Of a stretch of 64,000 nt of DNA, positions 1 through 64,000 are shown piece by piece. Position 1 is the stretch's first letter. Each line of letters starts with the position of its first letter. The DNA comes from Thermodesulfobacteriota bacterium. GTDB lineage: Bacteria; Desulfobacterota_D; UBA1144; Nemesobacterales; UBA2774. Where the stretch lies: positions 1 through 64,000 of the forward strand of contig BQJP01000010.1 in the NCBI GenBank assembly GCA_021604765.1, in the 5' to 3' direction. The position numbers and the translations under genes are program-made. The notes below the pieces were generated by a model that did no database searches, was not told the DNA's origin, and worked only from the letters and a program-made list of their open reading frames with translations.

Positions 1-1089
1 CGAACAGAATTTGCTTCTAAGAAAGAAATGCTTGAGAGTCTTCAGGAGAGCATTAAAGAAGCGACTGATGACGAAGATAAGCTCGATGCAATAAGAAAGT
101 TCCGGCACGTTGAAACATTAAAGATATGCCTTAGAGACTTAAACAAAGAAGTTGATCCATTCTATGTGGGCAAGTATTTGTCGATGGTTGCTGAAGCTAT
201 TCTTGAAGTAGGTCTAGAGCTTGCTTATGAGCTGGTAAAACGAAATATAAAGCCTAAGAAAAAGACTATGCAAATGTCTATACTCGCTATGGGAAAATTA
301 GGTGGCCAGGAGATGAGTTATAACTCCGATCTGGATGTGATCTTTATTTATGAAGGGAACGATCATGAATTCTATTCTAAACTCGGACAAAAGGTAATAT
401 CTGTTCTTTCGGTTCCTACGGGTGAAGGGTATGCCTACAAGATAGATTTAGATCTTAGACCCTCTGGGCGTTCAGGAGCATTGGTTACTTCTTTTGATTC
501 GTTTAAAGAATACCACGAAAATAGCGCTCAAATTTGGGAGCGCCAGGCTTTAGTTAGAGCTAAACCTGCTGCTGGCAATAAACAACTTGGTAGTAAGATC
601 ATGAAAGCGGTAACACACTTTGTTTATGAAGAAATCTATCCCAAGGATTTTTATAAAGAGATCAATCGCCTGCGTTCAAGAATGGAAAAAGAACTTGCAA
701 AAGAGACTGTTAGTAAAGTCAATATAAAAACAGGTAAGGGCGGAACTGTAGACATAGAGTTTCTTGTACAGATGCTTCAGTTAAAATATGGTGGAAAGTT
801 TGAGGATCTTAGGGTTCAAAATACACTAAATGCACTTATTGCTCTAAATTCAGATAGCCTTATAAAAGATAAAGATTTCAAGATCTTAAAAGAGGGTTTG
901 TCTTTTCTAAAAAAGATGGAAAATTTACTTCGGCTTCTTCATGACCGCTCAATAAATGAGCTTTATGAGAGTGATTTTGACAAATTAGCGTCTGATCTTA
1001 ATAAAAATAATGACGGGAAAAAATTAAAAAAGGACTATATCTCTAAAACCGACGGGATTAGGAAAACATATGATAAATACTTCTTGTAA
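1..1089 (+). CDS. glnE: Glutamine synthetase adenylyltransferase/deadenylase, C-terminal part (5' truncated)
   Basis: The frame is open from the first base, so the gene continues upstream of the window. The first internal ATG is at base 28. About 362 of the usual ~950 residues are visible. They carry the second nucleotidyltransferase domain: a GKLGGQEMSYNSDLD motif near residues 89-103 (counting from the ATG at 28), with the metal-binding Asp pair of SDLD, then the family motif GKGGTVDIEFLVQ and the helical C-terminus. In GlnE this C-terminal half adenylylates glutamine synthetase and the N-terminal half removes AMP, adjusting ammonia assimilation to nitrogen status. The stop lies inside a hairpin at 1083-1111. 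The identification is firm; the N-terminal half cannot be assessed. Confidence 0.93.
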   Translation, partial: RTEFASKKEMLESLQESIKEATDDEDKLDAIRKFRHVETLKICLRDLNKEVDPFYVGKYLSMVAEAILEVGLELAYELVKRNIKPKKKTMQMSILAMGKLGGQEMSYNSDLDVIFIYEGNDHEFYSKLGQKVISVLSVPTGEGYAYKIDLDLRPSGRSGALVTSFDSFKEYHENSAQIWERQALVRAKPAAGNKQLGSKIMKAVTHFVYEEIYPKDFYKEINRLRSRMEKELAKETVSKVNIKTGKGGTVDIEFLVQMLQLKYGGKFEDLRVQNTLNALIALNSDSLIKDKDFKILKEGLSFLKKMENLLRLLHDRSINELYESDFDKLASDLNKNNDGKKLKKDYISKTDGIRKTYDKYFL

Positions 1090-1115
1090 GTTCTTAAATT
1101 GTGCTTACAAGTTTT
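1083..1115 (+). terminator. Possible weak intrinsic terminator after glnE
   Basis: CTTGTAAG and CTTACAAG form a perfect 8-bp stem with a 13-nt loop, followed by TTTT. The left arm includes the glnE stop codon. The stem is A/T-rich and the T run is short, and the next gene starts only 16 bp later, so it may only attenuate. Confidence 0.4.
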
Positions 1116-1130
1116 CCATGGGACTAAATA

Positions 1131-2543
1131 ATGACAGAATTTAAAAGCTGCATATTTATTATGGCTGATGGAGCCAGAGCGGATGTGTTCTCCGATTTGC
1201 TCCAAAGGGGAGATCTTCCCAATATTTCAAAATATCTCGTTGAAAAGGGATCTTATAAAGAAGCAGTTACGGTTTTTCCTTCAACTACAGGGCCTGCATA
1301 CACGCCCTATATCCTTGGGAAATATCCAGGCCGCTGTAATTTGCCGGGAATAAGATGGTTCGATAGAAATGTCTATGACAATAAAGTTTTCTCATTTAAT
1401 CGTTTTAGAAGCTACATCGGGCTCGAAACGTATTTTATGAATAAAGATGTATCTAAGGATTTTAAGACAGTCTTTGAAATATTTCCGAGAAGCGTGAATA
1501 TCTTCAACGAGTTATCTCGGGGTATAAATTTTAAAAATGACAAGACTCTTTTTTCTAAACTCTACTATAAAGTAAAGAGTCATTTTACCGATAAGACGGA
1601 CGAAGTTGATTTGGTTGCAGAGCGCATTCTACTGCAATCATTAAAAGATCTGCCTGAATTCATTTACGCAGTTTTTTTGGGAATAGATACGTATTCTCAT
1701 ATAAATCATCCATTTCACAAAAAAGTGTTGGATTCCTATAGAAGAATTGATAACACAGTGGGGCTGCTAGCAAAAAGTTTAGAGGCTTTAGGAAGGCTTG
1801 AAGAAACTTTAATTGTCATTTCGAGTGATCATGGTCTTACTCAAACACACTCTCATTTTGATTCATTAGAATTTTTGAACAACCAGGGCTATAAAACTTT
1901 TTACTATCCAAATGTATTTAAACATTTTACTGATGCTGACGCGGCAAGTTTAATTTCTGGTAATGCAATGGCAAACATTTATTTGAAAAGTAGGGATGGT
2001 TGGGGCAGAAAGTCAACGTATGATGAACTCCAAGGACTAGTTGATAAGTTTGTTGAGAGACCGGAAGTTGATATTGTAGCAGGTCTTGATGACAAAGGTC
2101 GCGCTAGAGTAAAGAGCATAAACGGAGAGGCTGCAACTTGGCTTGATACTGAAGGGAATGTGAATTATGAAAAGATTAAGGGCGACCCTTTTAATTACAA
2201 TGGAATGCCAAAGAAAATGAGCTCTGAAGAGGCGCTGGCGCATAGCTTCAATACTGAATATCCTGATGCCTTACTTCAAATTATACAATTACTTGAAAGC
2301 CCTCGTACAGGAGACCTGGTTTTGAGTGCCAGTCCTGGATACGATCTAAGGGCTAAACATGAGAACCCTGAGCACCGCTCTTCGCACGGTGCATTGTTTA
2401 GGGATCATATGATTGTTCCATTTGCCATTAATACAAAGGTCAATAAAGAATGTATAAGAACTGTTGATATTTTTGCCACTATGCTAAATGCTCTAGGCGA
2501 GCCTGTGCCGGATAATATAGATGGTGTGAGTTTGGTAGATTAA
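1131..2543 (+). CDS. Type I phosphodiesterase/nucleotide pyrophosphatase-like protein (alkaline phosphatase superfamily)
   Basis: This 470-residue protein has the conserved metal-binding layout of the superfamily. There is an early Asp in FIMADGARADV (residue 13) and a likely nucleophile Thr in FPSTTGPAYTP (residue 53). GIDTYSHINHP, SSDHGL and a C-terminal SSHG follow. Such enzymes hydrolyse phosphodiester or pyrophosphate bonds using two metal ions. There is no clear signal peptide, so a cytoplasmic location is likely. The substrate is unknown; lipid-linked, nucleotide or phosphonate substrates all occur in the family. It is 42 bp downstream of glnE and ends 6 bp from the convergent BatA-like gene. 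Confidence 0.8.
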   Translation: MTEFKSCIFIMADGARADVFSDLLQRGDLPNISKYLVEKGSYKEAVTVFPSTTGPAYTPYILGKYPGRCNLPGIRWFDRNVYDNKVFSFNRFRSYIGLETYFMNKDVSKDFKTVFEIFPRSVNIFNELSRGINFKNDKTLFSKLYYKVKSHFTDKTDEVDLVAERILLQSLKDLPEFIYAVFLGIDTYSHINHPFHKKVLDSYRRIDNTVGLLAKSLEALGRLEETLIVISSDHGLTQTHSHFDSLEFLNNQGYKTFYYPNVFKHFTDADAASLISGNAMANIYLKSRDGWGRKSTYDELQGLVDKFVERPEVDIVAGLDDKGRARVKSINGEAATWLDTEGNVNYEKIKGDPFNYNGMPKKMSSEEALAHSFNTEYPDALLQIIQLLESPRTGDLVLSASPGYDLRAKHENPEHRSSHGALFRDHMIVPFAINTKVNKECIRTVDIFATMLNALGEPVPDNIDGVSLVD

Positions 2544-2549
2544 TTGTTC

Positions 2550-4505
2550 CTAATACTTGGAAAAAATTCCTCTACAAACTGCTTCTGAAACAAATAGGGC
2601 AAGGACACCCCAGACAAAATAGCGCCATAGTTCTTTAAATACTTTGACTAGTTTGCCTTTTACCTCTAATTCTTTTTCTATTGAAGGAATAGATATTTTT
2701 TCTAGATTTGATTCTTTCGGATTAATGTTAACAGCGAACTTGTAGGCAATTTCTCCATCTGTTTCTACTGTGTAAATTCCGGGGAGCCACGTATTTTGAA
2801 ACTCGTTGGATTCTATATTCAATACATATTCTTTTCCGGTGGGTCCTATTACTGCAGTACTGTCTTTATCTTTGACTATTTCAATCTTTACAGGCTCACC
2901 AACAAAATGATGTCTATTTTTGTTGCCTTCAATATTTGGTAGATCGTTAATCATCTTAATCACTGGAAGAAATACAGGTGTGATCGAAAAGTTGCTCCAT
3001 GCACTGTCAGCACTAGAAGAAAACGTAAAAACATTACCTTTGCCTAGCTCTTTGTTAATTAAGAAGGGAGTCTCATCTGTGGCTTTAATCAATACTCTCG
3101 ATTCGGGATGAATTGAGATCTGAAAGAGCTTGTCGACACTAATTTGATCGGTTCTATTTATTATGTCCTTAGAGAACATCAAGGAATTACTTGGTATAAG
3201 AGATAAATCGCCCTCTATTATAGATAGAAGTTCTCCCGGTAGGATATTTTCAAATAATGTATTGTAGTATCCGATTCTTACTCTGTTTCCCAAAAATATT
3301 ACTGCTGTGCCACCATCGATTATGAATTGCTCAAGCTGATTTGCAAAACTTGGAGTAATATCGCCTATATTCGCAAGATATATTAAATCATATTGAGATA
3401 AATCTTCATTTAAAACCGTATCGTTATCAGTAATATTTATAGTCGTTGCAGAGTTCTCTGATATTGTTTCAAGGGCTCGGGCCAGATAGTAAGTCTCGCT
3501 AAGTCGTGAGTCTTCCCTTGGGTCCCCATCTACAATCAATATATTGGATTCTTCTTTATAATTTGAAATAAAGTGTCTAATGTCATCTATTTTCAGATTA
3601 TCATGTGTAGTTTCTACATAACCTGTACCTGAGATTAATTTGTTCTCATTTGTGAAACTTGCTTCCATGACACTCGATTCTTGTGGCTCAATATCAACAA
3701 ACTCACTTACCTCTTCCCCATCTAATTGGGTGATTGCTAATAGCTCTTTAACTGAATCGTCTGAGAAATTGGATATTCTAGATTGAATTCTTGTCAAGTC
3801 GTTGGTGTAATTAAGTGCTATGTCTGATACTGCATGGTTAGATATGTTCGAAGCCTTGGAAACGTTGACAAGTTCAAGCCAGGGGGTGCTGATAACCTCA
3901 TCCTTCCAGCCATTTTTTTGAAAATCGGTAATTAAAATTACTTTTTTTTTCTCGTTAGGAGATTTTTGTATCCTAGAGTAAATGTCTTCTAGTCTTTTTT
4001 GGTTGTCTGTAAATGTAGAAGACAACTCTATTTCGTTTATAGATTTTCTTAAGAGGTTTTTGTCTTCTGAGAGATAATGTTCTTTATCGTTATTAGGTAT
4101 TAGTGCTGTTATCAAGGCAAAACTTCCATCGGGAAGGGAGTCTACTATATCTTGGGCTTTATTCTGAGCAAGCTTAAAGTTGTTTTCGTAGCCCATACTG
4201 AAAGAGTTGTCGATAACAATTGCGACGGACAAAGGAGAGTTGTCTATCTTCTGGGAGAATGAAAACACGGCAGGTTTGGCAAATAAGAGTACAATCAATA
4301 CTAGTATAAGAGCTCTTAGTATTAATAGCATGAAATCTTTTAATCTGGATCTGGCTGCAAGTTCTCCTTGGGATGAGATTAGAAATCTGACTGCTGGAAA
4401 ACTTTTGGTTACACCACTTTTACGTGTTATAAGATGAGCAATGATAGGGAGCGCTATTGCTGCAATTCCTATAAGGAATAAAGGGCTTAGGAAGGATAAA
4501 TTCAA
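2550..4505 (-). CDS. BatA-like membrane protein with VWA domain
   Basis: This 651-residue protein begins with the hydrophobic BatA N-terminal module (membrane segments at about 5-25 and 58-80). A von Willebrand A domain follows, with an intact MIDAS motif DNSFS at residues 99-103. The middle region resembles a glutamine-amidotransferase-like fold (YDLIYLANIGDI and FIIDGGTAVIFLGNR). A last transmembrane helix lies near the C-terminus. Relatives act with MoxR ATPases and DUF58 proteins in envelope or metal-complex assembly. The DUF58 gene lies 11 bp upstream on the same strand, so the two form an operon. The MoxR partner is about 15 kb away rather than adjacent. The exact role is unknown. Confidence 0.82.
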   Translation of the reverse strand: MNLSFLSPLFLIGIAAIALPIIAHLITRKSGVTKSFPAVRFLISSQGELAARSRLKDFMLLILRALILVLIVLLFAKPAVFSFSQKIDNSPLSVAIVIDNSFSMGYENNFKLAQNKAQDIVDSLPDGSFALITALIPNNDKEHYLSEDKNLLRKSINEIELSSTFTDNQKRLEDIYSRIQKSPNEKKKVILITDFQKNGWKDEVISTPWLELVNVSKASNISNHAVSDIALNYTNDLTRIQSRISNFSDDSVKELLAITQLDGEEVSEFVDIEPQESSVMEASFTNENKLISGTGYVETTHDNLKIDDIRHFISNYKEESNILIVDGDPREDSRLSETYYLARALETISENSATTINITDNDTVLNEDLSQYDLIYLANIGDITPSFANQLEQFIIDGGTAVIFLGNRVRIGYYNTLFENILPGELLSIIEGDLSLIPSNSLMFSKDIINRTDQISVDKLFQISIHPESRVLIKATDETPFLINKELGKGNVFTFSSSADSAWSNFSITPVFLPVIKMINDLPNIEGNKNRHHFVGEPVKIEIVKDKDSTAVIGPTGKEYVLNIESNEFQNTWLPGIYTVETDGEIAYKFAVNINPKESNLEKISIPSIEKELEVKGKLVKVFKELWRYFVWGVLALFVSEAVCRGIFSKY

Positions 4506-4516
4506 TATGTTTCCCT

Positions 4517-5389
4517 CTATTTATCCGCAATTTGAATAAGGGATTTTTCTATTGTTTGGTTCGTCGGCGATAGAACGTACCTTGTTTCATTCTCATGGCA
4601 TATTTGCTTTAGCTTTTCAATAAATTCCATAACTCTTTCTCTATAAGTATGTCTTACGGAGCCTGTATCCACAATTACTTTCTCAGTAGTTTCTAAATCC
4701 TCAAATTCGATTGATCCACTGAAGTTAAATTCAGTCTCATCAGGGTGTAGTACGTGAAATAGTGAAACCTCTTTCCTTGAATTTCTAATCAATTTAATGG
4801 CTTGTTCTACAGTGTCAGTCTCGAGTAGCAAGTCTGAAACTATAACAAACGTGGCATCTGAGCGATATGTTTCTAGGGCTTTTAATACAGGATCTTTCAG
4901 GCTGGTTGAACCTGAGGGGTTGAGTGTCTCAAGCTTATCCAATATTGGAGTGATGAAATAACTTCCAGCTTTAGGTGGGATTAGTTCTATGTTATTTTCA
5001 GAAAAAGCTGCCAACCCTACTGAATCACCTTGTTTTAGTAGTAAATACGCCAGAGTTGCGCTAAGTTTTTTGCTGTATTCTAGCTTGTTGTATTCTTTGT
5101 CACCATAACCCATTGAGGCACTTGTATCTATTAGTATGCACCAGCGCATATTAACTTCATCTTCAAATTTCTTAACATAAAGACGGTCATGCCTTCCGTA
5201 TAAGCGCCAGTCTATCTGTTTTAGCTCATCACCTCTATTATATTCTTTATGTTCTAAGAAGTCCGGGCTAATTCCAGTGTAATTACTTTTATGAATGCCT
5301 GATTTGTACCCACTAACCTTAGATGAGGTACGGAAGTTAAAACCTTTGAGCCTAAGGGCTGTTTCTATGTCTAAAATCTCGTTTGACAT
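4517..5389 (-). CDS. DUF58 domain protein
   Basis: This 290-residue protein has the DUF58 signature (EYNRGDELKQIDWRLYGR, residues 49-66) followed by a VWA-like fold with a DTSAS metal site at residues 88-92. There are no membrane segments. DUF58 proteins usually sit between a MoxR AAA+ ATPase and BatA-type VWA proteins and are thought to act as adaptors. Here the BatA-like partner follows at 11 bp, but no moxR is next to it. The nearest moxR is at 20475-21494 in another operon. The family call is firm; the function is inferred only from family context. Confidence 0.88.
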   Translation of the reverse strand: MSNEILDIETALRLKGFNFRTSSKVSGYKSGIHKSNYTGISPDFLEHKEYNRGDELKQIDWRLYGRHDRLYVKKFEDEVNMRWCILIDTSASMGYGDKEYNKLEYSKKLSATLAYLLLKQGDSVGLAAFSENNIELIPPKAGSYFITPILDKLETLNPSGSTSLKDPVLKALETYRSDATFVIVSDLLLETDTVEQAIKLIRNSRKEVSLFHVLHPDETEFNFSGSIEFEDLETTEKVIVDTGSVRHTYRERVMEFIEKLKQICHENETRYVLSPTNQTIEKSLIQIADK

Positions 5390-5416
5390 ATTTAAAGGTT
5401 AAAAAGGAGGAAAAGA

Positions 5417-5923
5417 TTAATCACTTGTGGTTAAGATTTTGTCAATCTCTTTTGTTACTTTCTCTTCTTGTAAATTTTTTGCAATTGATATTTCTTTGAC
5501 TAATAGTGAGAGTGCTGAATCCATTATCCGCTTCTCTCCAAATGATAGGTCTTTGTCGTTTTGAAGCATATTGATATCTTTGAGAACGCTTGCAACTTCA
5601 AATATATCACCACTCTTTAACTTGTCTGAATATTCGCGGTATCGTTTGTTCCAGCTCTGATGTCCGTTTAGCTGTTCATCATCTTTGCTCTTATTCTTAA
5701 GGATTTTATAGATTCTTGTAATCTGAGATTTTGAAATGACATCTCTTAACCCTACGGTATCTGCATTGTCAGTTGGAACCATCACTGTTACATCACTATC
5801 TATAACCTGAAGTATGTAATAGTCTTTTTTAGTACCGCAAATTTCTTTCGATTCGACTGCCTTGACTTGGACAACGCCATGGGCAGGATAAACTGCTTTA
5901 GTCCCTACTTTGAAAATGGTCAT
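5417..5923 (-). CDS. CarD/CdnL family RNA-polymerase-binding regulator
   Basis: The start chosen gives MTIFKVGTKAVYPAHGV, the typical CarD beginning. An alternative ATG at 5941 would add six residues; GGAGAA about 10 nt upstream favours 5923. The N-terminal ~60 residues form the Tudor-like RNA-polymerase-interaction domain shared with TRCF (VYPAHGVVQV and later YYILQV). The rest is the helical DNA-contacting domain with the W in HQSWNKRYREY. At 168 residues it has normal length. CarD/CdnL proteins stabilise promoter open complexes, notably at rRNA promoters, and are typical of delta-proteobacteria, actinobacteria, Thermus and spirochaetes. It is 27 bp upstream of the DUF58 gene. Confidence 0.9.
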   Translation of the reverse strand: MTIFKVGTKAVYPAHGVVQVKAVESKEICGTKKDYYILQVIDSDVTVMVPTDNADTVGLRDVISKSQITRIYKILKNKSKDDEQLNGHQSWNKRYREYSDKLKSGDIFEVASVLKDINMLQNDKDLSFGEKRIMDSALSLLVKEISIAKNLQEEKVTKEIDKILTTSD

Positions 5924-6036
5924 TTTGTTGTTTTCTCCCATCCCAACTTTTGAGCACCAGACCTGAACAAAGTATCATAAATATTGCCCAAAGTCAAATG
6001 AGATGCCTTGTCGACAAAGAGATAGAACAGCCTAGA

Positions 6037-6061
6037 ATTATTACAAAATCAGCGTAATAAT
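6037..6061. repeat. Perfect 8-bp inverted repeat in the carD-pckA intergenic region
   Basis: The 406-bp gap between carD (minus) and pckA (plus) holds ATTATTAC, a 9-nt spacer, then GTAATAAT. No T run follows, so an operator or mRNA structure is more likely than a terminator. A shorter perfect palindrome, TACTC-TT-GAGTA, lies near 6121-6132. I recognise nothing else in the gap. Confidence 0.45.
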
Positions 6062-6347
6062 CATGCCAATTGTATATTTAATATATATTTACTTGCCGTA
6101 GAGATTTAGAGCGAAATTCTTTACTCTTGAGTATCATAGGCATAGATTTTGCTGTAGATTAATGACTCTTTATACCCCTCTTTTACTTTGGAAGCGTTTA
6201 ACTTATCAACATTTACACGGAGATAGAACTTATAAGGAGCAAAATTCTTGCCAAAATGCTGATCCTTGTATACTATTTACACCTTTTCAAGACATATTTC
6301 TATAACTTGAGACTATAGGGATAATATAAAACGGAGGAACTCGGGAA

Positions 6348-7901
6348 GTGCAGAAATTAACAGAAAAAGATCTCGCAGAACAACATGGTATTAAGAACCC
6401 AAAAAATATTTACTATAATCTTCCAATTCCAACTTTGTATGAAGAAGTAATTAGAAGAGAAGAAGGTATTATAGGGCAAGAAGGTACATTAGTTGCCTAT
6501 ACTGGAACCCATACCGGGCGCTCTCCGGCAGATAGATTTATAGTAAAAGAACCCGGTACCGAGAACGATATTTTATGGGGACCTGTTAACAGGGGCATTT
6601 CACCCGAAAATTTTGATTCGTTACATAAGAAAATTCTTGAATATTATGAAGGTAAAGATCTTTTTGTCAGAGACTTGTATGTAGGAGCTCATCCGGATTA
6701 CCGTAAAAATGTACGTATTGTTAACGAATATGCATGGCACAATGTGTTTGTAAACAATCTCTTCCTGAGACCTGCCCTCGAAGATCTGCCGCACAAGACT
6801 GTCGGGTTCACAGTACTATGTGCACCGGGAGTTAAAGCAGATCCGGAGACTGATGGAACCAGGTCAGAGACTTTCATTATACTAAATTTTGAGAAAAATA
6901 TGGCTATAATCGGTGGCACTGAATACGCCGGAGAAATGAAAAAATCAGTATTCTCAGCATTAAATTTTCTCCTGCCAAGAAAAGGTGTGTTCCCTATGCA
7001 TTGCTCTGCTAACGTTGGAGAAGAGGGTGATGTAGCATTATTCTTCGGTTTATCCGGTACAGGCAAAACAACCTTATCCGCAGATCCTCACCGTGCTTTG
7101 ATTGGTGATGATGAACATGGTTGGTTTGATAACGGCGTCTTTAACTTTGAGGGTGGTTGTTATGCAAAAGCTATTAAGTTAAGTGCTAAAACAGAACCTG
7201 AAATTTATAATGCTTCACTCAGATTTGGATCTGTATTGGAAAACGTAACAATTGATAATGAAACAAAGAAAATAGATTTTGATAGTACCGAACATACAGA
7301 AAACACGAGGGTTGCATATCAGATTGATTCTCTAAGCAATATTGTTCCTGAAGGAGTTGGTGGTATACCGAAAACAATATTCATGCTTACATATGATGCT
7401 TTTGGGGTATTACCTCCAATATCTAAATTAACTCCTGAACAAGCAATGTTCTATTTCACTCTTGGATATACAGCGAAGGTTGCAGGAACTGAAAGAGGTG
7501 TTGACGAGCCTCAAGCTACATTTAGCTCGTGTTTCGGATCACCATTCTTACCAAGACCTCCATTATTTTACGCTGGAATGTTAAAAGACAAGCTCGAAGC
7601 AAGTGGGGCTACAGTATGGCTTCTAAACACAGGAATTACCGGTGGTCCTTACGGCGTAGGTGACAGAATGCCATTACCACAGACTAGAGCACTAGTTAAA
7701 GCTGCAGTTGATGGAACTCTAGACAAAGGTTCTTTCAATGAAGTTGAGATATTTGGCTTGCAGGTTCCTACATCATGTCCTGGTGTGGACGACAAGCTTC
7801 TTGAGCCTAAAAAGAGCTGGGACGACCCATCAGAATATGATACTAAAGCTCAGGAATTAGCTTCAAGATTTGAAGAAGAGTTTGCAAAGCATAAAGCATA
7901 A
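6348..7901 (+). CDS. pckA: Phosphoenolpyruvate carboxykinase (ATP)
   Basis: This enzyme converts oxaloacetate and ATP to phosphoenolpyruvate and CO2, the first step of gluconeogenesis. The 517-residue length matches the ATP-dependent family. Visible motifs are YTGTHTGRSPADRF (51-64), the P-loop GLSGTGKTT (234-242), the metal-binding DDEHGW (254-259), and the late TGITGGPYGVG. The start is GTG at 6348 with GGAGG about 12 nt upstream. A GC-rich hairpin follows the stop. The gene appears monocistronic and divergent from carD. Confidence 0.97.
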   Translation: MQKLTEKDLAEQHGIKNPKNIYYNLPIPTLYEEVIRREEGIIGQEGTLVAYTGTHTGRSPADRFIVKEPGTENDILWGPVNRGISPENFDSLHKKILEYYEGKDLFVRDLYVGAHPDYRKNVRIVNEYAWHNVFVNNLFLRPALEDLPHKTVGFTVLCAPGVKADPETDGTRSETFIILNFEKNMAIIGGTEYAGEMKKSVFSALNFLLPRKGVFPMHCSANVGEEGDVALFFGLSGTGKTTLSADPHRALIGDDEHGWFDNGVFNFEGGCYAKAIKLSAKTEPEIYNASLRFGSVLENVTIDNETKKIDFDSTEHTENTRVAYQIDSLSNIVPEGVGGIPKTIFMLTYDAFGVLPPISKLTPEQAMFYFTLGYTAKVAGTERGVDEPQATFSSCFGSPFLPRPPLFYAGMLKDKLEASGATVWLLNTGITGGPYGVGDRMPLPQTRALVKAAVDGTLDKGSFNEVEIFGLQVPTSCPGVDDKLLEPKKSWDDPSEYDTKAQELASRFEEEFAKHKA

Positions 7902-7912
7902 ACACTAAAATC

Positions 7913-7939
7913 TATGGGCAGTCCCTAGGGCTGCCCATA
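7913..7939 (+). terminator. GC-rich hairpin after pckA
   Basis: TATGGGCAG and CTGCCCATA form a 9-bp stem, with further CCC/GGG pairing inside the loop. It starts 12 nt after the pckA stop. No T tract follows, so it may block 3' exonucleases or act in Rho-dependent termination. Confidence 0.5.
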
Positions 7940-8086
7940 CTCATATACAAATTACTAAAGTAGTCCTATCTCACTAAACTAAACTTAAAATCTCTAACTG
8001 AGTTTTCAATTATTAAATTTTGAAACTGGAATTTAATACCAAGATGTGCTAAAAAATTGGTATTAATTCTGCATAGGAGATTAATC

Positions 8087-8641
8087 ATGGACTTTATCAA
8101 TAGAGAGAATACTTCATTTGTTGTAGTTGATGTTCAGGAGCGTTTAATGGGCGCTATGCCTGAAGACATTACTGAAACAAATTTGAAGAACATGAAAATA
8201 TTACTTGAGGCTGCCAAAATATTGGGAATACCTGTAACAGTAACAGAACAGTATCCTAAAGGTCTTGGCCCTACGATAGGAGAGATACAGGAATCTGTAG
8301 GCGAAGGATTCTCACCAGTTGAGAAAGTTGTCTTCAGTTGCGCCAGATCTCCAGAATTTCAATCAGAAATTAAAAAAATAGATAGAGGCTCTGTTCTATT
8401 ATGCGGAGTTGAAACCCACGTCTGTGTACTTCAAACGGCTATAGACATGGTTAATAAAGGCTACACAGTGTATGTGCCTGCAGATGCCGTAATTTCAAGA
8501 AGAGAGCTTGATTGGGAAAAAGGGATCAATATGATAGAAAAATCTGGCGCGGTGGTTGGGACAACTGAAGCCTTTTTGTTTCAGCTGCTTGAAACAGCAG
8601 GAACAGATGAGTTTAAACAAATATCAAAGCTTGTAAGGTAA
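8087..8641 (+). CDS. Isochorismatase-like cysteine hydrolase
   Basis: This 184-residue protein of the isochorismatase superfamily has an intact triad: Asp in VVVDVQERL, Lys in PVEKVVFS, and the nucleophile Cys in LLCGVETHVCV. Members hydrolyse amides such as nicotinamide, N-carbamoyl compounds or isochorismate; the substrate cannot be read from sequence. The ATG at 8087 is preferred over the in-frame TTG at 8057 because AGGAGA sits 6 nt before it and family homology begins there. It is monocistronic, between pckA and two tRNA genes on the other strand. Confidence 0.85.
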   Translation: MDFINRENTSFVVVDVQERLMGAMPEDITETNLKNMKILLEAAKILGIPVTVTEQYPKGLGPTIGEIQESVGEGFSPVEKVVFSCARSPEFQSEIKKIDRGSVLLCGVETHVCVLQTAIDMVNKGYTVYVPADAVISRRELDWEKGINMIEKSGAVVGTTEAFLFQLLETAGTDEFKQISKLVR

Positions 8642-8727
8642 GAGATGGGGTCTTTAATGAAACTCCAATAAAGTTCTATGTAATCCGCGATACAATTCGA
8701 TAGTTTTTTGTGTGTGGTTTATAGATG

Positions 8728-8802
8728 CGTCCCCAAGGGGATTTGAACCCCTGTTTTCGGCGTGAAAGGCCGATGTCCTGGGCCAGGCTAGACGATGGGG
8801 AC
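8728..8802 (-). tRNA. tRNA-Glu (TTC)
   Basis: On the minus strand a complete cloverleaf runs from GTCCCCA to TGGGGAC plus the G discriminator. The anticodon loop is CTTTCAC, giving anticodon TTC. The T-arm is GGGGTTCAAATCCCC. CCA is not encoded. It lies 10 nt downstream of tRNA-Lys and is probably co-transcribed with it. Confidence 0.95.
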
Positions 8803-8812
8803 TGATAAAGAA

Positions 8813-8885
8813 TGAGCCGTGCAGGATTCGAACCTGCGGCCCACTGCTTAAAAGGCAGTTGCTCTACCTACTGAGCTAACGGCTC
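8813..8885 (-). tRNA. tRNA-Lys (TTT)
   Basis: On the minus strand the acceptor GAGCCGT pairs with ACGGCTC and the discriminator is A. The anticodon loop CTTTTAA gives anticodon TTT. The D-arm is AGCTCAGTAGGTAGAGC and the T-arm GCAGGTTCGAATCCTGC. CCA is not encoded. It is the first gene behind the promoter at 8901-8928. Confidence 0.95.
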
Positions 8886-8900
8886 ATTAATAAGGCCAAG

Positions 8901-8928
8901 AATATATCATGTGATTATGCATTGTCAA
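8901..8928 (-). promoter_or_regulatory. Sigma-70-type promoter of the tRNA-Lys/tRNA-Glu unit
   Basis: On the minus strand a perfect -35 TTGACA (8923-8928) is 16 bp from a -10 TATATT (8901-8906). The -10 box lies 15 bp upstream of the mature tRNA-Lys 5' end. Confidence 0.75.
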
Positions 8929-9003
8929 AGAATCTAGTTATTATTCCCTAATCTCTAGTTTAACATCAAATCTTGCACTATTTAGCAGGCTCTACTAAAA
9001 AAT

Positions 9004-10161
9004 ATGGTATCACGTTTCTCGTCCCCACAATTCAAAAACTTTACCCTAGCTACAGCAGCTAACTTCTTTTTTTTCTGTAATTTCTCCTCATTCTTTCTGC
9101 TGCCTTTGTATATAAAAGATTTAGGCGGTAATGAAGCTAATATTGGTTTTATAATGGGATCGTTTGGTATTACTTCTCTAGGAGCAATCCCATTTGTTGC
9201 ATATTTAGTTGATAAATACGGGAGAAGGAGGTTTATGCTTTTAGGTTATGGAATTATGGTTGTGGCTAGTCTGGGTTACTTATTTATCTCTCACCTGTCT
9301 CCTGTTTTCTACTTGCTGCGTTTTATTCAGGGAATCTCGTTTGCTTTTGCTTTTACTTCAGCGGGCACATTTGTGACAGACTATATACCTCCTGAAAGAA
9401 GAGCTGAGGGTCTTGGAATCTTTAGCGCATTTACAATTGCTTCTTATGCGATTGGTCCCTCATTAGGAGAACTAGTAATTGAGCTTTTTGATTTTTATTA
9501 CTTCTTTATTTATGCCTCATTATTTAGTCTTATCGCATTTGTTCTAACTATATTTACAAGAGATGGTGACTTCAAACCTTCTACTGACCGATATGGGATG
9601 GGCTTCTTCCGTCTGATTGCATCTAGGAGATATGTGATCATCTTAGTCTCAAATTTAATACTCGCTGGAGGACTGGGCGCAATATTAAATTTTATTGCCA
9701 CATTCCTAAGATCCAAAGGCCTAGCAGCATTTTATTTCTTTCTCACCTACACAATTGTTGTTACCGCTGTGAGGATATTTGGCGGGCGTATTTCTGATAG
9801 TTTTGGAAGAAAGGTAATTGCCTCTCCATGTCTTCTTATTGTCTCTGTCTCGCTCGCTGCTATGTATTTTGTTGATAATGCATTAAGCGCAATCTTGATC
9901 TCACTTCTATTCAGTATAGGATATGGCTTCTTGTACCCTACACTTAGCGCCCTGGTAATTGACAACGCAAAGTCTGATGAAAGGGGAAAAGCAATGGGAG
10001 CGTTTAATGCTTCCTACAGCATGGGAATTAATTTCCTGGCATTCCCACTTGGTCTGATAGCTAGGGATTTTGGATATGAAGCTATGTATATTGTAACAGG
10101 GTGCATGGTCTTTCTAGGCTTCCTGCTGTTTACTTTTTTTGAGCGAAGTAGTGAATCTTGA
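9004..10161 (+). CDS. Major facilitator superfamily transporter
   Basis: This 385-residue protein has about 12 hydrophobic segments. The MFS signature between helices 2 and 3 is DKYGRRRFM (about residues 69-77), and the repeated copy in the second half is GRISDSFGRK. Members are inner-membrane secondary carriers driven by ion gradients. The sequence resembles drug- or sugar-efflux-type MFS proteins, but the substrate cannot be assigned. It is followed 24-33 bp later by the trmI gene on the same strand. Confidence 0.88.
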   Translation: MVSRFSSPQFKNFTLATAANFFFFCNFSSFFLLPLYIKDLGGNEANIGFIMGSFGITSLGAIPFVAYLVDKYGRRRFMLLGYGIMVVASLGYLFISHLSPVFYLLRFIQGISFAFAFTSAGTFVTDYIPPERRAEGLGIFSAFTIASYAIGPSLGELVIELFDFYYFFIYASLFSLIAFVLTIFTRDGDFKPSTDRYGMGFFRLIASRRYVIILVSNLILAGGLGAILNFIATFLRSKGLAAFYFFLTYTIVVTAVRIFGGRISDSFGRKVIASPCLLIVSVSLAAMYFVDNALSAILISLLFSIGYGFLYPTLSALVIDNAKSDERGKAMGAFNASYSMGINFLAFPLGLIARDFGYEAMYIVTGCMVFLGFLLFTFFERSSES

Positions 10162-10194
10162 TAATCGATATTTTATGAATTACTCTTGCGGACA

Positions 10195-11013
10195 ATGAAA
10201 ATAGAAACAGGCGATCAAGTATTAATAATTTCACCCGATGAAAAAACCTTTCTCGTAAAAGTTTCCGAAGATAAAAATATGGGAACACACAAAGGGGAGC
10301 TCAAACTCGGTGATTGTATCGGGAAGTCTTTTGGCGAAAAGATATATTCAAATTTAGAACATCCATTCTTGTTACTCGAGCCCACGCTTGAAGACAAAAT
10401 GATGAAGGTTAAGAGGCATACCCAGATTATCTACCCTAAAGATGCTGCTTATATGATATTAAAGACTGGTATTCAATCAGGGATGAGAGTAATTGAGTGT
10501 GGAGCAGGATCTGGTTCGCTTACTATGGCGCTAGCAAACGCTGTAGCTCCTAATGGCATGGTTTATACGTATGATGTTAGAGAAAAGCATCTTGAGAATG
10601 CAAAGATGAACATAGAAAACGCAGGATACTCAGAATATGTAGAATTCAAACTCGGACAGGCTCAAGAGGGGTTTGATCAAAAAGATGTAGACGTTGTGAT
10701 CTTGGATTTACCATCTCCGTGGGATGGTATAGCCTCGGCTGCAGACGCCCTTAGAGGCGGCGGTAGAATTGCAAGCTTATCACCTACATATAATCAGGTT
10801 GAAAAATGTGTTGAGAATTTAGAGAAGAACGGTTTCGTATATATAGAAACACTTGAGCTATTACTCAGGTATATGCAAGTGAGCTCAGGTAAGACTAGGC
10901 CCGTTGACCGAATGGTGAGCCACACAGGGTTTCTTACTTTTGGTAGAAAAATTATTGTTGAAGACTTCGCAGATGAACAATTCCGTCAATTCAAAGCACC
11001 CATTGATATTTAG
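10195..11013 (+). CDS. trmI: tRNA (adenine-58-N1)-methyltransferase, TrmI family
   Basis: This 272-residue class I SAM-dependent methyltransferase has the nucleotide-binding motif VIECGAGSGSLT, and then YTYDVREKHLENAKMN. The catalytic region VVILDLPSPWDG carries the DxPxPW-like motif of TrmI. A small N-terminal beta domain precedes the Rossmann fold, as usual. It methylates A58 in the T-loop, stabilising tRNA. The ATG at 10195 is chosen; a TTG three codons earlier at 10186 is possible. Neither start has a strong ribosome-binding site. It opens a run of five codirectional genes. Confidence 0.88.
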   Translation: MKIETGDQVLIISPDEKTFLVKVSEDKNMGTHKGELKLGDCIGKSFGEKIYSNLEHPFLLLEPTLEDKMMKVKRHTQIIYPKDAAYMILKTGIQSGMRVIECGAGSGSLTMALANAVAPNGMVYTYDVREKHLENAKMNIENAGYSEYVEFKLGQAQEGFDQKDVDVVILDLPSPWDGIASAADALRGGGRIASLSPTYNQVEKCVENLEKNGFVYIETLELLLRYMQVSSGKTRPVDRMVSHTGFLTFGRKIIVEDFADEQFRQFKAPIDI

Positions 11014-11039
11014 TAAATACATATTAAAGGCATTATAAA

Positions 11040-11849
11040 ATGAATCCCAATAGAAAAAAGATTTTATATCTGCTCTTTCTTCTTATTGTATTTGGAGCTT
11101 ATTACTTTTTTGAGAAAACACAGGAGGCTTCAGATTCTGCAGAATTCACTGTGGTAGAAGTTATAGATGGAGATACTGTGATTATAGATGATATGAAAAA
11201 TTCTCGTGTTAGATACTTAGGTATTGATACACCTGAGATTGCTTTGCAGGATAGCCCGGGAGATCCGATGTCAAAAGAGGCTTTAGAATTTAATGCAGAT
11301 CTTGTTCAGGGCAAAAAAGTAAAACTTGAGTTTGATGAGCAAAAATATGATGTTTACGGAAGGATTCTTGCATATGTATATGTGGATGACCTTCTTATTA
11401 ATGAAAAGATTCTAAGAGAGGGTTTAGCTACCGTTTTGATAATTGAACCAAATGATAAGTATTCTGAAATCATGCAGGATTCGGTAGATGAGGCCAGAAA
11501 AGAGAAAAGAGGTATTTGGGGAGAATTGAGATACCTCTTTCCACCCAAAGGGAATCGTCAGTTTGAAATTGATTTAGACAAAGCAAGTCGATATGAAGGA
11601 AAGAGGGTGGTTGTTAGAGGTAGGGTTATAAATACCCGTAAATCTGACAAAGTGCTTGTTTTAAAACTGGAAGACAAAGTCGATTTAGTTCTCTTTCCAA
11701 ATAATTGGGAGAACTTTGAGCATTTTAAAATAGATCCAGAGAATTTTTATAAAGATAAAACCGTAGAAGTTACAGGAAGGGTTAAGATGCACAAAGGCAA
11801 GCCCAGCATAGTTGTAGATCATCCTATGCTTATAAGGAGTCTGAATTGA
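11040..11849 (+). CDS. Membrane-anchored staphylococcal-nuclease-like protein with OB-fold tail
   Basis: The 269-residue protein starts with a signal anchor (residues 6-24). A thermonuclease domain follows (about 38-160). It has the expected VEVIDGDTVII start, the RYLGIDTPEI segment with catalytic Arg and Asp, and GLATVLIIEP. The C-terminal ~90 residues (KRVVVRGRVINTRK and KTVEVTGRVKMHKGKP) look like a nucleic-acid-binding OB-fold. It probably cleaves nucleic acid outside the cytoplasm. Its stop overlaps the start of rsmG in a TTGA arrangement. Confidence 0.87.
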   Translation: MNPNRKKILYLLFLLIVFGAYYFFEKTQEASDSAEFTVVEVIDGDTVIIDDMKNSRVRYLGIDTPEIALQDSPGDPMSKEALEFNADLVQGKKVKLEFDEQKYDVYGRILAYVYVDDLLINEKILREGLATVLIIEPNDKYSEIMQDSVDEARKEKRGIWGELRYLFPPKGNRQFEIDLDKASRYEGKRVVVRGRVINTRKSDKVLVLKLEDKVDLVLFPNNWENFEHFKIDPENFYKDKTVEVTGRVKMHKGKPSIVVDHPMLIRSLN

Positions 11850-12517
11850 GCTTGCGTGATTTTTTGATAGATAGTTCACGAGAGTTCGGAGTAGAAATTT
11901 CTGATGCTCAGTTAGACCTCTTCTTCTTATATCTCGAAAATCTAAAAAAATGGAATGATAGAATAAATCTTACTGCGATTAGAAATGATAGAGAAATAGT
12001 TCTAAATCACTTTGTCGATTCTATTTCAGTTACCCCTTTTATAGAGGATAGAAAGAAGCTTTTAGATATTGGCTCAGGTGGGGGATTTCCGGGAATACCT
12101 ATCAAAATCATTCGCTCAGGGCTCAATGTAACTCTGCTCGATTCTGTAAATAAGAAAGTTTCATTTATGAATGACACGATCAGAAAACTTTCACTTCAAG
12201 ATATTAATGCGGTTTGGGGTAGAGCAGAGGATCTAAGTAACCAAGTACACAGGGGAAGTTTTGATTATGTTGTTACAAGAGCTGTAGGCAGTGTTGTTGA
12301 CACTATTACATTAAGCTCTCAATATGTCTCTGAAAATGGAGTTATCGTTCTAATGCGAGGCAAAAAGGGGATCCAAGAGTGGAATGAAGCGAAAGATAAG
12401 ATCGGAGCTGGTTTCGAACTTCTAGACTTTAAAGAATTTGCACTTCCAGAAAGCGATTTAATTAGAACTATCTTTATTCTTAGACCAAAGCAATTATCTC
12501 AAGACCAAATTTCTTGA
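11846..12517 (+). CDS. rsmG: 16S rRNA (guanine-527-N7)-methyltransferase
   Basis: This 223-residue RsmG/GidB protein has the SAM motif LLDIGSGGGFPGIPIKI and downstream VTRAVGSVV and VLMRGKKG. It methylates G527 of 16S rRNA; loss gives low-level streptomycin resistance in other bacteria. The start is TTG at 11846, overlapping the upstream TGA, with AAGGAG at 11834-11839 about six bases before it. That spacing supports the TTG start and translational coupling with the nuclease gene. Confidence 0.93.
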   Translation: MSLRDFLIDSSREFGVEISDAQLDLFFLYLENLKKWNDRINLTAIRNDREIVLNHFVDSISVTPFIEDRKKLLDIGSGGGFPGIPIKIIRSGLNVTLLDSVNKKVSFMNDTIRKLSLQDINAVWGRAEDLSNQVHRGSFDYVVTRAVGSVVDTITLSSQYVSENGVIVLMRGKKGIQEWNEAKDKIGAGFELLDFKEFALPESDLIRTIFILRPKQLSQDQIS

Positions 12518-12569
12518 CCGCAAATAGTTTGAATGTTAGTTTAAGTGCTCTTAAATTAAAGAGGTGATT

Positions 12570-13427
12570 ATGAAAACTGTTGGTGTAGTTGGGGGAAGCG
12601 GGCTTTATGAAATCGAGGGGCTTGAAAACGTTGAGTCTGTCACTGTAGATACTCCATGGGGAAGCCCATCAGATGATCTAATTGTAGGAACCTTAGGCGA
12701 TACAAAAATGGTTTTTCTTCCCAGGCACGGACGCGGTCATAAGCTCATGCCGTCTGAAATAAACTTCAGAGCGAATATTTATGCAATGAAGAAATTGGGT
12801 GTTGAATGGATAGTCTCGGTTAGCGCGGTTGGGAGCATGAAAGAGCATATTTCTCCGGGCCAAGTAGTTATACCCTCTCAGTTTTATGATCATACAAAGA
12901 CAAGAGTCTCAACATTTTTCGGAGACGGTATAGTTGCCCACGTATCCATGGCTGATCCGGTTTGCCAGGTGCTCTCAGATGACCTCTACAATGCTTCGAT
13001 AGGCTCTGGAGCAAATGTACATAAAGGCGGAACTTATCTTTGCATGGAAGGCCCCCAGTTTTCCTCTAGAGCAGAAAGTAATATTTATCGAAGCTGGGGA
13101 GTCGATGTAATAGGGATGACTAATGCGACTGAAGCTAAGTTAGCGCGTGAAGCGGAAATCTGTTATGCAAGCCTTTCACTGGCTACTGATTATGACTGCT
13201 GGCACGAACAGCATGATGACGTTACAGTCGAAGACTTGATAGAAACTTTAAATAGTAATGTTCAGATGGCAAGAGATATTATTAAAAAGGTTGTTCCAGT
13301 AATCAGTGAATCAAGGGCTTGCCCATGTTGTGATGCCCTTAAAAACGCTATAATCACTCCAAAAGAAGTTATTACTCAAGAGGCTAAAGACCGTCTCGAA
13401 ATACTAATAAAGAGGTATATAAAATGA
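12570..13427 (+). CDS. mtnP: S-methyl-5'-thioadenosine phosphorylase-like purine phosphorylase
   Basis: This 285-residue member of the MTAP/PNP family has the phosphate-binding GGSGLYEI start, FLPRHGRGHKLMPSEIN, and the substrate region YLCMEGPQFSSRAES. These are followed by MTNATEAKLAREAEICYASL and TDYDCW. It cleaves methylthioadenosine with phosphate, giving adenine and methylthioribose-1-phosphate. Related enzymes act on inosine or guanosine, so substrate preference is inferred. The ATG at 12570 is preceded by a near-perfect AGAGGTGAT ribosome-binding site, favouring it over the GTG at 12564. It overlaps the kinase gene by 4 bp. Confidence 0.88.
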   Translation: MKTVGVVGGSGLYEIEGLENVESVTVDTPWGSPSDDLIVGTLGDTKMVFLPRHGRGHKLMPSEINFRANIYAMKKLGVEWIVSVSAVGSMKEHISPGQVVIPSQFYDHTKTRVSTFFGDGIVAHVSMADPVCQVLSDDLYNASIGSGANVHKGGTYLCMEGPQFSSRAESNIYRSWGVDVIGMTNATEAKLAREAEICYASLSLATDYDCWHEQHDDVTVEDLIETLNSNVQMARDIIKKVVPVISESRACPCCDALKNAIITPKEVITQEAKDRLEILIKRYIK

Positions 13428-14326
13428 AATTACTAGTAGTTGGTTCTATGGCGCTTGATACAATTGAAACACCGTTTGGTAAAGAAGATAATATTTTAGG
13501 AGGCTCAGCCTCATACTTTTCCTTAGCCGCAAGCATGTTTGCGGAAGTTGGTATAGTGGCAGTTGTTGGAAAGGATTTCCCTGAAGGGCACCTGGATCTG
13601 TTTAGACAGAAGAACATAGATCTTCAGGGTGTAACCAGGGAAGAGGGTGAGACTTTTAAATGGGAAGGTAAATATGGGTACGATCTCGGAGATCCTGATA
13701 CACTTGGCACCTATTTAAATGTATTTGAAAATTTTAATCCTGTGATACCAGAAAGCTATAGCAATGTAGATTATGTGTTCCTTGCAAATATCGACCCAGA
13801 GCTACAACTAAGTGTCTTAAATCAAGTCAAAGATCCAAAGCTTGTAGCTTGTGACACTATGAATTTCTGGATTGACAACAAAGTCGAAGAGCTTAAAAAG
13901 GTTCTAAAGCACGTAGACATACTGCTAATTAATGATTCTGAAACTAGGGCACTTGCAGGTGAGCCGAGAATAACAACTGCGGCAAGGGCAGTACTCGAGA
14001 TGGGACCTAAAATTCTTATTGTTAAAAGAGGCGAATACGGGGCCCTTATGTTCTCTGGTGATGATATCTTCTGGGCACCAAGCTTTCCACTTGAAGAAGT
14101 AATTGACCCTACTGGAGCTGGAGATACATTTGCGGGAGGATTTATGGGTTATATCGCCGGGAATGATATAACGGACCCTGCAGGATTCAAGACGGCGGTT
14201 GTTAATGGTAGTGTTGTGGCTTCATTTACGGTAGAGAATTTCAGTGTCAGACGATTGTCGGGGCTTACTAAAGAAGAAATAGGTAAAAGGTTTGCCGAAT
14301 TCTTAAAACTGTCAAAAGTTGATTAG
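13424..14326 (+). CDS. PfkB-family sugar/nucleoside kinase
   Basis: This 300-residue ribokinase-family protein has the N-terminal substrate motif GGSASYFSLAAS. The C-terminal signature DPTGAGDTFAGGF carries the anion hole and catalytic Asp. The ATGA overlap with the MTA-phosphorylase gene means the two are translationally coupled. That suggests a kinase acting in purine or methylthioribose salvage, for example on adenosine or a related sugar. This is an inference from context, as PfkB sequences do not reveal the substrate reliably. Confidence 0.85.
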   Translation: MKLLVVGSMALDTIETPFGKEDNILGGSASYFSLAASMFAEVGIVAVVGKDFPEGHLDLFRQKNIDLQGVTREEGETFKWEGKYGYDLGDPDTLGTYLNVFENFNPVIPESYSNVDYVFLANIDPELQLSVLNQVKDPKLVACDTMNFWIDNKVEELKKVLKHVDILLINDSETRALAGEPRITTAARAVLEMGPKILIVKRGEYGALMFSGDDIFWAPSFPLEEVIDPTGAGDTFAGGFMGYIAGNDITDPAGFKTAVVNGSVVASFTVENFSVRRLSGLTKEEIGKRFAEFLKLSKVD

Positions 14327-14445
14327 GTCACAATCGCAAATACCGTTTTATTTAATCTTGGTTCACTCGGTTTTTGAATCAAGTCTAATTCTATTTATGA
14401 GAATTGAATTTCTCACTATATTAAACTCGTATATACTCTCTTCCT

Positions 14446-15171
14446 ATGATTGATCTTCACTGTCATTTACTCCCCAATATTGATGACGGACCAAAAAGCT
14501 GGGAGGAGAGCCTAGAGATGGCCTCCATTGCAGTTCAAGACGGCATCAAAGGAGCTGTAACAACTCCGCACTGGATACAAGGCACTAACTGGGAGCCAGA
14601 AGTTTCGACTGTCAAAGAAAAGGTAAATGAATTTAACCTAAAATTAGTAAGTGCGGGAATAGATTTTAAAGTTTATCCTGGTATGGAGATAGGTATAACC
14701 ACCAATTTGGTAGAATTTGTTAGCTCTGACCGCATATTAACCCTGGCGGAAGGTGAGTACTTATTATTGGAGATTCCTTTTTACTCACTTCCCTATGGAT
14801 TAGAGGAAATAATAGATAGTTTACGTAAGATAGATAAAAAAGTTATTCTGGCTCATCCTGAAAGAGGTAAGGAGTTTCAGGAGAACCCCTCTAGGATTCT
14901 AGATTTTAAGGAACTTGGAGCATTGGTTCAGATAACAGCCGGAAGTCTTTGTGGAGATTTTGGAGATAAAGCCAAAAGATGCGCCTTGGACTTTGCTAAA
15001 AGTGGGTTTCTGGACATTGTGTCTAGTGATGCTCATTCCACTCGTAGAAGACGACCTGTTGTATCCACGGGTCTTCGAATTCTAGAAGATGAAATCGGAT
15101 CAGATAAGGTGAATGAAATTATAAAGAATTCATACAACGTCTTAGGTCTTGCATCCTCTAGTTATAAATAA
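14446..15171 (+). CDS. CpsB/YwqE-type PHP-domain phosphatase
   Basis: The 241-residue protein starts with MIDLHCHLLPNIDDG, the PHP metal-binding HxH motif. It then has TTPHW, YPGMEIG, LAHPERG and VSSDAHSTRRR, all four metal-binding motifs of the family. Relatives are manganese-dependent protein-tyrosine phosphatases acting on capsule-assembly kinases. No kinase, Wzx or glycosyltransferase gene lies nearby, so the partner must be elsewhere or the role differs. It is a single gene, separated by 119 bp from the kinase upstream and convergent with DUF1844. Confidence 0.82.
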   Translation: MIDLHCHLLPNIDDGPKSWEESLEMASIAVQDGIKGAVTTPHWIQGTNWEPEVSTVKEKVNEFNLKLVSAGIDFKVYPGMEIGITTNLVEFVSSDRILTLAEGEYLLLEIPFYSLPYGLEEIIDSLRKIDKKVILAHPERGKEFQENPSRILDFKELGALVQITAGSLCGDFGDKAKRCALDFAKSGFLDIVSSDAHSTRRRRPVVSTGLRILEDEIGSDKVNEIIKNSYNVLGLASSSYK

Positions 15172-15186
15172 GAAAATACAATGAAC

Positions 15187-15471
15187 TTAGTCCCCTTTAG
15201 AGTGCTGGATGAATTTTAATCTAAGGTTGTAGAGAATGTCACTTAGCAACTTGCTTTCGTTATCATCTAGATTACCTACGGTTTTCTCTTTTAATATTTC
15301 CAAAATCTCAATTGTATGTTTAGCTGCAGGAAGATTCACACTTATCTCCTTAAGCTGGGGATCATGGATTTCCCCCAAGTGAATTAATGACGATGCGTTT
15401 AATGATAATATGAATGTGGAAAAATCCATTGTTAATCCACCAGCATCTGGTGGTGATTGTTCGTTGCTCAT
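15187..15471 (-). CDS. DUF1844 protein
   Basis: This 94-residue acidic protein contains the DUF1844 core MDFSTFILSLNASSLIHLGEI, followed by AAKHTIEILEILKEKT and NESKLLSDILYNLRLKF. The family is helical, small and widespread in delta-proteobacteria-like lineages, with no established function. It lies 22 bp downstream of the DnaJ-like gene on the same strand, suggesting co-transcription. No signal peptide is seen. Confidence 0.8.
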   Translation of the reverse strand: MSNEQSPPDAGGLTMDFSTFILSLNASSLIHLGEIHDPQLKEISVNLPAAKHTIEILEILKEKTVGNLDDNESKLLSDILYNLRLKFIQHSKGD

Positions 15472-15493
15472 TCTAATAGCCTCCCTAAGCTAG

Positions 15494-16498
15494 TTATTTC
15501 ATATACTTGTTAAATTTTGTTCTCGGATCATATGGATTTGATTCAGCCAGTTCTTCAAAGATTTTTTTATCACTATCTTTTATATTATCAGGCATAACTA
15601 CCTTAACCTCAACATACTGATCCCCTCTTTTCTTGGATTTGATATTGGGTGTTCCTTTTCCTTTAAGCCTAAGTCTTGCTCCACTCTGTACTCCAGATGG
15701 GATAGATAAACTAGCGGTTCCGTCTATTGTTGGGATATCTATCTGTTTGCCCAAAGCGGCTTCATAGAAAGTAATAGGCAGTTCAAGATGTATATCGTCC
15801 CCTATGCGCTTAAATATCGGATGCGGTTTGACTTTTATTCTTAGAAATAAATCTCCTTGATCTCCTCTTCCGCTTGACTCTCCCTTGCCTTGTACTCTAA
15901 TTCTTGATCCAGTAGAAACTCCAGGAGGGATCTTAACGGATAGTTTTTCCGTACTTACATTGTTTAGTTTTTGACGGCTTATAGTTATATCTCTTACACC
16001 GCCTTTGATTGCCGTGTCGAAATCTATTTCGATCTGATATTCCAGATCTTTACCTTTTACAGGCTTTTCTCTTGTTGCTTGACTGAAAATATCTCTAAAT
16101 CCACCACCACTCCTTCCATCTGTGCTTCTTCTTGCTCTAGGGTCTCCACCAAAACCGAATATGTCTTTGAAAATGTCTTCAAAACCAGGGAAATCTTGAG
16201 AGCTGTATGTATACTGGTAGTTCCTACCACCAGGGTCTCCGGCTTTTCTCCATGTAGTTTGACCCCCCGGTCTAAACTCGGCGCTTCCAAACATATCGTA
16301 GGTCTTTCTCTTTTCCTCATCTGAAAGAACCTCATGGGCTTCTTGTACCTCTTTGAACTTTTCTTCAGCGTCTTTGTTGTCAGGATTATGATCAGGGTGG
16401 TACTTTCTCGCAAGACTGCGATAAGCCTTTTTTATTTCATCCTTAGTAGCGTTTTTAGAAACGCCTAATATTTTATAATAATCTTTAACTGATGCCAT
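15494..16498 (-). CDS. DnaJ-like co-chaperone without zinc finger (CbpA type)
   Basis: The 334-residue protein has an N-terminal J domain (residues 5-70) with the HPD motif in [10 protein letters not shown] Gly/Phe/Arg-rich linker (~75-140) follows, then two C-terminal substrate-binding beta domains. The CxxCxGxG zinc repeats of true DnaJ are absent, as in CbpA. It is expected to stimulate DnaK ATPase activity and deliver substrates. It has no dnaK or grpE neighbour here. DUF1844 follows directly. Confidence 0.9.
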
Positions 16499-16710
16499 TT
16501 ATTTACTTCAAGGTTTCTGCTGCCCAGAAACAATAGTTTTGTAGATGACAGAATAGCTAGTCACTCAGCTTACGTCAATTCATTTGTACAGTGCTAAAAC
16601 CCCAAAATTCTCCTATATTCATCATGTGATATGTATATATTAAAATAGTCATTTCTAATAACGGTTCAAGATAGAAGGGAAAGACATAAATATAAAATAG
16701 TTTATTCGAA

Positions 16711-17772
16711 TTAGTTTTTTTCGATTGTATTTAGTATCGTTTCTGCAATTTGGTTAAATGCTTTTGCTGCTGTGCTTTCAGGGTGAGATTCAACTATAGG
16801 AACCCCGCCATCTCCGCCTTTTCTAATATCTGGATCAATAGGAATCTCTCCTAAAAAGGGCACTCCAAACTGCTCGGCCATTTTTTTGCCGCCACCTCTA
16901 CCGAAAATATCTATAACTTCTCCGCTCCCCGATTGCTCAAGGTAGCTCATATTTTCAACTATACCGAGTATAGGAACGTTTAGTTTTCGAAACATTTGAA
17001 CGCCACGCTTTACATCGATAAGCGCAACATCCTGAGGGGTTGTTACAATAAGGCCACCGCTTAGAGGCGCTGTTTGTACTAAAGAAAGCTGAGCGTCTCC
17101 TGTGCCAGGCGGAAGGTCAATTACCAAGTGATCAGTATCATCCCAAATTACATCTTCTATAAACTGCTTTATGGCTCCGTGTACCATCGGTCCCCGCCAT
17201 ATAACTGTCTCATCTTCGTTAACAAGAAAACCAATAGACATGAGCTTTAGGCCAAATTTGTTTAGAGGGACAATCTTGTTATCTTCAGTGGCTTTGGGCC
17301 TATCTTTTATGCCCAACATTGTTGGGATACTAGGTCCCCAGATGTCTGCATCCATGAGACCTACTTTGTCGCGCATTTTAGCCATTGCAACGGCCACATT
17401 AACTGCCACTGTTGACTTGCCAACGCCGCCTTTTCCACTAGCTACAGCTATGTAGTATTTGATATCTGGAAGCTTTGCAGATTTCTCTGCTTTTTGTGGT
17501 CCCTGTCCCGGGGGTGCAGCTTTGGGTTGGCGTGCTGAAATCTGTATATCAACGTCAGAGACTCCGGGAGTTTCTAATATTACTGTCCTGACAGATTCGC
17601 TAATTTTCGATGTAAGCTTTTCATCGGGTTTTGGAAGTACCAAAGAAACATTAACTTTAGCTCCGTCAATTTGTATGTCCTTAACAAGACCAAATGATAC
17701 AATGTCTCTTGTAAAACCGGGGTATTTTACGTTTTGTAGTACTTTTTTAATATTATCAGGACTAAGTTCCAT
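16711..17772 (-). CDS. Mrp/ApbC-family P-loop ATPase without cysteines
   Basis: The 353-residue protein has an N-terminal DUF59/MIP18 domain (1-85), a Pro-rich linker, then a deviant-Walker ATPase (about 107 onward) with GKGGVGKSTVAVN, VIDLPPGTGDAQ and ENMSYL. Typical Mrp/ApbC/Nbp35 Fe-S carriers have a CxxC pair just after ENMSY that bridges a cluster in the dimer. Here the segment reads LEQSGSGEVIDIFG, and I found no cysteine anywhere in the protein. Bacillus SalA is a known relative without CxxC. A classical Fe-S scaffold role is therefore doubtful. The DUF59 gene lies 20 bp upstream. Confidence 0.88.
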   Translation of the reverse strand: MELSPDNIKKVLQNVKYPGFTRDIVSFGLVKDIQIDGAKVNVSLVLPKPDEKLTSKISESVRTVILETPGVSDVDIQISARQPKAAPPGQGPQKAEKSAKLPDIKYYIAVASGKGGVGKSTVAVNVAVAMAKMRDKVGLMDADIWGPSIPTMLGIKDRPKATEDNKIVPLNKFGLKLMSIGFLVNEDETVIWRGPMVHGAIKQFIEDVIWDDTDHLVIDLPPGTGDAQLSLVQTAPLSGGLIVTTPQDVALIDVKRGVQMFRKLNVPILGIVENMSYLEQSGSGEVIDIFGRGGGKKMAEQFGVPFLGEIPIDPDIRKGGDGGVPIVESHPESTAAKAFNQIAETILNTIEKN

Positions 17773-17792
17773 AATTTACTTTGTGCTCCTTA

Positions 17793-18200
17793 TTAGATTC
17801 CGAGTTTCTCTTTAGCTTCGTCTGACATCATGTCAGGATTCCATGGTGGGTCCCAAACAATTTCAACCAAAACATTATTGGCGCCAGCGCCTTTTATAGC
17901 GTCTTCTGCTTGTCCCGCTATCATAGCCCCCATTCCGCAACCAGGTGTGGTTAGAGTCATTTTAAGGTTAACATTATTACCTGAGGAAATAGCAACGTCA
18001 TAGATAAGTCCCAGGTCAACAATGCTAACGGGTATTTCCGGGTCATAAACATTTTTAAGAGCGCTGTATACAATATCTTCAGTTAATTCTACATTGCTCG
18101 CAGGCTTCTCAGACTTATCGAATTTCTTAAAGCTTACTCCTTTATCCGAGGATTGTGCAGGAGAGTCTGGTTGAATGCTTATTATTTTTTTCATTCCCAT
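17793..18200 (-). CDS. DUF59/MIP18 metal-sulfur cluster assembly factor
   Basis: The 135-residue protein contains the DUF59 core (about residues 42-130) with DPEIPVSIVDLGLIYDV and the conserved Cys in TLTTPGCGMGAMI. It then has VEIVWDPPWNPDMMS, as in SufT and PaaD-like proteins. These help Fe-S cluster maturation. The first ~40 residues are a low-complexity extension. Its ATG at 18200 has GGGAGG about 8 nt upstream. It precedes the cysteine-free Mrp gene, so this protein may supply the only thiol in the pair. Confidence 0.87.
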   Translation of the reverse strand: MGMKKIISIQPDSPAQSSDKGVSFKKFDKSEKPASNVELTEDIVYSALKNVYDPEIPVSIVDLGLIYDVAISSGNNVNLKMTLTTPGCGMGAMIAGQAEDAIKGAGANNVLVEIVWDPPWNPDMMSDEAKEKLGI

Positions 18201-18405
18201 GCTGTAAACCTCCCAATTTTCTTGATTTTACTAAAAATAATTTTCGTTAAACAGTTTACCAGTATTTATGTAATGGTGTTAGTAAATGAGCGTTAATAAT
18301 TCGGACCAGTATTATATCAGAGCAATATCCAATATCAAATAAGAATAGAAATTAGATGAGAATAGTTTGCATTTAGATGGAGTGTAGGGTTAAATATAAT
18401 AAGAA

Positions 18406-18837
18406 ATGACTGAAAATACACAAAGACTTCAGAAGCTAATTACTCTTTCAAAGGAAAGAGGTCTTAAGTTAACCCCTCAGAGAATGGTTATATTCACTAT
18501 TCTATCCGAGGCTAATCAGCATATCACTGTTGACGAAGTATATCAGAGAGCAAAGCAAGAGTACCCAATGCTTTCCCTGGCAACTGTTTATCGCAATATG
18601 GAGCAGATGGTTGAATCAGATTTACTAAAGCATCTGGATTTAGGTGGCACTTCAATGAGATATGATACGAATTTAGGAAAGCATCATCACTTTGTCTGCA
18701 CGAAATGTGGCAAAGTATCAGACGTCTATATTGATGATATTCAGTACAAAGTGGATACCAAACGCTCGCACCTAGACAAAGCCAAAATTAATTCCTTAGA
18801 CCTACACCTGCAAGGAACGTGTAGCGACTGTTCATAA
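18406..18837 (+). CDS. Fur/PerR-family transcriptional repressor
   Basis: This 143-residue winged-helix protein has the Fur-family DNA-binding segment (LTPQRMVIFTILSE, HITVDEVYQRA, LATVYRNMEQM). Its metal-binding region is KHHHFVCTKCGKVSDV, and a C-terminal CSDC completes a structural Zn site (CxxC pairs). Members sense iron, peroxide, zinc or manganese. PerR-like or Fur-like identity cannot be separated confidently. It is divergent from the DUF59/mrp pair, 205 bp apart. nuoM follows 112 bp downstream. Confidence 0.9.
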   Translation: MTENTQRLQKLITLSKERGLKLTPQRMVIFTILSEANQHITVDEVYQRAKQEYPMLSLATVYRNMEQMVESDLLKHLDLGGTSMRYDTNLGKHHHFVCTKCGKVSDVYIDDIQYKVDTKRSHLDKAKINSLDLHLQGTCSDCS

Positions 18838-18949
18838 GAACCAGAATTTTGTAAAAGTTTGTATCTTGAAACATCCCTCTACTATAGTATATTTACAGCC
18901 CATAAATTCTAGCAGTTATTCACGATAAAAAAGGATAGTATCTAACGAC

Positions 18950-20533
18950 ATGGAATCGCTCTTCGGCGGCAATCTCTCACTAGTCATATTCTTCCCTCTT
19001 CTAGGGATTCCAATCATTCTTTTTCTCTCTTATTTATATGAGAATTCGGAGGAATCGCTCAAGATCGGAGCTTTAGTTGTAACTCTGATAGAATTTCTTA
19101 TCTCTATCCCATTATTCACCAATTTTGAAACAGGCTCTGCAGCGATGCAGTTTGTACAAAAAGTCCCTTGGATTGAGAGTCTAGGAATAAGCTACCATGT
19201 CGGGCTTGACGGTATTAGTTTGTTTCTAGTACTTCTGACCACATTTATAATGCCGATTACGCTTCTCGGATCATGGCGGTCTATTCATAAAGGCATGCGC
19301 GAGTTCCTGATATTCATGCTTGTTCTCCAGACGGCGCTAATAGGCACCTTTGTTGCTCTGGACATGGTTCTCTTCTTCATTTTCTGGGAGGCTGTTCTTA
19401 TCCCAATGTATTTCATCGTAGGTATTTGGGGTACAGAGAGAAGAATTTATGCTGCGATAAAATTCTTCATCTATACAGCATTTGGTAGCGCTCTCATGCT
19501 GATTGCAATACTGTTTCTTTTCTATTTACACATTGAGCAGTTTGGCATAGCGTCAATGGATGTGATGGATTTCTATAAGTTGAATATACCTTTTGAGGGC
19601 ATATTGAGTCCTCAGGGATTAGCATTTTTGGCGTTCTTTCTGGCTTTCGCTATTAAAGTACCAATGTTTCCATTCCATACATGGCTGCCCGATGCACATG
19701 TTGAAGCTCCAACCGCAGGAAGTGTTATTCTAGCCGGAGTGCTGCTAAAAATGGGCACATACGGGTTTCTTAGATTTTTAATGCCATTCTTTCCAGATGC
19801 CTTCATGGCTTATTTACCAATACTTATAGCGCTTGCTATCATAGGAGTTATTTACGGCGCCATGGTGGCCTTTGCTCAGAAAGATCTAAAAAAACTTGTT
19901 GCTTACTCAAGCGTGAGCCACTTGGGATTGGTAATGCTTGGTATTTTCGTCTTAAACATTCAAGGTGTTCAAGGCGGAATTTATCAAATGATAAACCACG
20001 GAATTTCGACAGGCGCGCTCTTTATTCTAGTCGGTATGGTTTATGACAGACGCCATACTAAAAAGATTGCGGACTTTGGCGGAATAGCAAAAGTGATGCC
20101 TATCTTTGCTGCATTTTTTATGATTTCAACACTTGCATCTATCGGGCTTCCACTCTTAAACGGTTTTGTCGGCGAGTTCTTAATATTGTTAGGAGCTTTT
20201 GAGTTCAATTGGATATATGCAGTGCTTGGTGCTACCGGAATCATTCTTGGAGCTATTTATATGTTGTGGGCATACCAGAGGGTATTTTTAGGACCTCTAA
20301 ATAACGCTGCTAACAAGGCGCTTAAGGATATAAACCTAAGAGAGATACTGGTGGTTCTTCCACTCGCTATAATGATGTTCTTTATGGGTATTTACCCTAA
20401 GCCGTTTCTAGAAAAGATTGAGCCTTCAGTAGAAGCTTTGCTTAAATCTAAATTTAGCGTTATGGCTCCAGCATCTAAGCCTGGAGACGATCAGAATCCT
20501 GATGATGGATTCCGTCTAGTATTTCCTGAATAA
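18950..20533 (+). CDS. nuoM: NADH-quinone oxidoreductase subunit M (orphan copy)
   Basis: This 527-residue polytopic protein of the MrpD/NuoM family has about 14 hydrophobic helices. It has the expected FFIFWEAVLIPMYF with the transmembrane Glu, and KVPMFPFHTWLPDAHVEAPTAGSVILAG with the key Lys. It is a proton-pumping antiporter-like subunit of complex I. No other nuo gene is in the window, so it is a detached gene or an extra copy. A DabA partner (bicarbonate uptake) is also absent. Its last 59 bp overlap the 3' end of the convergent moxR gene. Confidence 0.9.
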   Translation: MESLFGGNLSLVIFFPLLGIPIILFLSYLYENSEESLKIGALVVTLIEFLISIPLFTNFETGSAAMQFVQKVPWIESLGISYHVGLDGISLFLVLLTTFIMPITLLGSWRSIHKGMREFLIFMLVLQTALIGTFVALDMVLFFIFWEAVLIPMYFIVGIWGTERRIYAAIKFFIYTAFGSALMLIAILFLFYLHIEQFGIASMDVMDFYKLNIPFEGILSPQGLAFLAFFLAFAIKVPMFPFHTWLPDAHVEAPTAGSVILAGVLLKMGTYGFLRFLMPFFPDAFMAYLPILIALAIIGVIYGAMVAFAQKDLKKLVAYSSVSHLGLVMLGIFVLNIQGVQGGIYQMINHGISTGALFILVGMVYDRRHTKKIADFGGIAKVMPIFAAFFMISTLASIGLPLLNGFVGEFLILLGAFEFNWIYAVLGATGIILGAIYMLWAYQRVFLGPLNNAANKALKDINLREILVVLPLAIMMFFMGIYPKPFLEKIEPSVEALLKSKFSVMAPASKPGDDQNPDDGFRLVFPE

Positions 20534-21494
20534 TTTCCTCAGGCTTTACCCCTTCAGCTTCAGCTCTAAAGTTTAATACCACTCTATGTTTTAGCACCGC
20601 TGGCGCAATTGCTTTTACATCCTCTGTCGTAGGAGTGTACCTTCCATTTAATACCGCTCTAGCTTTGCTTCCGAATATTAAATATTGAGAAGCTCTAGGT
20701 CCAACTCCCCAAGCAAGGCCATTCTTCACAGATTCTGTTGTGCTGGGATCATCCGGTCTGGTTGCTCTTGCTACTTTTACCGCAAAAGAGGCGACATTGT
20801 CTGAAACAGGAACCCTATGAACAAGGTTTTGAAATTCCATAATCTTCTTAGAATCTAAAATCTTTCTCAGTTCAGGTTGATATGTTCCTGTGGTGGTTTT
20901 GACTATTTCAAGTTCTTCATCATAGGAAGGATAGGAGACGTCAATTTGAAACATAAACCTGTCAAGCTCAGCCTCGGGCAGCGGATATGTACCTTCTTGT
21001 TCAATAGGGTTTTGTGTAGCAAACACTAAAAATGGAGGAGCAATGAGATAAGTTTCTCCACCAACAGTTACCTTCTTTTCCTGCATTGCCTGAAGTAAAG
21101 CGGCTTGAGTTTTAGGAGAAGCTCTATTTATTTCATCAGCAAGTAAAATGTTGCAAAATATCGGCCCATGAATAAATCTAAAGTACCTCTTGTCAGATGT
21201 ATTATCTTTTTCAAGGACTTCTGATCCGGTAATATCTGAGGGCATCAGGTCAGGTGTGAACTGTACTCGGTTGAACTTAAGGCTTAATACATCAGCAAGG
21301 GTGCTAACTAGAAGAGTCTTTGCCAGTCCAGGGACTCCGACAAAAAGAGAGTGTCCGGAGGACATTAGTGATATTAAGAGCAGCTCGATTACTTTTTCCT
21401 GACCTACAATTACCTTTCCTATTTCTGATATGATTTCATTCTTTATACGAAAGAGCTCTTCGACTTTCTGAATGTCTTCTCTATTGTTTTCCAT
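20475..21494 (-). CDS. MoxR-family AAA+ ATPase
   Basis: The 339-residue protein has the P-loop GVPGLAKT, the Walker B ILLADEINRASPKTQAAL, sensor FATQNPIEQEGTYPLPEAELDRF, and the arginine-bearing C-terminal lid. MoxR ATPases are chaperones that work with VWA proteins to mature complexes or the envelope. The ATG at 21494 has GAGGAAA eight bases upstream; a start five codons earlier (21509) is possible. It overlaps the 3' end of the peptidase-MA gene by 14 bp and is the last gene of that operon. Confidence 0.93.
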   Translation of the reverse strand: MENNREDIQKVEELFRIKNEIISEIGKVIVGQEKVIELLLISLMSSGHSLFVGVPGLAKTLLVSTLADVLSLKFNRVQFTPDLMPSDITGSEVLEKDNTSDKRYFRFIHGPIFCNILLADEINRASPKTQAALLQAMQEKKVTVGGETYLIAPPFLVFATQNPIEQEGTYPLPEAELDRFMFQIDVSYPSYDEELEIVKTTTGTYQPELRKILDSKKIMEFQNLVHRVPVSDNVASFAVKVARATRPDDPSTTESVKNGLAWGVGPRASQYLIFGSKARAVLNGRYTPTTEDVKAIAPAVLKHRVVLNFRAEAEGVKPEEIIQEILDGIHHQDSDRLQA

Positions 21495-23094
21495 TATCTG
21501 TTTCCTCATTGAGTAATAATTTTAGAAATTTTTCTTCTCTTTGTTTTAACTCAGTCTGTCCCTGTTTATCATACAAGACGATTAGCGAAGCATGAACCTC
21601 TGGGTCATAAGGGTTAATCGCTATTGCCGTTAAGTATGCTTCTTCGGCTTTGCTAAGATTGCCCTCATCTAAATAAATTCTTCCTAATATCATATGTATA
21701 TCTATATGGCTTGGATAAAACTCAATTATGGGATATAAGACCTCTCTTGCTCTTTCTGACTCTCCTATTATGTTTAGTGCGTAGGCAAGTCTGCTCGATA
21801 TTATGGGGGAGTACGGATCCAGCTCAAGGGCTTTTTCATACTCATAGCTTGCGGGGCTTAACCGTCCCCTTTGTTTTAGGAGGTCTCCTAATCTTGTGTA
21901 GTCTCTTGCCCTGTTGTTGTCTATATCAATCAAGTCCTCGCTGCCATCGATGGACTTCTTTTCGGTGTTTTTTATTCTAACACCCTTTACACTGACCCCA
22001 GGTATCCTTTCTTCAAGATTTTTGGACCTTAAGTCTTTCTCCCAAGATTCATAAAATAGAGGGAAATCTAGATTGGTGACAGATTTTATTGCGGTTTGAT
22101 AATCATCAGTTTCTTTAATAGATGAGATGAGATCAATAAGCGCATTCTGTCCCCAGTTGTCTACTAGATGACTTATCATTGTGCCAGACTGTGCGAATGC
22201 TAGCTGAGCTTCCCGCGCGCTTTCGAGCATCGCTAGTGACGGGTGCATCTTTTCAATTGGCACAAGTTCATCTTTTTCAAGAGCCTCTGATAATATAGTT
22301 TCATAAAATGGACTAATAACATTAGTCTCTTTCTCTTTCCATCTCTTCTCCTGGTATTTCGCAATACCCTCATGGAGCCAAACGGGAACTTTATTGTCAC
22401 TTTTTAGAAAAACTAGATAATGGACATATTCGTGCGCTAAAGTGTCAGCCCAAGTATATCCTTTAGGTAACAACCTAGGTGAAAGAATCATGATCCTATT
22501 AAATTTGCATATGCCAACAACCCCAGTCTTTTCTACATTTTCAGCGGGTAGGGTGGATGCCAATGTAAAGCTTTTCATGTCCGGGTAGATCTCAATGATT
22601 ACAGGGTCTTTTGGATATTCTTCCAGATCGAGACCTATCTCAAAACGTGATTTTTCCAGAACATCTTTTGCATATTCAGCAAGTATGACGTCTTTTGGGT
22701 GAGCATAGCGAATTACGAAGTTCTCAGTTCTGATTTCTTTAAACTCAGGGGCCGAATCAGATGCTGTTACTATGAAATTTAGAAAACCAGCCTCATCTCC
22801 TAACTCTTTGCTTGAAAGGGCTTTTTCTGCGTATCCTTTTGCGTTTATGTAATTGCCTTTATAAAAGTCTACAAGAGATTTTAGATAGGAAGATCGAAAG
22901 TTGTCCTCGTCAGTATCAGCTTTTTCAAGAGCTTGATCAATAGATTCCGACGCATCTCTTATTTGCCATGTTTTGATCCCATTCTCAACATTATCTAATA
23001 ACTCGTCAAGCTCAGATGAATAGGAACACCATGTGTAAGTAAATAGATAAAAGGCTATGGTTAAGAACAAATATCGAGTTGATTTCAATTTCAT
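21481..23094 (-). CDS. Secreted peptidase-MA-like metallopeptidase with TPR repeats
   Basis: The 537-residue protein has a probable signal peptide (about residues 1-27, ending WCSYSS). In the middle is a gluzincin zinc motif, DTLAHEYVHYLVF, with a second-ligand region VPVWLHEGIAKYQE, as in the peptidase MA family. The C-terminal ~110 residues are two or three TPR repeats (LGDLLKQRGRLSPASYEYEKAL and LGRIYLDEGNLSKAEEAY). It probably acts in the periplasm on an unknown protein. It overlaps the DUF4175 gene by 4 bp upstream and moxR downstream, so the three genes are translationally coupled. Confidence 0.82.
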   Translation of the reverse strand: MKLKSTRYLFLTIAFYLFTYTWCSYSSELDELLDNVENGIKTWQIRDASESIDQALEKADTDEDNFRSSYLKSLVDFYKGNYINAKGYAEKALSSKELGDEAGFLNFIVTASDSAPEFKEIRTENFVIRYAHPKDVILAEYAKDVLEKSRFEIGLDLEEYPKDPVIIEIYPDMKSFTLASTLPAENVEKTGVVGICKFNRIMILSPRLLPKGYTWADTLAHEYVHYLVFLKSDNKVPVWLHEGIAKYQEKRWKEKETNVISPFYETILSEALEKDELVPIEKMHPSLAMLESAREAQLAFAQSGTMISHLVDNWGQNALIDLISSIKETDDYQTAIKSVTNLDFPLFYESWEKDLRSKNLEERIPGVSVKGVRIKNTEKKSIDGSEDLIDIDNNRARDYTRLGDLLKQRGRLSPASYEYEKALELDPYSPIISSRLAYALNIIGESERAREVLYPIIEFYPSHIDIHMILGRIYLDEGNLSKAEEAYLTAIAINPYDPEVHASLIVLYDKQGQTELKQREEKFLKLLLNEETDNGKQ

Positions 23095-26000
23095 TTAATA
23101 ATCCTGTCGTAATATTTTTTGTTTAACTCTATGTATCCCTCTGGAGATCCACCCTTCATCGCTTCTAAAATTCTTTGTTTATACTCTTTTCCAACCTGCG
23201 ATTCATCGATCTGGGGAATCTCGACATATCGTTTATCAGTGCCTTGAGGGCTTTGTCCGGATTGTCTTTGACCCAACATCATTGGGGCGGAAGAACCATT
23301 GCCCTTAGCGCTCATTCTCATTTGTTGAAGCATGTCCTGAGCCTGCTGTTTTGCATCCCGTAGAGCTTTTAAGGCCTCCTCCTGATTAGATATAGCTTTC
23401 GAGATTTGCCTGCCACGGAGGTCCTGAGAGGCATTTCCCATAAAATTTTCTGCCTCTCCTAATTTCTCCCCCAGACCAGGGGCAACAAAGAAACCGCTTC
23501 CAAGTTCTGACAACTCTTCATTGAGATCGCCTGTTTGACCTTGTATCTCATCCTGTCTTTCAGCCATCTGGGCGAATTGTCCTTGATTGCCTTTTTGTGC
23601 TCCGAATCGTTCCAAGTCATTTCGTATCTCGTTGGCGAGTTTGCTAGCGCTGTCAATTTCCTCAGATGCTTTCCCTAAATTACCAAAATTTAGATTACTC
23701 ATTTCACTAAGACCCTGAGTGCTTTCTTGAATACTCCTTGCATTTTTAACTGCCTCATTGAAATCCATAGCTTTTAACCAATTGCTTAGTTGCTGAGTTT
23801 TTTCTATCATCTTTTCAATTAGATAAGCCCCTTCAGAACTACTTTCAAGAGGTGACTTCTTTGATACCTTTGCCCTTGCTTTCTTGAGATTTTGAGTCAG
23901 CCTCTCAGCTTTTTTCATTTCCTTCTCTATAAATTCTCGGAGGTTCTCTCCCTGTAAGTTTGGATTTTCTAATAAAGATTTCTTTAGCTCATCTGTATTA
24001 TCTTTGAGAGAAGATTCTTCCCTCTCAATGTTATCAAGACGAGACACCAGTTCATTTAATTTAGACATCTCTTGCGCCATCATAGAAGATCCAAAAGACT
24101 GCATTCCGTTTTCTAGAGATGCTATCATATTCTGAAGACTCTGAGACATGCTTGCCAACATATCAAGCGCTTGTTCTATCTTACCTTCTTGGGCGAGTTT
24201 GGAGATCTGATCCAACTGTTTTTGCATGTTCAGCGCTTCAAATGCATCCTGGTTTAAAAAGCCCTCTTGTATATCTCCGCTGAGTCCATCCATCTTCTTA
24301 GCTAGTTGTGATATGAGTTCCTTAATCTGGTTTAACTTTTCTTGAATCTGATTTTCAATCTCCGCATTGTCGCCATTTTGTAATTCATTTAAGAGTTCGG
24401 ATAACTCTCTATACTGATTAAGCAAATCATTGCTTGAGCGCAGTGAGTCAATCAATTTGTCACCCTTGAGTATCGAATCTATCAGCAATATATCATCCTC
24501 AAACTCGGGGATTTCCCTCTTCATTAGCCTTTGTAATCTACCAAAGTCTATTTTTGTAAAAGACTCGATCAGATATTTCCTCTCATCTAAAAGAGATCTT
24601 AGTCTTATTCCCATATTAGTTAATCCAACAAAAAATGTGTAATCCGAATATTCATCTTCCGCCATACTCGATAAAGTAATATCCAAAGTACTAACTGCGT
24701 TTTCAATTTTTTGTGTCAGCTTTTTTTGTTTCTTTAGTATCTCGTCCGTATCTATAATTCGACTGCTAGATCCTGAGTTCTGAGTAGTCTCGTTATCATT
24801 TTTATAAACTAAATTAATTTCATCGCCAAGTATGTCTATGAGTTCTTCCATCAACTGCCCGGCGTAGTTAAGGGTTTCTTTATGTTTAGAGCGGGCGTCT
24901 TTTAGTTTTATGGTGATAGGATTGGAAACACCTACTTTTGGTCCTGAAATAGTGTCATTGTCGTATGCAAAAACTCTGAGCTTTATGGTATCGCCATCTT
25001 CAGGATTTATCCCACTTGGTCCCCATGTGAGCTTGCCTTTAATAACATTTGTTCCAGATTCTTTTATTGTTATAGGTAGTTCAGACTGTGTTTTTTGATT
25101 CTCCCAGGTGAGAGTTAATTTAGAAATATTAAAATCATCTTCTGCTTCATAGAAAATTTCTATATTTTCTTCTGAACCTAATTCCACTGTTTTGCCTGAC
25201 GGACTGCTAATCTGGATTTCAGGCACCCTGTCTTCTTGGGCAACTATCATAAAAGATTCTGATGTTAGGCCTGTGGAATTTTCTGTGATTACATAACTGC
25301 CATCGTTAAGAATAGTAAAGCCGGATTTGATTCTTCCATCACTTGTAATTATAGGAACGGGAGCACTATTTTTAACAAATAATGAGCCTTCTTTAAATGT
25401 GCTTAGTGGTTTTGCTTCAAATTGAACCTCTGTGCCTTTGATGGCTTTCACATCGCCTGAGCCACCTTTAATTAATTCAGGCTCTCTTTTTGTATATTCC
25501 GGGTATTTAACTGTTATCTGGATATCAGCGAGTTTTAGATGTGGACCTGATGTTGAGGGGAATATATTGGAGCTAAAAAAGTAACTAGGAAAACTTCCCG
25601 GAATAAAAATTATGGCAAGCGCGGCGAATAGGATTCCACCTGCAAGCGGAACAAAATATTTTCTCAGATTGCTAATTGGGTATAGAGAAGAGAGGTTAAA
25701 AGATTCAAGTTTGTGTGTAGTTTTTGAAATATGTGCAAAAGCAAGATCTTTAGATGTGCCTAATGCTTTAGATTTTGTTAAAGTATCAGTTAATTCAATG
25801 GCATTTACAGTGTCTTCCCCTAGTCCGGGAGATAAGTTCTCAAGTTCTTCCAAGAGACTGTCTGTAATGGTTTTTCTGTATATAGGTGCAATAACCAATT
25901 TGAATACAGCAAAGACTAATAATAAGATGGTCAAAATCTTTAAAAAAGCGTAAAAATAAGGGTCAGAAGATATTAAGGAAATGATTGTAACTAAACCAAT

Positions 26001-26120
26001 AGTTATAAAAAAGAATATAGCTATTACGGATGGGCCTTTTAAAAGAAGATACTTGTTCTTCTGATTCTTAAGACCCTTAATTATATTTGCCAGTCTGCTT
26101 GATGAGTCAAGGCTTTCCAT
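23091..26120 (-). CDS. DUF4175-like large membrane protein
   Basis: This 1009-residue protein has two hydrophobic helices near residues 28-80 and another near 155-173. Immunoglobulin-like beta stretches follow (about 185-400). A long Gln/Glu/Leu-rich coiled-coil region (about 430-930) and a short tail (ending MKGGSPEGYIELNKKYYDRI) complete it. This layout fits DUF4175 family proteins, often found beside MoxR and VWA genes. It is probably an inner-membrane protein with a large periplasmic coiled-coil part. It is first in the operon with the peptidase and moxR. Its function is unknown. Confidence 0.78.
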   Translation of the reverse strand: MESLDSSSRLANIIKGLKNQKNKYLLLKGPSVIAIFFFITIGLVTIISLISSDPYFYAFLKILTILLLVFAVFKLVIAPIYRKTITDSLLEELENLSPGLGEDTVNAIELTDTLTKSKALGTSKDLAFAHISKTTHKLESFNLSSLYPISNLRKYFVPLAGGILFAALAIIFIPGSFPSYFFSSNIFPSTSGPHLKLADIQITVKYPEYTKREPELIKGGSGDVKAIKGTEVQFEAKPLSTFKEGSLFVKNSAPVPIITSDGRIKSGFTILNDGSYVITENSTGLTSESFMIVAQEDRVPEIQISSPSGKTVELGSEENIEIFYEAEDDFNISKLTLTWENQKTQSELPITIKESGTNVIKGKLTWGPSGINPEDGDTIKLRVFAYDNDTISGPKVGVSNPITIKLKDARSKHKETLNYAGQLMEELIDILGDEINLVYKNDNETTQNSGSSSRIIDTDEILKKQKKLTQKIENAVSTLDITLSSMAEDEYSDYTFFVGLTNMGIRLRSLLDERKYLIESFTKIDFGRLQRLMKREIPEFEDDILLIDSILKGDKLIDSLRSSNDLLNQYRELSELLNELQNGDNAEIENQIQEKLNQIKELISQLAKKMDGLSGDIQEGFLNQDAFEALNMQKQLDQISKLAQEGKIEQALDMLASMSQSLQNMIASLENGMQSFGSSMMAQEMSKLNELVSRLDNIEREESSLKDNTDELKKSLLENPNLQGENLREFIEKEMKKAERLTQNLKKARAKVSKKSPLESSSEGAYLIEKMIEKTQQLSNWLKAMDFNEAVKNARSIQESTQGLSEMSNLNFGNLGKASEEIDSASKLANEIRNDLERFGAQKGNQGQFAQMAERQDEIQGQTGDLNEELSELGSGFFVAPGLGEKLGEAENFMGNASQDLRGRQISKAISNQEEALKALRDAKQQAQDMLQQMRMSAKGNGSSAPMMLGQRQSGQSPQGTDKRYVEIPQIDESQVGKEYKQRILEAMKGGSPEGYIELNKKYYDRIIK

Positions 26121-26214
26121 TCATATAAAATATTACCTCACACACCTGTATATTGGAAGTTGTACAGTGTGCTAACTATGCTATCCTATTTGGCTTTAAA
26201 GGTGTTTTAAACTT

Positions 26215-26637
26215 ATGGGATTTAAGAAACTATTAACAAAGAAGATGGAATTCTCAGCTTCACACCGCTATTGGAACAAGGGGTGGAGTGAAGAGAAAAA
26301 TATTTCTGTTTTTGGCAAATCTGCGGGTCCTCATGGCCATGGTCATAACTATAACCTTGAGGTAACCGTCGAGGGAGAGGTTGATGCTGAAACAGGCATG
26401 ATAATTAACCTTTATGAGCTGAAGTCAGTGATGTCAGAAGTGCTTTTAGACTTTGATCACAAACATTTAAATGAGGATAATCACCATTTTAAAGATATTG
26501 TTCCGACAACTGAAAACATAGCGCGGGTGCTTTGGGATTTGCTTGAGGAAAAACTTGCAGATAATCCAAAGTGCTCATTATATAGGGTAAGACTCTATGA
26601 AACACAGGATTTGTATGTTGATTACTGGAGAAAATAA
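26215..26637 (+). CDS. 6-pyruvoyl-tetrahydropterin synthase/QueD paralogue 1 (catalytic Cys replaced)
   Basis: The 140-residue T-fold protein keeps the zinc ligands His17 (FSASHR), His42 and His44 (HGHGHNY). It also keeps the Asp-His pair in DFDHKHL and the Glu in YETQD. The catalytic Cys found in PTPS and QueD (KCNNPNGHGHN-like) is Ser36 here (KSAGPHGHGHN). PTPS-III enzymes use Glu at this place, so Ser is a further variant. It is followed without a gap by a second paralogue that has the Cys, then folE, pointing to a pterin pathway. Activity alone is uncertain; a role in a hetero-oligomer is possible. Confidence 0.85.
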   Translation: MGFKKLLTKKMEFSASHRYWNKGWSEEKNISVFGKSAGPHGHGHNYNLEVTVEGEVDAETGMIINLYELKSVMSEVLLDFDHKHLNEDNHHFKDIVPTTENIARVLWDLLEEKLADNPKCSLYRVRLYETQDLYVDYWRK

Positions 26638-27071
26638 TAGTTAAAGAATATGTAAGCCTTACAAAAACTTATAGGTTCTCAGCGGGACACAGACTATTTA
26701 TTAAGGCTTTGTCTGATGAAGAGAATTTTGAAATATTTGATACATGCTCAAATCCTAATGGTCATGGCCATGATTATGCTATACAAGTGAAGCTTAATGG
26801 TGAAATAGATCCAGAGTCGGGGATGATTTACAGTCTTCAGGACCTTGATGATATTATGAATCCTGTAATAGAGGAGCTTGATCATAAGAGGCTTGATATC
26901 GAAATCCCATATTTCGAGAATCAGCAACCAACAGGTGAAAATATCGCAAAATATATATGGAATAAGATTAAACCTAATCTCAATAATAAATTGATACACA
27001 TAAAGCTAAGTGAGACTTCAAGAAGTTATTTTGAATACTATGAGGAGGATAACTACCCCTATGAGCGTTAA
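26637..27071 (+). CDS. 6-pyruvoyl-tetrahydropterin synthase paralogue 2 (apparent ATA start)
   Basis: From the ATA at 26637 the product has 144 residues. It has FSAGHR (His18), [14 protein letters not shown] with the catalytic Cys37 and zinc His43/His45, LDHKR and LSETS. This is close to eukaryotic-type PTPS, which makes 6-pyruvoyl-tetrahydropterin from dihydroneopterin triphosphate. The first ATG/GTG/TTG-type start after the FSAGHR motif is TTG 26709, which would remove a zinc ligand. An in-frame TGA at 26619 limits upstream choices. GGAG at 26627-26630 lies six bases before ATA 26637, which overlaps the upstream stop by one base. GTA 26652 is not a start codon. Confidence 0.85.
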
Positions 27072-27618
27072 GAAAGCAATTAAAGAGATTTTGCTTGAGA
27101 TAGGAGAAGATCCAAAGAGGGAAGGGCTTAGGGATACTCCTGATAGAATGGAGAAGATGTTTAAGGAAATAACTGCTGGATATCATATGGATCCAAAAGA
27201 AATAATAAATGAAGCGATTTTCCATATCAAGTACGATGAGATGGTTGTAGTAAAGGACATAGAATTCTATAGTCTTTGTGAACATCATATGCTTCCATTC
27301 TTTGGTAAGTGCAATATTGCGTATATACCCAATGGTAAAGTGGTTGGGCTTAGCAAAATACCTAGAATTGTTGAGGTGTTTTCTCGTAGGCTTCAAGTTC
27401 AGGAAAGAATGACAGTGCAAATAGCAGATTTTCTTAAGAAGGAACTCGATCCTTTAGGTGTTGCTGTAGTTGTAGAGGCTTATCATTTGTGCATGGCGAT
27501 GAGAGGGATAAAGAAATCAGACGCTAATATGCTTACCAGTTCGATGCGCGGCGCATTCAAAAAAGATGAAAGGACCAGAGGTGAGTTCTTAAGCTTTATA
27601 GGTCGAGATTTGAAGTAA
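27061..27618 (+). CDS. folE: GTP cyclohydrolase I
   Basis: The 185-residue enzyme has [18 protein letters not shown] and [12 protein letters not shown], giving the zinc ligands Cys, His and Cys. It also has the allosteric/core motif [17 protein letters not shown]. It converts GTP to 7,8-dihydroneopterin triphosphate, the substrate of PTPS/QueD. The ATG at 27061 begins the conserved part and is preceded by GAGGAGGAT about ten bases upstream. An in-frame ATG at 27040 is a weaker choice. It overlaps the upstream PTPS gene by 11 bp, so pterin synthesis is translationally coupled. Confidence 0.95.
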
Positions 27619-27708
27619 AACTGTTTTATATTAACTTTAGTTAAGAAGATGATTTTTTGTCTACTCAGGATATAATGTTTGCTACTAGGTTAAGGATAAA
27701 AAGTATAA

Positions 27709-29031
27709 ATGCTTAGAACCGTAGTTTTAGGAATTAGCCATAAAACAGCGCCCATAGAAGTTAGAGAGCTATTCTCTTTCTCTAAGGAGAGCCTGGAGTT
27801 AGGTCTAAAGGAGCTTCAAAATAAAGATCATGTTGAAGAATGCGCAATTATTTCGACATGTAACCGAGTAGAAATATATGCTGTTTCTGAAAATATTGAA
27901 TTATGCCTCGAAAATATAAAATCATTCCTATCTGAGTTTCATGATGTGCCCCGAGAAGATTTAGAGCCACATATTTATTATTCAATAGGCCATATGGCAG
28001 TCAGACACCTATTTAATGTAGCATCAAGTATTGATTCTATGGTCGTTGGTGAGCCACAGGTATTAGGTCAAGTAAAGGAATCTTATAAAATTGCCGCTAC
28101 TCAAAAAACCGCAGGATTAATTCTGAATAGGCTTTTCCATACTTCATTTTTTGTGGCGAAAAAAATTAGGACTGAGACAGGTATAGGATCTCATGCTGTC
28201 TCGATCAGTTATGTTGCTGTTGAACTTGCCAAAAGAATATTTGACGATCTCTCTACGAGATCAGTAATGTTAATAGGGGCAGGCGATATGGCGGAGATTG
28301 CAGCGCAACACTTAATTAAGGCGGGAATAAGTGATTTATTTATAGCAAGTCGCAAATATGAGAATGCGGTTGAATTATCAAATAAATTAAATGGGCGATC
28401 TATAAGTTTTGATGAAGTTTTTTATCATTTAAAAGATGTCGATATTGTTATAGCCGCTACCGGTTCTCAAGACTTTATTGTGAAACCAAATCATGTTAAA
28501 GAAGCCCTTAAACTCAGAAATAATGATCCTATGTTTTTAATAGATATAGCGGTCCCAAGAGATATTGATCCGAGAATTGAAGATATCCCGGATGTTTATC
28601 TTTATGACATAGATGATTTGAAAAATGTTTCAGAAGAGAATATAAAAACCCGTAAGGAAAGCCTCCATAAAGCTGAAGAAATTGTACTTGATGTAGAAAA
28701 ATCTTTTAATGTTTGGCTAACTGGTCTAAAAGCGGTACCAGCTATTATAGATCTTAAAAAAAGATTTGAAATAATAAAAGATATCGAACTTGAAAAAGCA
28801 CTAGATAAGCTTGATGGTATCTCAGAAGAAGACAGGTACATAATTGAGCTTATGGCTTCCAGGATTATAGGCAAAATACTCCACAATCCGCTTACAAATC
28901 TAAAAAAGGAGTCTTCTACATCAATGGGTGCATTGTATGTGGATTCGATTAAAAGACTTTTTGAACTTGAAAAAGAACTCCTACTCCTAGAAGAAGAGGA
29001 AGATGAAGCATTCTTTCAGGATAGGAACTAG
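27709..29031 (+). CDS. hemA: Glutamyl-tRNA reductase
   Basis: The 440-residue HemA starts with VVLGISHKTAPIEVRE. It has the catalytic Cys in ISTCNRVEIYA, the VGEPQVLGQVK motif, an NADPH-binding VMLIGAGDMAEIAA and the C-terminal dimerisation helix. It reduces glutamate on tRNA-Glu to glutamate-1-semialdehyde, the first step of C5 tetrapyrrole synthesis. hemC overlaps its end by 29 bp. Haem supply suits the many c-type cytochromes encoded nearby. Confidence 0.96.
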   Translation: MLRTVVLGISHKTAPIEVRELFSFSKESLELGLKELQNKDHVEECAIISTCNRVEIYAVSENIELCLENIKSFLSEFHDVPREDLEPHIYYSIGHMAVRHLFNVASSIDSMVVGEPQVLGQVKESYKIAATQKTAGLILNRLFHTSFFVAKKIRTETGIGSHAVSISYVAVELAKRIFDDLSTRSVMLIGAGDMAEIAAQHLIKAGISDLFIASRKYENAVELSNKLNGRSISFDEVFYHLKDVDIVIAATGSQDFIVKPNHVKEALKLRNNDPMFLIDIAVPRDIDPRIEDIPDVYLYDIDDLKNVSEENIKTRKESLHKAEEIVLDVEKSFNVWLTGLKAVPAIIDLKKRFEIIKDIELEKALDKLDGISEEDRYIIELMASRIIGKILHNPLTNLKKESSTSMGALYVDSIKRLFELEKELLLLEEEEDEAFFQDRN

Positions 29032-29932
29032 AGGCAGTAAGCTTGCACTCTGGCAAGCCAATCATGTTCGCAACCTCCTTTCAGCAAGTAATCCCGAATT
29101 AGAAATCGAAATACAAATAATCAAGACTACTGGTGATGCTATTCTGAACTCTCCTTTATCAGAAATAGGGGGGAAAGGCGTATTTGTTAAAGAAATAGAA
29201 GAGGCGCTACTATCCGAAAATGTAGACATTGCTGTCCATAGTATGAAGGATGTTCCTACCGTACTTCCCGCAGGACTGATTATAGGAGCCGTGGTGGAAA
29301 GACATGATCCAAGGGATGCCTTCATATCAAATACAGGTCAAACTTTAGCAAAACTATCAAAGGGAAGTAGAATTGGCACAGGGAGTTTAAGAAGGGCATC
29401 TCAGCTTCTTCATCATTACCCGAGCATTAAAATCGTTTCTATTAGAGGCAATGTTGATACTAGAATAAGAAAGTTGAAAGAAGATGGTGAATTTGATGCA
29501 ATTGTATTGGCTGTAGCGGGTCTTGAAAGGATGGGGCTTGGAGAGGAAATAACAGAAATTATTTCTACGGATATCATGCTGCCGGCTCCTGGGCAAGGGA
29601 TTGTTGCAATAGAGTGTAGAGAGGGCGATGAAGAAACTGCCAATATTCTTAGAGCAATTAACCACACTGAAACAGAAATAGCTGCAATATCTGAAAGAGC
29701 CTTTCTATACAGGCTAGGAGGAGATTGCAACGTGCCTGTAGGTTGCAATGCAATTCTAAGTGGCAATACAATAAATTTGAGTGGAATCATTTCTTCTCCA
29801 GAAGGTAAGTTGCTAATAAAAAAAGATGCAAGCGACTCAATTCAGCACGCCGGGCAGCTTGGGGAGCAACTTGCTGAAATGATTTTAGAAGCTGGAGGTA
29901 ATGAAATTCTAGAGCAACTAACCTCTTCTTGA
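29003..29932 (+). CDS. hemC: Porphobilinogen deaminase (hydroxymethylbilane synthase)
   Basis: The 309-residue HemC begins FRIGTRGSKLALWQ. It has VHSMKDVPT, IGTGSLRRASQL, IRGNVDTR and APGQGIVAIECR. The dipyrromethane-cofactor Cys is in RLGGDCNVPVGC. It polymerises four porphobilinogen units to hydroxymethylbilane. Its ATG at 29003 lies inside the hemA reading frame (29-bp overlap); a later start would cut the conserved N-terminus, so the overlap is real. Confidence 0.96.
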   Translation: MKHSFRIGTRGSKLALWQANHVRNLLSASNPELEIEIQIIKTTGDAILNSPLSEIGGKGVFVKEIEEALLSENVDIAVHSMKDVPTVLPAGLIIGAVVERHDPRDAFISNTGQTLAKLSKGSRIGTGSLRRASQLLHHYPSIKIVSIRGNVDTRIRKLKEDGEFDAIVLAVAGLERMGLGEEITEIISTDIMLPAPGQGIVAIECREGDEETANILRAINHTETEIAAISERAFLYRLGGDCNVPVGCNAILSGNTINLSGIISSPEGKLLIKKDASDSIQHAGQLGEQLAEMILEAGGNEILEQLTSS

Positions 29933-30015
29933 GTATTATCTTCCTAGTAATTTTGCAATAAGCCTTTATTTCATTAAACTTTGATAATAATATTTTAGTC
30001 TAAAAGGAGTGGGTC

Positions 30016-30843
30016 TTGTTACCACAAAATCCTTCCCAAACTTATTTTGCGTTCCTTGATGTTGAAACTACTGGTCTTGATGCGGTTTCTGGCGATAAAA
30101 TCTGTGAAATTGCCGTTATTAAAACTGTTGGCGGCCAGATAGCAGATGAGTTCGTGACACTTATTAATCCTGGACGCAATATTCCTGAGCGAGCAGTCTC
30201 GATACACGGTATAACTCAAACTATGGTCACTCAGGCTCCATTATTTAGAGAAATAGCAAATGATCTCCTCGACTTTCTAAATGATACTGTAATTGTTGCT
30301 CATAACGCAAAGTTCGACCTTGGATTTCTGAGAATTGAACTCAACAATTTAAATTTATCTCTACCGGAAAATGAGGTAATAGATACACTTGGTATAGCCA
30401 GAAGATATTATGAGTTCCCAAGTAACAGCCTGGGGGACATTGCGCGATATATTGGACTTCCGATTGATGAACAGCACCGCGCTTTAGCAGACGTAACAAC
30501 CACGAAAGATATATTTGAATTCTTCCTAAAGGATCTAGAGAGAAGGGGTATTAGATTAAAAAGACTAAAAGACATACTTAAACTTCAGGGGCAATCAGTT
30601 GAGCTAAAGACTTCAAATGAATTAGTATTGCCTACAGAGATTGAGCAGGCCCTGAGGGACAAGGGCAAGCTTGAGATTAAGTACCTGTCTGCATACAAAG
30701 AGGAAACATCTACGAGAGTAATCGAGCCTTTAGAAATAAGTTTTAGCAAAGCTAACACCTACATACACGCTTACTGCCATCTTAGGAAAGAAAGATGCAC
30801 ATTTAGATTGGATAGAATTCTTGGAATTAAGGCTTTAGCTTAA
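30016..30843 (+). CDS. DEDDh 3'-5' exonuclease fused to a WYL-like domain
   Basis: The 275-residue protein has an N-terminal DnaQ-like exonuclease (about 10-175) with all DEDDh motifs: FLDVETTGLD, IVAHNAKFDLGF and HRALADVTTT. The C-terminal ~65 residues (EIKYLSAYKEETSTRVIEPLEI, YIHAYCHLRKERCTFRLDRI) match the WYL domain, a ligand- or nucleic-acid-sensing SH3-like fold. The start is TTG with AAGGAGTG just upstream. The fusion suggests a repair or stress nuclease whose activity is gated by a bound nucleotide or strand. It is not the replicative epsilon subunit. Confidence 0.87.
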   Translation: MLPQNPSQTYFAFLDVETTGLDAVSGDKICEIAVIKTVGGQIADEFVTLINPGRNIPERAVSIHGITQTMVTQAPLFREIANDLLDFLNDTVIVAHNAKFDLGFLRIELNNLNLSLPENEVIDTLGIARRYYEFPSNSLGDIARYIGLPIDEQHRALADVTTTKDIFEFFLKDLERRGIRLKRLKDILKLQGQSVELKTSNELVLPTEIEQALRDKGKLEIKYLSAYKEETSTRVIEPLEISFSKANTYIHAYCHLRKERCTFRLDRILGIKALA

Positions 30844-30848
30844 AGAAG

Positions 30849-30864
30849 TTTAATTTAAATTAAA
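30849..30864. repeat. AT-only 16-bp perfect palindrome between convergent genes
   Basis: TTTAATTTAAATTAAA is self-complementary and flanked by AAGAA/TTCTT, extending the pairing. It sits between the convergent exonuclease-WYL and lipoprotein genes and overlaps the lipoprotein stop. It may act as a weak bidirectional terminator. Confidence 0.4.
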
Positions 30865-31285
30865 TTTCTTGCTCAGTATTGTCCGTGGTTTCAGTACCAT
30901 TAGATTCCTCTGAACTAGTATCTTTTTCAGCGGGAGCAGCTTTGTCAGATGTGTCATCCGAAGAAAGATCTTTCCCAGCATCAGAATCCGGTATTTTCCC
31001 CATTTCTAGGTTTAGATCAATGATTTCTGCTTCTAGTCTCTTGGATTCGGCAATAAGTTTTTGGTTTTCAATTTTTAGATCGTTAATGTTAGCTTTAAGG
31101 TTTGCAATGTATTTGTCCAAAGCTTCACTATTTTGTTTGATCTTATCAAGCTCTTCTTGAGTTTGTTCAAGACTTGATTTTGTGGTTTCAAACTCATCAT
31201 TTTTTGCCTTGTTTTCACATCCTGCCAGGAATGAAATTGACATCATTAATGTAACAACTAAGAATAATCCGCTTAACTTTTTCAT
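30860..31285 (-). CDS. Small coiled-coil lipoprotein
   Basis: The 141-residue protein has a lipoprotein signal peptide with lipobox FLAGC (Cys about residue 23). A heptad-like helical region follows (about 35-95, FETTKSSLEQTQEELDKIKQ and onwards), with an acidic Ser/Thr/Glu tail. It resembles Lpp-like or other envelope-spanning coiled coils, but no family can be named. It is likely anchored in the outer or inner membrane. It is monocistronic. Confidence 0.72.
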   Translation of the reverse strand: MKKLSGLFLVVTLMMSISFLAGCENKAKNDEFETTKSSLEQTQEELDKIKQNSEALDKYIANLKANINDLKIENQKLIAESKRLEAEIIDLNLEMGKIPDSDAGKDLSSDDTSDKAAPAEKDTSSEESNGTETTDNTEQEI

Positions 31286-31393
31286 GTTTATTGTACTCCT
31301 CCTAATCGATTCTCTTATTGCTAATTTAATCTATATTTATTGAGAGTACTTGTCAATAATATTTATTAAACTATTGCAACTTATATATATAAC

Positions 31394-31422
31394 TTGACAG
31401 CTCTTTGATCTTGCCATACCAT
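31394..31422 (+). promoter_or_regulatory. Promoter of the initiator tRNA gene
   Basis: A perfect -35 TTGACA (31394-31399) lies 17 bp from TACCAT (31417-31422), a 4/6 match to TATAAT. The mature tRNA begins 17 bp after the -10. Confidence 0.55.
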
Positions 31423-31438
31423 ATAGCCCTTAATCTGA

Positions 31439-31515
<77 letters not shown>

Positions 31516-31733
31516 ATGATTTCAACTGCTTATACCACTTCCTAATTTCCCTCATATTAAGATTTATTGGATTTATTAACCAGAAGTTTTTGAGAAATTT
31601 TATTTGAAATATGGTAAGAAGATTTTTTCATCACCATTTCTCAAATGAGTATAGAACCCATCCAACTGGTATTCTCCATCAAAGACTACTTCAACACTCT
31701 TAGCTCCAAAGAAGTGTAATTAAACCAGACGAC

Positions 31734-33215
31734 TTATTCTTCGCCTGTTTGTATATTCTCTTTAACCTCTATGTTGCTATTACTGGTCACTTCCTTCCAA
31801 TTTAAAGCTGCTGTGGTGCCCTGCCAGGCATAATCTATCGATTCACCCAGTATTCGGGCAGCCTCTTGAGGAGCGTGGAACCCCATGGAATTCTCAGCTG
31901 CGATGAAGTCAAGTCTCCATTGTGCTTTGCGTTGAAGATCAAGAGATTCTTTTAGGTCTTCGTCTGTTGCACCTTGTTCTCTAGCCAAATTGATTGCATC
32001 TAGTTGTTCCATGAGAGCAGCTCCGGCACGTTGTAGCAAATCGAAATTCCGTTGCTGGATTCCGTCCACACGCTGCTGGATCTCTTCTTCAGAGAATCTG
32101 TGACATGTTTGGCAAGCGCGGTTAATGTTGAGCAGTGGGCTTCTTACCCAATGATCCGAGACCTTGCTGGCACCATCACGCATATATGGCATGTGACAAT
32201 CAGCGCATGCTACACCGCTTCGCGCGTGAATTCCCTGACTCCAAAGTTCAAACTCAGGATGCTGTGCTTTAAGTATCTTAGCTCCAGATTCTTTATGCTT
32301 ATAGTCAAAAAATTGGTTCCCGTCAGGAAAAGTTGTTTCATCCCAGAACTCTTCAACTTCTTCAACTTTAAGACCTTTACCCCACGGAAAAGTTAATTCC
32401 ATATTGCCGCCGCAATAATATTCCACATGACACTGTCCGCAGACATATGAGCGCATTTCAGAGCGGCTCGCGTCTTCGTTTGGATCGTAGGGCTTATCCC
32501 TGGACCCTTCTCTCCATATCTCAACTGAAGGTAAGTGTGGAGTCGGAGCATCTGATGCCGCTAGTGCCTGAATACCTTTTATAAAACCTGGTCTTGTAAC
32601 CCTGAGCTCCATAGTTTCTGGTGAATGACAATCAACACAGGATACAGGGTGATCGTTGCCCGAATCCTTCAATTTTTGGTGAAGGTCTTGATATGAATAC
32701 TTGTAGGATTCCTCAAACCCCTTAAATGCATCACCGTCTCCAAGTTGTTCATATAACGGCATGATAGAGGCATGACAATGCAAACACGAACCTGATTGTG
32801 GTTTTGTTTGCCGCTCTGTCTGTTCCTGATCCTCAAGCATATAAGCATGGCCGCGGCGGTCGCGGTAGTCGATAGAGAACGCATATCCTTTGAACATACG
32901 TTTCAACCATGGATCTCTTTCTATTTTCTGTTCGGGAAGCGCTTCACTGCCCCCATGTCCTCCGAAACGGGTACGTGTTGATATACTAGTCTTCTTATAG
33001 GAGTCATATTGTTTAGGCCAGTTAGCTTTCCATTTTTCAGGGTCGGTGTCCGTTTCCGTAACTTCAACAAGACGAATGTAAGGGTTTTTGGCTTCAACTT
33101 TTCTTTCAAATATATTAAGCATCAAAGCCGCGATTCCTGCACTTAACACAGCCACTATCAACACAATAACCGCTATACCAAGTTTAGATCCTAGTTTTGA
33201 CGAAGCTCCACTCAT
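31734..33215 (-). CDS. nrfA: Ammonia-forming cytochrome c nitrite reductase (pentahaem)
   Basis: The 493-residue protein reduces nitrite to ammonia with six electrons. It carries five CxxCH haem sites: CLHCH (144-148), CVDCH (193-197), CGQCH (259-263), CADCH and CQTCH. Family active-site features include CHVEYYCGG and [17 protein letters not shown]. In most NrfA the first, catalytic haem has CxxCK; here it is CLHCH, a known minority type. The N-terminus (about 13-34) is a membrane helix that looks uncleaved. It overlaps nrfH by 4 bp and accepts electrons from it. Confidence 0.95.
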
Positions 33216-33712
33216 TGCTCAATTCCTCCTTTTTCATCAGGCCGTAGCGGGCCTCCCAGGCCCATTGGTTCTCCATGTCCTACGCTTCGGTGACATTTGA
33301 CACAGCTCGTAGCATTGGCGTCTGTTGTGCTCCCATGCGTAAGGTTTTCTATCATGCTATTATGACATTCAAGGCAGTTTTCCTGTAATATCCGGCTATT
33401 TTTTTCAGTGATTGCTATCGGTTCGTGGAAATTTTGTAGTGTAAACGCCTTGGAATGATTGTAGCCATTTTCAGCTTTAGAGATGTATTTATTAGGGAAA
33501 TTATGAGGTAAATGACACTGAACACAAGTAGCTACAGTGTGGTGGCTTGCTTTCTGCCAAGAGTCATACTGGGGTTGCATAATGTGGCAGTTTACGCAAG
33601 CTTTGGGGTCTTTACTCATATAGGAAAGCCCCTCTCCATAATAGAAGGTGAAACTTCCAAGGCCAATCAAAATCCCTACCACGATGGATAGAATTACTGC
33701 CCTCTTCTTCAT
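33212..33712 (-). CDS. nrfH: NapC/NirT-type tetrahaem quinol dehydrogenase, NrfA partner
   Basis: The 166-residue protein has one N-terminal transmembrane helix (about 6-24) and four c-haem motifs (CVNCH, CVQCH, CLECH, CVKCH). It oxidises menaquinol and passes electrons to NrfA in a membrane-bound NrfHA complex. The order nrfH-nrfA with an ATGA overlap is standard. The 363-bp region upstream is shared with the divergent beta-barrel gene. No sigma-54 promoter was seen on the nrfH side. Confidence 0.94.
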
Positions 33713-33950
33713 GATTAGTTTTGAATCCTAAAAGCTCAACCTCCGAATTAACTATGCTGTAAATTCATTTGTAAAACAAAACAGCACTATTTAATAATTC
33801 TAGAAGAGACTATATTTGAAAGAACTCGACTAGTCAAAATTGATCATTTATTAGAACATTGCAGGAAATCAATTTCTATTAACCATAACAATCTAAACTA
33901 TATAATTATTACTATATATGTAAGAAAGATTATATTTCCGTTTTGTCAGA

Positions 33951-33967
33951 TGTAATAAAATATTACA
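33951..33967. promoter_or_regulatory. Perfect palindrome, candidate activator site
   Basis: TGTAATA-AAA-TATTACA is a perfect inverted repeat (7-bp arms) in the nrfH/beta-barrel intergenic region. It lies about 90 bp upstream of the predicted sigma-54 transcription start near 34048, the usual distance for an enhancer-binding-protein site. It could equally serve nrfHA. Confidence 0.5.
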
Positions 33968-34020
33968 GCAAAATGTCTACCCTAGTTTTTGTAATCGCTA
34001 TCTATTATTGAAATATTTTT

Positions 34021-34037
34021 TTGGCACCCACTTTGCA
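34021..34037 (+). promoter_or_regulatory. Sigma-54 (-24/-12) promoter of the beta-barrel gene
   Basis: TTGGCAC-CCACT-TTGCA matches the consensus TGGCAC-N5-TTGCA in every position, with 12 bp between the G of -24 and the C of -12. The predicted start is near 34048, 28 bp before the ATG of the beta-barrel gene. Confidence 0.85.
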
Positions 34038-34075
34038 CTTAATACTCTTATCAATTAAACAAGGAGGATAGTAGG

Positions 34076-34927
34076 ATGTTAAGGAAAAATATCTTTGCGT
34101 ATGCGTTGTTATTGTTTTTAGCTGTGACGCTGGGCTTCAAGTCTTATGATGCTCATGCCGCAAGCGATCAGCAAATACAGGAGCTCAAACAGATGATTGA
34201 GCAGAACCAGAGGGAGAACGAGCAGAACCGCAGGCAGAATGAATTGTTGAGTGAGAAGATAGAACAGCTGGAGGCCGAAAAAGCGGCTAATCAGGCCCAA
34301 ATGCAGGAATCTGAAGCCCAAATGCAGCAGGTTGTCTCCAACCAGACGGATAAGCCTATAGGGGCTGAGTTCGCGCTTACTATTGGAGCTCAGAGTGGAC
34401 CGTTTAAAACAGGTACAGGGTTTTACATGTCAGGTGAATTGGGTCTGCCGTTATATAAGAACCTGGGACCTGGAAAACTGATGGGGTTAATTAATATCGG
34501 GTGGGCTAAAACGGATGATGACCTTACGTTTGAGCCAACTATTAATGCAGTAGCTCCCGGTGCGCTTCCAACACAAACTAGCGTTACTTTAGATACTGTA
34601 TCAATTTTGCTAGGATTAAAGTATAAAGTTGAGCAACACCACATTGTTCAACCTTATCTAGTTGCCGGACCGAGCTTTAACATATTTCTCAATAAGAGTG
34701 ACCCGGGTAGCCAGGTTGGTGGTATTGCTCCACAACCAGATAAACTTCAAAAAAATGGTTTTCCATCTGGACAAGGAAGTGCCGAGTTAGGTCTTGCCGC
34801 TGGATTAGGAGTGGATTTCAATGTTACTAAAAAGATTTTCGTAGGTGCTGAAGGTCGTTACAACTATGTCGACAGGAGTAACGGCTCATTTGGTACTTAT
34901 GGAGGAAGACTAGGATTTAGATTCTAA
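34076..34927 (+). CDS. Outer-membrane beta-barrel protein with N-terminal coiled coil
   Basis: The 283-residue protein has a signal peptide (about 1-29, ending AHA) and a Gln/Glu-rich coiled coil (about 30-92). A small beta-barrel of alternating hydrophobic strands follows, ending GRLGFRF with the C-terminal Phe recognised by the BAM machinery. It resembles OmpA/opacity-type barrels rather than a large porin. It lies upstream of the nos cluster and has its own perfect sigma-54 promoter, AAGGAGG ribosome-binding site and a strong terminator. Its role in N2O or nitrite respiration is an inference from context. Confidence 0.78.
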   Translation: MLRKNIFAYALLLFLAVTLGFKSYDAHAASDQQIQELKQMIEQNQRENEQNRRQNELLSEKIEQLEAEKAANQAQMQESEAQMQQVVSNQTDKPIGAEFALTIGAQSGPFKTGTGFYMSGELGLPLYKNLGPGKLMGLINIGWAKTDDDLTFEPTINAVAPGALPTQTSVTLDTVSILLGLKYKVEQHHIVQPYLVAGPSFNIFLNKSDPGSQVGGIAPQPDKLQKNGFPSGQGSAELGLAAGLGVDFNVTKKIFVGAEGRYNYVDRSNGSFGTYGGRLGFRF

Positions 34928-34975
34928 TTTAATTTATTCATCTTGGCTCTTCGGAGCCTCACCCCCTATATCACA

Positions 34976-35012
34976 AAGAGGGTATTCACAATGGAATACC
35001 CTCTTTTTTTTT
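34976..35012 (+). terminator. Strong intrinsic terminator after the beta-barrel gene
   Basis: AAGAGGGTATTC and GAATACCCTCTT form a perfect 12-bp stem with a 6-nt loop, followed by a run of nine T. It separates the beta-barrel gene from the nos operon. Confidence 0.93.
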
Positions 35013-35124
35013 ATGAAAACTTGACTGCAATTTCAAGAAACAGAAATATCCGGATTATTTGTCTTGTTTTCGGACACCTTACACCCCTCAAAGTTTTAAT
35101 AACTAGTAATATCAACAGTTTTGT

Positions 35125-35141
35125 CTGGCACGGGCATTGCA
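35125..35141 (+). promoter_or_regulatory. Sigma-54 (-24/-12) promoter of the nos operon
   Basis: CTGGCAC-GGGCA-TTGCA is a perfect match to the sigma-54 consensus with N5 spacing. The predicted start is near 35152, 31 bp upstream of the cytochrome c ATG. It lies between the upstream terminator and the first nos gene. Confidence 0.87.
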
Positions 35142-35182
35142 ATTATTAAGTATGTATATGATTTCTTGAAGGAGGATATGAT

Positions 35183-35578
35183 ATGAAGTCTTTTTTAGTT
35201 TTAATTCCTAGTAAATACGTTGCAATAGTTTTGATTCTCATCTTTTTAAGTTTTTCTCATTCAGTCTTTAGTAAGGAAAGTGCAGAAGCTGAAAAAGGGA
35301 AGGAGCTATTTCAGTCTAAGGGCTGTGTTGCCTGCCACACTATTGGAGGGGGCAAGCTCTCGGGTCCCGATCTTCAAGGTGTAACAGAGCGCAGAGAGGA
35401 AGAGTGGTTGAAAAAATGGATGAAATCTCCAGATACAATGGTCTTCACCGATCCAATAGCAAAAGAAATGCTTGCAGAATATATGGTTCCTATGCCGAAT
35501 CAGGGCCTAACAGACCAAGAAGTAAGTGAAGTTTATTCATATTTAAAGTTTGAGGATTCGAAGAAAAAAGAGAAATAA
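35183..35578 (+). CDS. Monohaem cytochrome c of the nos cluster (NosC-like)
   Basis: The 131-residue protein has an N-terminal signal or anchor (about 10-33) and one class I c-haem motif, GCVACHT, followed by GPDLQGV. A Met ligand lies in EYMVPMPNQGL. It is first in the nos operon, 32 bp before nosZ, and is the obvious electron donor to NosZ, as in other clade II clusters. The ribosome-binding site is GGAGG. No NosR is present in the cluster. Confidence 0.88.
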   Translation: MKSFLVLIPSKYVAIVLILIFLSFSHSVFSKESAEAEKGKELFQSKGCVACHTIGGGKLSGPDLQGVTERREEEWLKKWMKSPDTMVFTDPIAKEMLAEYMVPMPNQGLTDQEVSEVYSYLKFEDSKKKEK

Positions 35579-35610
35579 AAGAGCAATTAAGAAAAAGGAG
35601 GTATGGATTT

Positions 35611-37662
35611 ATGTTAACAAAAAAAGTATTGGGATTAAGTAGTGTGGTAATTTTATTGGTGGTGGGGATTTTTATTGCCTCATGCCAAAATACCGATTCC
35701 ACAGGTGAAAACAAAGCTGAAACGAATTCTGAAGCTACTACAGCGAAACAGAATGGCAACTTATCTGCCAGCGCTGATCAGATAGCAGCAGAACGTAACC
35801 TTAGCCCAAAAGATGTGGAAGCGGCATTAAAAACATATATGCCTTCAGGGAAATACGATGATTATATAATGTTTTCCTCTGGAGGGCATTCAGGTCAGGT
35901 TTTTGTGATAGGGGTACCATCCATGCGTCTCCTTAAAGTCATTGCAGCTTTTACCCCTGAGCCGTGGCAGGGATTCGGATACGGATCGGAAGAATCCATG
36001 AAGCTTCTTGAAGACGGTAATATGGCAAGTGGTACGGAGCTCAGATGGGCAGATACACATCACCCTGCTTTGACGGAGACTGACGGTGAATATGACGGGC
36101 AGTTTTTATTCATAAACGATAAAGCCAATGCCAGGGTGGCAGTTATAGACCTTCGTGACTTTGAAACAAAGCAAATGATTAAGACTCCTAATATTATTTC
36201 AGATCACGGTTCTACTTTTGTGACTCCTAATAGTGAATATGTGATTCAGGCATCTCAATATGCAACGCCTCTTCCTTTTGAAGAATACGCTACTATGGAT
36301 GAGTATCAGGAGAAATTCCGGGGTGTAATGGCCCTTCATAAGTTTGACCGAGAAAAGGGAAGGATTGTGGAGGAAGGCTCATTTCAGATAGAACTACCAC
36401 CATATTGGCAGGATCTGTGTGATGCAGGTAAGAAAGTCAGCGATGGCTGGATTTTCTGTAATTCAATTAACACAGAACTCGCTACAGGCGGTATAGAACA
36501 GGGATTACCACCTTTTGAAGCCGGCGTGTCTCAAAGGGATATGGATTATATGCATGTCATCAACCTCAATAAAGCTGCTGAAGTTGCAAAGCAGCCCGGG
36601 AAAACCACGGAGATCAATGGTGTGAAGGTTATTTCTCTTGAAACAGCCATCTCAGAAGGTCTTCTTTACTTTATTCCAGAACCTAAGAGTCCGCATGGTG
36701 TAGATGTAGCTCCCGGTGGCGAATACTTAGTAGTTTCCGGAAAGCTAGATACACATGCTACGATTTACAGCTTTGAGAAAATACAAAAAGCAATAAAAGA
36801 TGAAAATTTTGAAGGGAATGATGTTTATGGTGTGCCAATTCTCAACTATAACGATGTTGTTGCCGCGCAGTTGGAAATTGGTTTAGGTCCGCTTCATACT
36901 CAGTTTGATGGCGACGGAAATGCTTACACGAGTGTTTTCATTGAAAGTACACTCGCTAAGTGGAAGCTAGGACCTCCTTATAACACAGGAGATGAAGCCT
37001 GGACATTGACAGAGAAAGTTCCTGTTCAGTACAACATTGGACATACTGTATGTGCCGAAGGGGATACTGTTTCTCCTGATGGTAAATACTGTGTAGCGCT
37101 AAATAAGTGGTCTATTGATCGCTTTACTAATGTCGGTCCTCTGCTACCACAAAACTTTCAGCTTATTGATGTGTCAGGCGATAAAATGCAGGTTCTCTAT
37201 GATATGCCAATTGGTATAGGAGAGCCTCATTATGTGCAGATGATTAAAGCTGACAAACTAAATCCGTTCTCTGTTTACCCGGAGGTTGGATATAACCCGG
37301 GGACAATGAGTGTAGATCCTAATGCCGCTAAAGCAGGCCAGGAAAAGATTGTTCGCTCAGACGGAAAGGTAGAGGTTTGGATGTCGGCTATAAGAAGTCA
37401 CTTTAACCCTGAACATATTACTGTCAAAGAGGGGGATGAGGTAATTCTCCACATTACAAATGTAGAGCGGGCTAGAGATGCTACACACGGCTTTGCAATC
37501 GAGGGATATAACGTAAACCTCAGCCTTGAGCCAGGTGAGGCCAACACAGTCAAGTTCAAAGCGGATCAACCAGGAGTATTCCCTTTTTACTGCTCTGAGT
37601 TTTGTTCTGCTCTCCATCTTGAGATGATGGGATATTTGCTAGTAGAGCCCAAAAATAACTAA
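35611..37662 (+). CDS. nosZ: Nitrous-oxide reductase, clade II, predicted lipoprotein
   Basis: The 683-residue enzyme reduces N2O to N2. The N-terminal part is the seven-bladed propeller that carries the CuZ site; His-rich stretches such as TDHHPA-like DTHHPA and GPLHTQF are visible. The C-terminal cupredoxin holds CuA: Cys661, Cys665, His669 and Met672 in CSEFCSALHLEM, with the first His in SHFNPEHI. The N-terminus has no twin-arginine motif. It has a Sec-type segment with lipobox FIASC (Cys25), typical of clade II. It lies in a cluster of cytochrome c, nosD, nosF, nosY and nosL. Confidence 0.96.
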   Translation: MLTKKVLGLSSVVILLVVGIFIASCQNTDSTGENKAETNSEATTAKQNGNLSASADQIAAERNLSPKDVEAALKTYMPSGKYDDYIMFSSGGHSGQVFVIGVPSMRLLKVIAAFTPEPWQGFGYGSEESMKLLEDGNMASGTELRWADTHHPALTETDGEYDGQFLFINDKANARVAVIDLRDFETKQMIKTPNIISDHGSTFVTPNSEYVIQASQYATPLPFEEYATMDEYQEKFRGVMALHKFDREKGRIVEEGSFQIELPPYWQDLCDAGKKVSDGWIFCNSINTELATGGIEQGLPPFEAGVSQRDMDYMHVINLNKAAEVAKQPGKTTEINGVKVISLETAISEGLLYFIPEPKSPHGVDVAPGGEYLVVSGKLDTHATIYSFEKIQKAIKDENFEGNDVYGVPILNYNDVVAAQLEIGLGPLHTQFDGDGNAYTSVFIESTLAKWKLGPPYNTGDEAWTLTEKVPVQYNIGHTVCAEGDTVSPDGKYCVALNKWSIDRFTNVGPLLPQNFQLIDVSGDKMQVLYDMPIGIGEPHYVQMIKADKLNPFSVYPEVGYNPGTMSVDPNAAKAGQEKIVRSDGKVEVWMSAIRSHFNPEHITVKEGDEVILHITNVERARDATHGFAIEGYNVNLSLEPGEANTVKFKADQPGVFPFYCSEFCSALHLEMMGYLLVEPKNN

Positions 37663-37680
37663 GGGATTCAAGTCAAACTC

Positions 37681-37720
37681 TCCTGTCCCTCTTAATAGAT
37701 TTTTATAAAGGGGGATAGGA
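37681..37720 (+). other. Intercistronic hairpin downstream of nosZ
   Basis: TCCTGTCCCTC pairs with GGGGGATAGGA (11 positions with G-U pairs) around an A/T-rich 18-nt loop. It lies 19 nt after the nosZ stop and before the small periplasmic gene. It lacks a following T run, so mRNA stabilisation or partial attenuation is more likely than full termination. Confidence 0.55.
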
Positions 37721-37754
37721 TACAAAGTAAGAATCTAAGTGACGGAGGTAAAAA

Positions 37755-38123
37755 ATGAGAATATTGAACACATTATTAATAACCCTATTAATTCTTGGTT
37801 TTACAAATATTGCATTTGCTGCTCAGAATGAGGAAACAGCTAAGTCATGGCAAGAACAGGCGACGAGTACCAGAGCGCAGGTTATGGCAGTATACGGAGA
37901 GCTTGAAAAAACAGGTGACAAGGGCAATCCTATGGCCAAAGAACTTATCACAGACGCTGTTGCTCAGCTTGGCGAAGGGGATAAGTTTCTTAAACAAGGT
38001 GATGAAGCTATGGCCGCACAGGAGTGGGAAAAAGCCAATTATGGTTACAACATGGCATGGCAGTACTATGTAAAAGCGGCAACTGCGGGCTTAAACGCCA
38101 AAAGTATTTTAGCCGGACAATAA
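37755..38123 (+). CDS. Small helical periplasmic protein of unknown function in the nos operon
   Basis: The 122-residue protein has a signal peptide (about 1-23, ending AFAA). The mature part is almost wholly helical and Ala/Glu/Lys-rich (KSWQEQATSTRAQVMAVYGE, AKELITDAVAQLGEGDKF, GDEAMAAQEWEKANYGYNMA). It has no Cys or His, so it is unlikely to bind haem or copper by usual ligands. It resembles a single TPR-like or helical-bundle unit. It is between nosZ and the nos membrane protein and is flanked by two hairpins. The ribosome-binding site is GGAGG. I do not recognise a named family. Confidence 0.75.
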   Translation: MRILNTLLITLLILGFTNIAFAAQNEETAKSWQEQATSTRAQVMAVYGELEKTGDKGNPMAKELITDAVAQLGEGDKFLKQGDEAMAAQEWEKANYGYNMAWQYYVKAATAGLNAKSILAGQ

Positions 38124-38146
38124 CAATGATCTTTAACAAAATTATA

Positions 38147-38186
38147 GGGGGAACCACTGACTGGATTTATGTCATTGAGCTCCCCC
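38147..38186 (+). other. Intercistronic hairpin after the small periplasmic gene
   Basis: GGGGGA pairs with TCCCCC, and inside it CACTGAC pairs with GTCATTG (6 of 7) around TGGATTTAT. It has bulges and no following T run. It lies 23 nt after the upstream stop and 60 nt before the next gene. Confidence 0.5.
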
Positions 38187-38245
38187 AAGTTGTAATCGCG
38201 AGAGTTTATTTTTCTAATTAATATTTAGTAATACGGAGGCTGTAA

Positions 38246-38911
38246 ATGACTGAAAAACTAAAGGAAAATGAATTAATACTCGGGCCGCGCATCCCCCAAG
38301 AGCTTTGGGAAAAAGAAAAGAAGAGATTTCTCATTCCATCTATTATAATGATATTAGCAGCCTTTATACTATTTATTTCAATCTTCCTTCCTTATTGGAA
38401 ATTAACTCTTTTTGCTCCTCAATATCCTGATGGTCTTGAAGCGACAATGTACGTAAACCGCTTATCCGGAGACATTCAAGAAATAGACGGGCTTAATCAC
38501 TATATTGGTATGAAACCCATGGGCGAGGCTGCAGTTTTGGAGCGGACGCTAAGTATATTTATGATAGCGGGACTTATTTTGTTAATAGTTGGAACTCTCT
38601 TTGTACATAGTCCTTTTGCTCTATTTTTATGTATTCCAGCCATATTGTACCCGGCATTCTTTTTAGCGGATCTTTATTTTTGGATGCGGACCTTTGGAAT
38701 GAATTTAGACAGTAATGCTCCACTTAGTAATGCCATAGAGCCTTTTGTTCCGCCTTTGTTTGGTGAGGGTAAGATTGCGCAGTTTCTGACAGTCGCAAGT
38801 TGGGAGATAGGTCTCTATATGTCTTTTGCGGCTTCCATACTAATTATTGTCGGACTATACTATCACCGTAAAGCATATAAGCCACTAATCGTGGGTTCCA
38901 ACTCCAATTAG
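38246..38911 (+). CDS. Nos-cluster membrane protein with APQYP and NHYIGM motifs
   Basis: The 221-residue protein has about four to five transmembrane helices (about 28-48, 102-122, 126-148, 188-210). Its large first loop contains FAPQYPDGLEATMYVNRLSG and INGLNHYIGM-like DGLNHYIGM. I associate these motifs with membrane proteins encoded in clade II nos clusters, sometimes next to or fused with NosL. Conserved His, Tyr and Met could bind copper. It may be the NosB-like component, but this is from memory, not a search. The nosD signal peptide begins 27 bp downstream. Confidence 0.7.
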   Translation: MTEKLKENELILGPRIPQELWEKEKKRFLIPSIIMILAAFILFISIFLPYWKLTLFAPQYPDGLEATMYVNRLSGDIQEIDGLNHYIGMKPMGEAAVLERTLSIFMIAGLILLIVGTLFVHSPFALFLCIPAILYPAFFLADLYFWMRTFGMNLDSNAPLSNAIEPFVPPLFGEGKIAQFLTVASWEIGLYMSFAASILIIVGLYYHRKAYKPLIVGSNSN

Positions 38912-38938
38912 CCTCTCAATATTCTAAGGAGATTTATT

Positions 38939-40336
38939 ATAAGACACATAATAGCTCTCTATATATTAGCGCTTATTTTCTTAACTACTATCCTGGCACT
39001 AAATGTTATGTCGGCAGAAATGGTTCACACCGTTTCTCCTGACGGGCCTTTTACTTCTATATCTTTAGCAATAGAGTCAGCAAAGAACGGAGACATCATT
39101 GAGGTAAATTCTGGCACTTATAATGAGCATGTAATTGTTGATAAGACTTTAAATCTAGTAGGTATCAATCAGCCTAAAATTGATGGGGGCGGGAAGGGAA
39201 CTGTTGTTTTGATAAAAGCCCCGGATGTTACTTTTAAAGGGTTTCATGTAAGTGGAAGCGGCGAGAGCCTGAGTGTAGAAGACACAGGAATAGTCCTAGA
39301 TTCGGCTCAAGGCTCAATTATTGAAGATAACAGTTTGGATGATGTGCTTTTCGGAATATATTTAAAAAAATCTTCGGGAACAATCATACGAAACAATAAT
39401 ATAGTAGGTAAGGATTTACCTATTGCTGTTAGAGGAGATGGTATTCGTCTCTGGTATAGCTCTGATACCAAAATACTTAATAACACTATTACCCGTGCCC
39501 GCGATCTGGTTATGTGGTGGTCGGGGGATACCTTGGTTAAGGGGAATAAAATAGAGAAGGGCAGATATGGACTCCATTATATGTACAGCAATAACAATGT
39601 TTTCGAGGACAATCTGTTTTCTGAGAATTATGTGGGTGGATTTCTTATGTATAGCAATAATATTAAATTCCAGAATAACATTTTCGCCCGCAATCAAGGG
39701 CCCGCAACAGGTTATGGAATTGGTTTTAAGGATCTTGATGACATTGTTGCCAAGGAGAACCTTTTTGTCGATAACCGAATAGGACTTTATATGGATAACT
39801 CCCCCCATTCAGTAGATTCCTGGAATACTTTGGAAGATAACGTGATAGCATTCAATGATATTGGGATATCTTTTATGCCTTCTATAGAAAGAAATATAAT
39901 TGTTTCAAATAGTTTTGTTGATAATGCAGAACAAGTTGAGGTCAGGGGAGGGGGAACACTAGCTGGCAATAACTGGTTTACTAACGGCAGAGGGAACTAT
40001 TGGAGTGATTACGTCGGATATGATGAAAATAATGATGGTATTGGGGAAATTCCCTATAAGTCTGAAAGTCTCTTTGAAAGCTTAATAGATTCATATCCTA
40101 ATTTAAGGGTATTTGTATTTAGCCCGGTGGCTCAGGCAATTGAGCTTGCCTCAGATGCTTTCCCGGTAATAAAGCCAGAGCCCAAAGTTACTGATAATTA
40201 CCCGCTTATGAATTATAAGATACCGCAGAGGTATGAAGCGGAAGAAAAGGGGTTCTCTTACAAGCTATTTGTTGTTTCATTGCTAATGGTCTTGATACCT
40301 TCTATATCATACGTATTCATCAAGAGGAAAATTTGA
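38939..40336 (+). CDS. nosD: Copper-site maturation protein NosD (apparent ATA start)
   Basis: From ATA 38939 the product is 465 residues. It starts with a textbook signal peptide (RHIIALYILALIFLTTIL, cleavage near VMSA-E) and has a right-handed beta-helix with repeated NN/SN CASH-type repeats. A C-terminal membrane helix (about 441-460) follows. NosD is a periplasmic protein needed for CuZ assembly, working with NosF and NosY. The first ATG (39008) falls after the signal peptide, and in-frame TAG 38909 excludes any upstream ATG, GTG or TTG. AAGGAG (38926-38931) is 7 nt before ATA 38939; ATT 38936 is the alternative. Confidence 0.9.
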   Translation: MRHIIALYILALIFLTTILALNVMSAEMVHTVSPDGPFTSISLAIESAKNGDIIEVNSGTYNEHVIVDKTLNLVGINQPKIDGGGKGTVVLIKAPDVTFKGFHVSGSGESLSVEDTGIVLDSAQGSIIEDNSLDDVLFGIYLKKSSGTIIRNNNIVGKDLPIAVRGDGIRLWYSSDTKILNNTITRARDLVMWWSGDTLVKGNKIEKGRYGLHYMYSNNNVFEDNLFSENYVGGFLMYSNNIKFQNNIFARNQGPATGYGIGFKDLDDIVAKENLFVDNRIGLYMDNSPHSVDSWNTLEDNVIAFNDIGISFMPSIERNIIVSNSFVDNAEQVEVRGGGTLAGNNWFTNGRGNYWSDYVGYDENNDGIGEIPYKSESLFESLIDSYPNLRVFVFSPVAQAIELASDAFPVIKPEPKVTDNYPLMNYKIPQRYEAEEKGFSYKLFVVSLLMVLIPSISYVFIKRKI

Positions 40337-40348
40337 TAGGGGTACTAT

Positions 40349-41248
40349 TTGATAAAAGTTGCTGATGTGACCAAGAAGTTCGGGAAAGTTCTGGCAGTCG
40401 ATTCTGTAACTCTAGATGTACAACAAGGAGAGTCTATAGCTTTACTTGGTGCAAATGGAGCTGGAAAAAGCACGCTTATCAAATGTATTCTGGGACTTCT
40501 TGATTATAGGGGGGAAATAGAGATTCAGGGCCACAACATTAAAGAAAATCCTAAGTTTTCAAAATCACTTATAGGATATGTACCGCAAGATCCACTTTTC
40601 TATGATATGAAAACGGTCAGCATTCTCGAGTTCTTTGGTTCTATCAGGGGAGTGGATGACAAGAGAATAAATAACCTGCTTAATTTAGTTGGCCTTGAAG
40701 ATCACAAAAATAAGCTTTCCTCTGAGCTATCCGGGGGCATGAGGCAGCGTCTATCTTTTGCAATCGGGCTACTTTCAGATCCCCCTGTCTTAATACTTGA
40801 TGAACCCACTTCAAATCTAGATGCCAATGCCAGAGGAGATTTTCTAAATCTAGTAAAGGAGCATAAGGATCAGGGGAAAACGGTTCTTTTTTCCTCCCAT
40901 AGGCTCGATGAAGTTTATTTTATTGCTGACAGGGTGCTTTTTATGAAGTCCGGGAGAGTAATCTTAGATGAAAAACCCGAAAATCTAGCTAGTTCGCTAG
41001 GAATTAAAGTAAAGATAAATCTGAGAATACCTGAGTCTAGTATAGGTGATGCAATCTCTATATTAAATAAAGAGGGTTTTGTGAGTGTAGGCAGTAACGG
41101 ATCTGGGCTTTATGTTGAAGTTGAAGAAGGCAATAGAGCTCTTCCTTTCGAAAAGCTTATTAAAAATAATATCCCGATTGAGGATTTCAGTCTTCAGGAA
41201 TCTTCGATGGAAACTGTGATTAATCATATAGAGGCAAATGGATACTAA
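40349..41248 (+). CDS. nosF: Nos ABC transporter ATP-binding protein
   Basis: The 299-residue ABC ATPase has Walker A GANGAGKST, the Q-loop YVPQDPLFYD, signature LSGGMRQRL and Walker B VLILDEPTSNLD, then the switch His in SSHRLDE. With NosY and NosD it forms the complex that supplies sulfur or otherwise matures the CuZ centre. The start is TTG, close behind GGGG. It overlaps nosY by 11 bp. Confidence 0.94.
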   Translation: MIKVADVTKKFGKVLAVDSVTLDVQQGESIALLGANGAGKSTLIKCILGLLDYRGEIEIQGHNIKENPKFSKSLIGYVPQDPLFYDMKTVSILEFFGSIRGVDDKRINNLLNLVGLEDHKNKLSSELSGGMRQRLSFAIGLLSDPPVLILDEPTSNLDANARGDFLNLVKEHKDQGKTVLFSSHRLDEVYFIADRVLFMKSGRVILDEKPENLASSLGIKVKINLRIPESSIGDAISILNKEGFVSVGSNGSGLYVEVEEGNRALPFEKLIKNNIPIEDFSLQESSMETVINHIEANGY

Positions 41249-42077
41249 AAACATATTATTGATTATGAAAAAGGAAGCTGGGGAATCACTTAAAAACAGA
41301 TGGTTTGTTCTGTACACAATCTGTTTCTCAGCTTTGGCCTTGCTCGTATTACTCTTTTCTACAATGGGAGGGGATATAGCAGGTTATTCAGGGTTTGGCA
41401 GAACGGCCGCAAGCCTTATTAATCTTGTCCTTCTATTTATTCCTTTGATAGCAATAATAACAGGCGGGGTTAGTATTTCTAATGAAAGAGAAAATGGTAC
41501 GCTCCCATATCTACTCTCACATCCTATCAGCAAGAACGAAATATTCGTAGGGAAATTTCTAGGTTTACTCATAACAATATGGTTTTCAATACTTCTGGGT
41601 TTTGGTCTTGCAGGAGTAGGTGTAGCTATAATCGGTCAGCAAGGGGATATCTCAGGCTATCTTTTAACTGTTTTACTTTCAGCACTGCTTGCGGCCTGCT
41701 TTCTGAGCATTGGTTTTCTGGTTTCCGTATATTCCGGAAAGGCATCTAAAGCAATTGGAATCTCGGTTTTTCTCTGGCTTTTCTTTATCATTCTTGGAGA
41801 TTTGGGAATTATGGGTACTACGGTTGCAATGGATTTGGGAATTAAACAGGTTTTTGCTCTTGCTTTATTAAACCCCACCGAAGTGTTTAAGGTAGCATCC
41901 GTGCTTGTGCTTAGCCCCAGGTTTGAAATTCTAGGTCCTGTTGGAGTTTATGCCATAAGGACATTCGGACAACAAGGAGTGTTCTATCTCTTGTTTAGTA
42001 TTCTGATCTTTTGGACTCTAATTCCATTGGGATATGGTTATTTGGTCTTCACGCGTTTAAGGAGGGAGGAAAAATGA
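41238..42077 (+). CDS. nosY: Nos ABC transporter permease
   Basis: The 279-residue integral membrane protein has about six helices. An ABC-2-type layout is visible: helix 1 near 20-38, then GGVSISNERENGTLPYLLSHPISKNEIFVGKF, the family motif before the helical core. It is the membrane partner of NosF. The gene overlaps nosF upstream by 11 bp and nosL downstream by an ATGA. Confidence 0.92.
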   Translation: MDTKNILLIMKKEAGESLKNRWFVLYTICFSALALLVLLFSTMGGDIAGYSGFGRTAASLINLVLLFIPLIAIITGGVSISNERENGTLPYLLSHPISKNEIFVGKFLGLLITIWFSILLGFGLAGVGVAIIGQQGDISGYLLTVLLSALLAACFLSIGFLVSVYSGKASKAIGISVFLWLFFIILGDLGIMGTTVAMDLGIKQVFALALLNPTEVFKVASVLVLSPRFEILGPVGVYAIRTFGQQGVFYLLFSILIFWTLIPLGYGYLVFTRLRREEK

Positions 42078-42526
42078 AAATGAAACTAGCTGTCTTAATT
42101 ATCTTAGTATTAGCAATTTCATGTGGGGATAAACCTGAGAGCGGGCCTGTAAAAATTTATTACGGCGAAGATATATGTGAGAGATGTAAAATGATTATAA
42201 GTGAGAAAGATTTTGCCGCTCAGTATAAATTGTCAAACGGTGAAACAGTAAAATTTGATGATCTAGGTTGCATGATTCAATACACGCATGATACTGAAAA
42301 AACTCCTATCTCTGAAGTTTATGTCGTGGATTACAGTTCAGAGGATTGGATTGATGGCCGGAAAGCATATTATATTTGGACTCAAAATATAAATACACCA
42401 ATGGGGTATGGTCTTTTAGCTTTTAAAGAAAGATTAAAAGCGGAGGATCATTCACATAAAGATAATAGTAGATATTTAGGTGGCCAGAAAGAGGCATATG
42501 ATTGGTTTTTAAGTGGAAGTAAATAA
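42074..42526 (+). CDS. nosL: NosL copper chaperone lipoprotein
   Basis: The 150-residue protein has a lipoprotein signal with lipobox LAISC, then the NosL copper-binding motif CERCKMIISEKDFAAQY and a later GCMIQY and PMGYGLLAF. NosL binds Cu(I) and delivers it for NosZ. The ATG at 42074 overlaps the nosY stop and has GGAGGGAGG upstream. A longer reading frame from 42011 lies inside nosY and is rejected. It ends 2 bp from the convergent DUF2779 gene. Confidence 0.94.
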   Translation: MKMKLAVLIILVLAISCGDKPESGPVKIYYGEDICERCKMIISEKDFAAQYKLSNGETVKFDDLGCMIQYTHDTEKTPISEVYVVDYSSEDWIDGRKAYYIWTQNINTPMGYGLLAFKERLKAEDHSHKDNSRYLGGQKEAYDWFLSGSK

Positions 42527-42528
42527 AA

Positions 42529-44013
42529 TTATATTTCCAATAGGTGCTTAAATATCTTAACCATAGCCTTGGTATCTAGCTCGCAGTATTTCAATAAAGA
42601 TTCTTGAATTTTAGATCTTTCTGATTCCTCTAATTCCTTATCAAATATTATTCTATTCCAGTTCTCCATTGCTTCAGTTCCGTTTTGAATCTCCAGGTCT
42701 TTATATGAAAACTCGGGGCAGAGTACAGGCAGGACTTTTTTAATCGATGTTCTACCTTTAAATCCCGGATGTCTGTAGTCGTCTTTAAAAATTGTCTCCA
42801 AATCAAATGTTCTATCATTTAAGCCTAATAAAAATTCGCTAAATTGGGAGTAGATTTCAGCAATCTGCTTGTTTCTAGTATTTTCAAAAGAGGCATGCCA
42901 TGAAATCAAATTTCCCTTATCTGGAATTGTTTCTTGCATGAATTCAATCATACCTACAGGAGCGTTTTCTATATTATCAGCCAGATATTCATGATGCGTA
43001 AGCTCAGTTCTTGAGTGTAGGATATGAATGGAAACCTGAAAAGGTATATGCTGATGCGGCGAAAATCCCTCAACTTTTGGTATGGCTGAAACGTATGTCT
43101 CGTAATCTAGAAAAATTAATGGGTATTCAAGCTCTTCCAATGTTTTATTTATACTTTTAGTGTTTATCTCAGGTACTTGAGACTTCTCAAGTTCAACCTG
43201 TTTTTGCTGGTTTGGTGATAACTTAAAATCTTCAGGGATGTCCCATATATTCATTATGAGGTCATCAATTAGTAGACGGAGATTTTTGGCACTTATTCTT
43301 GATATGTCGTGAATAGAATAATCGGGAACATTTTGATTTAGAACTTTGAATGAGGAGCAATGATTTCTTCTTGAAGAGTAGAGGCAGGAACAAGAATTTA
43401 AATCAACATCTTTATCCGTGAGAAATTCCATGGCTTTCTCGGCTTCGCTCTCAATGTTGTCATATTCTTCTTTTACTAAATCAGTAACATCAGTTATGGA
43501 AAATAACTCGAACAGATCTATATTGCCATTTTTCTTGTAATCTTTATTCAGATGAATGATATATGAATCCTCTACTGACACACCGACCTTATTCATTACA
43601 ACTTGCTGAAATGTTATATCATATATGTGATTATCACTACCGTTTTTGTTTATGTTAGTGGACGATTTGATTTCATAAACATTCCAGGCGTCAGCAAATT
43701 CGTTGTAAATAAGCACATCGGTTTTAGCCAACAAGCCAGATTCTGTAATAAACGTTGCTTGGAAAAGAGGGGATGCTTTGGATTCCATTAACTTTTGAGT
43801 TTTTGTAGCAGCTTCTTCATTACTACCTTCAACAAGTATGCCTTTCTCAAACATTTCTCGTGCAGCAAGCTCAACTTCATACCCTTCGTTTATTAATTTC
43901 TGGTCAAATTCTGAGATTGCAGGACGGATATATAAATCTGGATTGTTTTTCTTAAGCCAAAGACATTTTGAGCATTGAACATATTCTCTAAAGTCGGTTT
44001 TGGATAAATACAT
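42529..44013 (-). CDS. DUF2779 protein: Cas4-like Fe-S nuclease domain plus DEDD exonuclease-like domain
   Basis: The 494-residue protein starts with the Cas4/RecB-like pattern CSKCLWLKK (residues 14-22). It has a PD-(D/E)xK core ending in VYEIKSST. A cysteine cluster, NSCSCLYSSRRNHCSSF, would complete a 4Fe-4S site. The C-terminal half has FLDYETYVSAIP, SWHASFENTRN and KYCELDTKAMV, the acidic motifs of a DEDD exonuclease. DUF2779 proteins are widespread but uncharacterised. It stands alone, with no CRISPR or restriction genes around, so a repair role is as likely as defence. Confidence 0.82.
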   Translation of the reverse strand: MYLSKTDFREYVQCSKCLWLKKNNPDLYIRPAISEFDQKLINEGYEVELAAREMFEKGILVEGSNEEAATKTQKLMESKASPLFQATFITESGLLAKTDVLIYNEFADAWNVYEIKSSTNINKNGSDNHIYDITFQQVVMNKVGVSVEDSYIIHLNKDYKKNGNIDLFELFSITDVTDLVKEEYDNIESEAEKAMEFLTDKDVDLNSCSCLYSSRRNHCSSFKVLNQNVPDYSIHDISRISAKNLRLLIDDLIMNIWDIPEDFKLSPNQQKQVELEKSQVPEINTKSINKTLEELEYPLIFLDYETYVSAIPKVEGFSPHQHIPFQVSIHILHSRTELTHHEYLADNIENAPVGMIEFMQETIPDKGNLISWHASFENTRNKQIAEIYSQFSEFLLGLNDRTFDLETIFKDDYRHPGFKGRTSIKKVLPVLCPEFSYKDLEIQNGTEAMENWNRIIFDKELEESERSKIQESLLKYCELDTKAMVKIFKHLLEI

Positions 44014-44144
44014 AATTCAATTTTAGCATAGATGCTTATGAATTGAATATGTCGATTATTAAAAAGTAGACTCTGCGTGCTCTAGTTTTTGCTAATTTAA
44101 CTTTAGCAAAGGGCTTTGTAGAAAGCGATATAAGAAAAAGTTAA

Positions 44145-44176
44145 GCACAGTAAAGAGTATGACCTCTTTACTGTGC
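44145..44176 (-). terminator. Intrinsic terminator of the IPTL-CTERM gene
   Basis: A perfect 13-bp stem GCACAGTAAAGAG/CTCTTTACTGTGC with a 6-nt loop lies 41 bp downstream of the IPTL-CTERM stop. On the minus strand it is followed by TTAACTTTTTC. Confidence 0.85.
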
Positions 44177-44216
44177 GGTATTTGTAAGATTTTTTATAAC
44201 CTGTTAGCGGGTTTTA

Positions 44217-44738
44217 TTAGCTTGTTACCCTTTTTCTTCTCATATAAATATAGAAGAAAGCTATTAGTCCCAAAATTCCAGCCGTACCAATCAATCCCCA
44301 CTCACTCATTGTAGGAATTGGACGTGCAAGGCACAGATTGTTGAACTCACTACAAGTTGTGCCGTCTCCCTGATATACACCGCCTTCATTTATACACTCG
44401 GCTTCGGTGAGAGTCTCACAAGCGTCAGTTGGTGGCTCACCTAGTCCTGTACAACAGCCTTCCGGTATTCCGATACACAATTGACCACATAGGTTCTCTG
44501 CTTCACCTGCACAGATGCCGTCCCATGTAACAGCACAACAGAAACCATCTACAGCGCATACAGCATCCTCACAAAACTGAGTGTCACAGCCTGGGCTTCC
44601 GTTTGAAAAACAACAGTCACTAAATCCGGGCGGCAGTGGTAGTATTCCCGCGCTAGATGTTTGAGGTCCGGACAAAAAGAAAAAGCCGGCGGCAAGAACA
44701 AAAACTGCAAATAATAAAATCTTTCTTCTAGTTAACAT
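44217..44738 (-). CDS. Cys-rich secreted protein with IPTL-CTERM sorting signal
   Basis: The 173-residue protein has a signal peptide (about 1-28, ending SSAG). It carries two Cys-rich modules: a CCFSNGSPGCDTQFCEDAVC-type repeat with FCCAVTWDGICAGEAE, and a CCTGLGEPPTDACETLTEAEC-type repeat. At the end is the IPTL-CTERM tripartite signal: PTMSEWGLIG, a hydrophobic helix and RRKR. IPTL-CTERM proteins are processed and anchored by a dedicated exosortase-like system. The ATG at 44738 has AAAGGAGGG upstream, so the 7-codon-longer ATG at 44759 is rejected. No sorting enzyme is nearby. Confidence 0.82.
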   Translation of the reverse strand: MLTRRKILLFAVFVLAAGFFFLSGPQTSSAGILPLPPGFSDCCFSNGSPGCDTQFCEDAVCAVDGFCCAVTWDGICAGEAENLCGQLCIGIPEGCCTGLGEPPTDACETLTEAECINEGGVYQGDGTTCSEFNNLCLARPIPTMSEWGLIGTAGILGLIAFFYIYMRRKRVTS

Positions 44739-44861
44739 ACTCAACCCTCCTTTAAGCAAATTGCTATAGGAAATAACCTGCTTTTTCCATTATATCAATT
44801 CTCAGGAAAATATGCAAAGAATGTGAAACATTATTTCTATTTCTGTGAATTTCTATAGTAT

Positions 44862-46304
44862 TTATGGGGTTACACTGGTTTGGGTAATCTCGGTTTCTTC
44901 CATATCCAAAGGAGATATCCAGCCGCCGCCTAGAGCTTTGTAGAGTCGGACATAGGCGTTGTAGTATTCCTGGGTGGCTTGAGATAAGTCTAATTGAGCA
45001 GCAAATTGGGCACGCTCAGAGTCTAAAACTTCAAGATAACTGGAAAAACCTTGGTCATATCTCATCTTAGAAAGTCTATTAGCGTTTTCTGCTGCTTTAA
45101 CCTGGCTCTTAAGAGCTGCAATTTGTTCACGATAAGTCTGAATGTCCACTAACGCATCTGAAACTTCCCTAAAAGCATTTAGCACAACATTTTGATAGTT
45201 GTATAGAGCTTGTTCTGTTCTGGTTTCTTCAATTTCAACTCGCGCTTTATCCTGACCAAAGTTGAAAATAGGACCTGCCAAACCAGCAGCTATATTCCAG
45301 GCAAAACCATCTATAGTCATCTGTGCCGCTTCATTTGTAGCAGCTCCTACCGCGCCTGAAATGCTTAGTGCTGGGAATCTTTCCGCTACAGCCACACCAA
45401 TAAGCGCATTTTGAGCCTGTATTAAATATAAAGCCTCTAAAATGTCGGGTCTTCGTTCCAGCAATGATGATGGGAGTCCTGCAGGTACATTTGGAGGAAT
45501 TGTTTGCGCATAAAGATCTAAGTCAGTTTTTATCTCTTGAGGGAATGTGCCAAGCAATATGCTGATTGCATTTTCTGTATTGGCGATCAGGCGTTTATTA
45601 ACTGGCACAGCCGCTGCGGCTATTTCTCTTTGCACCTGAGCCTGATTGAGATCAATCTCTGGTATCACACCTTTGTCAAAACGTTTTTGTATGATTACCA
45701 GACTTTCATCTCGAGACTCAAGAGTTTGTTCAGATACCCTAAGCCTTTCTTTAAAGTCTAGAAGCATAAAATAAGCGCCTACAACTTCAGATATCAAGCT
45801 GATTTGAACTGTTGTCTTTGCATATTCTGTTGCTAGCAGCTGAGCTCTAGCAGATTCATTCGCTCTACGGAACTTGCCCCAGAAATCTATTTCCCAATTT
45901 ACTACCGGTGATATAAAAGCGCTGTTGGTTGGCTCGTCAGGATCGCTTGATATTATTCCACCATTAAAGTTCCCTCTGTTCGCGCCACCTTGCAAATCAA
46001 ATCTTGGATATAGATCAGCTTCGGTGAAAACTAAAAAAGAGCGGGCTTCCTCTATACGGCTTATTGCGATTAATAGATCTTTGTTCTGCTCTAGAGCTGT
46101 GTTAACTAATGAAACTAATACAGGGTCGTTAAAAAGTTCCCACCAAACAAGATTGACTTCTTGGCTGTCATATTCATTAGAAAATCTGAACTCTTCTGGA
46201 AGGTCATCAAACTGTGGCTCTTTAAAATTAGGCCCTACCATACAGCCCGAAAGTAAAGCAGATATTATGAGAACGATTGTGATTATATTATATGTTCTGC
46301 TCAT
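44862..46304 (-). CDS. RND efflux outer-membrane channel lipoprotein (NodT/OprM family)
   Basis: The 480-residue protein has a lipobox LLSGC (Cys about residue 21) and two OEP domains. The repeats SLVNTALEQNKDLLIAISRI and ILLGTFPQEI with RRPDILEALYLIQAQNALIGVA are typical of OprM. It forms the outer-membrane exit of a tripartite drug pump. Its start lies 2 bp from the stop of the pump gene, and the order adaptor-pump-channel is standard. Confidence 0.93.
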   Translation of the reverse strand: MSRTYNIITIVLIISALLSGCMVGPNFKEPQFDDLPEEFRFSNEYDSQEVNLVWWELFNDPVLVSLVNTALEQNKDLLIAISRIEEARSFLVFTEADLYPRFDLQGGANRGNFNGGIISSDPDEPTNSAFISPVVNWEIDFWGKFRRANESARAQLLATEYAKTTVQISLISEVVGAYFMLLDFKERLRVSEQTLESRDESLVIIQKRFDKGVIPEIDLNQAQVQREIAAAAVPVNKRLIANTENAISILLGTFPQEIKTDLDLYAQTIPPNVPAGLPSSLLERRPDILEALYLIQAQNALIGVAVAERFPALSISGAVGAATNEAAQMTIDGFAWNIAAGLAGPIFNFGQDKARVEIEETRTEQALYNYQNVVLNAFREVSDALVDIQTYREQIAALKSQVKAAENANRLSKMRYDQGFSSYLEVLDSERAQFAAQLDLSQATQEYYNAYVRLYKALGGGWISPLDMEETEITQTSVTP

Positions 46305-46306
46305 AA

Positions 46307-49300
46307 TTAATTTTGACTCTTTGCGAGATCTCTTTTTTCTTCGTATTTGCCAAGCTTTCCAACCATTACGAAAAACATCGGATAGAAAAACACTCCGAGT
46401 AATGTTGCTAAAGACATACCACCCAGAAGAGCCATACCCATAACTACCCTTGCTTCAGCCCCGGCACCACTAGCTATAACTAGAGGGAGCACGCCGAGTA
46501 TAAACGAGAATGCAGTCATCAAAATTGGCCTGAAGCGAAGTTTAGCGGCGGAGATTGCTGAATCAAATAACGAGCTGCCTTTATCAAATTCGAGCTTAGC
46601 GAACTCTACAATAAGAATTGCATTCTTAGCTGCCATAGCTATCAACATTACAAGTGCAATCTGTGCAAATATATTTAACTCATAACTAGCACTAAACAGC
46701 CTAGCTACAAAAAGTGCGAAAAATGCCCCAAAAATCGCAAACGGTGTACCTAATAAAATACTCCAGGGTAATGACCAGCTCTCATACTGGGCTGATAAGA
46801 TAAGAAAAACAAATACGAGCGCGAAAAGGAACACAACTCCTGCTGATCCTGATGCTTGTTTCTCCTGATAGGACATATTGCTCCATGCATATCCCATATC
46901 AGAAGGAAGGGTTGCATTTGCTACTTCCTCAAGAGTGCTCATAGCCTGAGTTGAAGTAAATCCTGGTGCAGGACCTCCGGTAAGCTCTACTGCCCGATAG
47001 AGATTAAACCGATTAGTGAAATCTGGACCCGTTATATCATTAATATTTACGAAGGCAGCAAGTGGAACACTTTCGCCATTTGAATTTTTAATATAAAAAA
47101 GATTAATTTGCTCTTCGCTTTGTCTATATTCCGGTTCCGCTTGAATATAGGCTCTATAGAGTCTGCCAAATTTAGTAAAATCGTTTATGTAAGTACCACC
47201 TAAAAACGCTCCCACTGTGCTATAAATATTATTTAATGGGATGCCTGCTTTAAGGGCTTTATCTGTATCAATATCCATGAAACGCTGAGGAACATTGGAG
47301 CGGAATGTAGTAAAAATCGATCCTATCTCTGGTCTTGCCATCGCAGCTTGTATAAACTGCGTAGACTGTTCCGCTAAATATTCAGGTGTGTTCCCCTCTC
47401 TATCCTGAAGCATAAATGTAAATCCTGAACCATTTCCAAGCCCTGGTATTGCAGGTGGGCCGAACGCAAATACTTGTGCCTCGTTAACATTCATAAAGAA
47501 AGCCTGATTCATCAATCCAACTATTTCGTTTGCTGTTTGATTTCGCTCTGACCAGTCCTTCAGAGATACAAATATAAAGGCAGAGTTTGAAGAAAAACTT
47601 CCAGATAAAAGGCTGAATCCTGTTGCTGAAGTTACATACTCAACCTGGTCAAATTGAGCTATTATATTCTCAACTTTCTTGGTTACAACATCAGCTCTTT
47701 GTAAAGATGCAGCGTCAGGAAGTTGGATGTTAACAAATAAATACCCCATGTCTTCCTCTGGCATAAATCCACCAGGAACCAATTTGCCTAGACCAACTAA
47801 ACCAAATACTACTATTAAAAGAAAGATGACTCCTCTTTTGATGCTAGCAGTTGCTTTTGTTGTTAGACTGACATATTTGTCTGTCAGTTTATCAAAGCCG
47901 TTATTGAATTTATCAAAAAAGCGTCCGAGTATACCTTTTGATGGCTCCCGTTTTCTAAGAAGCATTGAACATAGTGCTGGGCTGAGAGTAAGAGCGTTAA
48001 TTGAAGAAAATACGACGGAAACAGCAACAGTTATAGCAAACTGTTGATACAGGCTTCCCGTAATACCGCCCATGGCAGCTACTGGTATAAAAACCGCAAC
48101 GAGCACAAGCGTGGTTGCAATAACAGGAGCTGTAACCTCACTCATTGCTTTTATTGTTGCTTCTTTAGGGGACATACCATTTTCGATATTTACCTGTACT
48201 GCTTCAACTACAACAATAGCGTCGTCTACTACAATGCCAATTGCCAATACTAGTCCTAATAGAGATAAAACGTTGATTGTAAATCCGATAATAGGAAAGA
48301 TCATAAATGCAGCTACAAGAGAAACAGGTATTGCTATTGTTGGAATAAGTGCTGCTCTCCAGTCCTGTATGAATATAAATACTACTAATATTACTAGAGC
48401 CAGGGCTACAAAGAGTGTGATAATTATTTCTTTAATACCAGCAGTAATAGCTAGTGTTGTGTCTAGTGAGATGTCGTATTTAACACTTTCCGGGAATGAT
48501 TTAGATAGATCAGCTACGGTAGTTTTCACTATACTTGCAAGCTCGGTAGCATTGGAGCCTGGGGCTTGATAGAGAGCAATTATCGCACATTCTTTTCCGT
48601 CTAACCTTGTAAAAGCATTATAAGTCTCAACACCCAATTCAACTCGTGCCACATCTTTAATTTTCACCTGAGATCCGGCCTCTGTTGTTCTTACTACAAC
48701 TTCTCCAAATTCCTCAGGTGATTGCAGTCTCTCAGGCAGCCTTACTGTATAAGTAAATTCCGTTCCTGGTGGTGCGGGCTCAGCGCCAAACTTTCCGCCC
48801 GGTACAATAATGCTCTGTTGTTGAATTGCATCTACAATCTCAGGAATAGTAATGCCCAACTGTGCGAGCCTGTCGGGCTTGATCCATATTCTCATAGAAT
48901 AGTCGCTCGCTCCCAATACTTGTACACGACCGATTCCTCTAATACGGGCTAGAAGATCTTGTATATTAATAATTGCATAGTTCCCAAGAAAATTCTGATC
49001 ATATCTTCCATCTTCGGATGTTAATGTGATCAGCATCAGAATATTAGGTAGTGATTTCTCTGTAGTTACTCCAAGCCTCGTTACTTCTTCAGGGAGTTTT
49101 GCTGTAGCGGCAGCAACTCTGTTTTGAGTGAATACCGTGTTCATATCAGGATCCGTACCTACTTCAAAAGAGACCTGAATATTCATTGTCCCGTCGTTTG
49201 AGTTGGTAGATTTCATATATATCATGTTATCTACCCCGTTGATTTGTTGTTCTAAAGGGGTGGCTACAGATTCTTCAACGCTGACTGCGTTAGCGCCTGT

Positions 49301-49447
49301 GTACGTAGCTCTTACTTCGACTATAGGGGGAGTTATATTGGGATACTGCTCAACTGGCAAACCACCCATAAATATCACACCGATAATAACCATTACAATG
49401 GCTATTACCATAGCAACTATAGGTCTGTTAACAAAAAAATTGCCCAT
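46307..49447 (-). CDS. RND-type multidrug efflux pump (HAE1 family, AcrB-like)
   Basis: The 1046-residue protein has 12 transmembrane helices in two repeats and the large periplasmic porter and docking loops. It starts MGNFFVNRPIVAMVIAIVMVIIGV, and has the TM4 proton-relay Asp pair in GIVVDDAIVVVEAVQ and the second-half KNAILIVEFAK. It exports hydrophobic compounds using the proton gradient. It is 6 bp downstream of the adaptor gene. The family is firm, the substrates are unknown. Confidence 0.95.
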   Translation of the reverse strand: MGNFFVNRPIVAMVIAIVMVIIGVIFMGGLPVEQYPNITPPIVEVRATYTGANAVSVEESVATPLEQQINGVDNMIYMKSTNSNDGTMNIQVSFEVGTDPDMNTVFTQNRVAAATAKLPEEVTRLGVTTEKSLPNILMLITLTSEDGRYDQNFLGNYAIINIQDLLARIRGIGRVQVLGASDYSMRIWIKPDRLAQLGITIPEIVDAIQQQSIIVPGGKFGAEPAPPGTEFTYTVRLPERLQSPEEFGEVVVRTTEAGSQVKIKDVARVELGVETYNAFTRLDGKECAIIALYQAPGSNATELASIVKTTVADLSKSFPESVKYDISLDTTLAITAGIKEIIITLFVALALVILVVFIFIQDWRAALIPTIAIPVSLVAAFMIFPIIGFTINVLSLLGLVLAIGIVVDDAIVVVEAVQVNIENGMSPKEATIKAMSEVTAPVIATTLVLVAVFIPVAAMGGITGSLYQQFAITVAVSVVFSSINALTLSPALCSMLLRKREPSKGILGRFFDKFNNGFDKLTDKYVSLTTKATASIKRGVIFLLIVVFGLVGLGKLVPGGFMPEEDMGYLFVNIQLPDAASLQRADVVTKKVENIIAQFDQVEYVTSATGFSLLSGSFSSNSAFIFVSLKDWSERNQTANEIVGLMNQAFFMNVNEAQVFAFGPPAIPGLGNGSGFTFMLQDREGNTPEYLAEQSTQFIQAAMARPEIGSIFTTFRSNVPQRFMDIDTDKALKAGIPLNNIYSTVGAFLGGTYINDFTKFGRLYRAYIQAEPEYRQSEEQINLFYIKNSNGESVPLAAFVNINDITGPDFTNRFNLYRAVELTGGPAPGFTSTQAMSTLEEVANATLPSDMGYAWSNMSYQEKQASGSAGVVFLFALVFVFLILSAQYESWSLPWSILLGTPFAIFGAFFALFVARLFSASYELNIFAQIALVMLIAMAAKNAILIVEFAKLEFDKGSSLFDSAISAAKLRFRPILMTAFSFILGVLPLVIASGAGAEARVVMGMALLGGMSLATLLGVFFYPMFFVMVGKLGKYEEKRDLAKSQN

Positions 49448-49453
49448 AAGACT

Positions 49454-50611
49454 TTATATACTCTTTAGATCGGGGATTTTGATTTCAACTTCTTCAGGAT
49501 TAACAACCATCCCTTCTTTCACTTTTTGAAGACCTTCGTAAATAATTCTTTCATTAGTCTTGAGTCCTTCTGTAATAAGCCAGAATTCTTTTACCTTGGA
49601 CCCAACTTTGACCTGTCTGCCTTGAACCTGGTTTTTTTCATCAATTACCATCACGCTGTATGTTCCCTGAAGCTCTACAACAGATCTTTGAGGTACAAGA
49701 ATGCTGTCTTTTCTGAAGTCAACCTCAACTCTTACTTTGGCAAAGAGTCCTGGACGAAGAAGCTGATTGGGATTAGGGAAAGATGCCTGGATAAGAATTG
49801 ATCCTGTTGTTGGGTCAACATTTCTATCTATAAAATCAAACTTTCCTTCGTAACCATAAACAGTACCGTCTGAAAGTATTAACTGGAGGTCATCAGGCTC
49901 GTCTGTTTTTTCTCCAACCTGATATTCTTCTGTTTCTTCAATTATTCTCTTTGCGGCTTGTAAATATTCATTTTCAGTAACAAAAAATTGAACTAACATG
50001 GTATCAACACTAGAAACTGTATTTAATATGACGGGATTGGGGCTTTGTCCGACGAAATCTCCTACTTTGGCTTGTGTGGCACCTATTATGCCATCTATTG
50101 GAGAAAGAACCTTTGTATAACTTAGCTGAATATTGGCTGCATTAAGATTAGCTTCTGCGGCTTTTACTGATTCTATAGATGCTTCGTATTTCGCCTGAGC
50201 TGCATCGAGGTCAATCTGGCTGATTGCATTTTCGGCCGCAAGAGGTTTAATTCTTCCCAAGTCACTCTCTGCATTAGCTAATTCTACTTTTGCAGCAGCT
50301 AGCATACTTTGCTTTTCTGCAACATTTTCTTCAAATGGTTGGCTCTCAATTGTGTAGAGAAGTTGGTCCTTCTTTACAATTGATCCTTCCTCAAAATTTA
50401 TTCCTTCGAGATAACCTTCTACCCTGGCTCTAATATCAATATCTTTAAAGCCTTGAGTTTCTCCAATGAACTCTTTGAAAATAGGAACGTCAGTTGTTGT
50501 TGTTGTGTAAACCTGGACAACAGGTGGTGGTAACTGTACTGCTTCATCTCCTCCGCACGAGAATAAAAATACTGAAATAACAAAAATTGTACTTAGAAAT
50601 TTATAGTGCAT
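49454..50611 (-). CDS. RND efflux periplasmic adaptor (AcrA/MexA-like) lipoprotein
   Basis: The 385-residue membrane-fusion protein has a lipobox LFSCG (Cys about residue 19), a lipoyl/barrel-sandwich domain, and an alpha-hairpin (about 90-160, AAAKVELANAESDLGRIKPL). The beta-barrel and membrane-proximal domains follow. It bridges the pump and channel. It is the promoter-proximal gene. The 216-bp region upstream contains an A/T-rich imperfect repeat (ATGTATATATGTTTACA) near 50680, which could be a TetR-type operator, but no regulator gene lies next to it. Confidence 0.92.
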   Translation of the reverse strand: MHYKFLSTIFVISVFLFSCGGDEAVQLPPPVVQVYTTTTTDVPIFKEFIGETQGFKDIDIRARVEGYLEGINFEEGSIVKKDQLLYTIESQPFEENVAEKQSMLAAAKVELANAESDLGRIKPLAAENAISQIDLDAAQAKYEASIESVKAAEANLNAANIQLSYTKVLSPIDGIIGATQAKVGDFVGQSPNPVILNTVSSVDTMLVQFFVTENEYLQAAKRIIEETEEYQVGEKTDEPDDLQLILSDGTVYGYEGKFDFIDRNVDPTTGSILIQASFPNPNQLLRPGLFAKVRVEVDFRKDSILVPQRSVVELQGTYSVMVIDEKNQVQGRQVKVGSKVKEFWLITEGLKTNERIIYEGLQKVKEGMVVNPEEVEIKIPDLKSI

Positions 50612-50827
50612 AGTTTCTTCTCTTTTTTATGAAGTTTTTGTTATCTTGATTTAAATCTAAGACCCACCCTCCGAAAATATGTATATATGTTTACACGTTT
50701 TAGAATAATTATACAATAAAGTAAGTAAAGCTTTTCTCTGGTAATAGATAAGAAGATATGAAATCATTTTCTTATTAGTAAGTTCTATAAACTTTGTTAT
50801 TCTAGTTGCTAAGCGTAAGGGGGTTAT

Positions 50828-51922
50828 ATGCCGACTGATTTTTGGCCAGATCGAGTAAAGGTTTTAACAAAGAGACTTGGGATAGATTGTCCAATAATCC
50901 AGGCTCCAATGGCAGGTGGTCCAAGTACGCCAGAGCTGGTTGCGGCTGTATCCAATTCAGGGGCTCTGGGTTCACTCGGAGTTGGTTATCTCCCGCCAGA
51001 GCAGATAGAATCAGAAATTCATAAAGTAAAAGAACTTACAAATAAGCCCTTTAGTATCAACCTCTTTGTGCCGGATAGAGATGTAGCTTCGCAACCAAGC
51101 GATAAAGTGCTTAATCGTCTAAGAGAATTTTCAGAAGAACTAGGGATTGATGCTCCTCGGATACCTGGTCCATCAAAATACAATTTTGAAGACCAACTAG
51201 CTGTCATTCTTGAAAATAATGTTCCGATATTCAGTTTTACTTTCGGTATTCCGGATAAAGTATTAATAAAGGATCTGTTTGAACGAGGTGTATTGGTAAT
51301 AGGTACTGCTACCTGTGTTGAAGAGGGCGTGTTGTTGGAGCAGGCAGGTTGTTCAGCAATAATTGCTCAGGGGAGCGAGGCTGGTGGACATAGGGGAACC
51401 TTCGGATCAACTGAAGGCACTCCAATGATAGGTGGGTTAGCTTTAGTTCCTCAACTAGCAGATAAAGTGAAAATTCCAGTAATTGCTTCTGGAGGAATTA
51501 TGGATGGCCGTGGTATAGCAGCTTCTATAGCTTTGGGAGCATCTGCTGTGCAGATGGGAACAGCTTTTCTTAGCTGTGAAGAAGCTGGAGTTCCAAGGCC
51601 ATGGTTGGATAGGTTGTTGAGCTCAAAAGATGTAAGCACTGTTTTAACCAAAGCATTTTCCGGTAAGTATGCGCGCGGAATAAAAAACCGCTTTATTGAT
51701 GGAATGCTCTCTTTTGAAGAGGGGGTGGCAAGCTACCCTATACAAAACAGCCTTACAAGACTGATAAGAAATACAGCAAAAGAAAAAGAGAACTCAGATT
51801 TCATGTCTCTCTGGGCAGGGCAGGGATCCGCTATGTCCAGAAAATACAAAGCCCGGGAACTTATCAATTTGCTGGTTTCAGAAACCTATGATGTACTTAA
51901 AAGTATGACCTCAAACCTTTAA
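50828..51922 (+). CDS. Nitronate monooxygenase family flavoenzyme
   Basis: The 364-residue TIM-barrel protein has the NMO pattern CPIIQAPMAGGPSTPELVAAVSNSGALGSLG, the catalytic-type His in GSEAGGHRGTFG, the phosphate-binding PVIASGGIMDGRG and GASAVQMGTAFL. It oxidises alkyl nitronates (such as propionate-3-nitronate) with FMN and O2. Close relatives include FMN-dependent enoyl-ACP reductases (FabK), so the assignment is to family only. It is a single gene with GGGGG upstream, divergent from the RND operon. Confidence 0.87.
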   Translation: MPTDFWPDRVKVLTKRLGIDCPIIQAPMAGGPSTPELVAAVSNSGALGSLGVGYLPPEQIESEIHKVKELTNKPFSINLFVPDRDVASQPSDKVLNRLREFSEELGIDAPRIPGPSKYNFEDQLAVILENNVPIFSFTFGIPDKVLIKDLFERGVLVIGTATCVEEGVLLEQAGCSAIIAQGSEAGGHRGTFGSTEGTPMIGGLALVPQLADKVKIPVIASGGIMDGRGIAASIALGASAVQMGTAFLSCEEAGVPRPWLDRLLSSKDVSTVLTKAFSGKYARGIKNRFIDGMLSFEEGVASYPIQNSLTRLIRNTAKEKENSDFMSLWAGQGSAMSRKYKARELINLLVSETYDVLKSMTSNL

Positions 51923-51968
51923 TATTTTTCATTAATCTCTCCAAATTTAGTAACGAACATATGTTTTT

Positions 51969-51986
51969 TTGTGTAAAAACACACAA
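51969..51986. promoter_or_regulatory. Inverted repeat upstream of the LPMO gene, possible operator
   Basis: TTGTGT-AAAAAC-ACACAA is a perfect 6-bp-arm inverted repeat. It is followed at 51987-52005 by related TGT/ACA blocks (TGTTTGCGCACA). It lies about 100 bp upstream of the LPMO ATG, which has AGGAGG at its ribosome-binding site. A repressor or CRP-like site is possible. Confidence 0.35.
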
Positions 51987-52084
51987 TGTTTGCGCACAGT
52001 TACACATTTTTTACTATTCGATCAAAAAGTTCTTTGTTTCAACAATTTATGGGTTAATCTCATACGAATCATAGGAGGTATTAC

Positions 52085-53731
52085 ATGAGAACTTTAACAA
52101 TAATTTCAGTCTTATTATATATTTTTTCTGTAAGTCCAATAGTTAAACAAGTATACGGCCATGGCTCGATGGAGACTCCATTAAGCAGAATTTATAACTG
52201 CTTTTTAGAAAATCCGGAGAATCCAAAATCAGATGCATGTAGAGCGGCAGTCCAGGTTGGTGGAACACAAGCTCTATATGATTGGAATGGAGTAAACCAA
52301 GCGAATGCCAATGATATGCATCGGGAGATTATTCCGGACGGACAACTCTGTGGTGGAGGTAAGGAACTTTTTAAGGGAATGGATCTAGCAAGGAGTGATT
52401 GGCCTTCAACCATGATTGCCCCGAACAGTAGAGGGAATTTTGAGTTTGTCTTTCTTGCAACTGCACCACATAGCACTGACTATTTCAGATTCTATGTGAC
52501 TAAAGATGGTTACAATCCACTTCAACCTCTTAAGTGGTCTGATTTGGAAGACACTCCATTTTGTACTATCAATGATGTAGTTCTTGAAAACGGAAGATAT
52601 AAAATGAACTGTCCTCTTCCTCAAGGGAAATCTGGAAAGCATGTCATATATAACATATGGCAAAGGGATGATAGTACGGAGGCTTTCTATACCTGTATTG
52701 ACGTTGAGTTTTCTGGAGGCCAGCCGGTTGTTTGGAAATCTATAGGTCAGGTGAGAGCTCAAGAGGATCTTCTAGTTGGAGATAAAGTTACATTTAGATT
52801 ATTTGATGCTCAGGGTGGTGATCTGGAAACAATTGTATTAGAGCTTCAGGACGGACAGACATTAGTAGATCAGTGGCCATTTTATTTAGCGGAGTTGGTC
52901 AATACAACTTCTTCAATTGTCAAAATTGGAGTACTAGATGCGGATGGAAATATTAACCCTATTTTCAGTTCCCAAGAAAACAATGTTTACATCTCTTCTG
53001 AAGAAGAATTTTCCTTCCAGATTGATATTGATATGGACAATAATCCGCCAGGAGATGGCCTCTCAACAGACTTATCTATAAATGAGGACTGGGGTGCGGG
53101 GTATTGTGCTGAGGTTACAGTTACTAACAATGCTCAAAGCGCCTCTGATTGGACGGTTACTTTTCCAATAGAGGGATCAATTAGGGAGATGTGGAATGCC
53201 ACATATACACAAGATGGAAGTGAAATAACTGCACAAGGTGTATCCTGGAATAATATGGTAAATCCAGGGCAATCTGTAGAGTTTGGATTTTGCGCTGATA
53301 GAGGAGCTACTCCGACTCCACCGCCACCTACACCAGCTCCAACACCGACACCGACTGATCCACCTACATTCGCATGCTCTGATGGGATTGATAATGATGG
53401 TGATAATTTAATAGATTTTCCAAATGATCCAGGGTGTGATAACGCAAATGACAATAATGAGTTTAATGAGCCTTCAGGCGGAGATGTGAGTGCGGATGTA
53501 AATATCAATGACGATTGGGGTACAGGATACTGCGCAGTAGTAACTGTTTCGAATAACAGTTCTTCTGCCGAAGACTGGATAGTCTCATTTCCTATAGATG
53601 GGAATGTTAGAAATATGTGGAGTGCTACATATCAGCAAAATGGAGATACTGTCACTGCTGAAGGAGTTAACTGGAACAATATAATTCAGCCGGGATCTAA
53701 TACTAGCTTTGGATTCTGTGCACTTAGATAA
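52085..53731 (+). CDS. Secreted AA10 lytic polysaccharide monooxygenase with two CBM2 modules
   Basis: The 548-residue protein has a 25-residue signal peptide ending VYG, so His26 becomes the N-terminal His of the copper brace. His129 (ATAPHSTDYF) is the second ligand and Phe201 (EAFYTC) the axial residue. The AA10 domain ends near 210. A GbpA-type domain follows (about 225-310), then CBM2 (about 327-412), a Pro/Thr linker, a DGIDNDGDNLIDFPNDPGC calcium-binding-like repeat, and a second CBM2 (about 462-548). It oxidatively cleaves chitin or cellulose outside the cell. No glycoside hydrolase lies beside it. Confidence 0.92.
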   Translation: MRTLTIISVLLYIFSVSPIVKQVYGHGSMETPLSRIYNCFLENPENPKSDACRAAVQVGGTQALYDWNGVNQANANDMHREIIPDGQLCGGGKELFKGMDLARSDWPSTMIAPNSRGNFEFVFLATAPHSTDYFRFYVTKDGYNPLQPLKWSDLEDTPFCTINDVVLENGRYKMNCPLPQGKSGKHVIYNIWQRDDSTEAFYTCIDVEFSGGQPVVWKSIGQVRAQEDLLVGDKVTFRLFDAQGGDLETIVLELQDGQTLVDQWPFYLAELVNTTSSIVKIGVLDADGNINPIFSSQENNVYISSEEEFSFQIDIDMDNNPPGDGLSTDLSINEDWGAGYCAEVTVTNNAQSASDWTVTFPIEGSIREMWNATYTQDGSEITAQGVSWNNMVNPGQSVEFGFCADRGATPTPPPPTPAPTPTPTDPPTFACSDGIDNDGDNLIDFPNDPGCDNANDNNEFNEPSGGDVSADVNINDDWGTGYCAVVTVSNNSSSAEDWIVSFPIDGNVRNMWSATYQQNGDTVTAEGVNWNNIIQPGSNTSFGFCALR

Positions 53732-53745
53732 GCCAATTATCCTTA

Positions 53746-53793
53746 AAGAGAGGTGGATACCTACCGCCATCCAGTTTTTTATTCACCTCTCTT
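53746..53793. terminator. Hairpin between the LPMO and the convergent sigma-54 activator gene
   Basis: AAGAGAGGTG and CACCTCTCTT form a perfect 10-bp stem with a 28-nt loop that contains a T6 run. It starts 15 nt after the LPMO stop. It can act on the plus strand and possibly on both. Confidence 0.65.
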
Positions 53794-53868
53794 CTTTAAA
53801 TGGAAGCTTTAAGTTCAGTTTGTTGTAGTTTGAATTCTATTAATCTAGTAGCGATTTAATTTGGCTTT

Positions 53869-55866
53869 TTATATTAAAGGAACCGTTTTCTTTTTGATTC
53901 CTAGTTTAGCCATCCTGGTGCGGAGGGTGCTTGGGTTCATGCCCAGTACTTTTGCGGCTCCACTCTCCCCATGAATCTGCCATGAAGTACTGTTTAAAAT
54001 TTTAATAATGTGATCTTTCTCGATATCCTCTAATTTCGGGGATGTATTGTTATATATATCCACTTTTTTTGAGGAATCGTATAGATCTTCACTTATGTGA
54101 AGGACGTTGCCAGTTGATAAGATAGATGCCCTTTCAATAATATTCTCAAGCTCTCTTATATTGCCAGGCCATGCATAGTTCTTCAGCTTCTTTATTGTTT
54201 CAGGGCCGATTTTGTTAAGATTTTTGCCGAGCTTGGTTGAAAATTTATTCATAAAATGATGAGCAATAAGGTCAATATCTTCTTTTCTTTCTCTAAGAGG
54301 TGGTACATCAATCGGAAATACGTTCATTCTATAAAATAGATCCGCTCGGAATTTTCCCTCATTCACCGCTTCCTCCAAGTCTCTATTGGTAGCCGCTATT
54401 ACTCTAACATTTACTTTAATAGTTTTGGTGCCACCGACTCTTTCAAATTCTTTTTCTTGCAATACTCTGAGTAGTTTTGCCTGTGATTCAAGGGGAAGGT
54501 CACCAAGTTCATCCAACATTATAGTCCCACCGTCAGCAAGCTCGAATTTTCCTATTTTTTTTGTAAGAGCACCAGTGAAAGCGCCTTTCTCATGACCGAA
54601 GAGCTCACTCTCAATCAACCCTGAAGGAATTGCCGGACAGTTAACTTTTACTAAAGGTCGGCCACTCTTTTTGCTGACGCTATGAATTGATCTTGCAATT
54701 AACTCTTTCCCAGTTCCCGTTTCCCCCCTAATCAGTACTGTCGCATCTGTCTTAGCAACCATTTGGACTTTGTCGAGTACATCTTTAAGTGATTTAGTTG
54801 CTCCTATTATTTCTTCAAAGTTGTGCTCAGTTTTTATTTCTTCTTTAAGATAAATGTTCTCCGACTCAAGTTGCTTTTTAAGTTTGTTTACTTCACTTAG
54901 AGCATTTTCAAGCTCTGATGCCTGTTTTGCATTGTTTATGGCAACCTCAATTTGCCGTGTGATTATCTCGAGTAGGTTGGTTTCATCAGTATTAAAAGCA
55001 TCTTTTTCCTTTGAATAAATGTTTATGCATCCAATTGTTCTGTCTTTTGCAGATATAGGCATAGACAAGGAGCTCATAATACCTATTTTTTTTGTTGCGG
55101 AGTTAAGGCGGGTGTCAACATCGGAGTCTTTTATATACAGAAGCTCGCCGAAATTAAGGACCATCCATGTGTGGTTCTCGGAATTTGCCAAGATTTTTAC
55201 TTGCCTGTAATAGTTGTTAGGGATACCAGAATGAGCTTTTAGGACCGCGAATTGTTTCTCAAGTATGTAAATCTCAATAGCATCTGCACATTCGACATTT
55301 GTGCTAAGAGATGAAACGGCATTATCAAGCACTTGCTGAAGCTTAATGGATTTATGGACGCTTCTAGTTACAGAGTTTATTATCTCTTCGTATCTATTCT
55401 TCTTAGAAAGTTTTTTATTGCTTTTTTTAAGTGAGTCCTCTGCATTTTTTCGATCAGTAATATCGAGCCATGTCCCTACAATTTCCACTGGTTTGCCGCT
55501 TCTTTCTTTAATTAATACAGCACGGTCTAAGAACCAATGATATTTACCATCGGAACATTTCCATCTGTATTCAATTTCAAAGTTAGTTTTGCTTGAGCTC
55601 AGGTTTACAGCATTTAGTACCTTCTCTCTATCTTCAGAGTGGATTCTGGATTGCCAGAACTCCTTATCGGCCATGAACCTATTGGCTTCAAATCCCGTTA
55701 CAATTTTTATGTTTTCACTTATATAAATGGCTCCCGACTCACCGTTTACATTTACAGCGTATACAGCCATGGGGACTGATTTTAAGATTAAAGACTGTCT
55801 GAGCTCAATTTCTTTTAGAGCTTCTTTCGATGTCTTTTTTGTAGGAGATTTTTTAGGTTTATCCAT
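53869..55866 (-). CDS. Orphan PAS-GAF sigma-54 enhancer-binding protein (FhlA-like)
   Basis: The 665-residue protein has PAS with PAC (about 25-145), a GAF domain (about 165-320), a short coiled coil, and an AAA+ domain (about 350-590). The AAA+ domain has the P-loop GETGTGKE, the sigma-54 contact motif GAFTGA, and DELGDLPLESQAKLLRVLQE. An HTH (about 625-660) binds DNA. It lacks a receiver domain, so it senses a small ligand or redox state directly. It is convergent with the LPMO. It is a candidate regulator of the three sigma-54 promoters in the window, though this is an inference. Confidence 0.92.
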   Translation of the reverse strand: MDKPKKSPTKKTSKEALKEIELRQSLILKSVPMAVYAVNVNGESGAIYISENIKIVTGFEANRFMADKEFWQSRIHSEDREKVLNAVNLSSSKTNFEIEYRWKCSDGKYHWFLDRAVLIKERSGKPVEIVGTWLDITDRKNAEDSLKKSNKKLSKKNRYEEIINSVTRSVHKSIKLQQVLDNAVSSLSTNVECADAIEIYILEKQFAVLKAHSGIPNNYYRQVKILANSENHTWMVLNFGELLYIKDSDVDTRLNSATKKIGIMSSLSMPISAKDRTIGCINIYSKEKDAFNTDETNLLEIITRQIEVAINNAKQASELENALSEVNKLKKQLESENIYLKEEIKTEHNFEEIIGATKSLKDVLDKVQMVAKTDATVLIRGETGTGKELIARSIHSVSKKSGRPLVKVNCPAIPSGLIESELFGHEKGAFTGALTKKIGKFELADGGTIMLDELGDLPLESQAKLLRVLQEKEFERVGGTKTIKVNVRVIAATNRDLEEAVNEGKFRADLFYRMNVFPIDVPPLRERKEDIDLIAHHFMNKFSTKLGKNLNKIGPETIKKLKNYAWPGNIRELENIIERASILSTGNVLHISEDLYDSSKKVDIYNNTSPKLEDIEKDHIIKILNSTSWQIHGESGAAKVLGMNPSTLRTRMAKLGIKKKTVPLI

Positions 55867-56000
55867 TATAACGATTATATCATTAATAGTTTATTGTTGA
55901 TATCTATTGTTAGATGTAATTGCGTATTGTATATATTCAAATTTTTTCGTACAAAAGACCGAAGGGGGCAATATTATGCCCCTCCAGCCTCAGAAAGAGG

Positions 56001-56462
56001 TTATAGGTCTGATGGGGCTTTATTTTTAATCTTGGGCCAGTTCTGGTTGGCTTTTACGATATTGCCAGGAATATCTTTTTTCCATTCTTTCTGAATGTTC
56101 TTATCTAAGTTGAGATATAGTGTGCCGTCCACGATTTTCCAAACTTCGGGGTCGCCGACAAACTTTTTATTTACAGATACTCCAAATGCACAGTACCCAC
56201 CGAACGCTGGTAGATACTTCTCCGGGTTAGCCTCAAAAGCATTCTTGTTCGCTTCGTTTGCAAAGAGATAGGTTACGTCATTAACTACAACCAGGTTGTT
56301 TCCGTCTCCTCTAAAGGGTTTTCCACCCGTGTGATAAGATACGAGATCATATCCTAGAACTCCTGTCGTGCTCTCCTCTACATATCCAGCAAATGAATCA
56401 ACTGCAAAAAAGCTTACCGCTACTACTAAAACTGTTAACATTATTGATTGAATCTTATTCAT
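56001..56462 (-). CDS. Periplasmic YHS-domain protein
   Basis: The 153-residue protein has a signal peptide (about 1-25, ending SFAG) and a YHS domain: GYDLVSYHTGGKPFRG, YLFANEANKNAFEANPEKYLPAFGGYCAFGV. YHS domains occur in metal-handling or stress proteins; the Cys and His could bind metal. It is 64 bp downstream of the cupin gene on the same strand and likely shares its sigma-54 promoter. Its function is unknown. Confidence 0.83.
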   Translation of the reverse strand: MNKIQSIMLTVLVVAVSFFAVDSFAGYVEESTTGVLGYDLVSYHTGGKPFRGDGNNLVVVNDVTYLFANEANKNAFEANPEKYLPAFGGYCAFGVSVNKKFVGDPEVWKIVDGTLYLNLDKNIQKEWKKDIPGNIVKANQNWPKIKNKAPSDL

Positions 56463-56526
56463 GATTTTCTCCTTTTTAGTTGTTGTTCTATTAATCAGGT
56501 TTTTGCTTATTTGTTTACTGCATATT

Positions 56527-56982
56527 TTATAAATATTTGATGTTGAACTTTACTGATAAAGCGTTTACTTCTTCATCAGACGGCTCTCCCTTTGCGTATA
56601 GTGCCGCGAGTTCAACAAAATAGTTATCAAAAGGGCCCGGCAAGATGGTGTCAAGGAGCCTGCTTGGCTTGTCACCTTTATTTACAAACCCGTGAGGTAT
56701 TCCTCTTGGTAAAAGAGCCATTACTCCAGGGACCGCGGTCATGGTTTGGTCTCCCAGTGTGACCTCGATCTCACCATCCAGAAGATAAACAAGCTCGTCT
56801 TCATCTTCGTGGACATGGAGGGATACTCCTTTCCCAGGTGGGCTTATAATCTCAATTACAGAGAACACGCCGTTTGAATCTCCACTCTTTACCTTGTGAA
56901 GAAATTGGCTTCCGCCCATCAGTAATTCATCCCCGCCTCCTGGCATTACTAAGATCGGATCCTGCTTAAATTCGTTACTCAT
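56527..56982 (-). CDS. Cupin-2 family protein
   Basis: The 151-residue single-domain cupin has the metal motif VSLHVHEDEDELVYLLDGEIEV and a second motif GIPHGFVNKG. These give the usual His/His/Glu/His metal site of conserved beta-barrels. No signal peptide is present, so it is cytoplasmic. It opens a two-gene unit with the YHS protein. A perfect sigma-54 promoter lies 40 bp upstream. The substrate is unknown. Confidence 0.85.
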   Translation of the reverse strand: MSNEFKQDPILVMPGGGDELLMGGSQFLHKVKSGDSNGVFSVIEIISPPGKGVSLHVHEDEDELVYLLDGEIEVTLGDQTMTAVPGVMALLPRGIPHGFVNKGDKPSRLLDTILPGPFDNYFVELAALYAKGEPSDEEVNALSVKFNIKYL

Positions 56983-57021
56983 TTTTACTGCCTCCTTAAA
57001 AATTGGTTTACGTTTATTTAG

Positions 57022-57038
57022 TGCAATGGGTGTGCCAA
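57022..57038 (-). promoter_or_regulatory. Sigma-54 (-24/-12) promoter of the cupin-YHS operon
   Basis: On the minus strand TTGGCAC-ACCCA-TTGCA matches the consensus exactly with N5 spacing. The predicted start is near 57011, about 30 bp before the cupin ATG at 56982. Confidence 0.87.
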
Positions 57039-57164
57039 ACAGGAGGATATTTCTCGAAAAGTCTGTAACTTGCTTAAATCACAGAACAATATTTAGCAGC
57101 AGATGCATTGGTTGTTACTTTAGATAAAGAGAGAAGTTGTGGAATAAAACAAAATTGTTGAATG

Positions 57165-57177
57165 AAGCAAGTTGCTT
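57165..57177. promoter_or_regulatory. Palindrome upstream of the cupin sigma-54 promoter
   Basis: AAGCAA-G-TTGCTT is a perfect inverted repeat about 160 bp upstream of the predicted start, a usual distance for an enhancer site. A half-site-like ACTTGCTTAAATC occurs at about 57068-57080. It may be the binding site of the activator. Confidence 0.4.
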
Positions 57178-57234
57178 GTAATATAAATCTAGTAATAAGG
57201 ATGTTTTTAGTTGCTAGGGAATATCGCGGCGTTG

Positions 57235-57801
57235 TTAAATAGCTTTTAGTTTTTGTTTAGCGATATTAGCTTCAGGTGAGGTTGGGTATTTATCGATTAA
57301 AGTCTTAAAGAAGAATCCTGCTTCCTTCTTTCTACCCAGGTTGATAAGAGCATTACCCTGTTTTAAGTAAGCGTTGGGAACTCTCCAGTCTTGGGGATAC
57401 GTATCTATTAGCTGTTGAAATTCTAATATTGCATCTTCGTACTTACGGTTTTTATAGCTAGCATCAGCTTTGGCGTATATGTCATTTGCAGAAGGTGCTT
57501 TTGTATTATCTTCGTTTTTCGATCCGTTTTTATTGGTTGCATCTTCTATTTTCTTGCCAAGTTTAATATTCTTTTTCTGCATGCTTTCAATTTCTTCAGC
57601 AAGGAGCATTTGGTTGTTCTCAATTCTTTCCATGTTGCGGCTAGTATTAGAATTAGAAGCCTTTAGCTCTTCTAAAAGTTCATCCATCTTGGCCTCAAGC
57701 CGGTCCTGTCGTTGATTTAATTCTCTAATGGATTCGGGGGTGACAAAACATCCGAAAAGAAATACGGTTGAAAGTGCTAACACTAAGTAATATGATTTCA
57801 T
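57235..57801 (-). CDS. CpoB/YbgF-like TPR lipoprotein
   Basis: The 188-residue protein has a lipobox LFGC (Cys about residue 18), a coiled coil (about 25-90), a Lys/Asn-rich linker, and a C-terminal TPR region (about 105-188). The TPR part has ANDIYAKADASYKNRKYEDAI and NAYLKQGNALINLGRKKEAG. This is the CpoB/YbgF layout. CpoB works with the Tol-Pal system and PBP1B in envelope constriction. No tol or pal gene is here. Lipidation of a CpoB-like protein is unusual but seen in delta-proteobacteria. Confidence 0.78.
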   Translation of the reverse strand: MKSYYLVLALSTVFLFGCFVTPESIRELNQRQDRLEAKMDELLEELKASNSNTSRNMERIENNQMLLAEEIESMQKKNIKLGKKIEDATNKNGSKNEDNTKAPSANDIYAKADASYKNRKYEDAILEFQQLIDTYPQDWRVPNAYLKQGNALINLGRKKEAGFFFKTLIDKYPTSPEANIAKQKLKAI

Positions 57802-57994
57802 AGGATCTATATAGTTTATTTCGTTATACTCTTTATTTAAAGCTTATATTTCAATCTACCGCAAATAAAGACTAAAGTAAATTTACCTCAATGCATTAGA
57901 TTTATCTATTGAAAAACTAAAATATTGATATGAGTTGGGAATATTAGCAGGTAGAATTTTTACTGTGTATATAAATCGGTTAGGTGACAAGTAA

Positions 57995-59269
57995 TTGAAT
58001 CTTAGTAAACAAATTACACTTGGATATGCTTTGATGTTTCTTCTTATGCTTTTGATTAGCGGATTCTCCGTATACAGCATATACAATCTGGATAAAGCGG
58101 CAGAGAATATCAAAGGTCGATATACAACATTGTCGAAACTGATATCCGACAAAGAAGAAGCGAACGAAGGATTCTTTGCCAATGAGATGCTTCTTGAAGC
58201 AGTAAAAATCTCAGATGAGCAGATAAAATATTCTTATATAACTGTATTTACAGTAATAGGTGTCATCCTTGTATTCGGTATTATTCTTACCTTTTTTATT
58301 CCAAGGGTTATTACAAAACCCATTTTCAATTTATTTAAAGCTGCGGAATCGGTTGCTGAAGGTGATTACTCTTATAGAGTGGACGGAGTTAAGTCCAGCG
58401 GAGAGATTAATACTTTGGTTCAGGCTTTTAATCATATGATAGATAATATTGAGATTAACAATAGAGAGCTTCAGAAAAAAAATGATGAAATCTTAAAACT
58501 TCTAGAAACTACGAAGAGATTTAATGAAGTGCTAGAGACCGAAATTGAAGATGCTACACGCAAAATTAAAGAAAAGCATAAAGCGCTGATTAAAACTGAG
58601 AAACTAGCTACTATTGGAGAGCTTGCTACGGGTGTTGCTCATGAGGTAAGAAACCCTCTTTCAGGAATAGCCATCGCGCTTGAGTTGATGCAAGCAGAAA
58701 CTGAGAATGAGGAGCATGAGCAGACAATATCCGAAATACTAAATGAAATTGTACGCTTAGAGAGAATCGTAAAAGGATTATTTCAATTGGGCCATCCCAA
58801 GAGTTTGCAGCTTATTGAATGTGAACCAAATGATATAGTAGAAAGGGCTCTTAGTCTTGTAAATATGAGGGCTAAGTCAAAAGGGGTTATGATTGAGAAA
58901 AAGTTAGGATGCAGCAATCAATTCCATGTTGATCATGAACAGATTGAACAGGTTGTCTTAAATTTGCTTATTAATGGTATAGATGCCACAGGTAGTTTTG
59001 GTAAGGTGAGAGTAGAAACAAAGAATTGTAATGGAACTGTAGAAATTGCTGTTTCAGATACCGGATGCGGTTTTTCTGAGAACGATATAGACAAAATTTT
59101 ACAGCCTTTTTATTCAACTAAGGAAAAAGGTACAGGTCTCGGATTGGCAATATCAAATAGGATAGTTGAGGCGCATAGTGGGAAGATGCATATTTCGAGT
59201 AAAAAAGGGACAGGGTCTGAGTTTATAGTAGAAATACCAAATAATCTGAATAAGGATTCAATTGCGTAG
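57995..59269 (+). CDS. HAMP sensor histidine kinase
   Basis: The 424-residue kinase has TM1 (about 10-31), a short extracellular loop (~48 residues), TM2 (about 82-103), HAMP (about 105-155), a coiled coil, and a kinase core. The core has the H-box ATGVAHEVRNPLSG, N-box LLINGIDATG, G1 DTGCGF and GTGLGLAI. The extracellular part is too small for a folded Cache or PAS sensor, so signal may enter by the membrane or a partner protein. The start is TTG. The response regulator follows 82 bp downstream and then cstA. Confidence 0.9.
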   Translation: MNLSKQITLGYALMFLLMLLISGFSVYSIYNLDKAAENIKGRYTTLSKLISDKEEANEGFFANEMLLEAVKISDEQIKYSYITVFTVIGVILVFGIILTFFIPRVITKPIFNLFKAAESVAEGDYSYRVDGVKSSGEINTLVQAFNHMIDNIEINNRELQKKNDEILKLLETTKRFNEVLETEIEDATRKIKEKHKALIKTEKLATIGELATGVAHEVRNPLSGIAIALELMQAETENEEHEQTISEILNEIVRLERIVKGLFQLGHPKSLQLIECEPNDIVERALSLVNMRAKSKGVMIEKKLGCSNQFHVDHEQIEQVVLNLLINGIDATGSFGKVRVETKNCNGTVEIAVSDTGCGFSENDIDKILQPFYSTKEKGTGLGLAISNRIVEAHSGKMHISSKKGTGSEFIVEIPNNLNKDSIA

Positions 59270-59351
59270 GAAATAGTGAAATTGATTAATCGAAAATAAT
59301 ATATACATATTGAGGACGGATGAGGATAATCTAATTCCAAGGAAGGGGTAA

Positions 59352-60725
59352 ATGAGTTCATTAATATTGATAATAGAAGATGAAAGATTACTTTCAAAAC
59401 AATTACAAAAAGCTTTATCGCAGGAAGGATACTTTGTTATCACATCTTATGAAGGAAATGAAGGATTACAAATAGCCAAAAGGGAGAATCCCGATCTTGT
59501 TATTTTAGATCTTAAGCTTCCAGATCGTGACGGGCTTCAAGTGCTTAAAGATTTGTCGGGGTTTGATCAGATGCCGCCTACAATTATGATGACAGCTCAT
59601 GGCAGTGTTGAGGTTGCGGTATCGGCAATAAGGGACGGTGCCTATGATTTCATTGAAAAACCTTTTCCACTCGACAAATTAAAGGTAATGGTAAGAAACG
59701 CTCTTAGAATTAGGGAGCTCGATAATAGTCTTAGCGCAGTAGCTATGAGAGCTCAGGTGAAATACGGATTTGATTCACTTATAGGTAAAAGCGAGACTAT
59801 AAAAGAGATAATAGATTTATTTAAGAAGCTTACGGAAACCGATCCTAAGACAATACTTATTCGAGGAGAAAGCGGGACAGGTAAGGGGCTAGCTGCTAAA
59901 GTTCTACATTTTAACGGGTTAAGAAAGTTGAGTCCGTTTATCGAATTGAACTGTGCTGCAATTCCTGAAACTCTTTTAGAGAGCGAGCTTTTCGGACATG
60001 AAGCTGGTGCGTTTACTGACGCAAAAAAACTAAAGAAAGGAATATTGGAGCAAGCAGACGGAGGCACAGTTTTTCTTGATGAGATTGGTGATATGAGTCT
60101 TTCTCTCCAAGCTAAGCTTGTTAAGGCGGTAGAAGAAAGGAGCTTCAGAAGAGTAGGGGGGGCTAGGGATATAACGGTGGATATATGTGTTATGGCTGCT
60201 ACTAATCACGATCTCAAATCGCTTGTTAAAAATGGCGGTTTTAGAGAAGATCTCTACCACCGCTTAAATGTGATAAATTTTGAAATGCCATCACTAAGAG
60301 ACAGAAAAGAGGATATTCCTCTTATTACAGATTATTTCATTTCCTATTTTAATGTCGATCTCAATAAGAATATCAACATTATTCCTTCAGAGGTGAGAAA
60401 GACCTTCTTGCATTATGATTGGCCCGGCAATGTCAGGGAGTTAAGAAGTACTATTGAAAGAGCCGTACTCCTTAGTGAAGATGGGTTGTTAAACCCAAAA
60501 TATGTAAAGCTTGAAGAAGGTGATGATCTGAAGGTGCAGGACGGCGATGATAAGATGGTTATTGATGTGCCGCTTGACGACGCATCACTTTACAAAATTG
60601 AAAGAAAAGTTATAACTAAAGCACTGGACTTGCATAACTGGAACCAGACAAGAACTGCTGAAATGCTTGGGATAACGCGTGAAGTGCTTCGCTATCGTAT
60701 GAAGAAATGGGGTCTCCTGAGCTAA
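59352..60725 (+). CDS. NtrC-family response regulator with GAFTDA motif
   Basis: The 457-residue protein has a receiver domain (1-125; phosphoacceptor Asp in LVILDLKLPDRDG), an AAA+ domain (about 140-370), and a Fis-type HTH (about 415-455). The P-loop is RGESGTGKG and Walker B VFLDEIGDM. The sigma-54 contact loop reads GAFTDA instead of GAFTGA, a variant also seen in other NtrC-like regulators. It is paired with the kinase upstream and is 13 bp before cstA, which it probably controls in response to starvation or carboxylate. Confidence 0.93.
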   Translation: MSSLILIIEDERLLSKQLQKALSQEGYFVITSYEGNEGLQIAKRENPDLVILDLKLPDRDGLQVLKDLSGFDQMPPTIMMTAHGSVEVAVSAIRDGAYDFIEKPFPLDKLKVMVRNALRIRELDNSLSAVAMRAQVKYGFDSLIGKSETIKEIIDLFKKLTETDPKTILIRGESGTGKGLAAKVLHFNGLRKLSPFIELNCAAIPETLLESELFGHEAGAFTDAKKLKKGILEQADGGTVFLDEIGDMSLSLQAKLVKAVEERSFRRVGGARDITVDICVMAATNHDLKSLVKNGGFREDLYHRLNVINFEMPSLRDRKEDIPLITDYFISYFNVDLNKNINIIPSEVRKTFLHYDWPGNVRELRSTIERAVLLSEDGLLNPKYVKLEEGDDLKVQDGDDKMVIDVPLDDASLYKIERKVITKALDLHNWNQTRTAEMLGITREVLRYRMKKWGLLS

Positions 60726-60738
60726 TAGGAGGTCACAA

Positions 60739-62397
60739 TTGAATGCTGCGCTTCTAGCGATTATTGTCTTAATCCTCTATTTTCTCGCTTACCGTTTTTA
60801 TTCAAAATTTCTGGCTGATAAGATCTTTCGTTTATCAGATGATGAAGTTACTCCTGCACATGAATTAAATGACGGTGTGGATTTTGTGCCGTCAAATAAA
60901 CATGTTCTTTTTGGCCATCATTTTGCTTCTATTGCTGGAGCTGCTCCAATTATTGGACCAGCTATAGCTGTATTCTGGGGTTGGGTTCCTGCAATCATCT
61001 GGGTTGTCCTGGGCACAATCTTCATGGGAGCTGTACATGACTTCAGCGCACTCGTTATTTCTGTTAGAGAAAAAGGACGCTCTGTCGGAGATTTGGCAGG
61101 GATTATAGTCAGCCCAAGAGCGAGAACCCTGTTTTTACTTATTGTGTATTTTCTTATCTTCTTTGTTATAGCTGTTTTTGCATATGCTATCGCATCCCTA
61201 TTTGTCGCTTTCCCACAAAGCGTCTTACCTGTAAATTTTCAGATAATTGTAGCGGTCATAATAGGATTTTTATTCTACAAAAAAGGATTGCCGATACTCT
61301 GGCCATCAATATTCGCATTAATTACTTTATACGCAATGATCTGGGTTGGAACGATAGTTCCACTTGAGGTTCCAGCAATATTAGGTAGCCAGATAGTAAC
61401 CTGGATTTTGCTACTTCTCGCGTATTCATTTATAGCATCTGTTCTACCTGTATGGACACTACTTCAGCCCAGAGATTATATAAATGGTCATCAGCTTATT
61501 CTGGGGCTCGGGTTACTCTTTATTGGAATACTCATTGCCCATCCTGAAATGCAGGCACCTGCAATTAACCATAACGCCCAAGGGGGCGTGCCACTATTTC
61601 CATTCATTTTTGTAACTATAGCTTGTGGCGCAATCAGCGGGTTTCATGGATTAGTTTCAAGTGGTACAACGTCCAAACAGTTAAATAGAATGAAGGATTC
61701 CAGGATGATAGGTTATGGAGGTATGCTTGGCGAAGGAACTCTGGCAATGGTAGCAACTCTGGCGGTTGCGGCAGGAATAAGTAAAGGGGAATGGCTTATT
61801 CATTATGAAACTTGGGATCAGGCAACGAAAAGCGGGATTATAAACTTCGTTCATGGATCGTCTACATTCTTAGATGCATTACATATACCTTCTGTTTTTG
61901 GAGATACGTTGATAAGTGTAATAGTAATTAGTTTTGCTGCGACCTCTTTAGATACAGCAACGAGAATACAAAGACTTATTCTAGGTGAACTAGGTACAGC
62001 GTATAAAATAAAACCGTTAAAAAATAGATATGTGGGAGCTTTCTTAGCTGTGGTTCCCGCTTTATTACTAGCACTCTTAGCAGAAGCTCCTGCTAAAGGG
62101 CTTGGTTCGGGAGGGTTCTTGCTCTGGCCGCTTTTTGGGGCTACCAATCAGCTGGTCGCAGGATTAACTCTTCTTGTAGCAACGATGTATCTCTGGAAAA
62201 CCGGACGTCCTGTGATATATACACTAATACCAATGGTATTTCTTGTAATTATGACAATCGCAGCCATGATTTGGAATTTTAAAGTCTTTGCCAATAACCC
62301 ACTATTGCTTATCTTATCCGCGATTATTCTTGCACTTTCAGTATGGTTATTACTGGAAGCGTACTTTGCATACGTAAACCAGAAAAAAGAGCAATGA
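60739..62397 (+). CDS. cstA: CstA-family carbon-starvation transporter
   Basis: The 552-residue polytopic protein has about 14-16 hydrophobic helices and the CstA pattern FVPSNKHVLFGHHFASIAGAAPIIGPAIA and VHDFSALVISVREKGRS. Related transporters move pyruvate or peptides. It is the shorter variant compared with the ~700-residue E. coli CstA. The start is TTG with AGGAGG upstream, 13 bp after the response-regulator stop. Its coupling with a two-component system recalls BtsSR-BtsT. Confidence 0.9.
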   Translation: MNAALLAIIVLILYFLAYRFYSKFLADKIFRLSDDEVTPAHELNDGVDFVPSNKHVLFGHHFASIAGAAPIIGPAIAVFWGWVPAIIWVVLGTIFMGAVHDFSALVISVREKGRSVGDLAGIIVSPRARTLFLLIVYFLIFFVIAVFAYAIASLFVAFPQSVLPVNFQIIVAVIIGFLFYKKGLPILWPSIFALITLYAMIWVGTIVPLEVPAILGSQIVTWILLLLAYSFIASVLPVWTLLQPRDYINGHQLILGLGLLFIGILIAHPEMQAPAINHNAQGGVPLFPFIFVTIACGAISGFHGLVSSGTTSKQLNRMKDSRMIGYGGMLGEGTLAMVATLAVAAGISKGEWLIHYETWDQATKSGIINFVHGSSTFLDALHIPSVFGDTLISVIVISFAATSLDTATRIQRLILGELGTAYKIKPLKNRYVGAFLAVVPALLLALLAEAPAKGLGSGGFLLWPLFGATNQLVAGLTLLVATMYLWKTGRPVIYTLIPMVFLVIMTIAAMIWNFKVFANNPLLLILSAIILALSVWLLLEAYFAYVNQKKEQ

Positions 62398-62509
62398 AGG
62401 GAACATACAAGAGCCTGAGTTAACTATTACAGAATTCTTCTGCTATATATAGTGCTTACCTTCTCAATCAAGTTCCGTTTATGTTCTAATAATTAAATCT
62501 CAAATTCTA

Positions 62510-63391
62510 TTATTGGCCGTTACAAGAGTTTTGTGGCGCACAGCCGATACAAGTGCCAATCGAGTTCTCGGCACATATACAGTCCACGTCACACCATGTC
62601 GCATCAGTCAGATTTGCTCCAAAGAGCTCCGCATCAGTCAGATCTACTCCAACCAGCTTTGCTCCAATCAGTATCGCCTCAGTCAAATCTGCTCCAATCA
62701 GCTTTGCATCAAAGAGTTGCGCATCAGTCAGATCAGCTTCTATTAGGATCGCATCACTCAGATCCACACCTATTAGGATCGCATTAGTCAAATCTGCTTC
62801 AACCAGCTTCACACTGTTCATAATTGCCAGAGCCAGATTAGTCTCAATGAGTATCGCATCAGACAAAAGTGCTTCTCGCAGATTTGCTCCTCCGGTTATA
62901 TTCGCTCTAGACAGATCAGCTCCTCTTAGGATCGCATTACTCAGATCCACACCTATTAGGATCGCATCAGTCAGATCCGCTTGGATCAGAGACGATCTAT
63001 TGAGAATTGCATCAGTCAGATCCGCAGAAATTAGATCTGCTCCACTCAGATTTGCATCAGTCAGGTCTGCTTCGCTCAGATTTGCACTGTTCAGAATTGA
63101 CAAGACCAGATCAGCCTGAAACAGATCAGCTCCTCTTAGATCTGCACCAGTCAGGTCAGCTTCTCTTAGATTTGCTCTAGTCAGATTGCAGTCGACGCAG
63201 CTATTTATTGTTAAAAGGGTAGCTACATTTGCCATCACGACCGGATCACTTGTTCCTCCTCCCGCGCCTACCCCCGTTGCTTTCCCGTCATTATTGCAGC
63301 CTCCGATTGCGCCCAGCAATATAAAACCGAATAATAATATAAACCCTAAACAGTTGATAATACTGCACCGTGATTTCAGCAATTCACCCAT
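62510..63391 (-). CDS. Pentapeptide-repeat lipoprotein
   Basis: The 293-residue protein has a lipoprotein signal with lipobox AIGGC (Cys about residue 32) and a Gly/Ala-rich linker. About 35 consecutive A(D/N)LxX pentapeptides follow (about 73-270; for example ANLREADLTGADLRGADLFQ). A Cys-rich tail (CDVDCICAENSIGTC) closes it. Pentapeptide repeats form a right-handed quadrilateral beta-helix. As a surface-anchored helix it may bind a ligand; no function is assignable. The DNA is a repeat array, so the antisense strand also has open frames, which are artefacts. Confidence 0.85.
   Translation of the reverse strand: MGELLKSRCSIINCLGFILLFGFILLGAIGGCNNDGKATGVGAGGGTSDPVVMANVATLLTINSCVDCNLTRANLREADLTGADLRGADLFQADLVLSILNSANLSEADLTDANLSGADLISADLTDAILNRSSLIQADLTDAILIGVDLSNAILRGADLSRANITGGANLREALLSDAILIETNLALAIMNSVKLVEADLTNAILIGVDLSDAILIEADLTDAQLFDAKLIGADLTEAILIGAKLVGVDLTDAELFGANLTDATWCDVDCICAENSIGTCIGCAPQNSCNGQ
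62590..63190. repeat. Imperfect short tandem repeats encoding the pentapeptide array
   Basis: Units of about 15 bp (and 30-bp double units such as ATCAGTCAGATC and GCACCTATTAGGATCGCAT-like blocks) recur along the array. A longer block around 62742-62790 (ATCACTCAGATCCACACC) recurs near 62937-62965, indicating recent internal duplication. Confidence 0.7.
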
Positions 63392-63809
63392 AGGTACTTT
63401 CTCCTTACTATTTGAATACTGAGTATGAAATGAAAATTTTCAAACTATTTATTATATTATAACCTCGTTTCTGAATATAAGTTATAACAGGTGCATATTA
63501 ATCAAGCGGTCTAAGAATGATACTTCTCCGGTATCCAGGTGTTGAGTGAAGATAGTTCCTGCTGTAATATTGAACCCACTTATCTAATTCTAATCTATAC
63601 TCTCTTACACTATTCCGCTCCCTATACCTTTTTCGAGGTATTTGACTAGCTTATTTCATGATGTTCTTAATGGGGGAATATATATACTCCCCTGTATTAT
63701 CTGTTTGAATCCGAACATAAAACCAATTTTATGCTAACTTCGTATATACTAACGATGAACATACTAGGCTTATATATGAAGTAAAGATTAATAAAAAAAG
63801 GAGACTTAA
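63392..63809. other. Intergenic region upstream of msrA
   Basis: This 418-bp gap holds no credible gene. A G/C-flanked imperfect palindrome, GGGGGAATATATATACTCCCC, lies at 63672-63692, about 120 bp upstream of the msrA ATG, and could be an operator. No sigma-54 or RNA gene was seen. Confidence 0.4.
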
Positions 63810-64000
63810 ATGAGAAAATTATTAATAGTACTTGCCGCATTTTTTCTGTTAGGGCAGGTCTACGAACTATTCGCGGGCTCGATTGACGAAACAGCCGAGA
63901 TAGTTAAGCGCAAAGAGGCAAGACAGAACAATAAGTATGAGAAAGCGGTATTTGCCGGAGGGTGTTTCTGGTGTGTACAACCTCCTTTTGATTACTTAGA
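63810..64000 (+). CDS. msrA: Peptide methionine sulfoxide reductase MsrA, N-terminal part (3' truncated)
   Basis: The visible 63 residues have a signal peptide (about 1-22, ending LFAG), then AVFAGGCFWCVQPPFDYL, the MsrA active-site GCFWC with the catalytic Cys. MsrA reduces methionine-S-sulfoxide in proteins. The signal peptide suggests a periplasmic repair enzyme, as in MsrPQ/secreted MsrAB systems. AAGGAGA precedes the ATG. The gene runs off the right edge, so length and a fused MsrB domain cannot be judged. Confidence 0.9.
   Translation, partial: MRKLLIVLAAFFLLGQVYELFAGSIDETAEIVKRKEARQNNKYEKAVFAGGCFWCVQPPFDYL

Follow-up and report, generated by a model that had tools for sequence, protein, structure and literature searches.

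A putative sigma-54 regulon joining a clade II nos operon to a cbb3 oxidase in Candidatus Dadabacteria, with low oxygen as its most likely signal

Clade II N2O reducers constitute an important biological sink of N2O. To our knowledge, the switching of clade II nos genes is known in few lineages, where it operates through FNR/Crp-type proteins. The nos genes have been placed in the DNR and NnrR regulons and, in Neisseria, under NsrR, and thus under FNR-type regulators or NsrR and not under sigma-54 (PMC1274295). NorR, a NO-responsive sigma-54 activator, serves NO removal (PMC1274295). For the clade II nosZ of Nitrosophilus labii, regulation by the Crp/Fnr family, without sigma-54, is what the accessible part of the source proposes (PMC11539149). 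We found no description of sigma-54-driven nos in the open-access literature searched, which does not by itself prove that none has been published.

Two oxygen-responsive systems are of particular relevance here. In Bradyrhizobium diazoefficiens, low oxygen, perceived by the heme kinase of the FixLJ-FixK2 cascade, is the main inducer of nos, and FixJ acts through the CRP/FNR-type FixK2 (PMC5582078). FixJ, the partner of FixL, is of the NarL type. In Myxococcus xanthus, the accessible part of the report on NmpRSTU describes an oxygen-linked two-component pathway, arranged as a multi-kinase phosphorelay whose first kinase needs heme, that leads to an NtrC-like regulator and sigma-54 (PMC11841059). 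The targets named in that part include a P-type ATPase gene followed by a cbb3 oxidase, as well as a hemerythrin gene and the regulator's own operon; the NmpR site reads GCGCA-N5-TGCGC and occurs twice, usually at a distance of 14-15 bp (PMC11841059).

The window analyzed in the present work is a stretch of 64,000 bp (G000:C10:1-64000) from a metagenome-assembled genome of 3.4 Mb in 173 contigs, hereafter G000. The closest relatives of its NosZ, at 81-90% identity, are found in the MAGs Deltaproteobacteria OFTM111 and OFTM235 and Candidatus Dadabacteria UBA2774, and the group name Dadabacteria is used here on the basis of these relatives. A preliminary description of this DNA had recognized a clade II nos operon, and the family score of NosZ agrees (Table 1), the protein remaining under the cut-off of the TAT-type family TIGR04244. 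The gene order also follows the clade II layout, with nosD, nosF, nosY and nosL downstream and a gene for a membrane protein, orf4, after nosZ; since orf4 matches no family, it is a candidate NosB by its position only. The ATG of nosC is closely preceded by GGAGG. The listed reading frame of nosL overlaps nosY, and its real start is probably located further inside.

Table 1. Features of the nos region and of the candidate regulatory pair (window positions unless another contig is given).
Feature	Position	Strand	Remarks
Reversed copy of putative activator site, TGTAATATTTTATTACATCTGACA	33944..33967	-	53 bp before omp -24 element; matrix score 30.3
Sigma-54 -24/-12 element of omp, TTGGCACCCACTTTGCA	34021..34037	+	exact consensus
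omp, outer-membrane beta-barrel (porin-like) protein	34076..34927	+	Pfam OMP_b-brl
Intrinsic terminator between omp and nos	34975..35006	+	13-pair stem with T run
Putative upstream activator site of nos, TGTCTTGTTTTCGGACACCTTACA	35060..35083	+	41 bp before -24 element; matrix score 29.3
Sigma-54 -24/-12 element of nos, CTGGCACGGGCATTGCA (CTGGCAC-N5-TTGCA)	35125..35141	+	top score in window, 14.0 (consensus-weighted scan)
nosC-like c-type cytochrome, operon gene 1	35183..35578	+	Pfam Cytochrom_C; position kept in relatives
nosZ, clade II (Sec-dependent) N2O reductase	35611..37662	+	TIGR04246 855 bits, cut-off 625
orf3, conserved small protein of nos operon	37755..38123	+	no Pfam or NCBIfam match
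orf4, conserved membrane protein at NosB position	38246..38911	+	no Pfam or NCBIfam match
nosD	39008..40336	+	TIGR04247 422 bits, cut-off 300
nosF (ABC ATPase)	40349..41248	+	Pfam ABC_tran
nosY (ABC permease)	41238..42077	+	Pfam ABC2_membrane_2
nosL	42011..42526	+	Pfam NosL
PAS-GAF-AAA-HTH sigma-54 activator with GAFTGA	53869..55866	-	rejected as nos activator
NtrC-type response regulator with GAFTDA	59352..60725	+	rejected as nos activator
PAS histidine kinase, two PAS domains, FixL-like	G000:C16:33891-35438		
NtrC-type response regulator, 452 aa	G000:C16:35438-36793		receiver, AAA+ with GAFTGA, Fis-type HTH (Pfam + sequence)

The sigma-54 element that had been reported between the terminator and the first nos gene is present in the sequence. 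It fits the TGGCAC-N5-TTGCW consensus, with GG at -24 and GC at -12, and ends 41 bases before the nosC ATG; the transcript is predicted to start around 35150-35152. The window holds three exact matches to TGGCAC-N5-TTGC (34022, 35126 and, on the minus strand, 57037), about 50 times the 0.06 predicted from base composition, and each of them lies upstream of a gene, at most about 60 bp from its start codon. The genome encodes RpoN (Sigma54_DBD, 184 bits) with an intact RpoN box, ARRTVAKYR. Inspection of the region 5' of nosC in relatives, as had been suggested along with the promoter, revealed that the element is widely kept. Twelve related nos loci were fetched and, with the window, 11 show this region: a -24/-12 element scoring at least 10.5 is found 34-125 bp from nosC in ten of the 11 (window included), the sole exception being G016.

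When the same ten operons are aligned on the -24/-12 element, a second element, absent from the preliminary description, becomes apparent 41-43 bp further upstream. Its full consensus is TGTC[AC]GATTTTCTGACATCTGACA, in which the half-site TCTGACA occurs three times in the order inverted, direct, direct. Both window copies, before nos and before omp, stand far above any other position in the window (matrix scores of 29.3 and 30.3 vs at most 5.1), bearing in mind that the matrix was built from 44 sites including these two. The promoter and the site also precede more diverged nosZ operons (NosZ about 50% identical) in G026, G028, G030 and G034, the promoter of G026 preceding a TetR gene placed ahead of nosZ. 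With a loose pattern derived from the nos sites, a related genome gives as many as 18 matches, vs 0-4 with the reversed form. The site is found across the phylum: a strict pattern, searched in 58 genomes, yielded 64 matches confined to 15 genomes, and its reversed control yielded none. The site was not found at the nos loci L005-L013, L026, L027, L032 and L034, which come from outside the phylum, nor did the literature searched contain a regulator described for this three-half-site element.

The association of this site with sigma-54 promoters extends beyond nos. Within 20-120 bp of strong sites, a -24/-12 element scoring at least 11.5 is found in 83% of cases vs 10% of control positions 5' of ORFs, and one scoring at least 10.5 in 93% vs 13.5%. 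The distances from site to -24 element fall into classes of 40-44, 51-55, 60-63 and 70-77 bp for co-oriented sites and of 48-55, 63-66, 73-76 and 84-85 bp for reversed sites, those beyond 70 bp being less certain because the sets are score-thresholded and include some weak promoters. These distances display a period of 10.5-11 bp (Rayleigh p about 1e-7 or lower) that persists when the first class is removed (p about 0.001-0.003 and 0.0005-0.001), which is the pattern expected from an activator needing one face of the helix.

In G000, the sites precede nos, omp, a ccoI-cbb3 cluster, a universal-stress-protein operon and an operon encoding a GNAT protein, a histidine kinase and an NtrC-type regulator. 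The ccoI target encodes a copper-type P-type ATPase and is followed by a cbb3 oxidase (ccoNO fusion) and then by further cytochrome c and ccoG-like genes; the universal-stress-protein operon includes a c-type cytochrome, and the regulator operon continues with cupin and CBS genes. In relatives, the sites are found ahead of genes for ccoI (ccoI-type ATPases in G002, G003 and G004), Hsp20, a Zn-dehydrogenase, hemerythrin, FeoB, NuoA, a c-type cytochrome, CBS proteins and universal stress proteins, among others. A few of these targets, such as acyl-CoA ligase and the CBS proteins, are not oxygen-specific. Assignment to a PEP-CTERM/PrsR regulon was considered and rejected: the targets lend it no support, and the regulator, at 360 bits, stays under the PEP_resp_reg threshold of 502.6.

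Since nos and the high-affinity oxidase share a promoter type and a site, one FixL-like sensor and one NtrC-like activator probably switch both on. We consider it likely that nos belongs to a sigma-54 regulon controlled by the kinase-regulator pair of contig C16, with low oxygen as the most likely signal. The PAS kinase would phosphorylate its NtrC-type partner. This regulator would occupy a single face of the DNA at the 24-bp site TGTCAGA-N3-TCTGACA-TCTGACA, which precedes the -24 element by 41 bp or by that distance plus at least one helical turn. From there, it would open the sigma-54 polymerase at nosC, omp, ccoI-cbb3, the universal-stress-protein genes and its own GNAT-kinase-regulator operon, so that low oxygen would turn on N2O respiration and high-affinity oxygen respiration together. 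Less firmly, we lean towards the broader proposal that Candidatus Dadabacteria possess a direct sigma-54 low-oxygen regulon, in which a single FixL-like kinase and an NtrC-type regulator acting on a three-half-site element control N2O reductase and cbb3 oxidase jointly, with no FNR/Crp step. If so, N2O reduction would be part of a low-oxygen programme in this uncultured group, and nos expression could do without a nitrogen-oxide signal. With the site defined and the regulator named, the proposal can be tested in the absence of a cultured organism.

NmpRSTU, as an experimentally tested precedent, and FixLJ-FixK2 render such a scheme plausible, the difference from the latter being the route directly through sigma-54. 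By analogy, the regulon would work like NmpRSTU, as far as the accessible part of that report describes it, without being classed as an NmpR member. Both systems count a cbb3 oxidase with a P-type ATPase among their targets, the site and a -24/-12 element preceding ccoI here, with ccoNO next. In contrast to the two-copy NmpR site, the site presented here has three half-sites; one kinase takes the place of a phosphorelay; and nos is a target, whereas it does not appear among those named in the part of the NmpRSTU report at hand (PMC11841059). The likeness to FixLJ-FixK2 concerns low oxygen and the proposed sensor; here, however, the kinase partner is NtrC-type instead of NarL-type and would act directly through sigma-54 instead of through a FixK2-like intermediate (PMC5582078). 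NorR is similar as a sigma-54 activator in nitrogen-oxide metabolism, although sigma-54 was not the assignment made for nos itself (PMC1274295), and N. labii shares the clade II operon but, in the accessible text, not the sigma-54 route (PMC11539149).

The nature of the signal is the part of the proposal with the most serious competitor. Of the two PAS domains in the kinase, the first gives its best structural alignment with the FixL heme-PAS domain (E 4e-14), and the positions of the FixL heme histidine and gate arginine are occupied by H and R in every ortholog covering them. The two residues are also shared by common PAS domains without known heme binding. The kinase reaches 193 bits against the FixL NCBIfam, whose cut-off is 850. 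Because the histidine and the arginine are shared with PAS domains of unknown ligand, we infer oxygen sensing mostly from the targets. These can also be read differently: universal stress proteins, Hsp20, CBS proteins, GNAT acetyltransferases and acyl-CoA ligase would suit a general energy-stress programme in which promoter and site are real and the kinase senses NO, redox or energy status, and heme binding is deduced from two residues only. We regard this reading as the less likely one, since ccoI-cbb3, hemerythrin, NuoA, FeoB and nos indicate oxygen and respiration, and the best matches of the PAS domain among solved structures are FixL. Low oxygen thus stays the most likely signal. In G009, G018 and G028, additional PAS-like regions precede the kinase core, and the sensor may therefore differ in these genomes.

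As for the regulator, the C16 pair, located outside the window and on another contig than nos, is the best candidate for nos control and would act on the whole regulon instead of nos alone; this choice follows from co-occurrence, adjacency to omp-nos and the site 5' of its own operon. Orthologs of the regulator are found in 19 relatives at 64-90% identity, with identity falling to about 45% in the next homologs. Each of the 15 strict-site genomes carries the pair or part of it, and the strict site occurs in none of 35 genomes devoid of the pair (Fisher 1.6e-8). This co-occurrence is confounded by phylogeny, and a weaker correlation is seen for the window regulator 59352 too. In G012, G013 and G022, which carry sites and seemingly missed the regulator, either the kinase or a regulator fragment at a contig end was found. 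Exceptions exist on both sides: G025 has the regulator and lacks the site by the patterns used, and in G008, which is 77% complete, there are two loose sites and the pair was not found. The pair adjoins omp-nos in G006 and G010 and omp in G003, G005 and G009, omp itself adjoining nos and/or the regulator in G002, G003, G005, G006, G009 and G010. A site is located directly 5' of the pair's own operon in G000, G002, G003, G004, G005, G030 and G032; in G026 and G034, one is found roughly 0.8 kb ahead of the GNAT gene.

It could be argued that another enhancer-binding protein binds the site and that the C16 pair is simply a frequent member of the regulon. The genome encodes ten clear sigma-54 activators, of which the co-occurrence test covered three, and shared ancestry inflates the correlation. 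Against this stand the autoregulation signature of the C16 operon, its adjacency to omp-nos in several genomes and the joint losses: G001, of the same genus, has neither pair nor site, and G016 carries a frameshifted candidate regulator (G016:C30, L165:3365-4692) while its nos operon lacks both the sigma-54 promoter and the site. We therefore judge a different activator to be improbable.

The window itself encodes two sigma-54-type activators, as the preliminary description had noted, and both are present in many nos-bearing relatives. Their proposed role in nos control is nevertheless very hard to sustain. The response regulator 59352 carries GAFTDA instead of GAFTGA and is thus probably not a sigma-54 activator; moreover, it is present in the site-less G001 and G029 and went undetected in G004 despite two sites there. 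No ortholog of 53869 was detected in G003, G006, G015, G026 and G030, all of which have sites. What is well supported in the original suggestion is control of nos by sigma-54 and an enhancer-binding protein, instead of by FNR/Crp or NosR, as argued by the conservation, the phased site and the lack of an FNR-like box near nos; what is not borne out is the hint at these two proteins. The 59352 regulator is 79-95% identical within the family, and its gene follows one for a HAMP histidine kinase and precedes a CstA gene.

Loose -24/-12 matches with two mismatches number 41 in the window vs 38 expected from a dinucleotide-preserving control, so that a loose match alone is weak evidence; a chance or secondary nos element, with transcription from a sigma-70 or FNR-type promoter, is nonetheless highly improbable given the conservation, the phased site, the lack of any FNR-like box (TTGAT-N4-ATCAA, at most one mismatch) in the region around nos (window 27.1-45.6 kb) and the lack of any sigma-70-like match between the terminator and nosC.

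Some relatives appear to possess an additional control. The palindrome TGAGTGAGCGCTCACTCA is located 5' of the activator site in G007, G009, G015, G018 and G022 (L050, L047, L053, L051 and L049, respectively), and TetR-family genes are found beside nos in G022 and G026 (L119:7216-7869). Together, they suggest a second, likely repressing, layer on nos in those relatives; it was not seen at the window nos operon or in its genus.

Further observations concern the neighbours of nos in the window. Genes resembling nrfA and nrfH (31734-33712, minus strand) are arranged head to head with omp-nos. The reversed site faces them, but a -24/-12 element is absent on that side (best score 7.5), and nrfHA was rejected as a regulon member; without a sigma-54 element facing nrf, nitrite ammonification and N2O reduction are neighbours and not evidently co-regulated. 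A lytic polysaccharide monooxygenase of the LPMO_10 type with GbpA_2 and CBM_2 domains (52085-53731, plus strand) is an unexpected presence beside respiratory genes. The third exact -24/-12 element (57022-57038, minus strand) precedes a cupin gene (56527-56982, minus strand), where the nos-type site is absent and a palindrome, AAGCAACTTGCTT, is found upstream. This promoter belongs to another system, and the PAS-GAF activator 53869 encoded next door is a natural candidate for its control.
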